Origin: Natronomonas moolapensis 8.8.11
Lineage (GTDB): Archaea > Halobacteriota > Halobacteria > Halobacteriales > Haloarculaceae
Direction: 5' to 3'
NCBI RefSeq assembly: GCF_000591055.1
Contig: NC_020388.1
Coordinates: 1,922,001 to 1,986,000, forward strand
DNA: 64,000 nt
Below, in pieces: positions 1 to 64,000 of the stretch (positions are counted from its first letter, which is position 1; each line of letters opens with the position of its first letter). The notes beneath the pieces were generated by a model, which saw nothing but the letters and a program-made list of their open reading frames with translations, did not search any database and was not told the origin of the DNA. Position numbers and translations under genes: made by a program.

Positions 1-616
1 TGAGAACGGTTATTTCACGCTCTATCGATTTTAATAAATTATCCTGATTGTGGTCTGTTCTATGACTAACGTAGCCATTCGTTGCCGTGCTGCGGTCAAG
101 AGTATATTCTAAGACTTCAAGCATCTCAAGAATATTCTTACATGACCTATTGAGCCTCTTTTCACCACCATCCGTTTGAATCCGATGAGAGATTTGATTG
201 AAGTCGCTAACAATTTCTGGCAGTCGCTGTTGTAGAATCTTAATCACTGGATTCCAGTTTTTTGCTTGAGCGCCGTCTTCGCCAAGTGGGACAAAGAGCC
301 ACGACCCGCCGTACTCAATTTCAGCACCCTGTCGCGCGGTATCTATAACCTCCGTTCTGAGTTCTTCTTGAGCCGGTGAAAACGTCTTATACTGATGCTT
401 GAGGATGTTCATCACGGCTGATTCAACGTGGCTTTTGTGCTGGTCGGCTGGCAATGGTGTGCTGGATCGAAGTAACTCAGCGAGATCAATAAGCGTTGAT
501 TGCGTTTGGAGAAGCCGTAATTCAGTTTCGAACCCAGAAAGCATCCGCATCTCAAGTATCTGGCTAGCATGAACCTCAATTTGCCTGACAGAGCGAAGCA
601 GCGAAACCGCGTACAT
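1..616 (-). CDS. Unrecognised helical protein, 3' end beyond the window
   Basis: I translated this frame by eye. It opens with ATG at 616 and stays open for about 205 codons to the left edge, so the C-terminus is missing. It starts 6 bases after the stop of the coiled-coil gene on the same strand, so it is very probably the third gene of one transcript. The product starts MYAVSLLRSV and looks almost entirely helical, with alternating charged and aliphatic residues and no transmembrane segment or catalytic motif that I recognise. Codon use is AT-rich, as in its two upstream neighbours and unlike the GC-rich core after 6.6 kb, which fits acquired DNA. Function is unknown; the tight spacing suggests it works with the next two proteins. 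Confidence 0.7.
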   Translation of the reverse strand, partial: MYAVSLLRSVRQIEVHASQILEMRMLSGFETELRLLQTQSTLIDLAELLRSSTPLPADQHKSHVESAVMNILKHQYKTFSPAQEELRTEVIDTARQGAEIEYGGSWLFVPLGEDGAQAKNWNPVIKILQQRLPEIVSDFNQISHRIQTDGGEKRLNRSCKNILEMLEVLEYTLDRSTATNGYVSHRTDHNQDNLLKSIEREITVL

Positions 617-622
617 CCGCAA

Positions 623-1666
623 TCAACCCATCTCAAGATTGCCTGATTGTTCCTGCGTAGTCTCTTCACCAGCGGTTTCAGTTGCGCTCTCCGTCGCTTC
701 TGATACCTCCTCTGTCATCTCGTCAACGAGCGTAGCGAGTTCGTCAGGCGGTGTCTCCTCGACCTCTTCTTCAATGCCGCCAACGCCAGCCAACTGGGTA
801 GCCAGTTCTCCCATGTTCTCGACGATGTTGTTCGCGCCTTCGGGAAACTCTTGTTCCTGTAGCGCTCTAGTTCGAACCTCCTGTTGTTTTTGATCTAATG
901 CGAATCGCGCGCTTTCGAGCTGTTCGATACTATCGCTAAGCTTGTTCGTCCCTTGTTCAACTTTTTCAGTTAAATCAATATCAATCACTTCTTGCATTTT
1001 CTGATGGAAGACGAACTTCCGCTTGAGTTGGTTATATCTCGATCGTTCCTCCTGAGAAAGTTCATTAGGATCTTGCGGAACACCTGGACCATCTCCGAGA
1101 CTTTTTAATTCTTGCCCAGTTTCCTGTATCTTTCCTTGAATCTCACCAGGGTCTTGATCAATCTCATCCATCCGGTCCTCAAGTTTTTCTTTTGCATTCC
1201 TAACACGTTCTATAGTCTCTGAGATTTTTTCAACACACGCATCGATCCCAGCAGCCCAGTTAAGAATCATCCGTCCGCCCATTGCTGTCTCATCTTGTGG
1301 ATTGCGTAGTACTAAGACATCCTCTCCATCCATTTCAACAATCCCTTCGTCTGCAAAGTACTCAATGAGCGCCTCGGCTTGGTCTTCACTTGTTACGATC
1401 GGTCCCTCATCGTCCTCAATCTCTGAGAGAGTTTGTATCGCGTTTCTACGCTCAATCCGACCATTGCCCTCTTTCATTTCCATTGACCCGAGGAGGTCGG
1501 ATTTAATGAGAGAGCCGATTGCTCGTTCCCACTCTCCTTCTATGTCGTCTCCCTCTATCCATTGTGCTTTGAGTCGGACGGGATCATTATTTTCGTTGAT
1601 TGGATCCGCAATTACGTACTCTGTTCCCCCACTCTCAATCGATTCGAAGTTATATTTTTTCGCCAT
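623..1666 (-). CDS. Unrecognised coiled-coil protein with acidic tail
   Basis: This is a 347-residue soluble protein with no signal peptide or membrane segment. Residues 1-130 look like an alpha/beta or winged-helix region (for example ALIEYFADEGIVEMDGEDV near 98-116). Residues 140-290 are long heptad-like helices with many Glu, Lys and Gln, and the tail from about 297 is rich in Glu and Thr. It is the middle gene of a minus-strand set, 66 bases after the tandem winged-helix gene and 6 bases before the partial gene. I do not recognise the family. The coiled coil suggests oligomerisation or a scaffold, which is inference. Base composition is much more AT-rich than the core, supporting transfer with the island. 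Confidence 0.75.
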   Translation of the reverse strand: MAKKYNFESIESGGTEYVIADPINENNDPVRLKAQWIEGDDIEGEWERAIGSLIKSDLLGSMEMKEGNGRIERRNAIQTLSEIEDDEGPIVTSEDQAEALIEYFADEGIVEMDGEDVLVLRNPQDETAMGGRMILNWAAGIDACVEKISETIERVRNAKEKLEDRMDEIDQDPGEIQGKIQETGQELKSLGDGPGVPQDPNELSQEERSRYNQLKRKFVFHQKMQEVIDIDLTEKVEQGTNKLSDSIEQLESARFALDQKQQEVRTRALQEQEFPEGANNIVENMGELATQLAGVGGIEEEVEETPPDELATLVDEMTEEVSEATESATETAGEETTQEQSGNLEMG

Positions 1667-1732
1667 TGTTTAATTAACAATTGGTACGCTATGAAGCGAC
1701 ATTGTTCTTTGGTTCTATTTGATTATTCATTT

Positions 1733-2851
1733 TCAAAGCGCCATCCCACCAAATTTCTCTTCGTTAACTATCTTTTTATATCGCTCTCTGATTTCGGTAC
1801 GAATTTGCTTATTCACTGCGTTAGTGTTGCTGACACGAACCTGTTCAAAATGCTCTTCTGCCGCCTCAACCCACCCGTCGAGCTTCCCTGGCTCAACGTC
1901 AATTTCCCCTTGAATATCTTCTAGGATCCGGCGGGCTTCGGCCTCTGTATGTTGCTCAAATTCTTCCGTCTGAATTGCGACTGACCTGTTAACTTCAATA
2001 CCGAGACGGTCCGTAAGCCCCAATTTGGTTTTTTCAATGATTTCAGACTCGATTTCTCGAGCATGAGAAAGAACATTGAACTGGTCCCGGATTTCATTTT
2101 CAATAATCTGTTCAAACTCGTTAAGTTTAAGAATATACGTGGCCGTCTCAAACTCGGACTCAATCGACGATTCGATCTGGTCGGCCAAGTATCGCCCATA
2201 CTCGTCAAGTAATGACTTAAGTAGATACTCTCCATCAAGATCGATGATCAGATCCTCAGTTTCTAAATAACGAATCACATCGGTTGTAGCTGAGACATCT
2301 ATTGCACTCTCCAAGTCGCTGTGAGAAATCTTCCCATTAACTGCATCCTGTGCGAGCTGCGAGTCAAGGCCGACATCATTGGCTCGCTCTTTCAGCTTGG
2401 GACCGATCGTATAGTAGTCGTTTTGTCCAGCCCTGATTCGCCGCAAGTACCCTCTGGATTCAAGTTGGTCGACAAAAAAATCAAGATCATCTATTGCGAG
2501 CGAAAACACTGATCGGAGACGCTCGCCGGTGACAACCATCTGTTGGCTGAACAGCATTGTCAGCTCGGTCGTTATTTCTTCATTTCCAACTGCTCCGAAC
2601 TGGTCAATATAGAATACGCCATCACGAATCTGATCAAAATCAGTAAATTCGTCAGCCGAAATTTCACTAAGCCCTTTCCTGATGTCACTTATCGACAATT
2701 CATCTGCTTTCAGCACGCCTGTGTCGGCCCCCTCATATGCGGATTTAATTTCGTTCTTCACCTCTGCCGTGTAGATGAACCCGTAGTTCTCTCGTGCGAT
2801 TGACTCGCACGCGTCTTCCAGTGTATCAATATCTATGGGGCGGATTGGCAC
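1733..2851 (-). CDS. Unrecognised protein with tandem winged-helix-like units
   Basis: This 372-residue protein starts with GTG at 2851, 25-35 bases after an AT-rich TATA-like stretch. Residues 90-140 and 163-212 each follow a winged-helix pattern: helix, recognition-type helix, then a hydrophobic hairpin ending in DYYTIG and DGEYLL respectively. Residues 215-330 are helical and coiled, and the C-terminus is basic (RTEIRERYKKIV). The layout is superficially like tandem-winged-helix scaffold proteins such as eukaryotic UFL1, but I cannot show homology. It is the first gene of the three-gene unit, so it could be the regulator or the platform subunit. No nuclease, ATPase or transposase motif is visible. 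Confidence 0.7.
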   Translation of the reverse strand: MPIRPIDIDTLEDACESIARENYGFIYTAEVKNEIKSAYEGADTGVLKADELSISDIRKGLSEISADEFTDFDQIRDGVFYIDQFGAVGNEEITTELTMLFSQQMVVTGERLRSVFSLAIDDLDFFVDQLESRGYLRRIRAGQNDYYTIGPKLKERANDVGLDSQLAQDAVNGKISHSDLESAIDVSATTDVIRYLETEDLIIDLDGEYLLKSLLDEYGRYLADQIESSIESEFETATYILKLNEFEQIIENEIRDQFNVLSHAREIESEIIEKTKLGLTDRLGIEVNRSVAIQTEEFEQHTEAEARRILEDIQGEIDVEPGKLDGWVEAAEEHFEQVRVSNTNAVNKQIRTEIRERYKKIVNEEKFGGMAL

Positions 2852-2874
2852 ACAATAACTTAGTTCGCCCAGAT

Positions 2875-2886
2875 TACTAAATAATA
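2875..2886 (-). promoter_or_regulatory. Probable TATA element of the three-gene unit
   Basis: On the minus strand the stretch reads ttatttagtaat, 25-36 bases ahead of the GTG start at 2851. That is the usual distance for a leaderless haloarchaeal transcript. Confidence 0.45.
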
Positions 2887-3326
2887 ACGGTGCAATTCAG
2901 TCAATTGGAATCAGCTTCTCATAGGCCATATAAAATAACGTCTATTTTAAATTTCTCCGAATCAAGTTATGTATAAATGGGGATCTCCCAACTGATGGTC
3001 GATTCTCAAGTGATCGGTGGGTACGTTGACGGTTATAATGATGTGCGAGTCATTCGTCTTTAGCTAAGACTCACACCTCGGTTGTGTAGCGGTAGCGATC
3101 GTCTCTTGTAAGATCGGTCGTTGTTGGTGGATCTCCTGAGCATCCTCGATCAGCCGCTCGAGCAACGGCGGTGGCGAGTAGCCAAGGTACTCTCCGAGTT
3201 CGTGGAGGATGAGCTGGGCGTGCGACCGAAAGGTCGCCGCCCAGCGTTCCGGCGGAAACACGATCTCGTCGTCGGCCTGCTCGGTGACCAGATCTAACAA
3301 CTCACGACTCACCAACAGTGACAGCA

Positions 3327-3337
3327 ACGCCGCGTAC
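3327..3337. repeat. Target-site duplication, left copy
   Basis: The 11-base sequence acgccgcgtac is identical to the copy at 3743-3753. The two copies border the 405-base element, and dropping one copy restores the transposase reading frame. Confidence 0.9.
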
Positions 3338-3395
3338 GAAGGTGTCATAGAACAATTCACATGGTCGTCTAACTGTGCTCAACTCGGTTGAAATC

Positions 3396-3416
3396 GCCGT
3401 GCACTTAGTGCACGGC
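3396..3416. promoter_or_regulatory. Perfect palindrome over the RHH gene promoter
   Basis: The half-site gccgtgcact is followed by one T and then its exact reverse complement. It ends 20 bases ahead of the RHH start codon, so it covers the position where the TATA element should be. Ribbon-helix-helix proteins bind such palindromes and often repress their own gene, so autorepression is a reasonable inference. Confidence 0.7.
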
Positions 3417-3436
3417 ATTCTTAGCGTGTCTCAGTT

Positions 3437-3637
3437 ATGGCGAAGGAGAAGTTTGGAATCGCTGTCGAGGAAGACATCGTCCAAGAAGTGGATGAGCTGG
3501 TTGCTGAGTGTGACGATCTCGGAGCCAGCCGCTCCGAGATCGTTGAGGCCGTACTCAAAGCGTTCATTCAGTCCGACTCAGATCATATTAAACAGGTGCG
3601 AGAAATCATAATTCGGAGACGAAAAGGAACTCTTTGA
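3437..3637 (+). CDS. Ribbon-helix-helix (CopG/Arc-type) DNA-binding protein
   Basis: This is a 66-residue protein starting MAKEKFGIAVEEDIV. The pattern is a short beta strand (KFGIAV), helix A (EEDIVQEVDELVAEC), a turn (DDLGASRSE) and helix B (IVEAVLKAFIQ), which is the CopG/Arc fold. A basic C-terminus (IIIRRRKGTL) follows. It is the only gene inside the 405-base mobile element, with a perfect palindrome just upstream and a near copy just downstream. It probably acts as a dimer that binds these palindromes and represses its own promoter. No toxin partner lies next to it, which argues against a complete toxin-antitoxin pair. It could also regulate the element's movement or related elements elsewhere in the genome, which I cannot test here. 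Confidence 0.85.
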   Translation: MAKEKFGIAVEEDIVQEVDELVAECDDLGASRSEIVEAVLKAFIQSDSDHIKQVREIIIRRRKGTL

Positions 3638-3647
3638 GCGATTTTAG

Positions 3648-3672
3648 AGTCCGTGCACTGAATGCACGGACT
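3648..3672. promoter_or_regulatory. Second RHH-type palindrome, downstream of the gene
   Basis: The half-site agtccgtgcact pairs with its reverse complement at all but one position around a central G. It shares the core ccgtgcact with the site at 3396-3416, and both are followed by a similar ttct(t/a)agc block. It lies 11 bases past the RHH stop and points out through the right end of the element, so it may control an outward promoter or serve as a second binding site. Confidence 0.6.
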
Positions 3673-3742
3673 TCTAAGCTTGTAACGCTCTAAAACAGTA
3701 ATTTGAATGACTGAAGTGTGGGAACTATTCTATGACACCCTC

Positions 3743-3753
3743 ACGCCGCGTAC
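3743..3753. repeat. Target-site duplication, right copy
   Basis: This is the second copy of acgccgcgtac, directly after the right inverted end of the 405-base element. Confidence 0.9.
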
Positions 3754-4204
3754 AACAATATTTCCACGATATCCGGATCGCTTGTGTCGAATTCGTCCAG
3801 TTCGTACTGTGTCTTCAACTCACGGAACAACGTTTCTACTTCCCACCGACACCGATACAGTGTCGCTAGATCGGACGGCAGGAACTCCTCTCGCGGAAGA
3901 TTCGTGATATAGAGATGGTAGTCGTCGGCGTCCTCGTCGCGGACGCCGACGACGCGGAACCGCTTCGTATCCAGTGACCGCGTTCCTTCGTACTGACCGC
4001 GTTTGAACTCCGCTTCGACCTCTACGTCGATGTACGTCCGCGAGAGGTCATCGACTACGTCCTGGATCTGCTTGCCCTCCAAGGGAATGGCGCGCCCGCG
4101 CCATTCCCGAAATTCCGCCGTTATCACCGGATTCGCGTTCTGCTTCAGCCGACTCGCGAAGTAGCCGTCGTTCTCGTCGATCAGCGCAAACCGGCGGTAC
4201 TTGA

Positions 4205-4435
4205 GAAGGCGTGAGACCACTGATTAAACACCGCGTCTTCGCACCCTACGACCACGCGCACAACGTGCGGATCGAAGACGATCTCTACAATCAGCGGTCG
4301 GTCTCTGAGACTGTGAACTCGGTGATTAAGCGCTCGTACGGCTCCGCCGTCCGAGCGCGTGCCTGGTACCGGCAGTTCCGAGAAATCACTCTCGTCGCGG
4401 CAGTCTACAACGTCGAACGAACACTCAAACAATAA
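4205..4435 (+). pseudogene. C-terminal remnant of an IS5-like transposase
   Basis: About 76 codons remain, reading EGVRPLIKHR and later RSVSETVNSVIKRSYG and WYRQFREI, ending at TAA (4433-4435). This matches the last part of the DDE domain of IS5/ISH-type transposases (E of the triad in the SVSETVNS helix). A stop codon lies just upstream at 4202-4204 and the N-terminal two thirds are absent. It is fused head to head with the truncated IS4 transposase, so the two remnants mark a recombination or nested-insertion junction. Confidence 0.75.
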
Positions 4436-4477
4436 ACCCCGTCGCTGTATGCGGATTCAATAGAGCCGACAGTAATT

Positions 4478-5065
4478 ATAAATGGCAACAGTACTGCTAG
4501 TGTTCTAACGCGTAGAAGAAAACTTCTATCAGTTTTGGGGGCGGCTTCGGCAGGGGTTACCGGCGGATGTAGCAATACTCAAAATAGTGAGCAAAGTGTG
4601 ACTCCAGGGGTTGGCACCACCCCCCAGCCCTCACAGACAGAAACAACAGATGATGAATCAGCACTAACTGATCCGATATACGATTCCCCGGTTCCAGTGT
4701 CTGCAGTAGATTCACATCTTAAACAAATAGAAGACCGACAAGGCTATTCTATCCGTCTATACACCAAAAGAATTACCGATCAAGACGAATCAAAAACCAA
4801 TTACGAAGTCACGATTAATTCTGATGGCAGTCGATACGTCAAAAGAGATTACAAAAGTAGAGATACCATCGAATATTTTTATCGAACGCAAGATGATATA
4901 GTATATCATAAAAAATTCTTTGGATCAGGTACTAGATACTATTCAGAGGGTTGCAAGTATACGTCTCTAGACTTTGCTCATCGCTTTGGACTAATTGGCG
5001 GTGAAATACATAATATTAGACAGGTCCCGTCTCTAAAAAGAATTATACAGAACGCTCTTGCGTAG
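4478..5065 (+). CDS. Tat-exported lipoprotein, apparently without a start codon
   Basis: The frame encodes a twin-arginine signal (TRRRKLLSVLG) followed by a lipobox (GVTGGC), then a Ser/Thr/Gln/Pro-rich linker and a folded domain of about 120 residues. It ends at TAG after NALA. No ATG or GTG lies in frame upstream of the signal as far back as a stop at 4433-4435. The best candidate position is an ATA codon at 4478, just after an attata TATA-like stretch. A TTG at 4535 would remove the twin arginines. The gene may therefore be silent, with its 5' end altered by the neighbouring IS remnant. The AT-rich composition marks it as part of the island. The mature domain is not recognised. Confidence 0.6.
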   Translation: MNGNSTASVLTRRRKLLSVLGAASAGVTGGCSNTQNSEQSVTPGVGTTPQPSQTETTDDESALTDPIYDSPVPVSAVDSHLKQIEDRQGYSIRLYTKRITDQDESKTNYEVTINSDGSRYVKRDYKSRDTIEYFYRTQDDIVYHKKFFGSGTRYYSEGCKYTSLDFAHRFGLIGGEIHNIRQVPSLKRIIQNALA

Positions 5066-5094
5066 GAGATTGTGGATACTGCTGAGCAGTAGCT

Positions 5095-6027
5095 ATGGAG
5101 TCAAAGAGGACAAGGGCACCGCGGCAGCGGTGCCCGACACGAATGATTCCGCTGGATGTGTTTGGGTCGGAATCGGTCGCAGCAGACCTGCTCCAACAGG
5201 TTCGCTGGCGTGACGGTGTGACCTGTCCTCGCTGCCGTTCTGACCGAACGGTCAGAAACAGCAGCTACAGAGAGTTTTAACGGTATCTCTGTAAGAATTG
5301 CGACCGCACATTCAACGACAAGACAGGCACTATCTTCGCTCACTCGAAGATCGCACTCCGACGGTGGTTGTTCTCCATCTACGCGTTTCTCAGATTTAAC
5401 ACAAGTCTCAGCCAACTACGGTGCGAAATCGAGGTGACACACAAAACGATGCACCGGCGAATCGAGCGCTTCGCCAGAGCGCTCGATGCGCCTTCTCTTG
5501 ATCTGGTTGGGCCGGTTGAAATCGACGAAGTGTACGTCTCTGCCGGGAAGAAAGGCCGCGAGCGCGACCGGGAGTCGCGCTCGCGTGGCCTGTCCACGCG
5601 CGGGCGTGGTTCGTACAGCGGCGACAAGCCACCTGTATTCATCCTCGCCGACCGAGGTACTGGACAGCGGTACGTGAACCCGGCGAAAGCCGCAGACGAA
5701 TCGACGATTCGACTCCTGCTGGCCGACCGCCAGCAGGAGTCGTTAACCGTCTATACCGACGGCTTTCGAGCGTACGAACCGCTCGAAGACGACGATGCAT
5801 TCGACCGCGAATACGTCGTCCACAGCGATGGCGAATACGCCGATGATGGGGTGCACGTCAACACCTGCGAGAGCCACGCGTCGCTGACGCGACGGTGGCT
5901 CTCGCCCCATCGAGGTGTTTCTAAGGACAAGCTGACACAGTACCTCAGAGCGTTTCAATTACGTCGAGAACTGTATCGAAAACCTGGACGAGACGCTCTC
6001 AAACACGCTGTCCAAGCAACACTGTGA
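5095..6027 (+). pseudogene. IS1595-type transposase with one in-frame stop
   Basis: The full frame is 310 codons. The first part has a zinc-ribbon half site CPRCRSD; a TAA stop occurs at 5278-5280; the frame then continues at once with RYLCKNCDRTF, the second CxxC pair. The rest carries the IS1595/ISXO2 DDE domain: VEIDEVYVS, VYTDGFRAY and a HVNTCESHASL block followed by HRGVSKDKL. A single change (CAA or CAG to TAA would do) explains the break, so the inactivation looks recent. The terminal repeats are not convincing by eye. It lies between the lipoprotein and tRNA-Arg, inside the island. Confidence 0.85.
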
Positions 6028-6458
6028 AATCAACAATGTGCTACGCATGAGCGCTTTTGAAACAGGTTGCTGGTAGCGGATGCGGAGGCTCATTTCGAGA
6101 TGGTAGAAGTACTCACTTAGCCGTTCACAGCTACGAACTGCTCCGGCCACGGCGGCTTCTTTCCTGTGGGGAAATCACAAGACAGCTCTCCACCGATAAT
6201 GTACTTCCCGAGAGCGAGACCGTTAGTCAACACAGTAGGATCTGATGTCTTATAGAATAGTGCTAATAAATTACCTATGGTTATAATATTGTACTACACC
6301 CTAGGATTTTGTACCCAGGTCATCAATCAAATGCAAGCGAATCGCATGACACCGGCGACCCCCCTCACGCAGCGTGATGAAATCAAAACGGTCCAGGAGG
6401 GATCCGTTTATAAACGTCGTACCGCCGTCTGCCAAATGTTGCCCGTCACACAGAATGA
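6028..6458. other. Gene-free stretch at the island edge
   Basis: I see no credible gene between the IS1595 relic and tRNA-Arg. The first part has scattered island-like sequence and 6240-6340 is AT-rich. The stretch ends exactly at the 3' end of tRNA-Arg, so this is where an attachment junction would be expected. No copy of the tRNA 3' sequence is visible elsewhere in bases 1-6458. Confidence 0.6.
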
Positions 6459-6533
6459 TGGGCGCTGCAGGATTTGAACCCGCGGCAACTTGGTCCGAAG
6501 CCAAGCACTCTGTCCAAACTGAGCTAAGCGCCC
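6459..6533 (-). tRNA. tRNA-Arg (anticodon UCG)
   Basis: On the minus strand the 75-base gene begins GGGCGCTTAGCTCAG and ends GCAGCGCCCA. The acceptor stem GGGCGCT/AGCGCCC pairs fully. The anticodon arm is CTTGG-CTTCGGA-CCAAG, giving anticodon TCG for CGA codons, and the T arm contains GGTTCAAAT. CCA is not encoded. A likely TATA element (gttaaaagg) lies about 25 bases upstream on the minus strand. The AT-rich island starts directly at its 3' end, a classic target for integrases. Confidence 0.95.
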
Positions 6534-6600
6534 GTGTCGATTTCATACCGGCTACCGCCTTTTAACTCCCGCGATTCCGCTCGGAGACCGAGGCGCGGCG

Positions 6601-6608
6601 TTTATAAA
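6601..6608 (+). promoter_or_regulatory. TATA box of the UbiA-family gene
   Basis: The sequence tttataaa sits 21 bases before the ATG at 6630, which implies a leaderless or nearly leaderless transcript. Confidence 0.75.
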
Positions 6609-6629
6609 TCAGCGACCGGAGCCACCGGC

Positions 6630-7463
6630 ATGGAGCAGGTTCGCGGCGTGGTCGAGCTGACGCGACCGGGGAATGCGCTCGCTGCGGGCGTGTTGACGTT
6701 CATTGGGGCCTTCGTCGCGGGTGGGCTGGCCGCGCCGGCGTCGACTGCAGTCGCCGTCCTCGCGACGGGGGCTGCGACCGGCGGCGGAAACGCGATCAAC
6801 GACTACTTCGACCGCGAGATCGACGCGATCAACCGTCCCGACAGGCCGATCCCCCGCGGTGCCGTCACCCCCCGAGGGGCCTTCGTATTCAGTCTTGCAC
6901 TGTTCGCCGCCGCAGTCGGGTTGACCCTGTTGTTGCCGCCGATTGCCGTCGCTATCGCGGTCGTCAACCTCCTTGCGTTGCTCGCGTACACCGAGATGTT
7001 CAAGGGGCTACCGGGCGTCGGCAACGCCCTCGTCGCGTATCTCACGGGGAGTACGTTCCTCTACGGCGGCGCCGCGGTCGGCGGTGACCTCGCGACCGTC
7101 TCGGTCCTCTTTGTGCTGGCCGCCGCGGCGACGATGGCGCGCGAGATCGTCAAGGACGTCGAGGACGTCGCGGGCGACCGCAAGGAGGGCCTCAGCACGC
7201 TGCCGATCGCTGTCGGCGAACGGACGGCACTGGGCGTCGCGGCGGTGTTCGTCGCGACCGCGATGCTCGCGAGCCCGCTCCCGTTCCTCCGCGGGACGTT
7301 CGGGAGCGCCTACCTCGTCGTGTTGGTGCCGACGCTTCTCGGACTCGGCGCCGGGACCTACCGGTCGTTCGACGATCCGGCGACGGGCCAGACGTGGCTG
7401 AAGGCGTCGATGTTCCTCGCGGCGTTGGCGTTCGTTGCCGGGCGGGCCGCGGTCGTGGTTTGA
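6630..7463 (+). CDS. UbiA prenyltransferase, probable digeranylgeranylglyceryl phosphate synthase
   Basis: This 277-residue membrane protein has about seven to nine hydrophobic helices. The first Asp-rich prenyl-diphosphate motif is NDYFDREID (about residues 55-63) and the second is DVEDVAGDRKEG, both typical of the UbiA family. In haloarchaea the closest match of this type adds the second geranylgeranyl chain to geranylgeranylglyceryl phosphate in ether-lipid synthesis. The start at 6630 is set by the TATA box 21 bases upstream; a longer frame upstream would run through that box. Another UbiA role, such as menaquinone synthesis, is possible but the length and motif spacing favour the lipid enzyme. 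Confidence 0.85.
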   Translation: MEQVRGVVELTRPGNALAAGVLTFIGAFVAGGLAAPASTAVAVLATGAATGGGNAINDYFDREIDAINRPDRPIPRGAVTPRGAFVFSLALFAAAVGLTLLLPPIAVAIAVVNLLALLAYTEMFKGLPGVGNALVAYLTGSTFLYGGAAVGGDLATVSVLFVLAAAATMAREIVKDVEDVAGDRKEGLSTLPIAVGERTALGVAAVFVATAMLASPLPFLRGTFGSAYLVVLVPTLLGLGAGTYRSFDDPATGQTWLKASMFLAALAFVAGRAAVVV

Positions 7464-7515
7464 GCGCCTCCGGGACGGCCGATCGGGAGCGCCGCCGCGA
7501 GCGCGCGGGTCCGGA

Positions 7516-7525
7516 TTTTTATATG
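7516..7525 (+). promoter_or_regulatory. TATA box of the CoA-binding protein gene
   Basis: The sequence tttttatatg ends 20 bases before the ATG at 7546. Confidence 0.65.
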
Positions 7526-7545
7526 ACGGTGACGTACCGCCGGAC

Positions 7546-7956
7546 ATGCCAGTGCAAAACGACGACGAACTGCGGGAGATCCTCGAACTCGATGCGATCG
7601 CCGTCGTCGGCTGTTCGGCGACGCCGGGCAAAGCCGCCCACTCGATCCCGGAGTTCATGCGCAAGCGGGGCTACGAGATCGTCCCGATCAACCCCTACGC
7701 CGACGAGATATTCGGCGCCGAACCCTACGATTCGGTCTCGGACGTCGAGGAGACGGTCGACATCGTCGATGTGTTCCGCCCGAGCGAGGAGGTCTCAGAA
7801 ATCGCTGACGAGGCGATCGCCCGCGACGACGTCGAGGTCGTCTGGACGCAACTCGGCATCACCGATTCCGAGGCGGGTGAGCGGATCGAGGCGGCCGGCA
7901 AGCGCTACGTTGAGGACCGCTGTCTCAAGGTGGAGTACCAGCGCCTGATGGGCTGA
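7546..7956 (+). CDS. CoA-binding domain protein (YccU type)
   Basis: This 136-residue protein has a Rossmann-like CoA-binding domain. The nucleotide loop is VVGCSATPGKAAHSIP, followed by YEIVPINPYADEIFG and VDIVDVFRPSEEV, the usual order in this family. A late segment VWTQLGITDSEA matches the loop that lines the CoA site. Stand-alone members are widespread in archaea and bacteria and bind CoA or acyl-CoA; a regulatory role is likely but not proven. Its ATG is chosen because a TATA box lies 20 bases upstream. The DUF5798-like gene converges on it with four bases between the stops. Confidence 0.85.
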   Translation: MPVQNDDELREILELDAIAVVGCSATPGKAAHSIPEFMRKRGYEIVPINPYADEIFGAEPYDSVSDVEETVDIVDVFRPSEEVSEIADEAIARDDVEVVWTQLGITDSEAGERIEAAGKRYVEDRCLKVEYQRLMG

Positions 7957-7960
7957 GCGT

Positions 7961-8374
7961 TCAGTTCCCCGTCCCGGAGTCGGCTGCCGCGTCGCCGTCT
8001 GGTTCCGTATCGGCCCCCGTCGGCTCCGCGGCCCCCGATTCGGCCCCGTCGGCCACCGATCCGGGCGCGCCGTCTCCGCCCTCGGCGTCCGGAATCACGT
8101 TTTCCGGGGGCGGCCCGTCGTCTGCCTCGGCCTCCTCGATCGCGACCTCCGTGAGGAGTTCGTCGACGTCGATACCCTCCTTTTCGGCGAGCGCCTCCAG
8201 TATCGCGGCCTGCCCATCGAGTTTGTTTTCGAGGGCGGTGACGCGTCTGTTCGTCTGGGTGACCGTCTCGCGCATCTCGAGGATCTGCTCGCGGAGTTCG
8301 TTGATCCGGCTGTACAGCTCTTCGCCCATGTCGGCGACCTTCTGGAGCTTCCTGGTCGCGCCTCCAAGTCCCAT
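7961..8374 (-). CDS. Haloarchaeal coiled-coil protein (DUF5798-like)
   Basis: This 137-residue protein begins MGLGGATRKLQKVADMGEEL. Residues 10-80 form a heptad coiled coil (ELREQILEMRETVTQTNRRV and following), and the last 55 residues are an acidic, Gly/Ala-rich low-complexity tail. It resembles the small haloarchaeal family I know as DUF5798, from memory. No catalytic residues or membrane segments are visible. The coiled coil suggests self-association. It is transcribed alone, convergent with the CoA-binding gene and divergent from the lipoate ligase gene. Confidence 0.8.
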   Translation of the reverse strand: MGLGGATRKLQKVADMGEELYSRINELREQILEMRETVTQTNRRVTALENKLDGQAAILEALAEKEGIDVDELLTEVAIEEAEADDGPPPENVIPDAEGGDGAPGSVADGAESGAAEPTGADTEPDGDAAADSGTGN

Positions 8375-8484
8375 GCCCCCCGGTTCGGGAGGCCCGATTG
8401 TGTGCCTTGCGGTCGGGTCGGACGCCCGGAGTCGCGGGCCTTCCGAATCGTCCCCGGAGTCCGCCGACGGCGTTCCCCGCGCCG

Positions 8485-8492
8485 ATTTATAC
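8485..8492 (+). promoter_or_regulatory. TATA box of the lipoate ligase gene
   Basis: The sequence atttatac ends 22 bases before the ATG at 8515. It continues with tgtcggg, a tail also seen after TATA-like sequences at 34736 and, in variant form, at 35868 and 35912. Confidence 0.65.
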
Positions 8493-8514
8493 TGTCGGGG
8501 GCGTACGAGCCCAC

Positions 8515-9210
8515 ATGCGCCTGATCGAAGGCACCCTCGCCGACGTCGACCGCGACCGGGCCGTCACGGCGGCACTACCCGGTCTCGCGGCGGACGCCGG
8601 CGACTCGGTGCTCCGCGTGTGGACGCCGCCGAGACGACTCGCGTTCGGCCGCCGCGACGCCGCCGTCGACGGCTACGACCGCGCGCGCCGTGTCGCCGCC
8701 CGACGCGGCTACACGCCGATCGAGCGCCGCGTCGGTGGAAGCGCGGTCGCCTACACCGGCGACACGGTCTCGTTCGCGTACGCGGTGCCGACCGACGACG
8801 GCCGCGACGGGATCGAACGCCGGTATCGCGGGGCGACGGAGACGGTGTTGCGGGCATTCCGGGCGGTCGGCGCGGACGTCACGCACGGCGAACCCGCGGA
8901 CTCGTTTTGCCCTGGCAACTACTCGATCCGGGGCGATGGCAAAATCGCGGGGATCGCCCAGCGGGTCACACGCGAGTGTGCCCTCGTCGGCGGCTGTGTG
9001 GTCGTTCGCTCGGCCGACCGCGAGTCGATCGCGGCGGTGCTCGATCCGGTTTACTCGGCGCTCAAGATGCCGTTCGCGCCGGAGTCGGTCGGCTCGATCG
9101 CGACGGCGGGCGGTCCCGGGGACGTCGGGCCGGTCGTTGAGGCCCTCGAAGCCGCCTTCGGCGCGGATCGATCCACGACGCGCGTTCCGGCCGCCGAACT
9201 CGTCGAGTGA
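8515..9210 (+). CDS. Lipoate--protein ligase A family protein
   Basis: This 231-residue member of the biotin/lipoate ligase fold attaches lipoate or a related cofactor to carrier proteins. The family motifs are present in order: ERRVGGSAVAYT (the RRxGGGxV-type loop), the central FCPGNYSI segment, and the catalytic lysine region GDGKIAGIAQR. The likely substrates in this genome are the H protein of the glycine cleavage system (gcvH is in this window at 41.7-42.1 kb) and 2-oxoacid dehydrogenase E2 subunits. In haloarchaea some members of this family are not essential ligases, so true activity is inferred. The promoter lies 22 bases upstream. Confidence 0.85.
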   Translation: MRLIEGTLADVDRDRAVTAALPGLAADAGDSVLRVWTPPRRLAFGRRDAAVDGYDRARRVAARRGYTPIERRVGGSAVAYTGDTVSFAYAVPTDDGRDGIERRYRGATETVLRAFRAVGADVTHGEPADSFCPGNYSIRGDGKIAGIAQRVTRECALVGGCVVVRSADRESIAAVLDPVYSALKMPFAPESVGSIATAGGPGDVGPVVEALEAAFGADRSTTRVPAAELVE

Positions 9211-9708
9211 AGCCCGCGACTCGAAGCGTTGTCCAGGGGATGTACTCTCACGGCGTGTCTCTCACTCGATCTGGACGGAACGTTCCTCGGAGTGCCGAAC
9301 GACACCCGGCCGTTCGGACGCGGAATCGACTCACCCGGGGAGGTGCCGAAGGGGACGGCCGTTTTTAATTTTATATAAATACCGAAGCTGCTATGATGTG
9401 TTATGTTGACAGACAAACATATATACACACGACGAATGAGGATCACGCCGTTCGGCGGCGCGACCGGCGGATCGCTCGTGGGTCGCTTTTATATGATTTC
9501 GTCCACCGGTATCAGGTCACTACTGCATTCGTCGTACGGATTCGAGGGAATAGCGATGGCTTCGATCACCGGACGGGTCCGGCTATTAGCCCCGTCGCAT
9601 CGTACAACGCGCGTGGCGCGCCGGCGGGCGACCCAGTGTTCGCTGCGATTATAAAATCTTCTCGGTAACGGCCATAGCATATTTATGCCGTAATCCGCTT
9701 TTTTTTAT
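9211..9708. other. Intergenic region holding a 116-base dispersed element
   Basis: This region has no convincing conventional gene. A strong AT-rich TATA-like stretch (ttatataaat at 9371-9380) precedes the 116-base element at 9400-9515. A reading frame of 83 codons starts at 9403 inside the element, but comparison with the two sister copies gives no sign of selection on the peptide. Bases 9516-9700 look featureless apart from a T-run at 9690-9700 ahead of the next gene. Confidence 0.55.
9400..9515 (-). repeat. 116-base dispersed element, copy A (inverted)
   Basis: Read on the minus strand this copy begins ctgataccggtggacgaa and ends near gtctgtcaacataac. It is the same length as copies B (52933-53048) and C (58913-59028). 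The conserved blocks are ggtggacgaa, gatccgccggtcg and tcgtcgtgtgt. It is the most diverged copy, especially at its right end. Confidence 0.8.
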
Positions 9709-10113
9709 ATGGAGCAGGTGGCCCGAAGCGTCCGAGAAGAGCTCGAAAACCACCTCGTCGGCGATACAAATGCAGTCAACGCAGTAGGCTATTTCAACGA
9801 GGAAACACAGGAGTTCATTTACCTCTCAAGCGAGCTAGAACGACAGTACGACAGAACGGCGCTCACGGATATTTTAGAGAACGCATTCCTCGACGTGTGG
9901 GGAGCCATCAATCAAGAGGAGATGTACGGCTCAGAGCTTCACGCGACGACTCGGGTGTACGATACGTACGTCGATACCGTGATTGCGCTCGGTGAAACAA
10001 AGGGTATTATATTTATACTGGACCGCGACGGCGACTACCAGTATCCTGAACTCGTCAAAAGTATCCAGGACACGGTCGACCGGTACGAGGTCGGTGCCAC
10101 TATCGACGTCTAA
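9709..10113 (+). CDS. Small soluble haloarchaeal protein, unknown function
   Basis: This 134-residue acidic protein (MEQVARSVREELENHLVGDT) has an alternating helix/strand pattern: a helical N-terminus, strands AVGYFNEET and EFIYLSS, and a later strand GIIFILDRDGDY. There is no signal peptide or membrane span. It is about the size of the small sensor-like or roadblock-like proteins that occur near haloarchaeal signalling genes, and it lies just before such a region, but I do not recognise a named family. The codon mix is less GC-extreme than the core. An AT-rich T-run lies immediately upstream of the ATG. Confidence 0.7.
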   Translation: MEQVARSVREELENHLVGDTNAVNAVGYFNEETQEFIYLSSELERQYDRTALTDILENAFLDVWGAINQEEMYGSELHATTRVYDTYVDTVIALGETKGIIFILDRDGDYQYPELVKSIQDTVDRYEVGATIDV

Positions 10114-10191
10114 CGGACGTGTTGTCGCCACGCTGCAGCATCTGGGACTGAGGGATCAGGCGGCCGTTCGGTCGACACGTAGCGAGCGGAA

Positions 10192-10213
10192 TCCCACCCC
10201 TGAAGCGGTGGGA
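10192..10213. repeat. Solitary IS200/IS605-type end hairpin, copy 1
   Basis: The stem tcccacc pairs with ggtggga across an 8-base loop (cctgaagc), followed by ggatgtcaa. The tail gtgggaggatgtcaa is shared with the hairpin at 19997-20032. Such hairpins mark the right end of haloarchaeal IS200/IS605 (TnpB-carrying) elements and of palindrome-associated elements without genes. No TnpA or TnpB gene is nearby. Confidence 0.5.
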
Positions 10214-10340
10214 GGATGTCAAATGCGAACCGCTGATAATCGGGGTCGTTCTCGTGGCTAAAGCAGAGAAAGAAGTATCGCAAATGACGAAATCAATACG
10301 ATGCATACGTACACTAACAGACTGACGAACTCGAGTACTC

Positions 10341-10724
10341 TCATGTCCAGAGAACCACCACGTTGTGAAGCGATACGGCGCTCCAGAGCATCAAGAGCGA
10401 AATATACCCGACACTACAGCAGAGCTTAGTACTGTATCGCGGTTGCGTGACTCCAGGAAGCAGGTATTCGCCGACGAAAAGCACCAAGAGCACGGACACT
10501 GACGAGAGACAGAGGAGACCGGGGATGATCCCGATCGTCTCGATCACAGCCACGACGATCGGATTGGCTTCCCGGAGTCCGATACTCAGCCCATAGTACG
10601 TGAGACTCGCATCCACAGCTCGCACTACCACCAGTCCGATAACTAGCGGATATTTGAGTCCGGTGAGTGCTTCGATATTGCTGCTGGTAGCACGGCCGGT
10701 GGATGCCACGGCTTCTCGTTCCAT
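10341..10724 (-). CDS. Small membrane protein (DUF5658-like)
   Basis: This 127-residue protein has about four hydrophobic helices (around residues 28-45, 58-80, 80-95 and 105-125). The segment VRAVDASLTYYGLSIGLREANP is typical of the haloarchaeal DUF5658 membrane family as I remember it. It starts one base after the stop of the HalX regulator, so it is co-transcribed with that gene and with the HalOD1 gene. The function is unknown; the position suggests a membrane component of a regulatory set. Confidence 0.75.
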   Translation of the reverse strand: MEREAVASTGRATSSNIEALTGLKYPLVIGLVVVRAVDASLTYYGLSIGLREANPIVVAVIETIGIIPGLLCLSSVSVLLVLFVGEYLLPGVTQPRYSTKLCCSVGYISLLMLWSAVSLHNVVVLWT

Positions 10725-10725
10725 A

Positions 10726-11319
10726 TCAAGACTGTTCTACGGGGTGGGACCCGAGACGCCGGTCTCTGACCAGCATATCGATCTGATACTCCGCTTCGAG
10801 ACGCCGGAGTGTCGTATCGGCTTGTTCCTCTAGCTCCTGTATTCTCCGGCAGAGGTCACTGTATCGGTCGTCTTTTTGTAGTTCCGCTCTGTCGATATAC
10901 GCCTCTAGCGTGGCTTTTCTGTTGATGAGCGAAAAGAGTTCTGTGAGTGATTCGTCGTACGTCAACACCAATTCAGCAGCTTCCACGGTTCGAAGAAGCT
11001 GCGACCGGTCGATCGGCTTGAAGAGGTAATCGTCTACGTCGATGGCCGCCAGTTCCTCTGTCGGTCGAACGGCGGTCACCATAATCACTTGCTGGGCACG
11101 ACCCGTTTTACGAATTGAGTGTAGCACTTCCGTACCGGAAAGCCCCGGCATCCGACGATCCAGAACCACGATATCGATCGGCTCCTCGGCGAAGAGTTGT
11201 AGTGCATCTTCCCCGGAGTAGGCTACGTGAACCTCGAAGTGCTCCTGTAGCCAGATGCCGAACAGGTCAGCGAGGTTCTCTTCGTCGTCGACGATCAAAA
11301 CGGTATTCGACTGAGTCAT
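10726..11319 (-). CDS. HalX-domain response regulator
   Basis: This 197-residue protein has a receiver domain (VLIVDDEENLA acidic pair, phospho-acceptor in IVVLDRRMPG at Asp54, and K in DDYLFKPID) followed by a HalX domain (ELFSLINRKATLEAYIDRAE, continuing as a helical hairpin to about residue 180). HalX is a haloarchaeal output domain found after receivers. I use ATG at 11319 because the protein then begins with the standard MTQSNTVLIVDDE and leaves a 10-base gap to the upstream gene; an ATG at 11337 would overlap that gene. A kinase partner is probably the one encoded at 14.5-19 kb. Confidence 0.88.
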   Translation of the reverse strand: MTQSNTVLIVDDEENLADLFGIWLQEHFEVHVAYSGEDALQLFAEEPIDIVVLDRRMPGLSGTEVLHSIRKTGRAQQVIMVTAVRPTEELAAIDVDDYLFKPIDRSQLLRTVEAAELVLTYDESLTELFSLINRKATLEAYIDRAELQKDDRYSDLCRRIQELEEQADTTLRRLEAEYQIDMLVRDRRLGSHPVEQS

Positions 11320-11329
11320 GTATCTGCAC

Positions 11330-11653
11330 TCACGCATCTCGTTCGACGATGATACGCACGGTCGAGGCGTACATGACCGTCACGACTGCGCCCTGAAAGA
11401 GGAACTCCACAGAGGGTATATGAGTGGTCTCCTCGAGGGCACGACTTTTGAACAGGCCATCTAGGCTGTCTGCATCGACGAATTCGGAGACTGGAGGGGA
11501 TCTACTGAGTTCCGGCCAGTCTTCGACAGCCTCGGTAAGTGTCTCGATAACCGCCTCGGACACGCGAACGGGTCTGTCGAATTCGCGCACAACATGGGAG
11601 TCCGTACTCCACGCTTCGACTACGGGCCCCCGGTGCGGAGAGCTTTCGGCCAT
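11330..11653 (-). CDS. HalOD1 output-domain protein
   Basis: This 107-residue protein consists of one HalOD1 domain: RVSEAVIETLTEAVEDWPELSRSPP, then DADSLDGLF and a strand pair near the C-terminus (VEFLFQGAVVTV). HalOD1 is a small haloarchaeal domain that is often linked to two-component systems as a presumed output module. It is first in a three-gene set with the HalX regulator (10-base gap) and the DUF5658-like membrane protein (1-base gap). The ATG at 11653 is preferred; a TTG two codons upstream is possible. Confidence 0.8.
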   Translation of the reverse strand: MAESSPHRGPVVEAWSTDSHVVREFDRPVRVSEAVIETLTEAVEDWPELSRSPPVSEFVDADSLDGLFKSRALEETTHIPSVEFLFQGAVVTVMYASTVRIIVERDA

Positions 11654-11784
11654 ACACAATACAGATATTCTACGAACAAGCGTTTTGTACCAATCGATAT
11701 TGAGGGAGGGATTCGAATACCTATATGCAGAGATTTGCGTGCCGATGTCCGCGGTCAGAGCCCTCCGAGTGCCACAGCGTGTGA

Positions 11785-14484
11785 TTATGAGCTCGTCGAA
11801 TCCCGATAGAGAGCCGTCAACAGATTAGACTCAGCAGCTCGAAGATGTTGATTGAACGTCGATTGTGCAATATCGAGGGTCTTGGCAACCGACGTCGAAT
11901 CGGCATCCCGCGGCCAATTGAAATATCCTGCGTAGAGTGCCGTCTGCAGGACTTCTTCTTGACGGGTAGTAAGGGCTTCCTCAAGACGTGCCGAGAGGGT
12001 GTCGGTTTCTCGCCGCTCGCTATCCAGTTTCGATAGCAGGGTGAGGTCGCCGTAGTCCTCTCTGAGTGAACGCAGATACTCCCCGACATCGACCGTGAAC
12101 GGCACGGTTACTGAAACAACGATCTGGTCGGACCCCGACGCGGTAGTGATTTGATCGATCGCAACCCCTCGGTCGGTCAGCTTCTCGCAAACGCTGCTGT
12201 TCCGCACCGGAATTTTGCAGTAGACCCCATTCCGGGACTCGCTCAAGATGACAGTCTCCGGATCGAAACCAGCAGCTTCGAACGCCTCAGCGGGCACGTC
12301 TTCCCCGGTCAATCGCGCGAACAGGAGGGTATCTGGATTGTCGACTACCACGTTCAAAACCTCGAGATCCGTCCCTATATCCGAAACGAGCGTTGCGAGA
12401 CCAGCATCGTCCGCAAACTGGATCTCGAGGGTCGTGCCTCCACCGGATAGAAGCGCTGCTTTTTGTCGGAGTGCTGATATCCCGTGCCCTATTATTTGAC
12501 CGAGCTCTGTGAGGGCTGTCACCTCCTCTTCGTCGAAGGCGTTTGGTAGCTTGGAATGGACTTCTAACACACCGAGTGGCGAAGCCTCACCCTGTAGTGG
12601 TACAGCCACGATCGAGTTGGTGCCGTTTTTTAATGCGGCCTGTTTCCACCCTGTTTCGGAGCGAGCGGACATTAAATCGCTCTCCACGACCGAACGTTCG
12701 ATCCTGTGCGCCCGTTCGGCAGGGGAGAGTTGAGAACCACTTCCTCGGGTGGTGTCACCCGTCGGGTCGTCGTCCGCTCGCAGTTTTTGATACGTGAGCG
12801 ACTCCGTTTTGGCTCTGACCTCGATCGTATCCGTATTCATATCCTTTTTGCCGATCCACGCCCCGCTGACCAGATCCAGCTGAGATAGAGCGTTGCAGAC
12901 CTCTCGTTCCAGCTCTTCGCGTGTATTTGCACTGATAACCGTGGCGCTTATCGATCGTATCAGTGTGTTGATGCGATCCAGCCGTGTCAGCCGCTCGTTC
13001 TGCTCTTTTAAACGCTGGTCACGCTCTTGAAGCGCCGCTTCTTGTGCTGTTCGTTCGAACGCACTTGCTGCGTTCGCTGCTAACGTCTTTGCCAAATTGG
13101 TTTTTCTCGAGGGCATCTCTGGCATCGTAGTCATCCCCACTAATAAAACGCCGTTCGATTCTAGTGAGTAAAGTCGCCACGACGAGAGCTCCTCTGGCAA
13201 CCACTGGCTCGATCGGGTATCTGCAACGTCGTCGGGAGCCAACTGTTCTGTTCGAGTCACATAGGCCGTCCAGACCGGCGTGTCTCCTTCGGAGACGGTG
13301 GGGAGGTCGATTTCGCTAACACCCTCCGTGGCTGCGTGTGTTAGCGGGACCAAACGCCCCGTGTGCTCTTGTCGTGTATATATCGCGGCAAACTCGAATC
13401 CGAGTTCGCCGACCGCGGCAGCTACCACGGTCTCGCCGATACTACGTTCCGAATCCGCTGTCATTAGTTCGCGCGAAACCGCATGCAGGTCCTCGAGCTG
13501 TTGTTCGTACGCGTACCGTTCTGTAATGTCGTGGTAGTGTTCGATTCGCCCGCCTGCATAGAGACCAGTTTGAATCGGCCCGCTCCAGTACTCCAGCCAG
13601 TGTTTTTGTGTTGAATCCGTCTCGGGGACGCGGACGGTGGCTTCGACCTGGGAACTCATATGCTGCAGAGAATGGATTACGAGATCGGACAGTGTCTGCT
13701 CACCTGCGTGATATTCCCGGTACGATTCGGAAGCGACCCGACTGTAATCGGCCCCCTGGATATCGTCTCTATCGACTCCGAGTAATTCTTCCGTAGTCTC
13801 GTTTGCCCACACCACCTGTCCGTCGCGATCAACTACAACGACTCCTTCCTGTGACGTGTCCAAGACGTCTTCCGTGAGGGACTGGTATTGCTGTTGTTCT
13901 CTGCGCTCTGCTGCGGTTCGTTGCAGGCGTTCGATAGCCACTCGAAAGTCTCTGTCTGGCAAGTCCTGGAGATACCGTTCGACCTTGTCCTCGAGTTCTG
14001 TGATTTGCTCCGTGAGTGCCTGGTACCTCGGGTTCGTTTCGAGGGTAGCTTCGTCCATGGCGGCTTCCAAGGCCGATTGGCGTTCGATCAGCGAGAACAG
14101 CTCCTGGAGGTCCTCGCTGTACTCCGCGCGAGTGAGCATCTGTGAAATAACGTCTTCGAGGTCCTCGGCTCCAACGGGTTTCTCTAAATACGCATCGAAC
14201 CCCATTTTGACGATATCGAAATCCGGTGTCACCGCAGAGACAATCACAACCTGACAGTTCGGCTCGTACTGTCCGAGTTGTCTGAGAACCTCTCCGCCGG
14301 ATAATCCGGGCATCATCCGGTCCAGGAGGACGATATCGACAGCCGCATCGAATATTTCCAGGGCTTCCTCGCCGGAGTACGCGGTCTCGACAACATACCG
14401 GTCCCCGAGCCACTCCGCGTACAACTCAGCCAAGGTCTGATCGTCTTCGACGACCAGGATCTTCGTGTTTCCGTTTCGGGTCAT
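11785..14484 (-). CDS. REC-HalX-PAS-GAF-GAF regulator with Bat-type HTH
   Basis: This 899-residue protein has a receiver at residues 1-120 (Asp55 in IVLLDRMMPG), a HalX domain at about 125-195, a PAS domain at 201-320 (DGQVVWANETTEELLG), GAF domains at about 345-495 and 520-665, and a bacterio-opsin-activator region from 670. It ends in an HTH_10 domain (TTRQEEVLQTALYAGYFNWP; ISTFNQ-type helix in AQSTFNQHL). It therefore joins phospho-input, two or three small-molecule or redox sensors and DNA binding in one chain. It starts three bases after the stop of the giant histidine kinase, so that kinase is the obvious phosphate donor. Targets are unknown; Bat relatives control bacteriorhodopsin and other stress genes. 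Confidence 0.9.
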   Translation of the reverse strand: MTRNGNTKILVVEDDQTLAELYAEWLGDRYVVETAYSGEEALEIFDAAVDIVLLDRMMPGLSGGEVLRQLGQYEPNCQVVIVSAVTPDFDIVKMGFDAYLEKPVGAEDLEDVISQMLTRAEYSEDLQELFSLIERQSALEAAMDEATLETNPRYQALTEQITELEDKVERYLQDLPDRDFRVAIERLQRTAAERREQQQYQSLTEDVLDTSQEGVVVVDRDGQVVWANETTEELLGVDRDDIQGADYSRVASESYREYHAGEQTLSDLVIHSLQHMSSQVEATVRVPETDSTQKHWLEYWSGPIQTGLYAGGRIEHYHDITERYAYEQQLEDLHAVSRELMTADSERSIGETVVAAAVGELGFEFAAIYTRQEHTGRLVPLTHAATEGVSEIDLPTVSEGDTPVWTAYVTRTEQLAPDDVADTRSSQWLPEELSSWRLYSLESNGVLLVGMTTMPEMPSRKTNLAKTLAANAASAFERTAQEAALQERDQRLKEQNERLTRLDRINTLIRSISATVISANTREELEREVCNALSQLDLVSGAWIGKKDMNTDTIEVRAKTESLTYQKLRADDDPTGDTTRGSGSQLSPAERAHRIERSVVESDLMSARSETGWKQAALKNGTNSIVAVPLQGEASPLGVLEVHSKLPNAFDEEEVTALTELGQIIGHGISALRQKAALLSGGGTTLEIQFADDAGLATLVSDIGTDLEVLNVVVDNPDTLLFARLTGEDVPAEAFEAAGFDPETVILSESRNGVYCKIPVRNSSVCEKLTDRGVAIDQITTASGSDQIVVSVTVPFTVDVGEYLRSLREDYGDLTLLSKLDSERRETDTLSARLEEALTTRQEEVLQTALYAGYFNWPRDADSTSVAKTLDIAQSTFNQHLRAAESNLLTALYRDSTSS

Positions 14485-14487
14485 AGT

Positions 14488-17400
14488 TCAGGACACGATG
14501 TTCGGGGTTTGTGAGTCCTCTCGAGCCGGCTGGGCGGGGACTTCCAGTGTGATCTCACTCCCATGCCTCGAGGTTTCGACTGAAATCGACCCCCCAGCAC
14601 GGGTCACCAGCGCCCGCACCATCCACAGTCCGAGTCCCTGACCGTGACTTAGCGGCGTTTCTTCGCCGGTTTCGAGGAGGCTCTTTTCCATGTCCGGAAG
14701 TCCAGGCCCGGTGTCGGAAACACAGATCTCGATCCACTGGTCGTCGGCTTGCGAGACGCCGATCTGTACGGATGGCTGGTCAGTATCGTTCGCCGTGATG
14801 GCGTTCTCGACGAGTTCGGAAATCGCCTTGTCGAGATCACTCGGTATGCGTGCTTTTATGTCGCGGTCGGCTGCGATAGTGACGTCCGCATTCAGGTGTT
14901 GTTTCGCTTTTTTCGTTTGCACGTCTTCGATAATCTGTTGAACACTCCGGTGGGAAGCGAGAGCACTCTCGCTCGTGAGTATACTCTGGAGCTCTTGGGT
15001 TTTATCTGCCATCCGCTCCCACTTGTCGAGGACGTCTCGGATCGTCGCAGCGCGCTGTTCACGAGTCTCTGCATCTGTGCCCGATTCGAGCAGATCGACA
15101 TACCCTCTCAGTTTTGTCAGATCGTTTCGGATGTTGTGCCGCATGATCCGGTGTAAGACCTGAACGTGCCGTCGACGCTGCTCTTGGGCTGTGATGTCCC
15201 GTGCCTCGAATATCAGGAAGCTAACCTCCCCGTGCTGGCCCGAGATCGGCTTGACCGAGAAGTCGAAGCTAGCGAGTCCATCGACGCCTTCTGCTTCCAC
15301 GTCGAAGCGGACGAACGACCCCGAAGACGCTTGATCGATTGCCTGTCTGAGTTGGGTTTGCACTTCCGAAGAATGCGCGAACAGGGGACATTCCCACAGT
15401 GGTGTGCCACTGTTCTCTTCTGCACGTATGCCGCCGAACTCCGTGAGGGGGTCGTTTAGTTCGAGAATCTCCCCGTCTTGGTTCATGAGCCCCGTCAGTT
15501 GGAACGTTTGATTGAATACGGATTCGAATTTTTTCGTCTGCTGTTTTATATTAGTGATGTCGCGTATATATATCAAAAACCCACCAATTGCTTCATCGTC
15601 GAAGAGATTCCGCCCACGTGCCTCTACGGTAATCCACTCGTCATCCGCATCCCTCGCTTGGAACTCCAGTTGAACGCTCGAATCGGAGTCCTCCACGGCG
15701 GTAAAAAACGCTTCCATTACACGCTTGCGATCCTCGGGGTGAACAAAATCAAAGAGGCTCTCCTGTTCTAGCCGAGTCGTATCATACCCGAGGACCCGCT
15801 CGGCGGAGCCGCTGAGATAGGTGAAATACCCATCACGGTCCAAGATGGACACGACGTCGACTGATTCCTCGACGAACCGCTCCGTTCTACGCCGCTGTTG
15901 ACGCTGGTTACTGAGGTCTCTGATGACCATCCCGTACCCCAAAGATACCCCATCTTCGGTTTGGAGCGGGACGTACGAGGCTTCGGCAGGAAACGACGAT
16001 CCATCCTGACGGACCCGTTGTCCTTCGTGAGTGCTTTCCCCTCCGAGCGATGCCTGTGTTAATAACCGATCAGCAATCCCGCGTTTTCGCTCCTCTTCGG
16101 GGTGTAACTCTGCTGCTTGCATTCCGATCGCAGCTTCGTCGTCGTATCCGAAAATGTCGGCTGCGCCGTCGTTCCAGCTGTCGATCTGCCCCTCGGCATC
16201 GAGAAGCACGAACGCGTATTCTTCGAGGCTTTCCGAGAGGATCTCGAATCGCTTCCGCTCGTGTTGGATCTGCCGAATCCGTTCTTTTTGTTCCGTTATT
16301 TCCGTTGCAATAGCGATCAGCTTCCGTCCACCGTCTTCGTCGTGTCTCAAAACAGCGTCCGTGTGCACCCATCGCGTCTGTCCGTCCGTATCAATGACCC
16401 TGAACTCCACCGATACGTCGTCGATCTCGCCGAGCCGGTCCAACAGGTCACGAACCCGGTCTCGGTCCTCCGGTGCGACAATCCGGAAAAACTCCCTTTC
16501 GTCGTCCGGGTCGTGGCCAAACAGATCGATAAGCGTCTGATTGAACGATATCGTATCCGTCGCAAAATCCCACTCCGCGATGCCCGTGTCGGTTCCCGAA
16601 AGGACCAACTCGAGCTTCCGGTTCTGTTCTGCGAGGCTCCGGGTCCGCTGTCTCCGGGCCGTTACGTCCTGCTGTATGCCGATGAACTTCGAAAGCGTCC
16701 CGTCCGCAGCGGTAACCGGCGTGACGGACAGCCGATTCCAGTATTCACTCCCGTCTTTCCGGTAGTTTTTCAGCTCTACCGTCACCGGTTCACCGGCCGC
16801 AATCGCCTCTCGAAGCCTCGATAGTTCCTCCGGGTCTGTCTCGGGACCATGGAGGAAACGTGGATTACAGCCCACGACGTCGGCTTCCTGATAGCCGGTG
16901 ATGTCACTGAACCCTTTATTTATATACTCGATCGGATTGTCCTCTCGCTGTGGGTCGGTGATTATGACCCCAACGTTCGAGGAGTCGATCGCTTGCTCTT
17001 TGAGTTCGAGTTCACGCTCTCGTTGCTGTCTCGCGGTTTCATCGCGTACAGTACAGACGAGGGGACCGTCGTCGACGACGGTCAAAGAGATCTCGGCCGG
17101 GAACGTCGTCCCATCCGGTCGGGACCCGGTTACCTTCCCCCGCCAGTGCCCCTCCGACTCAAGCACAGGGAAGGCGTCCGCTTCGAGACGCTCTGTTTCG
17201 TCTTCGTCATAGAGCATCCGCCAGGAGTTCCCGAGGAGTTGGTCAGTATCGTCGAATCCATACATTTCGACGTGTGTGTCGTCGACGTAGGTGTATTGTC
17301 CGTCCTCGAGAATGGCGAAGCCGTCTTTGGCGTCCTCGACGGCTTGCTGGAACGTCTCTAGTTCGCGACGGCGTCGCTCGCGGGGTGTAATATCACGACC

Positions 17401-18960
17401 GGAAATGACGAGCGATTCGACTCCTGTGTCCCCCACGACGGGACGGATGGTGCCCGTGATAAACCGAATGTCACCGTCTTGATCCGGATGTTCGACCTGA
17501 TAGCTGACATACTCGCCAGCAGCGGCCCGTTCAATCCAGTCTCGTAGATCCTCCTGTAGATCCGAGGAATGCGACCACCACTCCCCCTCCCAGAACGGCT
17601 CCCCCAAGATATCCGATTTGTCGTTCGAAACGTACTCCAGGGCCGTTTCATTCACATCGATCAGTTCACCAGTGGTTTCCAGTAACCCGACCAGCATCTC
17701 GGGGTCTTCGAACACCGACTCGAAGCGCCGCTCGTTCTCCCGGAGTTCCGCTTGGCGCCGATGTTTTTCCGACACGTCACGGACAACACAGACGATACGG
17801 TCGTCTTCCAGGCGTGTCAGCGATAGTTCGGTCGGAAACTCCCCCTTGCCTGCTGGAGAGGCCGTTACCGTACCTCTCCACTCGCCGTCTGATTGAAGTG
17901 CCGAAAGCGCCTCATCCTCTATGCGCTCGATTTCAGCGGCATCAGTGTACAACTCGCGCCAGGTCTGCCCGAGCAATTCGCTTTGCTCCTCGAACCCGTA
18001 CATTTCAGTATGCGTTTGGTCGACGTACGTGTACGCCTCGCCGTCCAAGATGGCTATCCCATCGCTCGCGTTCTCGATGGCCGATTTAAATGACTCCAGG
18101 CGACGCCGGCGCTCGCGCTGTTCCGTTACGTCCCTCGCGACGGTATGCATGTAGGCCGACCCGTCGCGTTCGATCCGGCGGTTCGAAAACTCCACGTCGA
18201 TCTTCCTGCCGTCGCTCCGAAGCAGTCTGGATTCAGTGGTCGCTGGCTCGCCGGCTAAAATTCGGTCGTGGTAGTCCTGATAGGCGTGTAAGTCGACTTC
18301 CTCGTGGAGATCCGGAATACGCATCGAGAGGAGTTCCTCTCGCTCATAGCCAGTTAGCTCGCAGGCAGCCCGGTTCACTTGGACGAAATTCGCATCCGCA
18401 TCACTAATGAAGATGGCGTCGTTGGAGCCTTCAAACAACGTGTGTGTCCAATCACGTTCGGCCTGTAACTCTTCGTGCTGTCGGAGTCGTGAGATTGCTG
18501 TTTCGACGTTCGAGGCGACGAGCTCTGCCACTTGTGAGTCTTTCTCCGTAAAGGCATCCACCTCGGTGGCTCCGACACTCAAGACGCCGAACTCCGAGAT
18601 CGGCACGAGAATTTCGCTCCGAATCGGGCTGTCTGAGTTGTACGTGGCGTCGGCCTCGTGGACGTCGTCGAACGTTTCCGGACGACTCTGTCTGTACGCA
18701 CGCCCGGCGAGAGAGTCAACTGGAAGGACAGGTGCATCGCCGATCACCTCCTGTGCCTCGCTCGATTCGGCGATCGGGCGGAGTTCGGTTGCCTCCTCGT
18801 CGTATTTCCAGATCGCCGAAAGGGGCGCATCGAAATTGAGATCCAACATCCGGACAGCAACGGCGGAGACGTCCTCGGTCGAACCAGCTTGATTCAGTTC
18901 CGAAGACAACTCGAGCAGTCCCGCAGGGGTGTGTTCAATGTACGTGTCTCCGTCGCTCAT
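14488..18960 (-). CDS. Giant cytosolic histidine kinase with one GAF and nine PAS domains
   Basis: The protein has 1490 residues from ATG 18960, chosen because a minus-strand TATA box lies about 50 bases upstream and the longer frame would begin ahead of that box. The order is GAF (10-160), PAS units at roughly 170, 290, 415, 535, 650, 780, 905, 1030 and 1145, HisKA (about 1265-1330, His1275 in IMRHNIRNDL) and HATPase_c with SELVENAI, DTGPGLPD and GQGLGLWM. No membrane span is seen, so it senses cytosolic cues. PAS5 has a LOV-like GxNxRFLxGPETD loop, but proline replaces the flavin-binding cysteine. PAS2 and PAS4 are near duplicates. It is co-transcribed with the REC-HalX-Bat regulator. Confidence 0.92.
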   Translation of the reverse strand: MSDGDTYIEHTPAGLLELSSELNQAGSTEDVSAVAVRMLDLNFDAPLSAIWKYDEEATELRPIAESSEAQEVIGDAPVLPVDSLAGRAYRQSRPETFDDVHEADATYNSDSPIRSEILVPISEFGVLSVGATEVDAFTEKDSQVAELVASNVETAISRLRQHEELQAERDWTHTLFEGSNDAIFISDADANFVQVNRAACELTGYEREELLSMRIPDLHEEVDLHAYQDYHDRILAGEPATTESRLLRSDGRKIDVEFSNRRIERDGSAYMHTVARDVTEQRERRRRLESFKSAIENASDGIAILDGEAYTYVDQTHTEMYGFEEQSELLGQTWRELYTDAAEIERIEDEALSALQSDGEWRGTVTASPAGKGEFPTELSLTRLEDDRIVCVVRDVSEKHRRQAELRENERRFESVFEDPEMLVGLLETTGELIDVNETALEYVSNDKSDILGEPFWEGEWWSHSSDLQEDLRDWIERAAAGEYVSYQVEHPDQDGDIRFITGTIRPVVGDTGVESLVISGRDITPRERRRRELETFQQAVEDAKDGFAILEDGQYTYVDDTHVEMYGFDDTDQLLGNSWRMLYDEDETERLEADAFPVLESEGHWRGKVTGSRPDGTTFPAEISLTVVDDGPLVCTVRDETARQQRERELELKEQAIDSSNVGVIITDPQREDNPIEYINKGFSDITGYQEADVVGCNPRFLHGPETDPEELSRLREAIAAGEPVTVELKNYRKDGSEYWNRLSVTPVTAADGTLSKFIGIQQDVTARRQRTRSLAEQNRKLELVLSGTDTGIAEWDFATDTISFNQTLIDLFGHDPDDEREFFRIVAPEDRDRVRDLLDRLGEIDDVSVEFRVIDTDGQTRWVHTDAVLRHDEDGGRKLIAIATEITEQKERIRQIQHERKRFEILSESLEEYAFVLLDAEGQIDSWNDGAADIFGYDDEAAIGMQAAELHPEEERKRGIADRLLTQASLGGESTHEGQRVRQDGSSFPAEASYVPLQTEDGVSLGYGMVIRDLSNQRQQRRRTERFVEESVDVVSILDRDGYFTYLSGSAERVLGYDTTRLEQESLFDFVHPEDRKRVMEAFFTAVEDSDSSVQLEFQARDADDEWITVEARGRNLFDDEAIGGFLIYIRDITNIKQQTKKFESVFNQTFQLTGLMNQDGEILELNDPLTEFGGIRAEENSGTPLWECPLFAHSSEVQTQLRQAIDQASSGSFVRFDVEAEGVDGLASFDFSVKPISGQHGEVSFLIFEARDITAQEQRRRHVQVLHRIMRHNIRNDLTKLRGYVDLLESGTDAETREQRAATIRDVLDKWERMADKTQELQSILTSESALASHRSVQQIIEDVQTKKAKQHLNADVTIAADRDIKARIPSDLDKAISELVENAITANDTDQPSVQIGVSQADDQWIEICVSDTGPGLPDMEKSLLETGEETPLSHGQGLGLWMVRALVTRAGGSISVETSRHGSEITLEVPAQPAREDSQTPNIVS

Positions 18961-19008
18961 ACGTTCGATTTCGTTGTTCCGCTGTATTACGTTTTCGTTT
19001 GGGGATAC

Positions 19009-19018
19009 ATTATATATC
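19009..19018 (-). promoter_or_regulatory. TATA element of the kinase-regulator operon
   Basis: On the minus strand the stretch reads gatatataat, about 50 bases ahead of the kinase ATG. The divergent winged-helix gene starts 72 bases to the right, so the control region is shared. Confidence 0.55.
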
Positions 19019-19090
19019 GGAGTCAATAGAACCACTTCGATACATGTAGGGATCAGATATTCACCGTCGAGAACCGACCGTCATAACGAG

Positions 19091-19789
19091 ATGTCGACGG
19101 AAGCAGTTGAACTGCTCGGGCGGAAATACAGCGTCGATATACTGCGAGCGACGAAGGAGCCGCGATCAGTTAGCTGGCTGAGCCAAGCGCTAGATATCCC
19201 GGTTGCCACCTGCTATAGGCGTGTGGAGGAACTCTCCGATAACATGTATTTACGCGAGGTCGCGGCGGACGAGAGTACGAATAGAACGCAGTACTGCCGA
19301 ACGACGGATAGCATCGAGGTCGACTTCGCATCCGATTTGTTAGTCAGTGGCTCTCGATCCGAGGATACGCGAGAACTACCGAGAGATACGATACCGTTAG
19401 ATTCCGTTACGTTCGATGAGTTCTCCCGGACGGTTGCTATCGTCGAAGACTACTTCGGGGATCTGATCGACGATGTCGCCGTTCACGCACCCGTTTCGCG
19501 CCGACAGCTCGTGGCGGTGCTGGCACGAGCCCAGCTCTCGGGTGCCCGGCTCGCCGATGACGGGCTCGCCGATAACGGTGATATCGTCTATCAGTCGAAC
19601 GGCGAGACGTTCTTTTGGCTCGACGGTGATTTCTGGGCGAATTTAGGCGGGGACCACTACTTGCGCCCGGACGAGGGACGAGCGGCCAGAGAAGTCCATC
19701 GCCGACTCGTCGAGGCGATCGGCGGCGTCGCCGACTGCAACCGCGAGCGCGATCCGTTTATCCTTATTAACGGAACTCCTGAACGCTGA
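19091..19789 (+). CDS. Winged-helix transcriptional regulator
   Basis: This 232-residue protein begins with a winged helix-turn-helix (residues 1-75): AVELLGRKYSVDILRATKEP, then VSWLSQALDIPVATCYRRVEEL with a recognition helix, and a wing ending YCRTT. The C-terminal part is unrecognised and ends in an alpha/beta region (DIVYQSNGETFFWLDGDFW). It is divergent from the giant kinase operon and shares its promoter region, which suggests it may regulate that operon. The ATG at 19091 places MSTEAVELLG at the N-terminus, the usual length ahead of the winged helix. Confidence 0.8.
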   Translation: MSTEAVELLGRKYSVDILRATKEPRSVSWLSQALDIPVATCYRRVEELSDNMYLREVAADESTNRTQYCRTTDSIEVDFASDLLVSGSRSEDTRELPRDTIPLDSVTFDEFSRTVAIVEDYFGDLIDDVAVHAPVSRRQLVAVLARAQLSGARLADDGLADNGDIVYQSNGETFFWLDGDFWANLGGDHYLRPDEGRAAREVHRRLVEAIGGVADCNRERDPFILINGTPER

Positions 19790-20017
19790 TATCGTGTGAT
19801 TCGCTCTGTTTGGTCGGACAGGACAGATCCTCGATCGAGCATCAGTGTTTTCAATTCTGGACGGAGTGGTTGCCGACGCTGCACGGCAGGGTTGTCGCCG
19901 GCGATAGATCGATGCTCACTCAACACAGTACGCGTCCACGCCATCTGTATTCTGGGCGGGTCACATACACGCTCTCAGTCATCACTCGTCCGCTTTGACT
20001 TCCTCCCACCCCTTTAG
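19790..20017. other. Intergenic stretch leading to an IS-end hairpin
   Basis: I see no gene in this stretch. It ends in the hairpin described separately, after which a truncated reading frame begins. Confidence 0.5.
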
Positions 20018-20032
20018 GAGTGGGAGGATGTC
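19997..20032. repeat. Solitary IS200/IS605-type end hairpin, copy 2
   Basis: The left arm gacttcctcccac pairs with gtgggaggatgtc with one mismatch across a loop of about 10 bases. The right arm and following aa match copy 1 near 10207-10222. No transposase or TnpB lies next to it. It interrupts a reading frame, so it looks like an insertion relic. Confidence 0.6.
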
Positions 20033-20161
20033 AAGGCTAACTTCGCGTGCATCGGCACGCACGATTCGGAGACCGACTGCATCGGGCACAGGGCTTCGGT
20101 CGGGATCTATGGCCGGTCTCTCAACGGGATTCCGATCACCGAGGACACCCCCGCCGAGTGA
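20018..20161 (+). pseudogene. Truncated gene fragment, about 47 codons
   Basis: After the hairpin an open frame runs to TGA at 20159-20161 and reads NFACIGTHDSETDCIG, then HRASVGIYGRSLNGIP. The composition is that of a real haloarchaeal protein, but a TAG at 20015-20017 within the hairpin and the absence of a start codon show that the front is lost. I do not recognise the family. It converges with the threonine-synthase-like gene, whose stop begins one base further on. Confidence 0.5.
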
Positions 20162-20162
20162 C

Positions 20163-21338
20163 TCAGATGCCCTGGCTCATCAGCCGGCTCCGGACGATGT
20201 CGGCGTCTTTGTTTCCCATTGCGGTGTTGAGGATGACGACCGTATCGTCGGGACCGAACGACCCCGCGTCGGCGAGGTCCCACGCGCCTGCCGCGGCGGT
20301 CCCGCAGGCAACCGAGATTTCGAGGCCCTCGTGTTGGGCGACGGTCGCGGCGCTGTCGAGGAGGTCCTGATCGTCGACCGCGACCCCCCTGCCGCCGCTG
20401 GCTCGGACCGCCTCGGCGGCTGCCAGCCCCCCTGCCGGATCGGGGATCTCGAGGCTACCGACGACCGTGTCCGGTACGTCCCACGGCTCGGGGTCGCGTC
20501 CGTCCTCGACCGCTTCGGCGACGGGCGCACAGCCGTCCGGCTGGGCGGCGTACAGTTCCGGTGTCTCCTCGAGGAGGTCGGCCGTCTCGAGCTCGCGGGC
20601 ACCCTTCCAGATGCCGGCGATCGTCGCCCCGTGGCCGACGGGGACGACGACGGCGTCGGGGGCCGTCCACCCCAGCTCCTCGGCGATCTCGTAGTAGATC
20701 GGCTTGGTTCCCTCGTGGCGGAACGGCGACTCGAACGGACCAGCCGGGAACCACACTTCCTCGTCGGCCGCGGGCATGGACTCGCGCTCTTTCTCGTAGG
20801 TCGCTCGTGCGTCGTCGAAACGCCCTTCGACGACGCGCATGTCGCCGCCGTGGACGTTGATCATCGCCTTGCTTATGAACGTGGCTCGACTCGGGACGAA
20901 GGACCGCGAGAGAAGCCCAGCACGGGCGGCGTAGGCGGCCGCGGACTGCCCGTCGTCGCCCGTCGTCGCCAGTGCGAGGGTGTCGGCCTCGGCTCGGCGG
21001 GCGGCTTCCGCGACGAGCGCCAGCCCGCGGTCGGTGACGGAGCCGGTGGGGTTGTGGGCTTCGTTCTTCACGAGAACGCGGCCGACGCCCAACTCTTCGG
21101 CCAACCGTGGCGCTTCGACGAGCGGCGTCGCACCCTCGCCCATTCCGTCGGGGACGAACGGCAGCAGTTCGCGGTGTTTCCACCCCCCCGAGCGGTCGGC
21201 GAACGCCGCCGCCGAGAAGTCGGTCGAGAGGTCGTATTGGGCGTCGAGCGAGCCGGCACACTCCGGGCAGCGCATCGCACTCTCGTCGTCGGTCGTCGTT
21301 CCACAGTCGGTACAGCGGAATCCCTCGAACGCGCTCAT
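20163..21338 (-). CDS. Threonine synthase-like PLP-fold protein lacking the catalytic lysine
   Basis: This 391-residue protein starts with a zinc ribbon (C9, C12, C24, C27) as in archaeal threonine synthases, followed by the fold-type II PLP domain. The site that is normally NPTGSFKDRG, where K forms the Schiff base, reads NPTGSVTDRG here (Thr102). The next substrate loop, normally STGN, reads TTGDDGQS, and the phosphate loop is GHGATIAGIWKG. Threonine synthesis therefore cannot use the usual mechanism, and a true ThrC should be encoded elsewhere. A regulatory or binding role, or a different chemistry, is possible. The ATG at 21338 puts the zinc ribbon at the N-terminus. Confidence 0.8.
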   Translation of the reverse strand: MSAFEGFRCTDCGTTTDDESAMRCPECAGSLDAQYDLSTDFSAAAFADRSGGWKHRELLPFVPDGMGEGATPLVEAPRLAEELGVGRVLVKNEAHNPTGSVTDRGLALVAEAARRAEADTLALATTGDDGQSAAAYAARAGLLSRSFVPSRATFISKAMINVHGGDMRVVEGRFDDARATYEKERESMPAADEEVWFPAGPFESPFRHEGTKPIYYEIAEELGWTAPDAVVVPVGHGATIAGIWKGARELETADLLEETPELYAAQPDGCAPVAEAVEDGRDPEPWDVPDTVVGSLEIPDPAGGLAAAEAVRASGGRGVAVDDQDLLDSAATVAQHEGLEISVACGTAAAGAWDLADAGSFGPDDTVVILNTAMGNKDADIVRSRLMSQGI

Positions 21339-21590
21339 GTCCGCCCTTCGGGCGTCCCCCGCAAAGCCCTGTCCTTTGCGGTCGTCGCCGCCGTCGCGCG
21401 TCGCACTCCCGCGGACGTCGTCCTGTCGGACGCACTGTGGACGGCGTGTCTCGGACGTCTCTCCCGTGCCGGTCATCGATAGAATAAACACCCGCTTGAA
21501 CCAGATAAAACACCATATATATCGTTATAATTCGGCGATCGAGCCACGATAAGCTTTTTTAATCGGTCTGTCCGTCCGAACCCACAGTCG

Positions 21591-23111
21591 ATGGATACAG
21601 ACAACCACGCTGTCTCGGCGGACGCGAACGACGAACGGTTGCGCATCGAGGACGGACTGATCGTGAACGCACAGGGGGCCGTCGACGTCGTCCACGAGAC
21701 ATCCAGATCGGTCGACAGCCAGTTGGCTTCGATCCGCGAGGCCGCCGGCGCGCAGGTCGAGGACATGGACTCGGTCGTCGACGACGTCACCGACCTGAGC
21801 GCGACGATCCAGGAGGTCGCTGCGGGGGCCGACGAAGTGAGCGAGACGACCGACCGGGCGGCGGCCGCGGCGACCGAGGGGCGCGAAGCGACCGACGAGG
21901 CTGCGGACGCGATGACGACCGCCGCGGCGGCGACCCGACGGGTTCAGACGCAGGTCGAGGCGCTGGCCGACCACGTCGAGCGGATCGACCGGGTGGTCGA
22001 AACGATCGACCGGATCGCAGACGAGACGAACCTGCTCGCGCTCAACGCCTCCATCGAGGCCGCCCGCGCGGACGACGACGCCGGCTTCTCGGTCGTCGCC
22101 GAGGAGGTCAAATCGCTCGCCGAGGAGTCGCGCTCGGAGACCGAACGGATCGAGGACGCCGTCGGGGAGATCCAGTCCGTGACCGCCGACGTGAGCGACG
22201 CACTCGGCTCGGCCGTCGAGGCGGTCGAGACCGGGACCGAGCGGATCGAGGCAGCCGAGTCGGAACTCGACGTCGTCGACGAGGAGATGGCGGCGGCGGC
22301 GGCCGGCGTCGACGAGGTATCGACGGCCGTCGCGGAGGGGGCCGACACGAGCACGCGCGTCGCGGACGCCTGCTCGGCCACTGCCGACGCCGCCCGCGAC
22401 ATCGACCGGGCGGTCGAGGCGATCGACGAGGAGCGCGCAGACACCACCGACCTGCTCGCCGAAATCGACGACGCCCTCTCGAGCGTCAGACGACGCCGCG
22501 AGGCCCGCCTCGAGGCCGCCCGGACGGTCCCGACCGGCATCGACGATTTCGACGGCGGCGGCCTTCCGGTCGGTTCCCGAAGCGTGATCGTCACGGACAC
22601 GACGGACGACCCGGCGCTCGAGCGCACCGTCGCCGAGACCGTTGCGGAGTGTTGTGCGACGGCGATCGACGCCGGATGGGCCGTCTCGCTGTCGCCGCCG
22701 CCGGCGCTGGAGCAGTCGACGCTGGCGGACGCGCTGCGCCGACACGCGGGGGTCACAGCGACCGACGCCTTGGCGGGCGATCGGCTCTTCGTGCTCGATC
22801 TCTTCGGCTCCTGGAGCGCCGACGACAACGTGATCGACGTGACCGAGACGGGGCTAGAGCGGGCCAACGAGCGGGTCGACGCCACGCGGGACCGGCCGCT
22901 GTTCGTCATCGGTACCGTCGCCGGCGAGTGCGAACTGATGGGCGAGGCAGCCGCTCGCGAGACGGCCTACGAGAACGACGGCGACGTGCTCGGCGACGAC
23001 GATCTCGTGCTCAACGTCGTCGACGAGGCGTCCGTGTCCGCACAACTGCGCTCCTTTTATACTGGCGCGGCCGACCGGAGTTGCCGGATCGACTCACCCG
23101 GCGGACGGTAA
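21591..23111 (+). CDS. Soluble chemotaxis-type transducer with a KaiC-like tail
   Basis: This 506-residue protein has no membrane segment. Residues 25-300 are a methyl-accepting signalling coiled coil with the conserved tip (IADETNLLALNASIEAARAD and GFSVVAEEVKSLAEES). Residues 313-495 resemble a KaiC/RecA-like domain: it opens VPTGIDDFDGGGLPVGSR, but the following loop is VTDTTDDPALE, so the P-loop lysine is missing. Such a tail could sense a ligand or bind partners without hydrolysing ATP. The product should signal to CheA/CheW in the cytosol. A TATA-like ttttttaa ends about 28 bases before the ATG. Confidence 0.85.
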   Translation: MDTDNHAVSADANDERLRIEDGLIVNAQGAVDVVHETSRSVDSQLASIREAAGAQVEDMDSVVDDVTDLSATIQEVAAGADEVSETTDRAAAAATEGREATDEAADAMTTAAAATRRVQTQVEALADHVERIDRVVETIDRIADETNLLALNASIEAARADDDAGFSVVAEEVKSLAEESRSETERIEDAVGEIQSVTADVSDALGSAVEAVETGTERIEAAESELDVVDEEMAAAAAGVDEVSTAVAEGADTSTRVADACSATADAARDIDRAVEAIDEERADTTDLLAEIDDALSSVRRRREARLEAARTVPTGIDDFDGGGLPVGSRSVIVTDTTDDPALERTVAETVAECCATAIDAGWAVSLSPPPALEQSTLADALRRHAGVTATDALAGDRLFVLDLFGSWSADDNVIDVTETGLERANERVDATRDRPLFVIGTVAGECELMGEAAARETAYENDGDVLGDDDLVLNVVDEASVSAQLRSFYTGAADRSCRIDSPGGR

Positions 23112-23141
23112 CCGCCTTCCGGTCGCCGGGGGCTTCAGGCG

Positions 23142-23315
23142 TCACTCGGCGAAGTAACTGGTGAAGAAGCCGGAGAGGAACGCAGAGACGGCGACGGCGA
23201 CGGCGACCTCGTGGAGGACCCACGGGCTGTCGTCGTCGTCGGCCGCGGCGACGGTGACGGCGACGCTGATTGCGAGCGAGACGATCCCGTTGATGAGGTG
23301 TTTACGGAATGCCAT
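23142..23315 (-). CDS. Small two-helix membrane protein
   Basis: This 57-residue protein starts MAFRKHLINGIVSLAISV. It has two hydrophobic helices (about residues 8-24 and 36-54) separated by an acidic loop ADDDDSPW. The function is unknown; the hairpin layout is common among small haloarchaeal membrane proteins. It converges with the transducer gene, whose stop lies 31 bases away, and is divergent from the FAD oxidoreductase gene. Confidence 0.65.
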   Translation of the reverse strand: MAFRKHLINGIVSLAISVAVTVAAADDDDSPWVLHEVAVAVAVSAFLSGFFTSYFAE

Positions 23316-23477
23316 ATCGGATCCTACGCCCCGAGCGAAATAATTCCCCTGTTTGTGTCCCGGACGCTTCCGGAGGCGTCTCCGGACTCGTAGCCGAGAG
23401 ACGAGTCGCCGCGACCCTCGCCACGACCGCCGGCCGAACACGGAAACCGGTTTGTCGGTCCCGCCCGAAGCCCGCGT

Positions 23478-24731
23478 ATGCACGTCGTCGTTGCCGGTGG
23501 CGGCCTCGCTGGGCTGGTCGCCGCACGGCACCTCGCGGAGACCGGGGCCGAAGTCGAACTGTTCGAGGCGCGAGAGCGCGTCGGCGGCCGGGTCCGGACG
23601 CGCACCGTCGGCGGCCACACTCTCGATCGGGGGTTTCAGGTCCTTTTTACTGCTTACCCCGCGGCGCGGCGGGAACTCGATTTCGAGGCCCTCGACCTCC
23701 GGCAGTTCGCTCCCGGGGCGACGATCGCGCGGCCGAACCACCGTTCGACGCTCGCCGATCCCCTCGGCGACCCGAGTGCCGCCCTCCCGACGCTTCTGAA
23801 CCGCGACGTCCGGACGGCCGACAAACTCCGACTCTTTCGGCTCCAGCGCGAACTCCGGGGCCGCAGGTGGGACGAGATTCTCGGGGACGACGTCGGTACC
23901 ATCGGGGCGTACCTGGCCGACCGGGGCTTCTCGCGGGCGTTCGTCGAGCGCTTCGCTGCCCCTTTCTACGGGGGTATCACGCTCGATCGCGGGCTCGGGA
24001 CCGCGAGTTCGGTGTTCGAGTACACGTTCAAAGCGCTCTCGGAGGGAGACACCGTCGTCCCCGCCGGCGGGATGGGCGAGATTCCGGCCCAGCTCCGGGA
24101 TCGCGCGACGGCCGCGGGCGCGGACGTCACGACGGGGATCGGCGTCACGGGCCTCGAGACCGACCCCCTCGTCGTCGAGACCGAGGCCGGGGAACGATCG
24201 CCCGACGCAGTCGTGGTCGCGACAGGCCCGAGGACGGCCGCCGAGTTGACGGGCGTCGAAACGCCCGAGGGAACCAGAGCCAGCACGACCGTTCACTGCT
24301 CGATACCCGAGCACCAGCGCCTCGATACGGGCTCGCGAATCGTGTTGAACGCGGCCGACGCCGAGCCGAACACCGTCGCGCCGATGAGCGCGGCCGCCCC
24401 GGAGTACGCCCCCGAGGGCCGACAGCTGCTGAGTGCGACGTTTCTCGGTGTCCGCGAGGACGACGACGAGGCGCTCGGCGAGACCGTCCGGTCGGCGCTG
24501 TCGGCGTGGTTTCCCGAGAACCACTTCGGCGGCTTCGAGACCGTCGGCGTCGACCGGATCGAGTTCGCCCAGTTCGAACAGCCACCGGGATTTCGGTCGT
24601 CGCTTCCCGCTGTCGACGCGCCCGACGGCCCGGTGTTCCTCGCCGGTGGCTTCACCGAGTGGTCCGCGATCCAGGGCGCGCTGGCGAGCGGCCGGCGGGC
24701 CGCCGAGGCCGCGTTGGATACGGTCCGGTAG
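23478..24731 (+). CDS. FAD-dependent amine oxidase/phytoene desaturase-like protein
   Basis: This 417-residue flavoprotein has the dinucleotide fold VVVAGGGLAGLVAARHLAE at the N-terminus, the ARERVGGRVRT motif that follows the first beta-alpha-beta unit in the amine oxidase/desaturase family, and a C-terminal FAD motif VFLAGGFTEWSAIQGALASG. The substrate is not evident. Relatives include carotenoid desaturases, protoporphyrinogen oxidase and monoamine oxidases, and no carotenoid gene is adjacent. It is transcribed alone and converges with the cupin gene. Confidence 0.85.
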   Translation: MHVVVAGGGLAGLVAARHLAETGAEVELFEARERVGGRVRTRTVGGHTLDRGFQVLFTAYPAARRELDFEALDLRQFAPGATIARPNHRSTLADPLGDPSAALPTLLNRDVRTADKLRLFRLQRELRGRRWDEILGDDVGTIGAYLADRGFSRAFVERFAAPFYGGITLDRGLGTASSVFEYTFKALSEGDTVVPAGGMGEIPAQLRDRATAAGADVTTGIGVTGLETDPLVVETEAGERSPDAVVVATGPRTAAELTGVETPEGTRASTTVHCSIPEHQRLDTGSRIVLNAADAEPNTVAPMSAAAPEYAPEGRQLLSATFLGVREDDDEALGETVRSALSAWFPENHFGGFETVGVDRIEFAQFEQPPGFRSSLPAVDAPDGPVFLAGGFTEWSAIQGALASGRRAAEAALDTVR

Positions 24732-24748
24732 TCGCGCTATTGCCGCGG

Positions 24749-25237
24749 TTACGGGTCGACTGGCGGCGGGCCGACGATCTCGATGCCGTGCTCGGGGGCC
24801 AGCTCTGAGACCCTGGCGACGGCGGCCTCCGACGGCGGGTCCGAGGGAACGGTCGCCGAGTCGACCGGTTCGCCGACCGCCGTCACGAACTCGTCGAACC
24901 CACCCGGCGACGTCGAAGTGACGATCGTCGCCGGCTCCGTCGCCACGACGCTGTGTTCTCGTCCCTTCGGGAGGACGGCCGACCCGCCGGTTCCGAGCGA
25001 GCGGGTCTCGGTCGGCGTATGTACCTCGATCGCCCCCTCGGTCACGTGGAGCGTCTCGTCGGCCGACGCGTGGACGTGCATCGGCGGCGCGTGGCCCTCC
25101 CGGAGGCGCATCTCGACGACCGAACAGCGGCCGTCGGTCGCCTCGCCCGGGACGCGGACGTAGGACAACGTATCCAGAAAACGGTACGGCTCGGCCGCCC
25201 CGGCGGTTCCCATCGCCGGTTCGACGAACGACGACAT
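24749..25237 (-). CDS. Cupin-domain protein
   Basis: This 162-residue protein contains a single cupin barrel. Motif 1 is HAPPMHVHASADETLHVTEG (metal ligands His, His, Glu, His equivalents) and motif 2 is LPKGREHSV. The C-terminal 45 residues are acidic and probably helical. Stand-alone cupins of this kind include dioxygenases, isomerases and ligand-binding proteins, so the reaction is not predicted. It converges with the FAD oxidoreductase gene. Confidence 0.85.
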   Translation of the reverse strand: MSSFVEPAMGTAGAAEPYRFLDTLSYVRVPGEATDGRCSVVEMRLREGHAPPMHVHASADETLHVTEGAIEVHTPTETRSLGTGGSAVLPKGREHSVVATEPATIVTSTSPGGFDEFVTAVGEPVDSATVPSDPPSEAAVARVSELAPEHGIEIVGPPPVDP

Positions 25238-25325
25238 GCTGTCGGAGTGGTCCGTCGCGGATACACAAAACTGTTGTCGCCCGAACGGTCCCGCGTCCCG
25301 GTCGCGACTCGGCCGACGGTATCGC

Positions 25326-26018
25326 TCACAAAAACCGCCGCAACTCCCGAAGCGGCGGGAACTCGTGGGTCTTTTCGGCCGCCTCGTCGCGGACGATCGG
25401 CCGGAGCGTCCGCGCCTCCGTCACGAACGGCGACTGAAACGCAGCGGCGGATCGCTCGTTGATCCGGATCCCGGCCGGGAGCTTGCTGAAGGAGGGAAGC
25501 ATCAACACCGCCGAGCCGCGGTACTGGTCGGGACCGTACAGATAACAGGGCCGGCGGACGCCTTCGATCTCGATCGTCGGGTGATCGTGACCGACGACGT
25601 AGCACTCCGCCGTCTCGGCCGGGGGGACGTGGCCGTGCGTGACCACGACCGACCCGTCGGCGACCCCATACTCCGGGAGGGTCGGGCCGTCCCACAGCTC
25701 CTCGAGCATCGTGTCGTGGTTGCCGGGCGTCACGACGACCGGGCAGTCCCGCTCGCCCGCGAGATCCGCTATCGTCCGGACGGTCGCCGCCGCCCCCGTC
25801 GGAACCCGATCGAACGAGTGCAGCAGGTCCCCCGCGATCACGGCCTCCTCGGGGTCGTAGCGCTCGAGCAAGCGCTCGAACCGGCCGGTGAGGTCGTCGT
25901 GCTCGCCGACCCGGAACTCGACGTCGGAGGCCGCGTCCCGTCCGACATGGAAGTCGGCACAGACGAGCGTCCCCGTGGTCGGGAGGTAGACGGCACGGTC
26001 GCGGGGATCGAACTCCAT
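25326..26018 (-). CDS. Metallophosphoesterase
   Basis: This 230-residue protein of the calcineurin-like family has the metal motifs in order: CADFHVG (DxH), VIAGDLLHSFD (GDxxH-like), VVTPGNHDT (GNHD), and VVTHGHVP plus VGHDHPTIEIEG (GHxH). It belongs to the YkuE/SbcD-like small phosphoesterases common in archaea, often next to Lhr-type helicases; no helicase is adjacent here. The substrate could be phosphomonoesters, phosphodiesters or nucleic acid. The ATG at 26018 gives MEFDPRDRAVYLP, the usual N-terminus. Confidence 0.9.
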   Translation of the reverse strand: MEFDPRDRAVYLPTTGTLVCADFHVGRDAASDVEFRVGEHDDLTGRFERLLERYDPEEAVIAGDLLHSFDRVPTGAAATVRTIADLAGERDCPVVVTPGNHDTMLEELWDGPTLPEYGVADGSVVVTHGHVPPAETAECYVVGHDHPTIEIEGVRRPCYLYGPDQYRGSAVLMLPSFSKLPAGIRINERSAAAFQSPFVTEARTLRPIVRDEAAEKTHEFPPLRELRRFL

Positions 26019-26127
26019 ACCGGTCGATGTGTCGCCGCGGGCAAAGCGCTGGTGGGACGGGACGAGCCGTCGCCGCCGCGACGGTGTGTCGATCCGGCCG
26101 GACGGGACGGTCCCGGAGTCTCGGGTG

Positions 26128-26135
26128 TTTATAAA
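26128..26135 (+). promoter_or_regulatory. TATA box of the MarR-like regulator gene
   Basis: The sequence tttataaa ends 21 bases before the ATG at 26157, implying a leaderless transcript. Confidence 0.75.
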
Positions 26136-26156
26136 TGGTCGAGCCGACGTGGACGT

Positions 26157-26930
26157 ATGGTCGACGTGCTCGACAACAAGCGGTCCGCGACGAAGTTCCG
26201 CGTGCTCGTCGAGATCGCGGAGCGCCAGCCGGCCGTCAACCAGGGGGAGATCGCCGACGCCGTCGGGGTGACGAGCCAGGCCGTCTCCGAGTACATCCGC
26301 GAACTCGTCGACAACGGGTTCGTCGAGAAGGAAGCCCGATCGCGGTACCGCGTGACGAAGCGGGGTGTCGACTGGCTGTTCCGGCAGGCCTCCGACGTGC
26401 GCCGCTTCGCCGACCACGTGACCGAGGACGTCCTCGGCAGCATGCAGGAAGACGCGGCGTTTGCGACCGCCGACATCGAGGCCGGTGAGACGGTCTCGCT
26501 GTCGATCCGGGAGGGACTGTTGCACGCCTCACCGGGCGACGACGGCCCGGCAACGGGGATCGCAACGACCGACGCCGGAGCCGGTGCCGTCGTCGGCGTC
26601 ACCGGCTTCACCGGCGTTATCGACCTCGAACCGGGCACGGTGACGGTGTTTCAGGTCTCCCCGATCCGATCGGCGGAACCGGGTGAGTCGACGGCGCTGG
26701 CGTCGGCCGCGGCGGCGGCCGATGTCGTCGTAGCCGCCGGAGTCGAAGCGGTCGCCGTACTGGAGGCGTCGGGACACGACCCCGACGTGACGTTTGCGGC
26801 CGGCGAAGTTGCCGCCGACGCCGCCGGCCGGGGACTGGACGTGGTCGTCGTCGCGACGACGGATCTCGCCGGGCGGGTCACCGACGCCCTTCGGGACTCG
26901 GGGCTCGCCTACGAGGTCGACGATCTCTGA
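26157..26930 (+). CDS. Winged-helix regulator with a C-terminal unknown domain
   Basis: This 257-residue protein has an N-terminal MarR-like winged helix: VLVEIAERQPAVNQGEIADA, VTSQAVSEYIRELVDNGFV (recognition helix) and a wing ending RYRVTKRG. The C-terminal 150 residues are an alpha/beta domain with a Gly/Ala-rich middle part (VVGVTGFTGVIDLEPGTVTV). It resembles a conserved haloarchaeal family of transcriptional regulators whose targets I do not know. Its stop lies three bases before that of dapB, on the opposite strand, so the genes converge. Confidence 0.82.
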   Translation: MVDVLDNKRSATKFRVLVEIAERQPAVNQGEIADAVGVTSQAVSEYIRELVDNGFVEKEARSRYRVTKRGVDWLFRQASDVRRFADHVTEDVLGSMQEDAAFATADIEAGETVSLSIREGLLHASPGDDGPATGIATTDAGAGAVVGVTGFTGVIDLEPGTVTVFQVSPIRSAEPGESTALASAAAAADVVVAAGVEAVAVLEASGHDPDVTFAAGEVAADAAGRGLDVVVVATTDLAGRVTDALRDSGLAYEVDDL

Positions 26931-26933
26931 ACG

Positions 26934-27674
26934 TCACAGCACGTCGTCGAACCCGTACCACCCCGGCTCCTGGCCAGTGAGCCACTCCGCGGCGTCGACG
27001 GCCCCGGCGGCGAAGACGCGCCGCGACTCGGCCCGGTGAGTCAGCGTCAAGAGTTCGTCGTTGCCGGCCAACAGGAGTTCGTGCTCGCCGCGGACGGTGC
27101 CGGCCCGGCGGACGTGGACGCCGACTTCCGAGTCCTCACGGGAGTGCTCGCCCTCCCGGCCGTGGGTGCGCTCTAACGCCGCCTCCCGGGTCGAATCGAC
27201 GACGTCGAGGATCGTGTTTGCGGTGCCGCTCGGGGCGTCTCGCTTGCCGCTGTGATGGGTCTCCGTGAGTTCGACGTCGTAGTCGGGTAGCGCCTCGACG
27301 CCGGCCTCGACCACCCGGAGGAGTGCTTGCACGCCGCGGGCGAAGTTCGACGCTTTCAGAACGGCGATCGATTCGCTGGCCGCCCGGAGTGTCTCGATCC
27401 CCGCCTCGCCGAAGCCGGTCGTGCCGACGACGTAGGGGACGCCCGCCTCGGCGATCACGCCGGCGTACTCCCGCGTGGCCTCGGGGACGGTGAAATCCAC
27501 TACCGCGTCGGCGTCGTCGAGCAACTCGGGGAGGTCCTCGCTCGGGTACACGCGCACGTCCTCGACGGTGTCCGATGTGGTGGCGACCCCCACGACGTCG
27601 TGGCCGCGACCGCTCGCCTCTGCGACGATTTCGCTGCCGGTTCGGCCGGTCGCACCGACGACGACGAGATTCAT
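26934..27674 (-). CDS. dapB: 4-hydroxy-tetrahydrodipicolinate reductase
   Basis: This 246-residue enzyme reduces hydroxy-tetrahydrodipicolinate with NAD(P)H in the diaminopimelate route to lysine. It shows the cofactor loop VVVGATGRTGSEI, the strand VVDFTVPEA, the GTTGF motif and the catalytic block ELTETHHSGKRDAPSGTA with its paired His and the Lys. It overlaps the upstream dapA by four bases, so translation is probably coupled. The same pathway is represented by lysA at 46.4 kb. Confidence 0.95.
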   Translation of the reverse strand: MNLVVVGATGRTGSEIVAEASGRGHDVVGVATTSDTVEDVRVYPSEDLPELLDDADAVVDFTVPEATREYAGVIAEAGVPYVVGTTGFGEAGIETLRAASESIAVLKASNFARGVQALLRVVEAGVEALPDYDVELTETHHSGKRDAPSGTANTILDVVDSTREAALERTHGREGEHSREDSEVGVHVRRAGTVRGEHELLLAGNDELLTLTHRAESRRVFAAGAVDAAEWLTGQEPGWYGFDDVL

Positions 27675-28555
27675 CGTTCGAGGTCCTCGAGGACGGCCTG
27701 AAGCGTCTCGCGGTGCTCCGGCTGGAGGGGGTTCAGTGGCGAACGCATCGTCGACGAGTGGATCCCGCGCATCTCCATCGCCTCGTTGATTGGGATCGGG
27801 TTGGTCTCGACGAACAGCGTCCGGAAGAGGTCGCCGAGTTCGTACTGGAGCTCGCGGGCGCGCTCGAAGTCACCAGCCAGCGCCGCCCCGACCAGCGCAA
27901 CGGTGCGCTCGGGTTCGACGTTCGCCGAGACGCTGATACAGCCCGAACCGCCCTGGGCGACGATCGGCAGCGTGAGCGCGTCGTCGCCCGAGAGCACGGC
28001 GAAGTTCTCCCCGCGGGTGCGCTCTATGACCTCGTTCGTCCGGTTTAATTCGCCGCTCGCGGCCTTGTACCCGACGACGTTCTCGTGTTCGGCCAGCGAG
28101 ACGGCGGTCTCGACGGCGATGTTGCGCCCGGTCCGCCCCGGAACGTTATAGACGATCTGGGGGAGATCGACCGCGTCGGCGACGGCCCGAAAGTGCGCCT
28201 CCATTCCCTCGGGTTCGGGGATGTTGTAGTACGGCGAGATCAACAGCAGGCCGTCCGCGCCGGCGGCGGCGGCGCGCTCGGAGAGATCGAGCGCCTCGCG
28301 GGTGTTGTTCGAGCCTGAACCGGCGATGACGGGGACGTCCTCGACCGCGTCGGCGACCGTCTCGATGACCTCGACGTGTTCGTCGTGGGTCATCGTCGCC
28401 GATTCGCCGGTGGTGCCGACGGGAACCACCCCGTCGACGCCGGCGGCTTCGAGCCGCTGGGCGTGCGCGCGGAGGGTGTCGTGATCGATGCTCTCGTCGT
28501 CGTGAAACGGCGTGGTCATGGCGGGGAAGACGCCGGTGAACGTGTCGTGTGTCAT
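27671..28555 (-). CDS. dapA: 4-hydroxy-tetrahydrodipicolinate synthase
   Basis: This 294-residue enzyme condenses pyruvate with aspartate semialdehyde. The (beta/alpha)8 barrel shows GVFPAMTTPFHDD at the start, the VVPVGTTGES motif, Tyr in YNVPGRTGRN, and the Schiff-base lysine in VVGYKAASGEL. It is the first gene of a dapAB transcript and overlaps dapB by four bases. I do not see a clear TATA box in the upstream 60 bases on the minus strand. Confidence 0.95.
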   Translation of the reverse strand: MTHDTFTGVFPAMTTPFHDDESIDHDTLRAHAQRLEAAGVDGVVPVGTTGESATMTHDEHVEVIETVADAVEDVPVIAGSGSNNTREALDLSERAAAAGADGLLLISPYYNIPEPEGMEAHFRAVADAVDLPQIVYNVPGRTGRNIAVETAVSLAEHENVVGYKAASGELNRTNEVIERTRGENFAVLSGDDALTLPIVAQGGSGCISVSANVEPERTVALVGAALAGDFERARELQYELGDLFRTLFVETNPIPINEAMEMRGIHSSTMRSPLNPLQPEHRETLQAVLEDLER

Positions 28556-29014
28556 GGGTGTGTCGATGTGTGTCGTCGGATGTGGGTCGGTCGAACGTAG
28601 CTATCGTCCCTGCGGGGTCGGGGTCGACCTGCGACGGGGCGCCACGCCCGCCACAGACCACACTACGGGCGCTTGGCTTTCGAGAAGGCGATCCGAACGG
28701 CGCGCTCGCCGTCGTCAGCAGCGGGCCGACGGACGAGCACGCGGTGTCGCATATCCGAGGTAGTGTCGGCGAGCGACTTAGGCGTTTTGAGTTTCCGTGG
28801 CCGTTGCCCGGGCGCGTGTCTCCGGTGTGTTCCGTCGAGGCACTGTCCTACGGCTTTTCGTCCGGGCGCTGTCCCACGGTACGTCCGGACGGACGATGTA
28901 GCGACACCAGCCGTTTCGATACTGCCGGGAAAATCATATATACTGGTAATATTTGGGCGGTGGATGGGCCTTATATACACCAAACACGGCTTTATTTACG
29001 AGAGACGACCAATA
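28556..29014. other. Divergent intergenic region dapA / trkA-like gene
   Basis: This 459-base region separates divergent genes. I find no credible gene on either strand. Near its right end are AT-rich stretches (catatatactgg at 28936, ttatatacac at 28971, tttattta at 28991) that can act as promoters for the TrkA-N gene. The GC-rich left half has no visible signal. Confidence 0.5.
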
Positions 29015-29446
29015 ATGAGCGATCACATAATCATCGTCGGCGGCGGCCGCGTCGGCCGCCACACTGCGGTGGAACTGAACCCCAGCCGGCACACGATCTC
29101 GGTGATCGAACGGGACGCCGAACAGTGCGAGAACTTCCCAAACCACCTGGCGAGCGACGTAATCGAGGGCGACGGCACCGACCTCGACGTGTTCGAGGCG
29201 GCGAACCCGGCGCTTGCAGACGCGGTGTTGGGCGTCACGAACGACACGGCGACGAACCTCGCGGTGTGTGAGCTCACAAAAGAGCTGTCGGAGAATACCC
29301 GCACGATGGCCCGCATCGCCCACGACGGCGAACAGGACTACGCCCACCTGGGACACGTCGACAACATCATCTACCCGCCGGCAGTGGCCGCCGAGGTCGC
29401 CGTCGACCGGATTACTGCGGACCTGCTGTCGGCGCGACGGCCCTGA
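29015..29446 (+). CDS. TrkA-N (RCK_N) domain protein
   Basis: This 143-residue protein has the NAD-binding Rossmann fold of potassium-uptake regulators: IIIVGGGRVGRHTAVEL, then ISVIERDAEQCE, VIEGDGTDLDVFEAAN and AVLGVTNDTATNLAV. It ends at about the end of the RCK_N domain and lacks the RCK_C ligand domain, so it is a single-domain form. It probably binds NAD(H) or ATP and gates a cation transporter encoded elsewhere; no Trk or Ktr gene is adjacent. Confidence 0.9.
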   Translation: MSDHIIIVGGGRVGRHTAVELNPSRHTISVIERDAEQCENFPNHLASDVIEGDGTDLDVFEAANPALADAVLGVTNDTATNLAVCELTKELSENTRTMARIAHDGEQDYAHLGHVDNIIYPPAVAAEVAVDRITADLLSARRP

Positions 29447-29598
29447 CCGGGTGTCCGTCGCCGTCAGTCGGTCCCTCGCAACGAGGTGCTCCGCCGCGGC
29501 CGCCACCCCGGAGCGCCCGCGACTCACCGGCCGAGTCTGACGGAAATATAAATCCCCCCGCTCCCCACGTCCGGGTAGAGGCATCTTTGAGAACTGCC

Positions 29599-29928
29599 AT
29601 GCTCCGGGTCCCGAACGAACTGCGTGACGTGTGTGTTGGCGCGACAGTGAACCTCTTCGTCTCCGTCGGAAAGACCTCACGCCGGCTCAAAGGCGAGGTC
29701 CACGAGACCAAAGAGCGCGGCGAGAACGGTGACGTCGTCGAGGTCAGAGTCATAGAGGAGACGCCCGGCGACTCCGATATCGTCTTTTGGCTGGGCTTTG
29801 CCGACGAGTCGACGTACCTGTTGCCGCTCGACGCGTACGACGACCGCCTCGTCTACGTCGAGTACCGCCACAACGGCGCTCGGACGGGGCTCAACGTCAG
29901 GACCGTCCGGGACGTCGGAGTCCGGTAG
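29599..29928 (+). CDS. Small haloarchaeal protein, unknown function
   Basis: This 109-residue protein begins MLRVPNELRDVCVGATVNLF and looks like an all-beta fold with segments RLKGEVHETKERGE and VVEVRVIEETPGD. No catalytic motif is visible. I use ATG 29599 rather than the TTG four codons upstream, because a TATA-like aaatataaat lies about 45 bases ahead and the ATG gives the more typical start. The gene stands alone. I do not recognise a named family. Confidence 0.7.
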   Translation: MLRVPNELRDVCVGATVNLFVSVGKTSRRLKGEVHETKERGENGDVVEVRVIEETPGDSDIVFWLGFADESTYLLPLDAYDDRLVYVEYRHNGARTGLNVRTVRDVGVR

Positions 29929-30019
29929 GAAACGCGAGCCGCGGCTCCGGCGAGCCCGCCGGGCGGTGACGGAGCCGACCTGCCGCGCCCGTTTTATTCG
30001 CGCTCCCCCAACGTCCGGT

Positions 30020-30358
30020 ATGCTTCGGATCCGTGGCTCGGCGGGCGGAACGGCGTTGACGGGGACGCTGTACGAACCCGGCGAAGAGCCGCCGACGTTC
30101 CGCGGCGCCCCCGACGACGACGCACCGTACGTGTGGGTCTGTGACGCCTTCTACGAGGTCGAAAGCGGCGGCCAACTCCAGCGGATCGGCGGCGAAAAGA
30201 AGCGAATCGCATTCGAGTCGCCGATGCCGAGGGGGTTTGCCGACCGCGATCGGGCCATCGAGGCGGCGACGTCCCACGTCCGGACGCAGTTCGCCAGACT
30301 CGGTGTCCCGGAGGTAGACGTCGATGTCGTGCTCGGCGCCGACGACGCGACGCCGTGA
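30020..30358 (+). CDS. Small haloarchaeal protein (DUF7113-like)
   Basis: This 112-residue acidic protein contains a conserved-looking block APYVWVCDAFYEVESGG and a second block IAFESPMPRGFADRDRAIEA. It resembles a haloarchaeal family I recall as DUF7113. No function is known to me. A TATA-like tttta stretch lies about 25 bases before the ATG. It converges with nurA. Confidence 0.75.
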   Translation: MLRIRGSAGGTALTGTLYEPGEEPPTFRGAPDDDAPYVWVCDAFYEVESGGQLQRIGGEKKRIAFESPMPRGFADRDRAIEAATSHVRTQFARLGVPEVDVDVVLGADDATP

Positions 30359-30387
30359 GACGGGATCGAACGACGGACCTCGGCGCC

Positions 30388-31632
30388 TCAGGTGACGAGT
30401 CCCCAGCGGTCGTCGTCGTAGCTCCGGTCGCGGTCGGCGTCGAAGCGCTGTTCTATCGACCGGATCAGGGCGGCCCGCTCCTCGCGGCTGATCCGGGCGA
30501 GTTGGTCGGCCTTCGCGACCGCGAGCGGCGGTCCGCCCTCGTGGGCGACGTCCCTGAGGAACTGCATCGTTAGCGCCTCCCGAACGTCCGGATCGCGGGT
30601 GAATACCGCCGGGGCTTCGATCCGAAACAGGAGCTCGCTCCGGGGGTCGTACAGGCAAAAAAACGTCACCTCGTAGTCCTCGGGAGCGCGCGAGCGCGAG
30701 AGGCCGAGCGCGTCGCCGTCCGCCGAGAGGGGTTCGTCGACACCGCCGCGGGAGCGAAACCAGTTGGTAAAGGTCAACTCGTCGGTCAGGGTGTCGCCAT
30801 CGGCGTCGGTGCGCCGGAGGACGCGCTCGAAGAACGCCGCGTCGTCCACCCAGGGCGCACGCGTCGTCCCCCGGACGGCGCGGGTGATCGCCTTCGACCC
30901 GCTGTTCTTGATAAAGCCGGCCAGCGGGACGCCGCGGTCGGCGAAGCGCTCGACCAACCTGATGTAGCGAGCGATCACGTCCCGTGGGCGCTCTCCCTCG
31001 ACAAGCAGTTCCGCGAGCTCGGGATGCCGGTCGGCCCACGCGAGCAGCCCCTTCGGATAGATCGGGCCGTCGAGGATCAACAGGTCGTCGACGACCTCGG
31101 CCTGCAGCGTCGCGTGAGATACCTCCGCGAGGTATAACGAGAGCGCGTGTACGACCGCCTCCTCGTAGCGGTTGACGCGTGGGGCCTGGAGGACGCGGCC
31201 CCGCGAGTAGCCATCGTCGAACGCCGACCACTCGTCCTCGTCGCAATCGACCGTCGGGTCGTTCGAGTGTGCGGTCGTGACGACCGAGCGCGAGCGGTGT
31301 AACTCCAACTCCGAGGGGACGGCCGCCATCGCGGCCTGGGCCACGTCGAGAACGAGACCGTTAGTGAACGTCGTCGGGTTGATGGTCCCGGAGTCGAGTC
31401 CGTGCTGTGTCGGAAACGGCGACTCCCGCAACGCGGCGTCTTCGATGTCGATCCGCCGCCGTCGCAGCCCATCGAGCGGTTCGAGGATCCGACGGTCGCC
31501 GTGATACAGCGGGTCGAGAAACTCCTCGAAGACGGTCTCGGCGACCCCCTGGTGCTCCGTCGAGTCGACGTCCTGGCTGATCCGGCCCGCGAGTCGTGCG
31601 ATCCCCTCGAAGTGGACCGGGTCGAGCGTCAT
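30388..31632 (-). CDS. nurA: NurA nuclease family protein
   Basis: This 414-residue protein carries the NurA domain. The conserved metal-binding strand is HGLDSGTINPTTFTNGL, later conserved segments include LLILDGPIYPKGLL and FIKNSGSKAI, and the C-terminal strand is around EALTMQFLRDV. NurA works with the HerA translocase in archaeal end resection; a HerA-type ATPase is encoded at 59.4 kb, not next to it. The ATG at 31632 is chosen because the 18 extra upstream codons are poorly conserved in character. The haloarchaeal family is longer than crenarchaeal NurA. Confidence 0.85.
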   Translation of the reverse strand: MTLDPVHFEGIARLAGRISQDVDSTEHQGVAETVFEEFLDPLYHGDRRILEPLDGLRRRRIDIEDAALRESPFPTQHGLDSGTINPTTFTNGLVLDVAQAAMAAVPSELELHRSRSVVTTAHSNDPTVDCDEDEWSAFDDGYSRGRVLQAPRVNRYEEAVVHALSLYLAEVSHATLQAEVVDDLLILDGPIYPKGLLAWADRHPELAELLVEGERPRDVIARYIRLVERFADRGVPLAGFIKNSGSKAITRAVRGTTRAPWVDDAAFFERVLRRTDADGDTLTDELTFTNWFRSRGGVDEPLSADGDALGLSRSRAPEDYEVTFFCLYDPRSELLFRIEAPAVFTRDPDVREALTMQFLRDVAHEGGPPLAVAKADQLARISREERAALIRSIEQRFDADRDRSYDDDRWGLVT

Positions 31633-31820
31633 ACCACGTTTCGGACGCTCCGTCGTATAAAAGGTCGGCTCCCCGACCCGTCGCATCGGGGACGTCGAAT
31701 CCCCCGGAGGGGGCGTTCAATCGGCGGTGACGGCCGCTTGTCGGGTCGTACAATATTTTTCGTTATGGAACCGCCACGATAGCGGTACGCCTTTGATGGG
31801 GCCCTGCAAAACCGTTCGGT

Positions 31821-33077
<1,257 letters not shown>

Positions 33078-33214
33078 GCTCGGCCGCGGCGAGCAACTCG
33101 ATCGGGCCTTCGAGCAGTCCCGGAGCGTCGACGTCGTGAGCGCCGGCTCGCTTCATACCGGACGTTCGTGCCGACGAACCCAACAACATTGACCGCCGAC
33201 GGGCAGCGTTCCGG

Positions 33215-34663
33215 TCAGTACGACTTCGCGAAGTAGGCAGTCTCCTCGGCCGGTTCCTCACAGATCCCGCAGGTGTCGTGGACCGGCTCCACCTCCTCGT
33301 CCAGCGGGAGCATGACGATCTCGGCGGCGATCTCGTCTTTGATGACGCTCTCGCAGTCCTCGTCGCCGCACCAGCCGGTCTTGACGTAGCCGCCGTGGCG
33401 GCCGATCGTCCCGAGGATCTCGCCGCGGCCGTGGGCCTCCCGAACGTTCTCTTCGAGGGTCTCCTCGGCAGCGGCGTAGAGTTTGGCGTAGACCGTATCG
33501 AGGGCGTCCCCGACCGCGTCGACGACCGCCTCGCGGTCCGCGACCTCGCTCTCGCCGTCGGGGCGGTGGACGAGGGTCGCCTCGCCGTCCGCGACCTCGT
33601 TGGGACCGACCTCGATCCGGAGCGGAACGCCGTTGAGCTCGTGTTCGTTGAACTTGAATCCGGGGTTGCGCTCGTCGCGGTCGTCGAACTCGACGCGGAA
33701 TTCCCCGTCGAGTTCGGCCGCCAGGTCGGCGGCGTACTCCGTGACCTCGGTCTCGGTGTCGGCCTGCCAGATCGGAACGACGACGACCTGCGTGGGGGCG
33801 AGTTTCGGCGGGACGACGAGACCCTGGTCGTCGGAGTGGGTCATTATCAACGCGCCGAGTGCGCGCCAGGAGAGCCCCCACGAGGTGGTGTGGGCCGTCC
33901 GTTCGTTCTCGTCCTCGTCGGTGTAGGTGATGTCGAACGCCTCCGCGAACGACTGGCCGAGGTGGTGGCTCGTGCTCGCCTGGACCGACTTGCCGTCGGG
34001 CATCAACGCCTCGACGGTCGTCGTCGTCTCCGCGCCGGGGAACTTGTCGTGGTCGGGCTTGCGGCCTTTCAGACCGGGGATCGCCATCACCTCCTCGTAG
34101 AGGCGTTCGTACTGATCGAGCCGCGTCATCGTCTCCGCCCAGGCGTCCTCGGCGCTCGCGTGGGCGGTGTGGCCCTCCTGCCAGAGGAACTCCTTGGTCC
34201 GGAAGAACGGCTTCGTTTCGGTGGCCTCCCAGCGGACGACCGAACACCACTGGTTGAGCCGCATCGGCAGGTCGCGGTGGCTGCGAACCCACTGGGCGAT
34301 GAAGGGCGCGATAATCGACTCGGATGTCGGCCGGACGGCGAGGCGCTCCTCGAGTTCGTCGTGGCCGCCGTGGGTCACCCACGCCACCTCGGGATCGAAC
34401 CCCTCGACGATGTCCTTTTCCCGTTCGAGGTACGATTCGGGGATGAACATCGGGAAGTAGCTGTTCCGAACGCCGGTCTCTTTGAACCAGCCGTCGAGGT
34501 GGTTCTTCAGGCGCTCCCAGAGGGCGTACCCCCGGGGACGCGTGACGATGAACCCGCCCATCGGCGCGTAGTCGGCGACTCCGGCCTTCTGTACGACCTC
34601 GGCGTACCACTCGCCGGGGCTGTGTTCCTTGCTCTCCGTGATTCCGAGTTCTTGATCGGTCAT
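33215..34663 (-). CDS. proS: Prolyl-tRNA synthetase
   Basis: This 482-residue class II synthetase is of the archaeal/eukaryotic type, which lacks the bacterial editing insert. Visible elements are motif 1 around GGFIVTRPRGYALWE, motif 2 around FRTKEFLWQEGHTAHA, the anticodon-binding part and a C-terminal zinc domain with cysteines (HDTCGICEEPAEETA). The ATG at 34663 gives the start MTDQELGITESKE. A TATA-like tatataaatg on the minus strand lies about 75 bases ahead, implying a short leader. A tRNA-Pro gene is in the window at 58.1 kb. Confidence 0.96.
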   Translation of the reverse strand: MTDQELGITESKEHSPGEWYAEVVQKAGVADYAPMGGFIVTRPRGYALWERLKNHLDGWFKETGVRNSYFPMFIPESYLEREKDIVEGFDPEVAWVTHGGHDELEERLAVRPTSESIIAPFIAQWVRSHRDLPMRLNQWCSVVRWEATETKPFFRTKEFLWQEGHTAHASAEDAWAETMTRLDQYERLYEEVMAIPGLKGRKPDHDKFPGAETTTTVEALMPDGKSVQASTSHHLGQSFAEAFDITYTDEDENERTAHTTSWGLSWRALGALIMTHSDDQGLVVPPKLAPTQVVVVPIWQADTETEVTEYAADLAAELDGEFRVEFDDRDERNPGFKFNEHELNGVPLRIEVGPNEVADGEATLVHRPDGESEVADREAVVDAVGDALDTVYAKLYAAAEETLEENVREAHGRGEILGTIGRHGGYVKTGWCGDEDCESVIKDEIAAEIVMLPLDEEVEPVHDTCGICEEPAEETAYFAKSY

Positions 34664-34883
34664 GGTTGGGGCGTTCGCGGCCGGCCGCCCGGCGGCGGCC
34701 ACAGGGTCGCGTTGGTGTCCGTTCGGCAGCGCGCATTTATATACTGTCGGGATCCGTCCGCGGGCGGTCGCCCCCGGAGCCGCGACGGGTTGCCGGAACC
34801 GACGACGCCTCCTCGTGACCGGCCGCCAGACTCGCCGAACCCGAAACGCCCTTTACACTCCTAATTATATCTAATTACACATC

Positions 34884-35852
34884 ATGAGCGAGTTCCCGGA
34901 GTACGTCGACGTATCGTACGCCGACGGCGAGGGCGAGTCCGCCGCGGACTACCCCGAACTGGAGGACAAAATCGAGAAGGCGATCGAGGTCGTCAAGACC
35001 GGTCTCGAGGAGTACGACACCCCCGCGATCATGTGGACCGGCGGGAAGGACTCGACGCTGACGCTGTATTTCGTCAAGGAGGTCGCCGAGGAGTACGGCT
35101 ATGACCTCCCGCCCGCGGTGTTCATCGACCACTACCAGCACTTCGACGAACTGCTCGAGTTCGTCGACCGGTGGGCCGACGAGTGGGACCTCGACGTCGT
35201 GTTCGCGCGCAACGACGACGTCGGCGAGTACGTCGACGCGCACGGTCTCGACCCCGGCGACGACATCGAGATAGACGCCCTCTCGGAGCACAACCGCCAC
35301 CACATCCGGAACATCCTCGAGTACGACGAGGAGACGTTTCCCTTCCTGCTCGACACCTACGTCGGCAACCACCTCCTGAAGACCGTCGCGCTGAACAACA
35401 CCCTCGAGGAACGCGGCATCGACGGCATCATTTCGGGCATCCGCTGGGACGAACAGGACGCCCGCGCCGAGGAGACGTTCTTTTCGCCGCGGCACGACCC
35501 CGACATCTACCCGCCGCACGACCGCATCCAGCCCATCCTGCAGTTCGACGAGGCCGACGTCTGGGAGGCCTTCTGGTACTACGTCGTCCCCGAGACGGTC
35601 GCCGAGTTCCCGGACGACGGCTACGTCCCTCAGGACTACGACGACCTGCCGAACGGCCTCACCCACGACGACGTCCCCGTTTCGCCGAAGTACTTCGCCG
35701 GATTCCGCTCGCTCGGCAGCGAGATCTCGACCGAAAAGAGCGACGAGGAACCGGCGTGGCTGCAGAACCTCGAGGACACGACCGAGCGCGCCGGCCGCGC
35801 CCAGGACAAAGAGGACCTGATGGAACGGCTGCGCGATCTCGGCTACATGTAG
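34884..35852 (+). CDS. PP-loop ATPase of the PAPS reductase/CysD family
   Basis: This 322-residue protein carries the adenylating P-loop variant IMWTGGKDSTLTLYFVKE (residues 49-66) found in PAPS reductases, CysD-type ATP sulfurylase subunits and thiolation enzymes. Further blocks are VFIDHYQHFDELLEFVDRW and GIISGIRWDEQDARAEET. The protein lacks the C-terminal cysteine motif of assimilatory PAPS reductases, so sulfate reduction is not assured. No sulfur-assimilation gene is adjacent. An AT-rich aattatatctaatta stretch lies just upstream of the ATG. Confidence 0.85.
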   Translation: MSEFPEYVDVSYADGEGESAADYPELEDKIEKAIEVVKTGLEEYDTPAIMWTGGKDSTLTLYFVKEVAEEYGYDLPPAVFIDHYQHFDELLEFVDRWADEWDLDVVFARNDDVGEYVDAHGLDPGDDIEIDALSEHNRHHIRNILEYDEETFPFLLDTYVGNHLLKTVALNNTLEERGIDGIISGIRWDEQDARAEETFFSPRHDPDIYPPHDRIQPILQFDEADVWEAFWYYVVPETVAEFPDDGYVPQDYDDLPNGLTHDDVPVSPKYFAGFRSLGSEISTEKSDEEPAWLQNLEDTTERAGRAQDKEDLMERLRDLGYM

Positions 35853-35853
35853 C

Positions 35854-35950
35854 GACGCTCGGCGTTATTTATATACACTGACAGGATGTTCATAGAAGAC
35901 GCTCGGCGTTATTTATATATACTGACCGGGCGTTTATAAAAGACGCCCGG
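35854..35950. repeat. Tandem 44-base repeat, 2.2 copies
   Basis: Units begin gacgctcggcgttattt at 35854 and 35898, each 44 bases, followed by a partial unit gacgcccgg at 35942. Each unit holds a TATA-like tttatata. The second unit ends in an 8-base stem (accgggcg with cgcccggt) around a tttataaaaga loop. It lies between convergent stop codons, so it may act as a bidirectional terminator. Confidence 0.75.
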
Positions 35951-35977
35951 TGGGTCCTGCTCCCCGCGGACCTGTCT

Positions 35978-36388
35978 CTACCGCCGCGAGCGCCACGTCA
36001 AAAACAGCAACGCCCCGGCCCCGACCACCAGCGCGCCGCCGCCGACGACGAGGGCGGCGGCGCTCGAACGCGTCGTCCCGACGAGGACCGACAGCCAGCC
36101 GAGCGCGCCGACGACGTGGACGACCCCGAGCCGAACCCGCCCCCGTCTCGCGTAGGAGATCCCCCCGACGAGCAGCCCGAGCGAGAGGCTCACCGCGGCG
36201 AGAACCGCGAGGTCGAGTTCGACGCCCGAGACGCCGACGGGATCGACGAACGGGTCCGCGAGGAACAGCCCGAGCCCGACGCCGAGGCTCCCGACGATGA
36301 CGAGCGGGGCGTGGCCGCCCGTCGTCCGTGGGTCGTCCTCCCCGTCGAACTCCGCCGGCTGAAACCGATACTCATCGTCGCGGCTCAC
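35978..36388 (-). CDS. Four-helix membrane protein, unknown function
   Basis: This 136-residue protein has a hydrophilic N-terminus of about 27 residues followed by four hydrophobic helices (about 28-45, 58-78, 88-104 and 108-130). The composition is Gly/Val/Leu-rich, with RRGRVRLG between helices 2 and 3. I do not recognise a family. It lies 58 bases downstream of the zinc-ribbon gene on the same strand and may be co-transcribed with it. Confidence 0.7.
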   Translation of the reverse strand: MSRDDEYRFQPAEFDGEDDPRTTGGHAPLVIVGSLGVGLGLFLADPFVDPVGVSGVELDLAVLAAVSLSLGLLVGGISYARRGRVRLGVVHVVGALGWLSVLVGTTRSSAAALVVGGGALVVGAGALLFLTWRSRR

Positions 36389-36446
36389 GGTCGGCTCCCC
36401 TCGAACGTGCCGGGCCGTGGCCCCCGGCGTCGGCTGATTCGGCGGC

Positions 36447-36953
36447 TCACAGACGTCGGTACACCCCGTCCGTCCGGGTCACCTCACCGGCCCGGCGGAG
36501 CTTTTCTAAGATCCGTTCGACGGCCGACTCGGGGACGCCGGCCGCGTTCGCGTACTCGACGACGTCCGCCTCGGTGGGCGCGTCGAGCTCCGCCAGTCCG
36601 TCGAGGACGGTCTGCTTTCGGCTTTGGGAGGAACGAGTCCCGCGTTCGGCCCGCTCCCCGGCCGCCGACACCGCCTCGGGATCGAGCCCGGACGCCGAGA
36701 GATACTCGACGTCGTCCATTCCGACCCCGTCGATGTCGATCGCCTCGGGGTCGACGAACTCCCCGTCGTCGGCGCGCTCGGCGAGCATCGAACTCCTGAC
36801 GCGGGCGGCGTCGTCGGCGGCGTCCGTCTCCGCGAACGCCCGGAGCTTCGAGAACTGGTGTCGTCGCCGGCAGCGCGGACACTGCGTCGTCTCCGGTCGC
36901 CCCTCGACGATCCAGAGGGCGTGACACTCTCGACACCCGACGACGGAATACAT
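36447..36953 (-). CDS. Zinc-ribbon protein (DUF5817-like)
   Basis: This 168-residue protein begins MYSVVGCRECHALWIVEG, with a second pair TTQCPRCRRRHQF, making a treble-clef or ribbon zinc site (C7, C10, C25, C28). The middle is acidic, and the C-terminal 60 residues form a winged-helix-like domain (VLDGLAELDAPTEADVVEYA and ESAVERILEKLRRAGEVTRT). This combination matches a haloarchaeal family I recall as DUF5817, possibly nucleic-acid binding. The ATG at 36953 places the first zinc pair at residue 7. Confidence 0.8.
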   Translation of the reverse strand: MYSVVGCRECHALWIVEGRPETTQCPRCRRRHQFSKLRAFAETDAADDAARVRSSMLAERADDGEFVDPEAIDIDGVGMDDVEYLSASGLDPEAVSAAGERAERGTRSSQSRKQTVLDGLAELDAPTEADVVEYANAAGVPESAVERILEKLRRAGEVTRTDGVYRRL

Positions 36954-37127
36954 ACCTGTACGTCTTCCGCCCGGCAATTGAAGCTGACGCTCCGTTCGAC
37001 CGGGGGCTTTGTCTCACCCGGCTGTGTACTCCCCGCGTACAGAATCAATTACATTATATGTCCTTGTATGAAATAATCTTACCGTTATACTTTGAGGGGA
37101 AGCCTCTTGATGCGGTGCTAATTATGT

Positions 37128-40100
37128 ATGGCTATGTCTGAGCCAATAGACCGCTCTGCGACCGCCGACGGGCTCGCGGACCCCGGCGACTACCGCGCGA
37201 ACTGTGGGGTCGGCGTCGTCATGGACCTCGACGGCGAGCGTTCACACGGCACGGTAGCGGACGGCGTCGAACTACTCGAGAACCTCGAACACCGCGGGAC
37301 GACGGGAGCCGACGAGAACACCGGCGACGGGGCCGGCATCCTGCTTCAGACGCCCCACGAGTTCTTCGACGACGAAATCCCGGAGCTGCCCGACGCGGGC
37401 GAGTACGCCGTCGGCGCGGTGTTCATGCCCCCGAACGAGGAAGCGATCGCTCGATTGCAGGACCTTGCCGAGCACGTCTTCGCCGAGCACGGTCTCGACG
37501 TGTTCGCCTGGCGCGACGTGCCGACCGACAACGCCCTCCTGGGCGAGACCGCCGTCGAGTCCGAACCGGTCGTCGTCCAGTGTTTCGTCCGCTCCGATCT
37601 CGACGACGACGCCTTCGACCGCGCGCTGTACGTCGCTCGGCGCGACCTCGAGACGACCGTCGAGGAACGCACCTTCGAGGGCGCGGCCCGTTTTTATATC
37701 TGCTCGCTCGACCGCGAGACGGTCGTTTATAAAGGCCTCCTGACCGCGGAGCAGTTGCCGTCGTACTACCCCGACCTGCTCGACGACCGCGTTCGCTCGA
37801 CCTTCGCGATGGTCCACGCCCGGTTTTCGACGAACACCCTCGGCGCGTGGCACCTCTCACACCCTTACCGAAACATCATCCACAACGGCGAGTTCAACAC
37901 GATCCAGGGCAACATCAACTGGATGCGGGCCCGGGAGGACGACCTCCAGCATCCCGACTTCGGCGACGACATCGAGACGCTGCGGCCGATCATCAACGAT
38001 CCCGAACAGTCCGACACCGCCTCCGTCGACAACGCCCTCGAACTCCTGATGGCGGGCGACCGGGAGATGCCCCACGCCCTCCGGATGTTGATCCCCGAGG
38101 CGTGGCGCGGCGAGGCCAACCGGGTCTCGGAGGACCGCCGCGAGTGGTACGACTACCACGCCTCGCTCGTCGAACCCTGGGACGGCCCGGCGTTGGTCGC
38201 CGCGACCGACGGGACGCGGATCGGCGCCGTCCTCGACCGGAACGGGCTTCGGCCCTGCCGCTACGACGTGACGACGGACAACACGCTCGTCATGGCCAGC
38301 GAGGCCGGCGCCCTCGAGTACGACTTCGGCGAGATCGAGCGCCGCGACCGCCTCCAGCCGGGGCAGCTGTTCGTCGCCGATCCCGAGGAGGGACGTGTCG
38401 TCCCAGACGAGGAGATATTCGACGACCTCGTCGAGGAGAAGTACGGCGAGTGGGTCGACGAGCGCCAAGTCGCCCTCGACGACATCGCCGACGCCGACGA
38501 GTCCGCGCCGCGGGATCCCGTCGACTCGATACGCTCCCAACAGGCGCTGTACGGCTACACCGAGGACGAAATGAACCACCTCATCGAGCCGATGGCGACC
38601 GACGGGAAGGACCCGGTCGGCTCGATGGGCGACGACACCCCGCTCAGCGTCCTCTCGCAGTTCAACCGGCCGCTGTTTACGTACTTCAAGCAGCTCTTCG
38701 CGCAGGTCACGAACCCGCCCCTGGACTACATCCGCGAGGAACTCGTCACCTCGATGGAGACGCGGCTCGGCTACCAGCGGAACCTCCTCGACGAGACGCC
38801 GGCGCACGCCGAACAGCTCGTCGCCGACTCCCCAGTGCTCACCGACGCGCAGACGGGCGCGATCAAGGGACTCGACGGCGACCTCTCGAGTGCGGTCGTC
38901 GACATCACGTTCGACCCCGAGGACGACCTCGAGACCGCCGTCCGGGACGTCAGGCGGGAGGCCACGATCGCGGCACAGGAACACGACATCGTCGTGTTGT
39001 CCGACCGAAACGCCGGCCCGGACGCGATCCCGATCCCCGCGTTGCTCGCGACCGGCGGCGTCCATCACCACCTCGTCAGGAACGGTCTCCGGAACCACGT
39101 CGGTATCGTCCTCGAATCGGGCGATCCACGCGCAGTCCACCACGTCGCGACCTGTATCGGCTACGGCGCGGGCGCGGTGAACCCGTATCTCGCCTTCCAG
39201 TCGATCGCCGACATCGTCGCCGGACCCGACGGGGCCGACGAGGAACGGGCGATCGAGGCCTACATCGGGGCCGTCGAGGACGGCCTCCTGAAGACGATGG
39301 CCAAGATGGGCATCTCGACGGTCGAGTCCTACCAGGGTGCACAGATCTTCGAGGCCGTCGGTCTCGATTCGGACTTCGTCGCCGAGTACTTCGAGGGGAC
39401 GACTGCTCGAACGGAGGGCGCCGATATCGACGACATCGACGCCGACCTCCGGAAGCGATACGAGGTCGCCTTCGCCGACGATCCGCGACTCGAGCTGCAG
39501 GGCGAGTACGAACACCGCTCTTCCGGGATGTTCCACGAGTGGAATCCCCAGTCCGTCGGCACGCTTCAAAAGGCGGTTCGGAGCGGCGATTACGGGGAGT
39601 ACCTGGAGTTCGCCGAGCAGATGAACGATCAGACCGAGAACCTCCAGACGCTCCGGGGATTACTCGAGTTCGACTCGGATCGCGATCCGGTCGACATCGA
39701 GGACGTCGAACCCGTCGAGGAGATCGTCGAGCGGTTCTCGACGGCCGCGATGAGTCTGGGCAGCATCTCGCCGGAGGCCCACGAGAACAACTGCATCGCG
39801 ATGAACCGTCTGGGCGGGAAATCAAACACCGGCGAGGGCGGTGAACCGCCCGAACGCTTCGGCACGGAAAAGGAGTGCAGCGTCAAGCAGGTCGCCTCGG
39901 GCCGCTTCGGCGTCACGTCGACGTACCTGACGAACGCCGACGAGATCCAAATCAAGATGGCACAGGGCTCGAAGCCCGGCGAGGGGGGACACCTGCCCGG
40001 CGAGAAGGTCAACGAGATGATCGCCCACGTTCGCTACTCGACGCCGGGCGTCGGGCTCATCTCCCCGCCGCCGCTGCACGACATCTACTCGATCGAGGAC

Positions 40101-41657
40101 CTCAAACAGCTCATCCACGACCTGAAGGCCGCCAACCCCGAGGCGGACATCAACGTCAAGCTGGTCTCGGAGGCCGGAATTGGCACCATCGCCGCCGGGG
40201 TCGCAAAGGCCAACGCCGACGTCGTCCACATCTCCGGGCACTCCGGGGGGACGGGGGCGTCGCCGAAGACGTCGATCAAGAACGCCGGCTTACCGTGGGA
40301 ACTCGGCCTCGCCGAGGCCAACCAGATGCTGCGGTCGACGGACCTGCGCTCCCGTATCAAAGTCACCGTCGACGGCGGCATGAAGACCGGCCACGACGTG
40401 GCGGTCGGTGCGCTGCTCGGCGCCGAGGAGTACGTCTTCGGGACGGCGTCGCTCGTCACGTCGGGCTGTGTGATGGCCCGGCAGTGCCACGAGAACACCT
40501 GCCCGGTCGGCGTCGCGACCCAGCGCGAGGACCTCCGCAAGCGCTTCCCCGGCGAGCCACAGCACGTCATCAACTACATGACGTTCATCGCCCAGGAACT
40601 GCGCGAAATCATGGCCGATCTCGGCTTCGAGAGCGTCGAGGAGATGATCGGCCGCGTCGACGCCCTCGAACAGCGCGACGACGTCGAACAGGAGCGGGCC
40701 AGAAAGTTGGACCTCTCGGCGGTCCTCGCGGAGCCGGCGGGCGATCAGCGATACAAGACCGAGCCACAGACCCACGAGATCGACGACGCGCTCGATTGGG
40801 ACCTCATCGAGGAGGCCGAGGCGGCGATCGAGTCCGGCGAACCGGTTCACATCGACCGTGATATCTCGACTGTCAACCGTGCGGTGGGCGCGACGCTGTC
40901 GAACGAGATATCGAAGCGCCACGGCACCGACGGCCTCCCCGAGGACACCGTCCGGATCGACTTCGGTGGCACCGCCGGCCAGAGCTTCGGGGCGTTCCTC
41001 CAGGACGGCGTCACGATGGGGCTCACCGGCACCGCCAACGACTACGTCGGCAAGGGGCTCTCGGGCGGCAGGTTGGTGCTCAACACGCCCAACGACGCCC
41101 CCTACGAACCCGAGGAGAACATCCTCGTCGGCAACGTCGCCCTCTACGGGGCGACACAGGGCGAGGCCTACATCAACGGGATGGCGGGCGAGCGCTTCGG
41201 CGTCAGGAACTCCGGCGTCAAGGCCGTCGTCGAGTCCGTCGGCGACCACGGCTGCGAGTATATGACCGGCGGCGTCGTCGCCTGTCTCGGTCGGACCGGC
41301 AAGAACTTCGCGGCCGGGATGTCAGGTGGCGTCGCCTACGTCCTCGATCGGGACGGCGACTTCGAGGAGACGGTCAACTACGGGATGGTCTCGACGACCG
41401 ACGAGTTAGACCACAGAGACCGGACGATGCTCCGCCGTCTCGTGGAGAACCACGTCGCCCACACCGACTCGGATCGCGGCGAGTACATCCTGGACAACTG
41501 GGAGGAAGAACTCACAAAGTTCGTCAAGGTGATGCCCGACGCCTACGCCGACATCATCGACGAGCGCGAGGAGGCCGACGTCCGAACCGACCTCCCCGAG
41601 TCGGTGACGCCGACCGCCGACAGCGAACGGCCCGGACACGTCGCCTCGGACGACTGA
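37128..41657 (+). CDS. gltB: Glutamate synthase, large subunit type
   Basis: This 1509-residue enzyme makes glutamate from 2-oxoglutarate and glutamine-derived ammonia. The amidotransferase nucleophile is Cys26 in RANCGVGVV, which implies removal of a 25-residue propeptide. Next come the central domain, the FMN domain (AAMSLGSISPEAHENNCIAM, KPGEGGHLPGEKVNEMIA, GHSGGTGASP), the 3Fe-4S cysteines in CVMARQCHENTCPVG, and a C-terminal GXGXG domain. No small-subunit gene lies nearby, so the electron donor may be ferredoxin or an unlinked subunit. A TATA-like gttatact lies about 45 bases upstream. Confidence 0.95.
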   Translation: MAMSEPIDRSATADGLADPGDYRANCGVGVVMDLDGERSHGTVADGVELLENLEHRGTTGADENTGDGAGILLQTPHEFFDDEIPELPDAGEYAVGAVFMPPNEEAIARLQDLAEHVFAEHGLDVFAWRDVPTDNALLGETAVESEPVVVQCFVRSDLDDDAFDRALYVARRDLETTVEERTFEGAARFYICSLDRETVVYKGLLTAEQLPSYYPDLLDDRVRSTFAMVHARFSTNTLGAWHLSHPYRNIIHNGEFNTIQGNINWMRAREDDLQHPDFGDDIETLRPIINDPEQSDTASVDNALELLMAGDREMPHALRMLIPEAWRGEANRVSEDRREWYDYHASLVEPWDGPALVAATDGTRIGAVLDRNGLRPCRYDVTTDNTLVMASEAGALEYDFGEIERRDRLQPGQLFVADPEEGRVVPDEEIFDDLVEEKYGEWVDERQVALDDIADADESAPRDPVDSIRSQQALYGYTEDEMNHLIEPMATDGKDPVGSMGDDTPLSVLSQFNRPLFTYFKQLFAQVTNPPLDYIREELVTSMETRLGYQRNLLDETPAHAEQLVADSPVLTDAQTGAIKGLDGDLSSAVVDITFDPEDDLETAVRDVRREATIAAQEHDIVVLSDRNAGPDAIPIPALLATGGVHHHLVRNGLRNHVGIVLESGDPRAVHHVATCIGYGAGAVNPYLAFQSIADIVAGPDGADEERAIEAYIGAVEDGLLKTMAKMGISTVESYQGAQIFEAVGLDSDFVAEYFEGTTARTEGADIDDIDADLRKRYEVAFADDPRLELQGEYEHRSSGMFHEWNPQSVGTLQKAVRSGDYGEYLEFAEQMNDQTENLQTLRGLLEFDSDRDPVDIEDVEPVEEIVERFSTAAMSLGSISPEAHENNCIAMNRLGGKSNTGEGGEPPERFGTEKECSVKQVASGRFGVTSTYLTNADEIQIKMAQGSKPGEGGHLPGEKVNEMIAHVRYSTPGVGLISPPPLHDIYSIEDLKQLIHDLKAANPEADINVKLVSEAGIGTIAAGVAKANADVVHISGHSGGTGASPKTSIKNAGLPWELGLAEANQMLRSTDLRSRIKVTVDGGMKTGHDVAVGALLGAEEYVFGTASLVTSGCVMARQCHENTCPVGVATQREDLRKRFPGEPQHVINYMTFIAQELREIMADLGFESVEEMIGRVDALEQRDDVEQERARKLDLSAVLAEPAGDQRYKTEPQTHEIDDALDWDLIEEAEAAIESGEPVHIDRDISTVNRAVGATLSNEISKRHGTDGLPEDTVRIDFGGTAGQSFGAFLQDGVTMGLTGTANDYVGKGLSGGRLVLNTPNDAPYEPEENILVGNVALYGATQGEAYINGMAGERFGVRNSGVKAVVESVGDHGCEYMTGGVVACLGRTGKNFAAGMSGGVAYVLDRDGDFEETVNYGMVSTTDELDHRDRTMLRRLVENHVAHTDSDRGEYILDNWEEELTKFVKVMPDAYADIIDEREEADVRTDLPESVTPTADSERPGHVASDD

Positions 41658-41713
41658 ACGCGGTCGTTCACCGCACACGTCGCCTCGGACGACTGAACGC
41701 GGTCGTTCACTGC
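41636..41713. repeat. 39-base tandem duplication over the gltB stop
   Basis: Two direct copies begin acacgtcgcctcggacg at 41636 and 41675. The first includes the last gltB codons and stop; the copies differ at one or two positions. Each contains tgaac and gttca arms that can pair. The stretch lies between the convergent gltB and gcvH genes and may serve in termination. Confidence 0.8.
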
Positions 41714-41720
41714 GGCGCTG

Positions 41721-42104
41721 TCATGCGATCCGTGCCGCATACTCCTCGGGAGAGAGCAGGTCGTCGAACCCCGACTCGTCGTCCGGGTCGACCTCGAGGA
41801 GCCACCCCTCGCCGAAGGGATCCTCGTTGAGCCGTTCGGGGTCGTCGACGACGGCGTCGTTGACCGCACGGACGGTCCCGGAAACCGGAGCGTAGAGGTC
41901 CGAGACGGCCTTGATCGACTCGACGACGCCGAACTCGGCGTCGGCCTCGATCGAATCCCCGGCCGCGGGGAGTTCGACGAAGACGACGTCGCCGAATTCC
42001 GCCTGTGCGAAGTCAGTGACACCGATCCGAACGCCCGCGTCCGTCCGACAGGCCCACTCGTGGGTCTGTCGGTACCGTCGGTCCTCGGGTAGTTCGAAGC
42101 GCAT
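41721..42104 (-). CDS. gcvH: Glycine cleavage system H protein
   Basis: This 127-residue lipoyl carrier shuttles the aminomethyl group between the P, T and L proteins. The lipoylation lysine is in [14 protein letters not shown], and the N-terminal [15 protein letters not shown] and [13 protein letters not shown] are typical. It is transcribed alone; gcvP and gcvT are not in the window. The lipoate ligase-like gene at 8.5 kb is a candidate modifier. Confidence 0.95.
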
Positions 42105-42193
42105 AGGCGTCGTATCTCCGGTCGTGGACGTAGGGCTGTCGGCTCTCGGCTCCGAGTGGGTATTTATTTGTTCGATGGCCCCGCAGACGGCGT

Positions 42194-42634
42194 ATGAAAC
42201 TGTTCGAGCGGCTCCTCGGCCGCGAGACGCGGGTCGGGATCTTCGTCGACGGCCCGAACGTCTTCCGCCCGGAGTTCGACGTCGACCTCGACGAACTCCG
42301 GACGCTGGCGCGCGAGGAGGGGACCGTTGCGCTGTCGCGGGTCTACGTCGACGCGAACGCCGGCAGCGCGCTGATCCAGGCGGCCGAAGCCCGCGGGTTC
42401 GAGGTCGTGACTACGAGCGGCGACGTGGACGTGAAACTCGCCGTCGAGGCCGTCGAGGCGGCCGTCGCCGGGCGCATCGACACCGTGATCGTCGTCTCGC
42501 GGGACACCGATTTCAAGCCGGTCCTCGAGATCGCCGCCGAGCGCGGGCTGCACACGGTCGCGGTCGCCCCCGGGACCCACGGCCGCTCCGACGCGCTCCG
42601 AAACGCCGCCCACGACGAAATCACCCTCGGCTGA
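42194..42634 (+). CDS. NYN-domain (LabA/PIN-like) protein
   Basis: This 146-residue protein has the NYN fold: [18 protein letters not shown] with the first Asp-Asn pair, a central [16 protein letters not shown] with metal-binding Asp residues, and [18 protein letters not shown] with the last acidic site. NYN proteins are predicted or proven ribonucleases. One base separates its stop from the cation exchanger gene, so the two are co-transcribed. A TATA-like tatttatt lies about 25 bases upstream. Confidence 0.9.
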
Positions 42635-42635
42635 G

Positions 42636-43646
42636 ATGGCCGGGATCGCTACGCTCGCGGCCGTCGGTCTCGTCGGGACGGTCGTCGTTTGGGGTGGTTC
42701 CTCGGCGCTCGAACGCGCCTCGGGACGCCTCGCCAAGCACTACGGGCTCCCGAGGCTCATCCAGGGGGCGATCCTCGCCGCCGTCGGGTCGTCCGCGCCC
42801 GAGATCGCGAGCACGATCATCTCGACGATACGGTACGGCGAGTTCGAACTCGGCGTCGGCGTCATCGTCGGGTCAGCGGTGTTCAACATCCTCGTCATTC
42901 CGGCGCTGTCCGCGCTGTTGTCCGACGGGACGTTAGACACCGGCCGCGACGTCGTTTATAAAGAAGCGCAGTTCTACATGCTTTCTGTCGCCGCGTTGTT
43001 CCTCGTCTTCGCGCTCGCAGTTATTTATTACCCCACCGATGGCGTCGGACTCCAAGGCAGCGTTACACGCCCGCTTGCGGTGTCGCTTCTCGCACTCTAT
43101 GGGCTGTACGTCTTCGTTCAGTACCTAGAGGTAAGCGATGCCGACGTCGGGCGCATCTCGCTGGACCGCCGTGGACTGCTCTTCGAGTGGGCGCTCCTGC
43201 TCGGCGGAATCGGGCTCATTATCGCGGGTGTCGAGGGGCTCGTCTTCGCCGCTGTCGGCCTCGGCGAGGCCTTCGGAACGCCCTCGTTCCTGTGGGGGTT
43301 GACCGTCGTGGCGGCGGCGACGAGCCTCCCCGACGCGCTTATAAGCGTCACGGCGGCGCGGATCGACGAACCGGCCGTCTCGCTCGGGAACGTCCTCGGG
43401 AGCAACGTCTTCGATCTGCTGGTCGCCGTGCCGGCCGGCGTCGTCCTCGCCGGCGCGACGCCGGTGTCGTTCGCTGCCGCGGTGCCGATGATGGCGTTTC
43501 TCGTCGTCGCCACGATCATTCTCTTTACACTCGCCCGGACGGGTATGGAGATCACCGACCGCGAGGCCTGGGCGATGCTCGTCCTCTACGGCGGGTTCGT
43601 CGGCTGGCTGCTACTCGAGAGCGTCGGGTTGCTCGGCGTCATCTGA
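42636..43646 (+). CDS. Sodium/calcium exchanger family membrane protein
   Basis: This 336-residue protein has about ten hydrophobic helices and the two inverted alpha-repeats of the CaCA family: GAILAAVGSSAPEIASTI with GSAVFNILVIPAL, and LTVVAAATSLPDALISVTAA with LGNVLGSNVFDLLV. It should exchange Ca2+ or another cation for Na+ or H+. It is downstream of, and probably translationally coupled to, the NYN gene. The link between a presumed RNase and a transporter is unexplained. Confidence 0.92.
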   Translation: MAGIATLAAVGLVGTVVVWGGSSALERASGRLAKHYGLPRLIQGAILAAVGSSAPEIASTIISTIRYGEFELGVGVIVGSAVFNILVIPALSALLSDGTLDTGRDVVYKEAQFYMLSVAALFLVFALAVIYYPTDGVGLQGSVTRPLAVSLLALYGLYVFVQYLEVSDADVGRISLDRRGLLFEWALLLGGIGLIIAGVEGLVFAAVGLGEAFGTPSFLWGLTVVAAATSLPDALISVTAARIDEPAVSLGNVLGSNVFDLLVAVPAGVVLAGATPVSFAAAVPMMAFLVVATIILFTLARTGMEITDREAWAMLVLYGGFVGWLLLESVGLLGVI

Positions 43647-43706
43647 CCGGGAAACGTGCCATCGCGGATGCGGTCGCTTATGTTCCCGACCGCGTTTCGA
43701 CCACGT

Positions 43707-44324
43707 ATGAACCCCGAAGACGTCCGTCGGGACTGGGCCGAACGCGACGGGAAGTACTCCCCCGCGTACTACGCCGACATCGGCCCGAACGAGGTGAGCG
43801 AGACGCTCGCGAGCGTCCTCTCACACTACGTCGACGACGACGCTGCGATCCTCGAGTTGGGGTGTGGGTCGGGGCGTCACCTCGAACACCTCCGCGAGCA
43901 GGGCTACGAGAGCCTCGCCGGCATCGATATCAACGACACCGCCTTCGAGGTGATGGCCGAGGCGTATCCCCGGCTCGCCGAAACGGGGTCGTTCACCACC
44001 GGCGCCCTCGAAGACGTCCTCCCCGGCGTTCCGGACGACGAGTACGACGTCGTCTATGCCGTCGAGACGCTCCAGCACGTCCACCCCGACGAGGCGTGGG
44101 TGTTCGAGGCGGTCGCGCGGGTCAGCAACGACTTGCTCATCATCGCCGAAAACGAGGGCAACAGCCCCGACCGCGGTCGCGGGGACGCGGCGGTAAGCCA
44201 CGTCGACGACGAGTTCCCGCTGTATCACCGCGACTGGAAGGCCGTCTTCACCGATCTCGGGTTCGCCCAGCTGATTTACGAACCGACGGCGCGGGACACG
44301 ATACGCGTGTTCCGAACCGTCTGA
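43707..44324 (+). CDS. Class I SAM-dependent methyltransferase
   Basis: This 205-residue protein has motif I ILELGCGSGRHLEHL, motif II around LAGIDINDTAFEVM, the post-II acidic part and DVVYAVETLQHVHPDEAW. The ATG at 43707 gives the compact start MNPEDVRRDWAERDGKYS. The substrate is not evident; it is the small Methyltransf_11/25 type. It stands between the exchanger and the transducer gene on the same strand. Confidence 0.88.
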   Translation: MNPEDVRRDWAERDGKYSPAYYADIGPNEVSETLASVLSHYVDDDAAILELGCGSGRHLEHLREQGYESLAGIDINDTAFEVMAEAYPRLAETGSFTTGALEDVLPGVPDDEYDVVYAVETLQHVHPDEAWVFEAVARVSNDLLIIAENEGNSPDRGRGDAAVSHVDDEFPLYHRDWKAVFTDLGFAQLIYEPTARDTIRVFRTV

Positions 44325-44502
44325 GTCCTCCGAGACAGGCTGCACGAGCGGCCGTGACGGCGGAACGACACACCCGGACGCCGTCGAACGTGCTCGGTTT
44401 CGACGAGTGAACTCGTCCGACCCGTTTAGAACACCACCGATGCATTCTTTCGTATGGATACTACGTCGTCGGCTCCCGTCAGCTTCTATCGGGTCGGAGC
44501 CA

Positions 44503-44510
44503 TTTATAAA
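44503..44510 (+). promoter_or_regulatory. TATA box of the membrane transducer gene
   Basis: The sequence tttataaa ends 18 bases before the ATG at 44529, which decides that start over an ATG at 44454. Confidence 0.6.
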
Positions 44511-44528
44511 CGGTTGCTGTGGCGAACG

Positions 44529-46268
44529 ATGGACCTCCTCGGGATCACCGACTCCCTCTGGCGGAAGATGATGGTCGCCGTCGGCCTGCAGTTCGCCGCT
44601 GGGATCGCGCTCGCGAGCGTCGTCGTCGTGTTCGAGGGGACGGCTGCCGTCACCGTCGCGGGCGGGCTGCTCGCGTTGGCCGCGATCGCCTGTTTCAATA
44701 CGGCATTGATCGTCCGCGAGGACCTGACCGGCCCGCTCCAGGAGCTCGAATCGAGCACGGAAGCGGTCGCGGAGGGCACTCTCGACGTCGATTCGACGGC
44801 GATCGAGCAGGACGACGAGGTCGGCTCGCTGGCGGCGTCGTTCGAACGGATGCACGAGATGCTTCGGGTGACGGACCGCCAAGCCGACGCCCTCGCGAAG
44901 GAGTCCTTCGGCGATCCCGCCCTCGAGGAGTCGGTCCCGGGGGAGTTCGGCAAGTCCCTCGATCGCATGGCCGAGAACCTCTCGACGGCTATCTCGGACC
45001 TCGAGGCCAGATCGGCCCGCCTGACCCGGCTGATCGAGGAGTTCGAAGCCGCGAGCGCTCGGGCGGCCGGCGGCGACCTGACGGTCCGGCTGCCGGCCGA
45101 AGAGTTCGACGACCGCTTCGAGGGCGTCGTCACGTCCTACAACAACCAGCTGGACGCCTTCGAGGCGGCCATTGGGCGGGCGAAACCCTTTGCGGGGGCG
45201 GTCGCCGAGGCGAGCGAGGCGGCGCGGCGGGAACTCGCCTCGGTGAGCGAGACGAGCGAGACCAACGCGGCGGAGGTCGACGAAATCGCCGACGACGCGG
45301 CCCGCCAATCCGAGACGCTCGGGTCGCTCGCCGGCGACGTGGAGACGCTATCGGCCACCGTCGAGGAGATCGCCGCCGCCTCGAACGAGCTCTCGGAGGT
45401 CGCCACCCGAACCGCGGCGAGCGCCAACGACGGCGTGGGGGCAGCCGAGGACGCCAGGACGGCTCTACGCGACGCCGCCGAGATCGCTGCCGAGACCGAC
45501 GAAGCGGTCGCCCGTCTGGTCGAGCGCACCGAGTCGATCCGCGAGATCGTCAGCTTCATCGACGAGGTCGCGAGCCGAACGAACCTGCTCGCACTCAACG
45601 CTTCGATCGAGGCTGCCCGCGCCGAGACCGACACGGCCGGCTTCGAAGTCGTCGCCGAGGAGGTCAAATCGCTCGCCGAGGAGACCCACGAGTCGGCCGG
45701 CGAGATCGAGGCGCTCATCGGGGACATCGACGACGAGACCCACGCAGTCGCTGCCGACGTCGACGACCTGACAACGCGGCTCGACGAGGCCGTCGACACC
45801 GTCAACGCGGCGACCGACGAGTTCGCCGCCATCGCCGAGGACACAGCCGACGTAGAGGAGAGCGCCGCCGAGATCAGTTCGGCGACCGACCAGCAGGCAC
45901 AGGTCGCGACCGACGTCTCGGCGAGAGTGGACGAGCTCGCCGAGATCGGCGACGCGACGGCCGAACGCTCCGACGCCGTCGCCTCGGATACGGCCGAAAG
46001 TGCCGACAGGCTTCGCGGGGCCGCCGACTCGGTCACGGCGCTGGCCGAGCAGGCCGACCGGCTCTCCGAGGCGCTCTCGGCGTTCGATGTCGACGCGGCG
46101 GATCCCGGCACCGAGTCCGGCCGCAGCACGGATGCCGATTCCGCCCCCGGTTCGGGACCGGGCTTGGATTCCGCTTCCGGACTCGGCGCCGACAGCGCGA
46201 TGGACCCCGGCGCCGACGATGTGACTGTACCTGACGACGCCTCGGACGCGCCTGGGGTGGCGGACTGA
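44529..46268 (+). CDS. Membrane-bound methyl-accepting transducer (Htr type)
   Basis: From ATG 44529 the protein has 579 residues. Two hydrophobic segments (about residues 15-35 and 40-60) are followed by a HAMP-like region (REDLTGPLQELESSTEAVAE), a helical linker and the signalling hairpin with the tip SRTNLLALNASIEAARAETD and GFEVVAEEVKSLAEET. The tail from about 540 is a Ser/Asp/Gly-rich disordered region. There is almost no extracytoplasmic domain, so the signal is probably sensed in the membrane or cytoplasm, or through a partner. A longer start at 44454 lies ahead of the TATA box. Confidence 0.88.
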   Translation: MDLLGITDSLWRKMMVAVGLQFAAGIALASVVVVFEGTAAVTVAGGLLALAAIACFNTALIVREDLTGPLQELESSTEAVAEGTLDVDSTAIEQDDEVGSLAASFERMHEMLRVTDRQADALAKESFGDPALEESVPGEFGKSLDRMAENLSTAISDLEARSARLTRLIEEFEAASARAAGGDLTVRLPAEEFDDRFEGVVTSYNNQLDAFEAAIGRAKPFAGAVAEASEAARRELASVSETSETNAAEVDEIADDAARQSETLGSLAGDVETLSATVEEIAAASNELSEVATRTAASANDGVGAAEDARTALRDAAEIAAETDEAVARLVERTESIREIVSFIDEVASRTNLLALNASIEAARAETDTAGFEVVAEEVKSLAEETHESAGEIEALIGDIDDETHAVAADVDDLTTRLDEAVDTVNAATDEFAAIAEDTADVEESAAEISSATDQQAQVATDVSARVDELAEIGDATAERSDAVASDTAESADRLRGAADSVTALAEQADRLSEALSAFDVDAADPGTESGRSTDADSAPGSGPGLDSASGLGADSAMDPGADDVTVPDDASDAPGVAD

Positions 46269-46382
46269 CGCCGTCGACCGCGCATTCGGCAGGACAGCCC
46301 CCGCGAACGGCGCCAGCCGATCTCCGGTCGGCGTCGTCCGGAAGCGGAACCCTTGTTATCGGCCGTCCCGGCTGTGTTTTTA

Positions 46383-47627
46383 ATGAGCCTCGTCGACACC
46401 GCGGCGGTCAGGCGGCTCGCCGACTGGGACGGCGATCGTCTCGAACGCCTCGCCGCCGAGTACGGCACCCCGTTGTACGTCACCGACCTCGATCGGGTCC
46501 GCGAGAACTTCGCGCGCTTCGAATCGGCGTTCGGGTTCGCCCACGTCATGTACGCCGCGAAGGCCAACACCGGTCGCGCGGTCGTACGGACGCTGTACGA
46601 CGCCGGCGCGGACATCGAGTGCGCCGCTGCAGGGGAGTTACACCGGGCGCTCGGAGCCGGCGTCGACCCGGAAGACCTCCAGTACACGGCGGTCAATCCG
46701 CCGGATAGCGACCTCGATTACGCGGTCGACCTCTGGGCCGATGTCCCCGAACTGACGATCACGGCGGGGGCGGCCATGACGCTCGACCGGCTCGAGGACC
46801 GCGGGTTCGACGGCCGCCTCGCGCTGCGTGTCAACCCGGGGATCGGCACCGGCCACCACGAGAAAGTCGCCACCGGCAAGGACGCGAAGTTCGGAGTCCC
46901 CTACGACGAGGCACCCGAACTCGTCGAATCGGCTCGCGAGCGCTTCGAGTTCGTCGGCCTCCACGCCCACGTCGGCAGCGGCGTCCTCTCGGGTGATCTC
47001 GAGGACCACCGGCGAGCGCTCCGGAAGGTCGCCGACCTCGCCGAGCGCGTAGGCGATCTCGAGTTCCTCGATCTGGGCGGCGGCTTCGGCGTCCCCTACC
47101 GCCCCGAGGAACCGCCACTCGACATCGAGGCCGCCGCCGGGATGGTCCGGGAGGTGACCGCAGGCGTGGACGCGACGATCGCCTTGGAACCCGGTCGCTA
47201 TCTGGTCGCCGACGCTGGCGCGCTCCTCACCCGGGTCAACACGATCAAATCGACCCCGGAGACGCGCGTCGTCGGCGTCGACGCCGGGCTCACCTCCCTG
47301 ATCCGCCCGGCGATGTTCGACTCCTATCACCATATCCGGAACGTGACCGGCGACGATCGCGAGCCGGTCGAATCCAGCGTCGGCGGACCGCTGTGTACCA
47401 GCGCGGACGTGTTCTGTACCGACCGTCCGATCCCGCGCCCGGAGGCCGAGGACCTGCTCGCGATCGGCAACGTCGGTGCCTACGGCATCAACCTCGCCAG
47501 CCAGTTTCACTCCCAGCCCAAGCCGGCGGAGGTCGCGATCGACGGCGGCGACGAGCGCGTGACCAGACGCCGAGAGACCTTTGACGATCTGATGCGACTG
47601 GAGGACGAAGCGCCCGGATATATTTAA
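46383..47627 (+). CDS. lysA: Diaminopimelate decarboxylase
   Basis: This 414-residue alanine-racemase-fold PLP enzyme makes lysine from meso-diaminopimelate. The PLP lysine is in VMYAAKANTGRAV, the GLHAHVGSGVLS and FLDLGGGFGVPY motifs follow, and the substrate-site region is PLCTSADVFCTDRP. It is the last step of the pathway to which dapAB (26.9-28.6 kb) belong. The ATG at 46383 gives MSLVDTAAVRRL. The stop overlaps the TATA box of deoC. Confidence 0.95.
   Translation: MSLVDTAAVRRLADWDGDRLERLAAEYGTPLYVTDLDRVRENFARFESAFGFAHVMYAAKANTGRAVVRTLYDAGADIECAAAGELHRALGAGVDPEDLQYTAVNPPDSDLDYAVDLWADVPELTITAGAAMTLDRLEDRGFDGRLALRVNPGIGTGHHEKVATGKDAKFGVPYDEAPELVESARERFEFVGLHAHVGSGVLSGDLEDHRRALRKVADLAERVGDLEFLDLGGGFGVPYRPEEPPLDIEAAAGMVREVTAGVDATIALEPGRYLVADAGALLTRVNTIKSTPETRVVGVDAGLTSLIRPAMFDSYHHIRNVTGDDREPVESSVGGPLCTSADVFCTDRPIPRPEAEDLLAIGNVGAYGINLASQFHSQPKPAEVAIDGGDERVTRRRETFDDLMRLEDEAPGYI
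47619..47627 (+). promoter_or_regulatory. TATA box of deoC inside the lysA 3' end
   Basis: The sequence tatatttaa overlaps the lysA stop codon and lies 23 bases ahead of the deoC ATG, so deoC has its own promoter despite the short gap. Confidence 0.65.
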
Positions 47628-47650
47628 TCCGGCGACGACGAACGCACGGT

Positions 47651-48322
47651 ATGTCGCTCGAAAGCTCCCTGCTGGACGATCCGTCCGACGTCGTCTCGAT
47701 CATCGATCATACCAACGTCGATCCGACCGCAACCGAAGCCGAAATCCGCGAACTGTGCCAGGAGGTCGACGACTACGGGTTCTGCTCGGCCGTCGTGGTC
47801 CCGTACCACGCCGAACTCGCGGACCGAATGCTCGACGATCGGGCGAACGTCGCGGCCGTCATCGGCTTTCCGTACGGAATACAGAACTCGACGGCGAAGC
47901 GGGACGAGGTCGAGGAACTGCTCGAACACGTCGACGAACTCGACATGGTGATGAACCGAACGGCGTTCGCGAACGACGACCACGAGGCGGTCGTCGAGGA
48001 CGTCGAAACGGTGGCCGAGGCGGTCGGCGATAAGACGCTGAAGTGTATCATCGAGTCGCCGACGCTGTCGCCTCCGGAGATACGGCGTGCTGCCGGGCTC
48101 GTCGAGGAGGGGGGTGCGGACTTCGTCAAGACGGCAGTCGGCTACGAGGGACCGACGGATCGCGCGGAGGTCGAGGCGATAGCGGACGGGATCGGCTCCG
48201 ATACGGAGATCAAAGCGTCCGGCGGGATCGCTACCTTCGAGGCGGTCCTCGAGATGGTGCGCGCTGGGGCGACCCGGATCGGGGCCTCTTCGGGCGTCGA
48301 GATCTACAACTCGACACGATAG
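47651..48322 (+). CDS. deoC: Deoxyribose-phosphate aldolase
   Basis: This 223-residue barrel enzyme cleaves 2-deoxyribose 5-phosphate to glyceraldehyde 3-phosphate and acetaldehyde. It shows SIIDHTNVDPTATEAEI, VIGFPYG, the Schiff-base lysine in GADFVKTAVGY and the second lysine in TEIKASGGIATFE. The length is normal. It acts in nucleoside salvage. It converges with the DUF4010-type gene. Confidence 0.95.
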   Translation: MSLESSLLDDPSDVVSIIDHTNVDPTATEAEIRELCQEVDDYGFCSAVVVPYHAELADRMLDDRANVAAVIGFPYGIQNSTAKRDEVEELLEHVDELDMVMNRTAFANDDHEAVVEDVETVAEAVGDKTLKCIIESPTLSPPEIRRAAGLVEEGGADFVKTAVGYEGPTDRAEVEAIADGIGSDTEIKASGGIATFEAVLEMVRAGATRIGASSGVEIYNSTR

Positions 48323-48350
48323 CCGCTCGCGCGAACCGTCGTAGTCCGAC

Positions 48351-49610
48351 TCACACGAGTACGACGAAGAGGATCCCGACGACGGAGACGGCCCCCAGAA
48401 CGGCCGTCACCGTGCGGCCGAGCTGTCGCGTTCCGAGCAGCCACGCGAGTCCGGCTTTTAAGAGCGTGTTCGCGACGGCTCCGATCACGATGCCCGTCGC
48501 TGCGACCTCCGGGGGGACGGTCCCGTCGGCCGCGAGCGTACTCATCGTGAGCGTGATCGCATCTACGTCGGCGAGTCCGGAGACGAACGCGATCGCGTAG
48601 ATTCCCGAATCGCCCAACTGCACGTGCGCGAACTCCGAGACCGAGAGCACTGCCGCGAAGACGGCCCCGAAAAACAGCGCCGGCCGCAACCGGAATGGGT
48701 TTCGGATTTCCGTGTCGGCGTCCAACTCCGTCTCAGTTCTCGAACGCCAGTAGACGACGACGGCCACGACCGCCCCCATCCCGGTCATCGCACCGAGCGG
48801 AACGACGACGTACGGGAGTAGATTCGGGTTGACGACGGTGACCTCGATGAGCGCCCTGGGGAACATTACGATCGAAGCGGCGATCGTCGAGAACGCACAG
48901 ATACGGTAGAGAGTGTGTTCTTCCGTCGTTCGCTCGGCCATCGAGACGGCCGTCGCGGTCGAAGAGACGAATCCGCCCAGGACGCCGGTCACTGCGATCC
49001 CCCGTTGGACGCCGATGACCCGCCCGAGGACGTACGCGACGAAACTCAACCCGGAGACGAACGCGACCATGAGCCAGACGTACCGAGGGTTGATCCCGAA
49101 GAGCACATCGAGTTCGCGGTCGGGCACCAACGGGAGAACGACCAACACGACGAGAATAAACTTCATCGACGCGTGCCGTTCGCGCTCGTCGATCCGGTCG
49201 GCGAACCGGTGGATGACGCCCTTCGCCGAGAGCAACACCGTGACCGCACCGGCGACGACGACCGCGAGGATGGCCCCGCGCTCCGAGTGGGTCGCCAACG
49301 CTCCCAGCACGACGGTCAACAACGCGGTCACGAGCGTCGTGAGCCCGATATCGCCCGCCACCCGGATCCGGCCGGCGTAGGCGACCGTCAACGGGATCGC
49401 GAGGGAGATCAACGCGATCGGGAGCATCGCCGGAAAGAACGCCTGCACGAGCGCACCGTAGAGCGCGAAAAGCGGAAACGTACGGCTCCCGGCGAAGAGC
49501 CCCGCCGAGTCGCTCTGTTCTCGTTCGAGCCCGATGAGGGCACCGATCCCGAACGCGATCGCGATCCGAAACACCAAAATCGAGAGCGAGACGGCGTCGG
49601 GATCGACCAT
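48351..49610 (-). CDS. MgtC/SapB-DUF4010 membrane protein
   Basis: This 419-residue protein has about twelve hydrophobic helices. The N-terminal third matches the MgtC/SapB fold (AIAFGIGALIGLEREQSDSA, DIGLTTLVTALLTVVLGAL). The rest is the DUF4010 domain (VLGGFVSSTATAVSMAE and VSGLADVDAITLTMSTLA). The transported or sensed substrate is unknown. The ATG at 49610 is at the start of the first helix. It is transcribed alone, downstream of purB with 68 bases between. Confidence 0.9.
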   Translation of the reverse strand: MVDPDAVSLSILVFRIAIAFGIGALIGLEREQSDSAGLFAGSRTFPLFALYGALVQAFFPAMLPIALISLAIPLTVAYAGRIRVAGDIGLTTLVTALLTVVLGALATHSERGAILAVVVAGAVTVLLSAKGVIHRFADRIDERERHASMKFILVVLVVLPLVPDRELDVLFGINPRYVWLMVAFVSGLSFVAYVLGRVIGVQRGIAVTGVLGGFVSSTATAVSMAERTTEEHTLYRICAFSTIAASIVMFPRALIEVTVVNPNLLPYVVVPLGAMTGMGAVVAVVVYWRSRTETELDADTEIRNPFRLRPALFFGAVFAAVLSVSEFAHVQLGDSGIYAIAFVSGLADVDAITLTMSTLAADGTVPPEVAATGIVIGAVANTLLKAGLAWLLGTRQLGRTVTAVLGAVSVVGILFVVLV

Positions 49611-49678
49611 GTTTGGCGGTTCGTCCGCCCCTCTTGTCAAGCCTCGGAAGAGCCCCGGTTCGGAGCCGCCGGTATCGC

Positions 49679-51076
49679 CTACCGATCGCGCTGCGACCCG
49701 AGTTCGTCGACCAACTCGTCGCCGAGTCCGACGTAGCCCGCGGGCGTCAGGGCGTGCAGTTCCTCGCGGACGGACTCGCCGACGTCGAGCTCGTCGAAGA
49801 GGTCGCGGAAATCCGACAGCGTGGCGCGCTCTCCTCGGGTGAGTTCCTTGATGCGCTCGTAGGCGTCGGTGTCGCCCTCCCGGCGGAGGATCGTCTGGAC
49901 GGCCTCCCCGATCACCTCGGGGTTGGCTTCGAGGTCCTCGCGCATGAGGGCCGCGTTCGGCGTCACTTTCTCGAGACCGGCGGCCGCCTTCCGGTAGCCG
50001 ATGAGACAGTGCGACAGCGCCGCGCCGACGTTCCGTTTCACCGTCGAGTCCGAGAGGTCCCGCTGCAATCGGGAGGTCGTAACGTAATCGGCCAGGAAGG
50101 TGAGATCCGAGTTGGCTTTCGTCAGGTTCCCCTCGCTGTTCTCGAAGTCGATCGGGTTCACCTTGTGCGGCATCGTCGAAGAGCCGGTCTCGCCCGCTTT
50201 GGCCTCCTGGCCGAGGTAGCGATCGGAGACGTAGAGCCACATATCGAGGTCGAGGTCCCGCAACACGTTGTTGACCCCGCGGAGCGCGTCGAAGACCGAC
50301 GCGAGGTCGTCACAGGGGTTGACCTGCGTCGAGAGCCCCGCGTGTTCGAGGCCGAGGGACTCGACGAACGACTCCGAGAAGGCCCGCCAATCGACGTCGG
50401 GGTAGGCGGCGCGGTGGGCGGCGTAGGTCCCGGAGGCGCCGGCGAGTTTGCCCGATAGTCCCGCCGTCGCGGCCTCGAGACGGCCGAGCGCGCGCCCGAG
50501 GCGGGCGGCGTAGACGGCGAGTTCCTTGCCGTAGGTCGTCGGCGTCGCGGGCTGGCCGTGCGTGCGTGCCAACATCGGGAGGTCGCGGTGTCGCCTCGCG
50601 TCGTCCGCGAGCGCGTCCCGAAGCTCCCGGATCGCGGGGACGAGCACGTCCGTGACGGCCGGTCCGAGGCAGAGTCGGTGGGCGAGGTTGTTGACGTCCT
50701 CGCTCGTCAGCCCGAAGTGCACCCACGGTCCCTGTGTGTCCTCGTCGGGCAGGTGCAGCCGAATGAAGTACTCGACAGCCTTGACGTCGTGGTTCGTCGC
50801 CGCGTAACCGCCGTAGCCGTCCGTTTCGAGGCGTTTGACGACGTCGGCGTCGTCGGCGTCGAAGGACCGATACAGCGCCCGGAGCTCCGATCGGGTCCCG
50901 GAGTCGAGCGCGAGCGGGGTCGCCTCGAGGTCCGCGAGGGCGAGGAGGTACTCGACCTCGACCTCGACGCGAGCGCCCATTAGGGCGGCCTCGCTGGCGT
51001 AGTCGACGAGCGGTTCGGTGTAGCGTGCGTAGCGGCCATCGAGCGGCGAGACGGCGTACAGCGGCCCCCGTGTCAT
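49679..51076 (-). CDS. purB: Adenylosuccinate lyase
   Basis: This 465-residue member of the fumarase/aspartase superfamily catalyses two steps of purine synthesis. The signature GSSTMPHKVNPIDFENSEG is intact; other conserved parts are LPMLARTHGQPATPTTYGKE and WVHFGLTSEDVNN. The ATG at 51076 gives MTRGPLYAVSPLDGRY, the normal N-terminus. The purNH gene of the same pathway is 2 kb away on the other strand. Confidence 0.96.
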   Translation of the reverse strand: MTRGPLYAVSPLDGRYARYTEPLVDYASEAALMGARVEVEVEYLLALADLEATPLALDSGTRSELRALYRSFDADDADVVKRLETDGYGGYAATNHDVKAVEYFIRLHLPDEDTQGPWVHFGLTSEDVNNLAHRLCLGPAVTDVLVPAIRELRDALADDARRHRDLPMLARTHGQPATPTTYGKELAVYAARLGRALGRLEAATAGLSGKLAGASGTYAAHRAAYPDVDWRAFSESFVESLGLEHAGLSTQVNPCDDLASVFDALRGVNNVLRDLDLDMWLYVSDRYLGQEAKAGETGSSTMPHKVNPIDFENSEGNLTKANSDLTFLADYVTTSRLQRDLSDSTVKRNVGAALSHCLIGYRKAAAGLEKVTPNAALMREDLEANPEVIGEAVQTILRREGDTDAYERIKELTRGERATLSDFRDLFDELDVGESVREELHALTPAGYVGLGDELVDELGSQRDR

Positions 51077-51235
51077 GTCCGTGGTTCCGGCGAGGCGCTG
51101 AAAAAGGATGTCGGTCGGAGCCGGGGGGAGACGCCACGGGTTCGGCGTTCGCGGACGTCCCGCGTCCGCGGAACCGGACAGCGGCGCTCCCTCGGCGACC
51201 GGGCGGGTTTTATTTGTCGGCGCCGTGGTCCGAAC

Positions 51236-51922
51236 GTGTCGTTCACAGCCGTGCTCTTCGACGTCGACGGGACGCTCTGTGAGCATGCGGACTCGGCGGC
51301 GGCCGTCTACCGCGGGGCGTTCGAGGCGGCCGGTATCGACCGCTTCGGCGAACCGGCGGGACTGTGGAGCGCCCTCGAGGAGCCGCCGGATCACGACGAC
51401 CCGGTCGGCTACTTCGCTCGCGGGTTCGCCCGAGTGGCCGCCCAGCACGGCCGGACGCCGGTCGACGCGACGGCGCTCGCCGAGGGGTTCCTCGAAACGG
51501 TCGATTACTCGGACGTGACACCGCGGCCGGGCGCGACGACGGCAGTCGAGGCGGCGGCGAACGCCGGAACGGTCGGCGTCGTGACGAACGGCCCGACGTC
51601 TCGACAGACGGGAAAGCTCGAGGCGCTCCCCTTCGGCGACGCCTTCGACGCCGTCGTCTGTGCCGGCGACAGACGGCGACAGAAGCCGAACCGCGACCCG
51701 TTCGACCGGGCGCTCGGGGCGCTCGGCGTCCGGCCGGAAGAGGCGCTCTACGTCGGTAACTCACTCGAGTACGACGTGGCCGGAGCCCAGAACGCCGGGT
51801 TGGCGGTGGCGTGGTGTCCGACGGACGGCGACTGCGACCCCGCTCCGTATCGCCCCGACTACGTGTTCGAGTCGCTGGGCGAACTGCGAGGGGTACTCGA
51901 CGACGAGGGCGCGGACGGATGA
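51236..51922 (+). CDS. HAD-superfamily hydrolase
   Basis: This 228-residue protein has motif I AVLFDVDGTLCE, motif II VGVVTNGPTSRQ, a motif III lysine in RRQKPNRDPF and motif IV VGNSLEYDVAGAQNAG. It belongs to the phosphoglycolate phosphatase-like group; the substrate is unknown. It begins with GTG at 51236, 20 bases after a TATA box (tttatttg at 51208-51215). It overlaps the phosphotransferase gene by four bases. Confidence 0.9.
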   Translation: MSFTAVLFDVDGTLCEHADSAAAVYRGAFEAAGIDRFGEPAGLWSALEEPPDHDDPVGYFARGFARVAAQHGRTPVDATALAEGFLETVDYSDVTPRPGATTAVEAAANAGTVGVVTNGPTSRQTGKLEALPFGDAFDAVVCAGDRRRQKPNRDPFDRALGALGVRPEEALYVGNSLEYDVAGAQNAGLAVAWCPTDGDCDPAPYRPDYVFESLGELRGVLDDEGADG

Positions 51923-52881
51923 CGGGATGGATACGTGCGGCCGTCGAGTCGGCGCGTCCGGGACGCGCGATCGAGTCGATCGAACGGCCGGTCGAGGGCA
52001 ACAGAAAGGAGACGGCGATCGTCACGGTCGACGGCGGCGAACGCCTCGTCGTCCAGCGGACCGAGGACCCGTCCGCGCTCCGGACCGAGACGCGGCTCGC
52101 GCGCGAAATTGCGGCTCGGACGACCGTGCCTGTCCCGACAGTGCTGGAATGCGGGCGGGTCGACGGGGCCGACGGCCGCGATCACGGCGGGGCCTACCGC
52201 GTCGTCGAGGCGGCCGACGGGACGAATCTCCACGAGCGGTTCGGCGCGCTTTCGCCCGCGGTGAGGCGGCGGATCGCGGAGCGGTTCGGGCGGGCGTTAG
52301 CCGAGATACACGGGGCGTTCGCCTTCGAGCGCTTCGGCCCGGTGGTGGCCGACGCCGGGGAATCCGGTGACGGGGGCGGGTTGCGGGCCGACGGCCCGGA
52401 CTCCTGGACGCGGTGGCTCGACGCCTACATTCGCGAGTGCGTCGACGCCCTCCCGGAGCCGTTCGCCGACCTCGAGGCGGCGATCGAAGCGACGATCGAG
52501 GCGAGACCGACGGCCGACCCGACACCGCGGCTGTTTCCGTGGGACTTCCGGCCGGGGAACGCGATGATCGATCGCGGCGAGCTCACGGCGTTTCTCGACT
52601 GGGGTGACCCCCTTGCCGCCGGAGCGGGACTCTCGCTCGCGAAGGCCGAACACCTCCTCGTGGACTGGTATATCGACGACGGAACAGCCCTCCGGACGGC
52701 GTTTCGGGACGGGTATACCGAGGTTCGGCCGCTCCCCGAGGTGGGTCGCACCGAGCGCGTCGCCGCCGTCGTCGACTCGGCGGTCGATTCGGACGGCGCC
52801 GTCACCCGACCGGGGTATCCCGAACGGACCGGCGCGGCCGCCGTCGAGTTTCACCGGCGGCGGTTGCGGGCGTTGCTGTGA
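51919..52881 (+). CDS. Aminoglycoside phosphotransferase-fold kinase
   Basis: This 320-residue protein has the APH/choline-kinase fold. The ATP-binding part is VEGNRKETAIVTVDGGERLVVQ. The catalytic loop is FPWDFRPGNAMID, in which the usual His is replaced but the catalytic Asp and Asn remain, and the metal site is FLDWGDPLAAG. It likely phosphorylates a small molecule. Its start overlaps the HAD gene stop (ATGA), so a kinase and a phosphatase are made from one transcript. Confidence 0.85.
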   Translation: MTGWIRAAVESARPGRAIESIERPVEGNRKETAIVTVDGGERLVVQRTEDPSALRTETRLAREIAARTTVPVPTVLECGRVDGADGRDHGGAYRVVEAADGTNLHERFGALSPAVRRRIAERFGRALAEIHGAFAFERFGPVVADAGESGDGGGLRADGPDSWTRWLDAYIRECVDALPEPFADLEAAIEATIEARPTADPTPRLFPWDFRPGNAMIDRGELTAFLDWGDPLAAGAGLSLAKAEHLLVDWYIDDGTALRTAFRDGYTEVRPLPEVGRTERVAAVVDSAVDSDGAVTRPGYPERTGAAAVEFHRRRLRALL

Positions 52882-52932
52882 GCGTGCGTTCGGGCCGGAA
52901 CATGCACGCTCGTGGCCAGTGTTCGGTCATTA

Positions 52933-53048
52933 CTGATACTGGTGGACGAAATCAAACGACACCGGATCACGAGTGATCCGCCGGTCGTTCCGTCGAACGG
53001 CGTGCGCCTCGTGCGTCGTGTGTCCGTTTTTTTGTCCATCAGTATGAG
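52933..53048 (+). repeat. 116-base dispersed element, copy B
   Basis: This copy begins ctgatactggtggacgaa and ends catcagtatgag. The two ends are inverted repeats over about 18 bases. It differs from copy C at about 18 of 116 positions by my count, with no gap. It lies in the region upstream of purNH, whose ATG is 87 bases past its end. Confidence 0.85.
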
Positions 53049-53134
53049 CCCTGGCCGTCGATATATGCACGTATCTGTATCACACCGCGGTGACAACCGC
53101 AACTACTTTGCGTTCGGCGGAGTCGATTCCGGGC

Positions 53135-54706
53135 ATGAAACTCGCCGGTATGGCCTCGAACCGCGGCCGGAACCTATTGCACATCGCCGACACCGCGCCG
53201 GGCGGTGCGGAGTTCGCCGTCGTGCTCACGAACGAGGCGGGCGCCCCGGTCCTCGACGGTGCGAGAGAGCGGGACATCCCGACCGAGGTCGTCGCGCGCG
53301 CCGAGGACGAACTCCGCGAGGAACACGAACGTCGGCTCCTCGAGCGCCTCGAGGGCTACGACGTCGATCTCGTCTGTCTCGACGGTTATATGCGGATCCT
53401 CACGGAGACGTTCCTCGATGCGGCCCCGCGGACGCTCAATGTCCACCCGTCGCTGCTGCCCGCATTCCCGGGGACGGACGCCCACGAGCAGGTCCTCGAT
53501 GCCGGAGTCGCCGTCACCGGCTGTACCGTCCACGTCGTCGACGAGACCGTCGATGGCGGCCCGATCGTCACCCAACAGCCCGTCCCGGTGTACGACGGCG
53601 ACGACGTCGGCGACCTCAAACAGCGCGTCCTCCACGAGGCGGAGTTCAGCGCCTACCCCCGTGCAGTCGAGTGGTTCGCCGAGGACCGCGTCACCGTCGA
53701 GGGCGGCGAGGTCTCCATCGAGGGCGACGACGGCGGCGCGTTCCCCGCCCGCCGACTCGTCTGCGAGGATCGCGGCCGCGAACTCCGCTACGGCGAGAAC
53801 CCCCACCAGGACGCCGCGGTGTACCTCGACCGCGCCCGCGAGGGGGCCAGCGTCGTCGGGGCCGCGCAACTGAACGAGGGCGCGAAGGCGCTGTCGTACA
53901 ACAACTACAACGACGCCGACGGCGCGTTGAGACTGATAACGGAGTTCGACGACCCGGCAGCCGCGGTCATCAAACACACCAACCCCGCGGGGTGTGCGAC
54001 CGCCGAGTCGCTGGCGGCGGCCTACGAGGACGCGCTCGCGACGGATCCGATGAGCGCCTTCGGCGGCATCGTCGCGCTGAACCGCACGTGCGGCGCCGAC
54101 ACGGCCGCGGCGATCACCGACTCGTTCAAAGAGGTCGTCGTCGCGCCCGGCTACACCGATTCGGCCCTCGAGGAACTCTCCGAGAAGGACAACCTCCGCG
54201 TGCTGGACGTGGGTTCGCTCGACGGCGCTTCCGAGCCGACGGTCGAGAGCGACCTCGTCGGGGGACGGCTGGTCCAAGAGCGCGACGGCCAGTCGCTCGG
54301 GCCGGCCGACCTCGAGACGGTCACCGACCGCGAACCGACCGAGGCGCAACTCGAGACGATGTGTTTCGCCTGGCGGACGATCAAACACGTCAAATCCAAC
54401 GCGATCCTCCTCGCCGACGGGACCGAGACGGTCGGCGTCGGGATGGGGCAGGTCTCGCGGGTCGACGCCGTCCGCCTGGCCGCGATGAAGGCCGACGAGC
54501 ACGCCGAAGGGAAGGACGCCGAAGGAGCCGTGATGGCCTCGGACGCCTTCTTTCCGTTCCCGGACGGCATCGAAGTCGCTGCGGAGGCCGGCATCGAGGC
54601 GGTCGTCCAGCCCGGCGGCTCCGTCAACGACGAGGACGTCATCGACGCCGCGAACGAACACGACGTCGCGATGACGTTCACCGGCCAGCGGGCCTTCCAG
54701 CACTGA
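53135..54706 (+). CDS. purNH: PurN-PurH fusion: GAR and AICAR formyltransferase
   Basis: This 523-residue protein fuses two purine-pathway enzymes. Residues 1-210 are a glycinamide ribonucleotide formyltransferase: MASNRGRNLLHIAD, LNVHPSLLPAFPGTDAHEQV with the Asn/His pair, and DETVDGGPIVTQ. Residues 225-523 are the AICAR transformylase half of PurH (LRYGENPHQDAA, ALSYNNYNDADGAL, IKHTNPAGCA, RTIKHVKSNAI, PFPDGIEVAAEAGI). The IMP cyclohydrolase half is absent, as in other haloarchaea, where PurO does that step. It lies 7 bases ahead of the IF2B-like gene. Confidence 0.93.
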   Translation: MKLAGMASNRGRNLLHIADTAPGGAEFAVVLTNEAGAPVLDGARERDIPTEVVARAEDELREEHERRLLERLEGYDVDLVCLDGYMRILTETFLDAAPRTLNVHPSLLPAFPGTDAHEQVLDAGVAVTGCTVHVVDETVDGGPIVTQQPVPVYDGDDVGDLKQRVLHEAEFSAYPRAVEWFAEDRVTVEGGEVSIEGDDGGAFPARRLVCEDRGRELRYGENPHQDAAVYLDRAREGASVVGAAQLNEGAKALSYNNYNDADGALRLITEFDDPAAAVIKHTNPAGCATAESLAAAYEDALATDPMSAFGGIVALNRTCGADTAAAITDSFKEVVVAPGYTDSALEELSEKDNLRVLDVGSLDGASEPTVESDLVGGRLVQERDGQSLGPADLETVTDREPTEAQLETMCFAWRTIKHVKSNAILLADGTETVGVGMGQVSRVDAVRLAAMKADEHAEGKDAEGAVMASDAFFPFPDGIEVAAEAGIEAVVQPGGSVNDEDVIDAANEHDVAMTFTGQRAFQH

Positions 54707-54713
54707 TCGCGGA

Positions 54714-55991
54714 ATGACGGGGGGAACCGACGTGCCGCCGGTCGCCGTCGCCTTCCTCCGGAACGACGCCGAGATCCTCCTGGCCCAGTATCGGGGACCG
54801 ATCGCGGCGTTCGCGGACCGGTGGACGGGACTCGTCGGGGCGGCCGACGGGAACGCCGACGGTCCCGAGAACGCCGGCCTCCCCGAAAGCGCGACGCCGG
54901 TCCGAAGCGGCGATCCGTTCACTGTCGGCGCCGAGGGGACCGAGTTCGTCATCCATCCGGCGCTCTTCGAGTGTCCGTCCCGCGACGTCGAACTCCCCGA
55001 CAGGGCGATCGACTCCGACTGGGTACCGGCGACTGAGATCCACCGGCGGGAGACGATGCCGGGGCTGTGGCGGGCCTACGACCGCGTCCGGCCGACGCCG
55101 GCGACGCTCTCGGCCGACACCGAGCACGGCTCCAGCTACATTTCGATTCGAGCGATGGAGATCGTCCGGGACGCCGCGGGCGCGCTCCGGGCGGAGGGAG
55201 TCGGGACCGACGCCGCGTGGGCCGACCTGACTGCCGTCGCCGAGGACGTCCTCGCGGCGCGGCCGAGCATGGCGGCGCTGCGCACCCGCGTCGACCGGAT
55301 CCTCTCGCGGGCAGCGGGCGACCGCGCCGCGGCGACGGTCGTCTCGATGGCGATCGAAGAAATCGACGCCGCCCTCGACGCGGACCGGCGGGCCGCGGAG
55401 ACGGCGCGCTCGGTCGTCGAGGGGGAGACGGTGCTCACCCTCTCGCGGTCCGGGACGGTGTTGCCCGTACTAGCGGGCCCACCGGAGCGTGTGGTCGTCG
55501 CCGAGTCCCGCCCTGACCGCGAGGGGATCGGGGTCGCCGAGCGCGTCGCCGAGGCGAGCGTCGATGTGGCGGTCTGTGTCGACGCAGCGGTCGCTCACGT
55601 CCTCGCGACGGAGGCAATCGACGCCGTGGTGCTCGGCGCGGACACGGTGTTGGCCGACGGCACGCTTGTAAATAAGGTCGGCTCGCGCGCGGCGGCGGTC
55701 GCCGCCAACGGGACCGAGACGCCGGTGTACGTCGTTACGTCGAAGGACAAGATCAGCCCCGATCGGACGCCGACGTTCGAGGCGGGGCCGGCCGAAGCGG
55801 TCTACGACGGCGACCGGGCGATCGACGTTCACAACCCGACGTTCGACGCCACCCCGCCGGCGTCCGTCACCGGCTTTCTCACCGAGGACGGCCGTCTCGA
55901 CCCGGCCGAGGTGGCCGACGTGGCGGCCGAGCACGCGGCGCTGGCGGGGTGGCGGACGGGGGGCTCGGAGTCCAAGTCGTCGTCGGAGTGA
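54714..55991 (+). CDS. Nudix-like domain fused to an IF2B/R15P isomerase-like domain
   Basis: This 425-residue protein has an N-terminal region (1-140) with Nudix-fold strands ([19 protein letters not shown] and [17 protein letters not shown]) but no GX5EX7REUXEEXGU box, so hydrolase activity is doubtful. Residues 145-405 match the eIF2B-alpha/ribose-1,5-bisphosphate isomerase family ([47 protein letters not shown]). The role may be in nucleoside or thiomethylribose metabolism. It follows purNH closely and is probably co-transcribed. The stop is followed by aglM after 73 bases. Confidence 0.82.
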
Positions 55992-56064
55992 CCCGAGAGA
56001 GCAGCCCGGCCCGGACTGGGCGGAGAGCCCAACGCTCAAACCCCCCGGCGGCGAACGGCGGCGT

Positions 56065-57360
56065 ATGAACGTAAGCGTCGTCGGAAGCGGCTACGTCGGG
56101 ACGACCCTCGCCGCCTGTCTGGCCGATCTGGGCCACGACGTGACCGCGATCGACGTCGACGAGACGACCGTCGAGCGGCTCAACGCGGGCGAGACGACGA
56201 TCCACGAGCCGGGGCTCGATCCGCTGGTGTCGGCGTACGCCGGGGGGCGGCTGCGAGCGACAACGGACCACGCCGCCGCGGCCGACACCGATCTCACCGT
56301 CCTGGCAGTTGGCACGCCCGCGACCCCGGACGGCTCGATCGACGCGTCGATCCTGCTCGCCGCCGCCGAGGATCTGGGCGAGGCCATCGCCGAGGCGGAC
56401 GGCTATCATCTCGTCGTGGTCAAATCGACCGTCCTGCCCGACGTGCTCGAGGACGAACTCGTCCCGGCGATCGAAGCGGCCTCGGGAAAGACCGACGGCG
56501 AGGGCTTCGGCGTCGCGGCCAACCCCGAGTTCCTCCGGGAGGGCAGTGCCGTCCGGGACTTCATGGAACCCGACAAGATCGTGATCGGCACCGCCGGGGA
56601 CGAACGCGCCCTGGATCGCCTCGCCGAACTCTACCAGCCACTGATAAGCGACTGGGACATCCCGGTCGTCGAGACGGGGCGGCGCGAGGCCGCGATGGTC
56701 AAGTACGCCAACAACGCGTTCCTCGCGGCGAAGGTCAGCCTTATAAACGACATCGGGAACGTCTGCAAGGAGTTCGACGTCGACGCTTACGAGGTCGCCG
56801 ACGCAATCGGCCTCGACTCGCGCATCAGCGGCGAGTTCCTGCGCTCGGGGGTCGGGTGGGGCGGGAGTTGTTTCCCAAAAGACACCGCCGCCCTCGTCGC
56901 CGGCGCCGAGTCCGCCGGCTACGAGCCGACGATGATCGAGGCGGCGATCGAACGCAACGACCGCCAGCCCGAGCGGCTGCTCGAACTGCTCGATCGGCAC
57001 GTCGACGTCGACAGCCGACGGGTCGCCGTGTTGGGGCTCGCGTTCAAACCCGGCACCGACGACGTTCGCGGGACCCGCGCGACGCCGGTGATCGAGGGGC
57101 TCCTCGAGCGCGGTGCCGAGGTGGTCGCCTACGACCCACGCGCCGCCGACGCGATGGCCGAGGTGTTTCCCGACATCGAGTACGCCGACTCGGCCGCGGC
57201 CGCGTTGGCGGGCGCCCACGCCGCCGCCGTCGTCACCGACTGGCCCGAGTTCGCCGACCTCGACGAGGCGTTCGACGCGATGGCCGACCCGGTCGTCGTC
57301 GACGGCCGGCGGATCGTCGAACGCCGCCGGGGGATCACCTACGAGGGGCTGACCTGGTAG
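56065..57360 (+). CDS. aglM: UDP-glucose 6-dehydrogenase family protein
   Basis: This 431-residue protein has the NAD motif [19 protein letters not shown], the central dehydrogenase domain, the active-site Cys in [16 protein letters not shown] and the C-terminal UDP-binding domain ([20 protein letters not shown]). In haloarchaea such a protein (AglM) makes UDP-glucuronic acid for N-glycans of the S-layer. Other glycosylation genes are not adjacent, so the symbol is by family and not by context. Confidence 0.88.
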
Positions 57361-57427
57361 CCGACCGCCGGGCGGCCGGCGGGTGAGAAACGATGCACGG
57401 TCCGAGGGCCGGTCGAACCGGGTCGCA

Positions 57428-57435
57428 TTTATAAA
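57428..57435 (+). promoter_or_regulatory. TATA box of trmY
   Basis: The sequence tttataaa ends 19 bases before the ATG at 57455. Confidence 0.75.
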
Positions 57436-57454
57436 CGCCGCCCGCACGCCCCGT

Positions 57455-58045
57455 ATGCGCCACTTCGTCGTCCGCTCGCACGACCTCGCCGCCGGGGCCG
57501 ACGTCAGCCTCAACGACCTCCCGGGGGCGGGCCGCCTCGATCTGCTCTCGCGGTGTGTCACGAGCGCGCTGTTGTGCTCGCACGACATCCGCGAGGACGT
57601 CCGCGTCTCGCTCGTCGTCGACGGCTACGTCGTCGGCTTCGACGGGTCGGAGCTTCGCCGGCTCAACCCCGACGAGCGCTCGACGGCGGCGCGGATCCGG
57701 GACGCGCTCGCGGCCCGCGAGGGCGCAATCGGGTCGATGGCGGCCCACCCCTCCCCCGGGGTGTCGATCCGACAGGGGGATTTCGAATCGCTCCTGGGCG
57801 GCCTCGGCGCGGGGAGAACTCTCGTCGAACTCCACGCCGACGGACGGCCGATCACAGAGCGTGCGCCGCCCGAGGATCCCGTGTTCGTCCTCTCGGATCA
57901 CCGTGAGTTCACCGACGCGGAGGCCGAGTCCCTCGGGTCGGCGGCCGACGACCGGGTGTCACTCGGCCCCGAGGCGCTGCACGCCGACCAGGCGATCACC
58001 GTCGCGCACAACTACCTCGACACCGGCGGCTACACGGCGTATTGA
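57455..58045 (+). CDS. trmY: tRNA pseudouridine(54) N1-methyltransferase
   Basis: This 196-residue SPOUT methyltransferase methylates N1 of pseudouridine 54 in archaeal tRNAs. Conserved parts are MRHFVVRSHDLAAGADVSLN and DLPGAGRLDLLSRCVTSAL at the front, and the SAM-knot region DPVFVLSDHREFTDAEAESL near the end. The length and N-terminus match the archaeal family. It sits 83 bases ahead of tRNA-Pro on the same strand. Confidence 0.93.
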   Translation: MRHFVVRSHDLAAGADVSLNDLPGAGRLDLLSRCVTSALLCSHDIREDVRVSLVVDGYVVGFDGSELRRLNPDERSTAARIRDALAAREGAIGSMAAHPSPGVSIRQGDFESLLGGLGAGRTLVELHADGRPITERAPPEDPVFVLSDHREFTDAEAESLGSAADDRVSLGPEALHADQAITVAHNYLDTGGYTAY

Positions 58046-58128
58046 GCCACACCGAGTCGCAAAGCGGACCCCCGCGGCTGCCGGCCTTTCGGAAGGATTA
58101 AAAGACACAACGGCTTGTGTTCGAGTGC

Positions 58129-58201
58129 GGGCCGGTGGGGTAGCTTGGTATCCTTCGGCCTTCGGGTGGCCGTAACCACGATTCAAATTCGTGCCGGCCC
58201 A
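58129..58201 (+). tRNA. tRNA-Pro (anticodon CGG)
   Basis: This 73-base gene begins GGGCCGGTGGGGTAGC and ends GTGCCGGCCCA. The acceptor stem GGGCCGG/CCGGCCC is perfect. The anticodon arm is CGGCC-TTCGGGT-GGCCG, giving CGG for codon CCG. The T arm is CACGA-TTCAAAT-TCGTG. No CCA is encoded. A short T-run (ttttt, 58203-58208) follows and probably ends transcription. Confidence 0.95.
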
Positions 58202-58634
58202 CTTTTTGCCCGCGATCCGACAGCCGTGAGCGATAGCGAGCGACGCCTGGATCGTGTGGCACGATCTGAGGCCCAGTTTGAGTCCTCCGAGACGCAGCGC
58301 GAACGAAGCGAGCGACTGTCTCGGTTCGATTCGAATTCGCGCCGGTCCACGTTCCCCCGCATTCGGGTTCGAACTAAACTCCGCCCGCGTATTCGCGCGA
58401 GGGAAGCGGATTTTCCCCGTGCATCGGGGGCAACGCCGGTCGGAGACGTATCCGCACGGGCCGGTTCGATACGCGGATTCGATTGAGAGAAAATGCAATT
58501 AAATCCCGGAACCGGATCTCGGCCATTCGGGATGATTAACCGCTTTGTTTACCGAGGATAGCGGGTCGGTCGTAACTTTTGTTCGTCGAACGAAGGGCTT
58601 AATTAACCCCACAATTTAGTAATAATCGAAACAG
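58202..58634. other. Gene-free region after tRNA-Pro
   Basis: I find no credible gene in this region. It contains an imperfect copy of the tRNA-Pro 3' end at 58326-58349 and an AT-rich part from 58555 (ttaattaacc) that may be a promoter for the next small frame. Confidence 0.5.
58326..58349 (+). repeat. Imperfect copy of the tRNA-Pro 3' end
   Basis: The stretch cgattcgaattcgcgccgg followed by tccac matches bases 58179-58202 (T arm, acceptor strand and following base) at 21 of 24 positions by my count. It lies 125 bases downstream. It could be an old attachment site left by an integrative element or a tRNA duplication relic. Confidence 0.6.
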
Positions 58635-58916
58635 ATGAGCCAACTTTTGAACTCTCTGCGGACGGTCGTCGACACGCTCGATCGGATCACGTCGGACGAA
58701 ACGACGCGGCGGTTGCCGTACGCGGACACCAGATCGAGGGCGGGCATTCACTCGATCGCGAACGCCCAGTCCGGCGGGAGCACGTACGCGGCCGGGCGGT
58801 CGCGTCCCGCCGCCGGGGACGCGACGACGGAGTCGACGCTCTCGGGCGAGCCGCTGGACCCGCTGGCGCTTCGGGCGTCGCCGGACGGGCAATGCGTGCC
58901 GGCGGACGACGACTGA
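58635..58916 (+). CDS. Small hypothetical protein, 3' end set by a repeat element
   Basis: The 93-residue frame starts MSQLLNSLRTVVDTLDRITS, an amphipathic helix, and is then low-complexity and probably disordered. Its TGA stop is supplied by the first bases of the 116-base element (ctgatactgg), so the original C-terminus may have been lost when the element arrived. I do not recognise the family. Coding status is moderate: an AT-rich upstream region and clean ATG support it, the composition of the second half does not. Confidence 0.45.
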   Translation: MSQLLNSLRTVVDTLDRITSDETTRRLPYADTRSRAGIHSIANAQSGGSTYAAGRSRPAAGDATTESTLSGEPLDPLALRASPDGQCVPADDD

Positions 58917-59028
58917 TACTGGTGGACGAACGCACACGACACTGACGCAGGAGCGATCCGCCGGTCGCTCCGTTGGACGGCGTGCGCCTCGTGCGTCGTG
59001 TGTACATTTGTTCGCCCGTCAGTATGAG
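58913..59028 (+). repeat. 116-base dispersed element, copy C
   Basis: This copy begins ctgatactggtggacgaa and ends cgtcagtatgag; the reverse complement of its end reads ctcatactgacgggcgaa, matching the start at 14 of 18 positions. It aligns without gaps to copies A and B. The stop codon of the preceding small gene lies inside its left end. Confidence 0.85.
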
Positions 59029-59054
59029 AGACCCCCGTCGGCACCGTCACGATC

Positions 59055-59243
59055 ATGGGCGCGGCGGCCGAACCCCCGGTCGTGCTCCGAGTACGGATCT
59101 TCCTCTGTGAGGGCTGTGGGACCGCCCACGCCGATCCGGAGGAACCACCGCGGTGCTGTGCGTGCGGTCGGGCGTCGCTCACGGAACTCGACGGTCGGGA
59201 CGGGGCGGCCGCGTACTTCTCGCCGTCTCGGGACGCGACGTAG
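59055..59243 (+). CDS. Small zinc-ribbon protein
   Basis: This 62-residue protein has two CxxC pairs (LCEGCGTAHAD and RCCACGRASL) spaced as in a rubredoxin-like or ribbon zinc site. The short N-terminal strand VVLRVRIFL precedes the first pair. Many such micro zinc fingers exist in haloarchaea; most have no assigned role. It starts 27 bases after the end of element C and ends 106 bases before the HerA-like gene. Confidence 0.65.
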   Translation: MGAAAEPPVVLRVRIFLCEGCGTAHADPEEPPRCCACGRASLTELDGRDGAAAYFSPSRDAT

Positions 59244-59319
59244 CGCGTTCGCGCCGCGTGACGTGGCGTAGCGCGCTCGCCCGCCCTGGACGGCGGGCGG
59301 CCTGCCCCGCACGCGGGGG

Positions 59320-59326
59320 TTTTTAT
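59320..59326 (+). promoter_or_regulatory. TATA box of the HerA-like gene
   Basis: The sequence tttttat ends 23 bases before the ATG at 59350. Confidence 0.6.
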
Positions 59327-59349
59327 CCGCCCACGACGACCATCGGCAC

Positions 59350-61197
59350 ATGTCCGATCTGGGCGATTTCGCGAACTACGAGCCCGACGACGAGGGGACG
59401 GGAGAGGACACCGCGTCCGCCCCGACGACCGGCGAGGAGACGGACCCCCAAACGGGACCGGCATCGGGGACGGACCCGGAGAGCGACGCCGACGACTTCG
59501 AGCCGGTGTCGGTTTCGCCGGTCGGGACCGACCGCGGCATCGGGACGATCTCCGCCTCGGAGGGACTTGTCGTGAGCGAGGACGACGAGGAGACGCGGCT
59601 CCGGGCGTACGTCACCGTCGACAACCGGTCGGCGGTCCGGATCGGGCGGTACCTCGTCGCCGACTACCCCGACGGCGAGCGCCTCTTTTGTCGGATCGTC
59701 GCCCTGGAGTACGCCCAGGAGTTCCGCTCGGACGATGCGACAGAGATCCACGCCCGGCGGGCGATGCGCAGCGAGGGCATCGACGAACGGGACTACAAGT
59801 TCGTGGCGACGCTGGAGCCGGTCGCCGTGTTGTACGTCGAGGACGGCGAACTCAGACGGCGGATGACCGACCGGGTGCCGAAACCCGAGACTGTCGTCAG
59901 ACAGGCCGAGGACAGCGCGGAGATCAAAACGGGGTTGAAGATCCCCGAGGAGGGCGTCTTCGTGGGACACCTCGCGGTCGGCGGCGAGACGGTCCGGACG
60001 GCCGCGACCCCGCCGACGATCGACTACCGGCTGAAGGACGACTACGAGGCGGGCGACCCCCTCGTGTTCAGACACACCCTCGTCGCCGGCGGGACGGGAT
60101 CGGGTAAGACCCACGGCGCGAAGAACGTCCTCCGGCAGTACCTCGCGGAAGGGCGGCGCTACCCGACCGAGGACGGACGGGCGGTCGCCCCGGCGCTCGT
60201 CCAGTTCGACCCCCAAGACGAGTACGCCCAACTCCACGACGACAACCCCGAAATCGACGCCGACTACGAGCGCCGCCTCGAACGCGAGGGAATCGCCCAC
60301 GGCGGGATTGCGGACACGAAGGCGTTCGTCCCGAAGGTCGGCGACGCGACCTACGCCGCCGCCCACCACGGCGCCGAACAGGTCGAATTCACCATTCCCT
60401 TTTCGTTGGTGTTCGAGAACCCCTGGCTCGTCGCCGGAAGCGGCCTCAACGACAACCAGTACGGCGCGTTGGTGGGCGTGTTGCTCCCGCAGTTCCGCCG
60501 GCAGTACGGCGACGAGGCCACCTACGAGCAGTTCCGGACCTTCCTCGACGACCCCGCCCTCAGGGAGGAACTCGACGAGTCGGGCCGGGTTCACGAGGCG
60601 ACCTTCGACGCGATCAGACGGCGGATCAGGGGGTTCGGGTCGGTGTTCGACCGCGAGGCCCGTCCCATCACCGACCTCGTCGACGCGTTCGTCCGCCCCG
60701 GCGGCGTGACGACGGTGCCGACCTACCACATCAACGACTCGCGGGCGACGACGACAGTCGTGCTTGCGCTCGCCTCGCTTTTAGTCGACGAGAAGCTCTC
60801 GAACGACCCCACCCACGACCGGATCAAAGAGACCCCCCTCGTCGTCGGAATGGACGAGGCGCACAACTTCCTGACCGACGCCGACAGCGTCCAGGCCGAC
60901 CGGGTGATCGGCAAGTTCGCCGAGGCGGCCAAACAGGGCCGCAAGGAGCGACTCGGCCTCTTTCTCATCACGCAGGATCCCCAGGACATCGCCGATCCGA
61001 TATTCAAACAGATCAACACGACCGTCGTGTTGAACCTCGGCGACGAAGACGCCATCAAGGCGGTCAACATCCCCTCGAACCTGGAGGGGAAAGTCCCCTA
61101 CATGGAGAAGGGCCAGATGGTCGTCTACTCGCCCGACAACTCCGAACCCGTCGAGTTGGTCGGTCTCCCGCGGTGTCTGACCAAGCACGGCCGGTGA
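59350..61197 (+). CDS. HerA-type DNA translocase ATPase
   Basis: This 615-residue protein has an acidic disordered N-terminus (1-55), a beta-barrel HAS domain (55-220) and the FtsK/HerA-type ATPase with Walker A LVAGGTGSGKTHGAKN (about 245-260), Walker B PLVVGMDEAHNFLT and sensor FLITQDPQDI. HerA hexamers pump DNA and work with NurA in end resection; a NurA gene lies at 30.4-31.6 kb. Haloarchaea carry several HerA-like paralogues, so the partner is not certain. Confidence 0.88.
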   Translation: MSDLGDFANYEPDDEGTGEDTASAPTTGEETDPQTGPASGTDPESDADDFEPVSVSPVGTDRGIGTISASEGLVVSEDDEETRLRAYVTVDNRSAVRIGRYLVADYPDGERLFCRIVALEYAQEFRSDDATEIHARRAMRSEGIDERDYKFVATLEPVAVLYVEDGELRRRMTDRVPKPETVVRQAEDSAEIKTGLKIPEEGVFVGHLAVGGETVRTAATPPTIDYRLKDDYEAGDPLVFRHTLVAGGTGSGKTHGAKNVLRQYLAEGRRYPTEDGRAVAPALVQFDPQDEYAQLHDDNPEIDADYERRLEREGIAHGGIADTKAFVPKVGDATYAAAHHGAEQVEFTIPFSLVFENPWLVAGSGLNDNQYGALVGVLLPQFRRQYGDEATYEQFRTFLDDPALREELDESGRVHEATFDAIRRRIRGFGSVFDREARPITDLVDAFVRPGGVTTVPTYHINDSRATTTVVLALASLLVDEKLSNDPTHDRIKETPLVVGMDEAHNFLTDADSVQADRVIGKFAEAAKQGRKERLGLFLITQDPQDIADPIFKQINTTVVLNLGDEDAIKAVNIPSNLEGKVPYMEKGQMVVYSPDNSEPVELVGLPRCLTKHGR

Positions 61198-61201
61198 ACC
61201 A

Positions 61202-61242
61202 CCCTGCCTGCTCGCCTGCTTCGCAGGCTCCTTGAGGCAGGG
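61202..61242. terminator. Nested palindrome after the HerA-like gene
   Basis: An outer stem ccctgcct/aggcaggg encloses an inner hairpin gcctgc-ttc-gcaggc. It begins 5 bases after the HerA stop and lies before the convergent RecA-like gene. It may be a terminator, although archaeal termination normally relies on T-runs, or an insertion-end relic. Confidence 0.45.
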
Positions 61243-61317
61243 GCTTACCGCCTGCAATTAGCTAACGAGATAATAAATGATCGGTGCCGCTCGCGCGCCC
61301 CGTCTCGTCCGTCAGTC

Positions 61318-61944
61318 TCAGGCGATGTCCCGACTGGTATCGATATCGATCGCTTCGGTGAGATCGAGCTTGATCGCGTCCGAAAGCGCTTTTCCGCCGC
61401 GGAATTTCGGCACGGTGAGGCGGTTCTCGACGCGGTCTCCCTTGAGTTTTGTCTGCAACTGAAAGACGACGTCGGCCATGTGTACCGTCGTATCCCGAAG
61501 GGGTGGCACCTTGTGTCCCTCCAGACAGTGTAACACAGCGAGACTGTCCGTGTTGTACACCTGATTTTGAAGACCGTTGAGGAACTTCCGATATCTCGGC
61601 GGCTCGTGCCGCTCGACGACGTCGATCGGATCAACGATGAGGTTCGAAGAGTCGGGAAGCGCGGCGATGAGCTTCGACGTGTTATCCAGCGGTGCGTCTC
61701 CGGTGACGTCGCGGATAGTCGGGTCGCCGGTCGAAGTCGGTGCGGCGTCGATACTGTTCGCAACCGCGTCGCTCGTCCGGTCTATCGTCAGGTAGAGCGT
61801 GTCCCGAGCGCCGGTGAGTTCATAAAGGAACAGTTCGGCCTGGCTGGCCGGTGCGGCGGTGAGCGCGACGACGCTACCGGCCGGAATCCCGCCGTCGAGT
61901 TGTCTATCGAGAGCCGAGATCCCGGTTCGGAGCCGTTCGCTCAT
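61318..61944 (-). CDS. RecA/KaiC-fold protein without a P-loop
   Basis: This 208-residue protein of the RAD55/GvpD-like group starts [20 protein letters not shown], as in KaiC-type ATPases. The Walker A region reads [13 protein letters not shown] and lacks the GKT/S lysine, so ATP hydrolysis is unlikely by the usual mechanism. Later strands ([26 protein letters not shown]) fit the fold. It is transcribed divergently from pyrB, with the two start codons about 150 bases apart. The role may be as a sensor or adaptor, as proposed for other degenerate haloarchaeal members. Confidence 0.82.
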
Positions 61945-62091
61945 CTCTGTCGAGGTTACTGCCCTACACTGATTAAACCTTCTGGCGAATCGGGATCCGT
62001 TTCGCGGGACGGCCGGGAAGAAGCGCGTGAGCAAGCGCCACACGATCCGCCGGCCGGGAGATTCAAGACCGTCCGTGCCGGCGTTTCAGTA

Positions 62092-62994
62092 ATGCGCCAC
62101 GACCACCTCATAAGCGCAAAGCAGTTATCCCGTGGCGACATCGAGACGGTGCTCGACCGCGCGGCCGAGATCGCTGCCGATCCAGGGACGGTCGCCGGAC
62201 GGCACGCGGACACGCTGTTGGGACTGCTGTTTTTCGAGCCGAGCACTCGCACCAAGATGTCGTTCGACGCGGCGATGAATCGACTCGGCGGCGACACGGT
62301 CGATATGGGAAGCGTCGACTCGTCGTCGGTCAAGAAGGGCGAAAGCCTCGCTGACACCGTCCGGGTCATCGAGGGGTACACCGACGCGATCGTTCTCAGA
62401 CACCCCTCCGAGGGGTCGGCGAAACTCGCAAGCGAGTTCGTCGACGTCCCGATCGTCAACGCCGGCGACGGGGCGGGCCAACACCCCACCCAGACGCTCT
62501 TGGATATGTATACGATCCGCGAGAACGCCGGGCTCGACGACCTCACGATCGGGATCATGGGCGATCTGAAGTACGGACGCACCGTCCACTCGCTGGCGCA
62601 CGCGCTGACGAATTTCGATGTGAGCCAACACTTCATCAGCCCAGAGAGCCTGCGTCTCCCCCGGGGCGTCAGATACGACCTCCACGAGGCCGGCGCGCTG
62701 GTCCGAGAACACACCGGGATCGACGACGTCCTCGACACCCTCGACGTACTGTACGTGACGCGGATCCAGCGCGAGCGGTTCCCGGACGAGAACGAGTACC
62801 GACAGGTCGCCGGCGAGTACCGGATCGACGCCGACCTCCTCAAGACGGCCAAAGACGAGTTGACCGTGATGCATCCGCTGCCGCGCGTCGACGAGATCGC
62901 ACCCGACGTCGACGAGACCGCCCACGCGACGTACTTCGAACAGGCACACAACGGCATCCCGGTTCGGATGGCGCTTTTGGACGAGATGCTATGA
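62092..62994 (+). CDS. pyrB: Aspartate carbamoyltransferase, catalytic chain
   Basis: This 300-residue enzyme makes carbamoyl-aspartate in pyrimidine synthesis. The carbamoyl-phosphate site [16 protein letters not shown], the KKGESLADT loop, [15 protein letters not shown] and the HPLPRVDEI motif are all present. It overlaps pyrI by four bases. The ATG at 62092 gives [13 protein letters not shown]. Confidence 0.96.
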
Positions 62995-63452
62995 CAGACA
63001 CCGAACTCCGCGTTTCCAAGATCGAGGACGGAACCGTTATCGACCACATCGCCGGCGGCCAAGCGCTCAACGTGCTCGCGATCCTCGGCATCGACGGCGG
63101 CTCCGGTGAGGAGGTGAGCGTCGGGATGAACGTCCCCTCCGACCGACTGGGCCGGAAGGACATCGTGAAAGTCGAGGGCCGCGAGCTGAGCCAAAACGAG
63201 GTCGACGTGCTGTCGCTCATCGCGCCCGCGGCGACGATCAACATCGTCCGCGAGTTCGAGGTCGTCGAGAAACACCGGGTGACGCGGCCCGAAACCGTCG
63301 CCGGCGTGTTGTCGTGTCCGAACGCCAACTGCATTTCGACGGCCGACGAGCCGATCGAATCCCGATTCGACGTCCTCGAGGAGGGCGTCAGGTGTACCTA
63401 CTGTGAGACGATCGTCCGGGAGTCGATCGCCGCCCACATCAGCGCCGCCTGA
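62991..63452 (+). CDS. pyrI: Aspartate carbamoyltransferase, regulatory chain
   Basis: This 153-residue chain binds nucleotide effectors at its N-terminal domain ([20 protein letters not shown]) and holds zinc through four cysteines near the C-terminus (CPNANC and CTYC). It pairs with PyrB to make the allosteric holoenzyme. The start overlaps the pyrB stop by four bases, so translation is coupled. Confidence 0.96.
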
Positions 63453-63504
63453 AGCGCGCCGCCGGGGGAACATCTATACCCCCCGCCGTCGATAGCTGTC
63501 ACGT

Positions 63505-63573
63505 ATGTCCAAGAAAGCACTCGCCGTCGTGCTCCTCGCGGCGGTCGTCCTGCTGTACGTCACGAAACGGTAG
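63505..63573 (+). CDS. 22-residue single-helix membrane microprotein
   Basis: The frame encodes MSKKALAVVLLAAVVLLY followed by VTKR and a stop. It has basic ends around one hydrophobic helix of about 15 residues. A TATA-like tctatacc lies 24 bases upstream, the usual distance for a leaderless gene. It lies 52 bases after pyrI. Although very short, the clean start, the promoter and the membrane-helix pattern support expression. No function is known. Confidence 0.55.
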   Translation: MSKKALAVVLLAAVVLLYVTKR

Positions 63574-63804
63574 CTCGCTGCCCGAAACACCCGCTGAACC
63601 GACCGCCCTCCGGTCGATCTATCGTTCAGCCGGCTGCCGAGGGTCGAACCGCCGCCTCGCCGGACGTGTCTCCGGGCGTGTCCCTGCCGTTCGGTCAAAC
63701 GGTCCGTGATTCCTCGAGCGCGTCGATCCGCCGTAGCTCCGTGGCTGTCGGCCCGTCGCCCCCGCTTCCGAACGACTTAGGAACCGCGAGTGCCGACGTG
63801 GGGT

Positions 63805-64000
63805 ATGTACGGCGTCGTCACGCGGAACGAGGAAGAAGCCTGCTGGCCCGACTTCGACCGCGGGTTCTACGAGGTCAAAGACGTCTCCGGCCGGTCCGCC
63901 GAACCGGTCCCCGACACGGTGAGTATGGTCTCCTGTTTCGGCGACAACGCCGCCGCCGAGGAGAACCCAGACCTCGTTCCCATCACCCCCGACGGGGTAC
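63805..64000 (+). CDS. Haloarchaeal protein, 3' end beyond the window
   Basis: The frame starts at ATG 63805 (MYGVVTRNEEEACWPDFD) and is open through the right edge for 65 codons. The visible part contains GFYEVKDVSG and MVSCFGDNAAAEENPDL and is acidic with no membrane span. I do not recognise a family from the fragment. No TATA box is evident in the GC-rich upstream region. Confidence 0.65.
   Translation, partial: MYGVVTRNEEEACWPDFDRGFYEVKDVSGRSAEPVPDTVSMVSCFGDNAAAEENPDLVPITPDGV

Follow-up and report, generated by a model that had tools for sequence, protein, structure and literature searches.

Why would a mobile element of 405 bp that encodes no transposase retain the gene of a predicted DNA-binding regulator? 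The question is raised by a locus in the stretch of 64,000 nucleotides of Natronomonas moolapensis 8.8.11 DNA analysed in this study (NC_020388.1, positions 1,922,001 to 1,986,000; hereafter the window, in which all feature positions are counted). Haloarchaeal MITEs that carry a gene, ISH2 among them, have been on record for decades, and the role of the gene has never been assigned; an earlier note on this DNA treated a MITE with a gene as an exception, a view that finds no support here, since ISH2 has long been known with a related ORF. We consider it probable that the element is a cassette with ISH11-type ends on which a transposase of the ISH11 family (IS5) acts in trans, and that its cargo is a CopG-like RHH repressor working on two operators. 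If this is true, the gene is an autoregulated repressor with its sites inside the element, selected while the ends and the helper change. The locus would then offer a clear test of why a tiny element lacking a transposase retains a regulator, as well as a small archaeal pair of RHH protein and operator whose specificity has changed in nature.

Insertion, ends and mobilisation of the element

The non-autonomous, ISH11-ended element of MITEHsal2 type occupies positions 3338-3742 (+ strand), as shown by its ends, its duplication, the host alignment regained on its removal and full-length homologues elsewhere. Its terminal inverted repeats, GAAGGTGTCATAGAACAATTC on the left (3338-3361; ends as in ISH11) and GAGGGTGTCATAGAATAGTTC on the right (3719-3742), are 24 nt long and 83% complementary, in agreement with the inverted ends of about 24 bases described earlier, and the 21-nt end pattern occurred twice in the window against none in 100 shuffles. 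The target site duplication ACGCCGCGTAC is an exact 11-bp repeat, with its left copy at 3327-3337 and its right copy at 3743-3753. When the insert and one duplicate are removed, the minus-strand IS4 transposase frame reopens, and the empty site gives an ungapped 738-bp alignment to ISH8B positions 666-1403 at 86% identity. The reopened frame and the unbroken alignment demonstrate that the insertion is real, as the earlier note had claimed.

The ISH8B alignment also means that the interrupted host (3051-4204, - strand; DDE_Tnp_1) corresponds to the 3' part of an insertion sequence of ISH8 type (IS4 family), truncated on the other side as well. Therefore, the proposal of an IS4 host stands as regards the restored transposase frame, but not as regards an intact host. 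A fragment of another DDE_Tnp_1 transposase (4211-4435, +) adjoins this remnant and, with an IS1595-type (ISXO2-like) transposase close by (5368-6027, +), makes the region an insertion-sequence cluster. The genome announcement of Natronomonas moolapensis contains nothing on such elements.

The only passenger is one ORF of 66 aa and a transposase is absent, which bears out the description of a transposase-less mobile element with an RHH protein as its sole gene. With IS ends around a passenger gene and no transposase, the element is by definition a mobile insertion cassette. As to the transposase that moves it, an IS of 1069 bp from a related genome has the same GAGGGTGTCATAGAA ends and encodes a transposase with 95% identity to that annotated as ISH11 in Halobacterium NRC-1; the full-length IS with the same ends that the earlier note had proposed to look for is thus ISH11. 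The window's own genome contains an intact ISH11-like copy (92%; C1:699541-700530) with the same GAGGGTGTCATAGAA termini. Flanking repeats of related elements measure 5-12 bp, mostly 6-9, and PMC10264941 gives ISH11 target duplications of 6-9 bp, a range that the 11-bp duplication of the window copy exceeds. Together, the ends shared with ISH11, the intact copy in the same genome and the sizes of the duplications in relatives point to mobilisation by ISH11 (IS5 family), whose transposase would act in trans on the cassette ends; from sequence comparison, this assignment appears well supported.

Several smaller pieces of related DNA were also observed. In the same genome, an ISH11-like fragment adjoins a right-end piece of the window element (88%; C1:1898173-1898364), and a decayed element end with one mutated operator lies at C1:1470371. 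An 827-bp element elsewhere (L084; G088:C34:51610-52436) has ISH11-type ends, an apparent 9-bp duplication GTAACGTTA and an unrelated 218-aa ORF that matched nothing in Pfam or PHROGs, so other passengers are also carried by ISH11 ends. In Halomicrobium katesii, two near-identical 264-bp derivatives (L162 and L163; G068:C1, ~1287517 and ~2873095) possess ISH11-type ends and one operator without the RHH gene, which indicates that the gene is dispensable in cis for movement.

The element is one of many. Full-length relatives at ~75-78% identity were found in many haloarchaeal genera, including the other copies with intact cargo that had been proposed as a check, and a profile search detected the RHH gene in 47 of the 391 sampled genomes of the class, with up to 11 copies per genome among the matches listed. 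Our collection comprised about 104 distinct copies, none of which looked like a fixed chromosomal gene, the ends of six (L078, L082, L146, L153, L155 and L157) being undefined. The conditions that the earlier note had set for its own refutation turned out in favour of it. A viral origin was rejected because relatives were absent from viral contigs and phage records.

A predicted regulator gene between two promoter-like units

The RHH (CopG-like) regulator gene lies at 3437-3637 (+) and encodes 66 aa. Its Pfam RHH_1 score is 20.0 bits, against a curated cut-off of 20.5, and its AlphaFold model consists of a strand and three helices (pLDDT 86.5). CopG was the top Foldseek match of this model, but the resemblance in fold is weak (Foldseek E 2.8; Z 3.8), and a profile search of PDB sequences returned no significant relative. 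The ORF is free of stops in 82 of 89 copies, and the median dN/dS was 0.19, 0.22 and 0.14 in three clades, values of ~0.2 in relatives that are those of a gene under purifying selection. Proteins of this class are expressed, as the related RHH protein of ISH2 was detected by mass spectrometry as one of only four mobilome proteins in Halobacterium proteomes (PMC10134880).

On either side of the gene stands GTGCAC-N3-GTGCAC, matching the palindromes mentioned in the earlier note: the left operator GTGCACTTAGTGCAC at 3399-3413 and the right operator GTGCACTGAATGCAC at 3653-3667, whereas whole-window shuffles contained a mean of 0.11 such sites. Both are included in a 33-nt direct repeat (3397-3429 and 3651-3683, 82% identical), and the right promoter-like unit is thus a direct copy of the left one. 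Each unit has a TATA-like box 5' of its operator, to which we assign a presumptive promoter role (TGAAAT, 3389-3394, +, A/T-rich, conserved and directly 5' of the left operator; TTTAGA, 3643-3648, +), and a second box 3' of it (TTCTTAG, 3418-3424, +, a possible transcription start region; TTCTAAG, 3672-3678, +). The left operator would accordingly sit between the TATA box and the start site, a usual position for archaeal repression.

This arrangement is conserved. Both operators are present in 83 of 91 copies; the left one, found in all terminal-repeat types, is the best-conserved non-coding 15-mer at 1.65 bits per position, well above its flanks, and the right one, also supported by the palindrome counts, is strongly conserved across copies. 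An A/T-rich TATA-like box stands 5-10 nt 5' of the operator in 43 non-redundant copies, and TTYTNAG is conserved 4 nt 3' of each operator. The pMV158 copG promoter contains TTGCATTGAGTGCACGG, and the right operator of the window reads CGTGCATTCAGTGCACGG on the minus strand, alike in core and spacing. Judged by this resemblance, the RHH gene has a CopG-type operator (TGCA-N5-TGCA core) in its own promoter, as in pMV158.

Protein and sites have also changed together. In a variant clade with CTGTC ends, both operators are TTGCAG-N3-CTGCAA and residue 5 of the protein is E instead of K. This co-change is a single event in one clade, and all half-sites of both operators are involved. In CopG, residues 4 and 6 contact DNA bases. 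Residue 5 of the RHH protein aligned to residue 4 of the DNA-bound CopG structure 1ea4, and the K5 to E change is located in the predicted DNA-contacting strand.

The placement of exact operators is nearly exclusive to the elements. The 2.9-Mb genome that contains the window has one exact site, which belongs to the window element. Across six genomes with the gene, RHH copies account for 36 of the 39 exact sites (28/28 in G019, G346, G369 and G296; 4/5 in G185; 4/6 in G301), and six genomes without the gene have none. The variant operator behaves alike, with 10 of 11 exact sites at RHH copies, and those gene-less sites of H. katesii that were read out stand beside ISH11-type ends or within derivatives. 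No operator was found in ISH11 (two copies; best 4 mismatches of 12) or in ISH8B (best 3). As the operators are nearly private to the elements, the regulator appears to act on the element itself, and the conserved operator pair around the gene suggests that the earlier idea of a self-regulating cargo is probably right.

Based on this evidence, we propose that the RHH protein binds both the operator in its own promoter and that in the duplicated promoter-like unit just 3' of the gene. It would repress its own promoter and, in all copies that a cell contains, silence the two promoter-like units, possibly by looping from one operator to the other. Against this proposal, simple autorepression would need no second operator. 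The likely benefit would be an element that stays quiet and costs little whatever the host or helper; the persistence of the module while its ends change would then be explained.

One module with many ends and an invertible centre

The operator-RHH-operator unit was found with about seven terminal-repeat types, several with their own duplications of 8-10 bp. Apart from the ISH11 type, the module has ISH8-type ends and a 10-bp duplication in ISH2 and in copies from Halorubrum, Halopenitus and Halovenus; CATCCGTGTTCGGTTAAG ends and a 10-bp duplication in L073 and L080; CTGTCGCGTTTCGAGTATWTAA ends and an 8-bp duplication in L144; and CATTCGTTCTAGTTTAA ends, which are IS4-like, with a 10-bp duplication in L103. 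Two further repeats occur in L066 and L067, neither with a clear duplication, and the ends of L067 contain N. Three other RHH copies (L082, L146 and L078) share a left edge, CGCTCATC, ~107 bp 5' of the gene, with no recognisable inverted repeats, and are possibly a further type of vehicle.

In the protein tree, which rests on 66 columns and resolves little else, every multi-member end type forms one clade, and L103 branches as the sister of the ISH11-ended clade (support 100/99). The position of L103 and the clades of end types indicate that module and ends have become re-associated more than once. This suggests that selection keeps the unit of gene plus sites rather than its vehicle.

Within the gene, a perfect palindrome, GATCTCGGAG-N7-CTCCGAGATC (3515-3541), spans the codons DLGASRSEI. 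In 34 non-redundant genes, a mean of 8.8 of the 10 arm positions are paired, compared with 5.5 (largest 6.0) in 500 synonymous shuffles, and third-position conservation is 0.85 in the palindrome against 0.66 elsewhere. The palindrome is thus conserved more strongly than coding requires. Seven copies from several lineages (L118, L138, L139, L146, L152, L155 and L157) have the 7-bp centre inverted, and the inversion turns SR into AG where the second helix begins. One genome (G165) carries two inverted copies and one upright copy; an inverted and the upright copy differ at 8 of 405 positions, five of them within the inverted centre.

Template switching at a hairpin accounts for the inverted centre without selection, and a programmed switch through inversion of the centre is possible on the sequence pattern. 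A bolder reading joins these observations, namely that the unit is a selfish regulatory module which gains new ends and so passes from one transposon family to another, unrelated one, and in which inversion of the 7-bp centre toggles between a DNA-binding and a non-binding regulator; we regard it as speculative and quite doubtful.

Alternative roles and known systems

The main rival to the autoregulated repressor is a role in joining the ends, in which the RHH protein would be an architectural transposition factor that loops the element and joins or masks its ends for any transposase. The operators are set back ~60 and ~75 bp from the two ends, their spacing of 250-256 bp (242-243 bp in the T3 type) is near whole helical turns, and the module is retained with unrelated ends, as such a factor would lead one to expect. 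However, each site belongs to a directly repeated promoter-like unit that includes a TATA-like and a TTYTNAG box, a better fit to transcription control, and the two near-identical 264-bp copies have one site and no gene; we therefore hold this role to be unlikely. The palindromes might also be RNA hairpins, serving as terminators or insulators rather than protein sites. Although the right palindrome lies directly 3' of the stop codon and its arms are extended and matching in ISH2-type copies, 37 of 83 copies have an uncompensated A/C mismatch between positions 3 and 13 of the left site, Rfam gave no match, and the sites co-vary with a residue in the strand predicted to contact DNA, which makes hairpins improbable.

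The earlier note had itself offered three roles for the regulator, each of which fits the data poorly. Rewiring of host promoters, either by RHH binding elsewhere or by the outward-reading right unit, is prompted by a right operator inside a promoter-like unit directed out of the right end. Exact operators are nevertheless rare outside the elements, and neighbouring genes show no bias of orientation, those reading away within 200 bp being 10/44 at the right end and 10/44 at the left, so such rewiring seems highly improbable. Repression of the helper transposase would suit a helper-dependent element whose sole DNA-binding cargo is an RHH protein, but neither ISH11 nor ISH8B contains the operator and the module also travels with several unrelated end types; little credence can be given to it. 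Finally, small RHH proteins are often antitoxins, as were some of the weak fold matches, and an addiction-like pair of antitoxin and toxin might be imagined; yet there is no second conserved ORF, and the non-coding parts apart from operators and ends are poorly conserved, so that a module of this kind is scarcely conceivable. The autoregulated repressor with two operators is thus the reading that we prefer. The accessible literature, which does not include ISfinder and most subscription papers, has no account of the operators or their co-change with the protein, nor of a module with many ends or an invertible centre.

The type of element is already known: it is a MITE or mobile insertion cassette of the MITEHsal2 type, with cargo in common with ISH2. 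MITEHsal2 of H. salinarum 91-R6 measures 411-413 bp including duplications in PMC10264941 (Table A2), and subtraction of its 6- or 8-bp duplication gives 405 bp, the length of the window element; where searched, the article mentions no RHH gene. Homologous 405-bp copies that share the ends of the window element and carry an RHH ORF of 80% identity are present in H. salinarum 91-R6 (plasmid pHSAL2; DSM 3754 draft). DNA identity between the window element and these copies is ~76%, and the window copy differs in its 11-bp duplication. Judged by the listed length and the copies in the same strain, the window element can almost certainly be assigned to MITEHsal2 as a diverged copy.

ISH2, a Halobacterium MITE of ~520 bp that is mobilised by ISH8, also lacks a transposase, and its RHH ORF is homologous to that of the window (59% aa) with the same operators at -39 and +212. 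In contrast, its ends are ISH8-type (CATTCGTCTTTAGTTAAGA) with mostly 10-bp duplications, whereas the window element has unrelated ISH11 ends and 11 bp. An ORF has likewise been reported in the ISH2-type HqIRS32 of Haloquadratum (PMC3119063). ISH11 itself shares the termini with the window element, and its duplications are similar in length to those of the element's relatives, but it has a transposase and neither operator nor RHH gene.

Mobile insertion cassettes (MICs), such as those of the IS231 group, hold a passenger gene inside IS ends without a transposase. The term is used in PMC3129680, and the present element differs from other MICs in that its passenger is a tiny regulator between its own apparent operators. 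As for the regulator, CopG of plasmid pMV158 is an RHH repressor, as is proposed for the window protein, and it likewise has a TGCA-N5-TGCA operator core in its own promoter, although the two have low sequence identity and the window protein has a predicted extra C-terminal helix. The window module also differs from that of pMV158 in that two operators flank the gene and a replication gene is absent.
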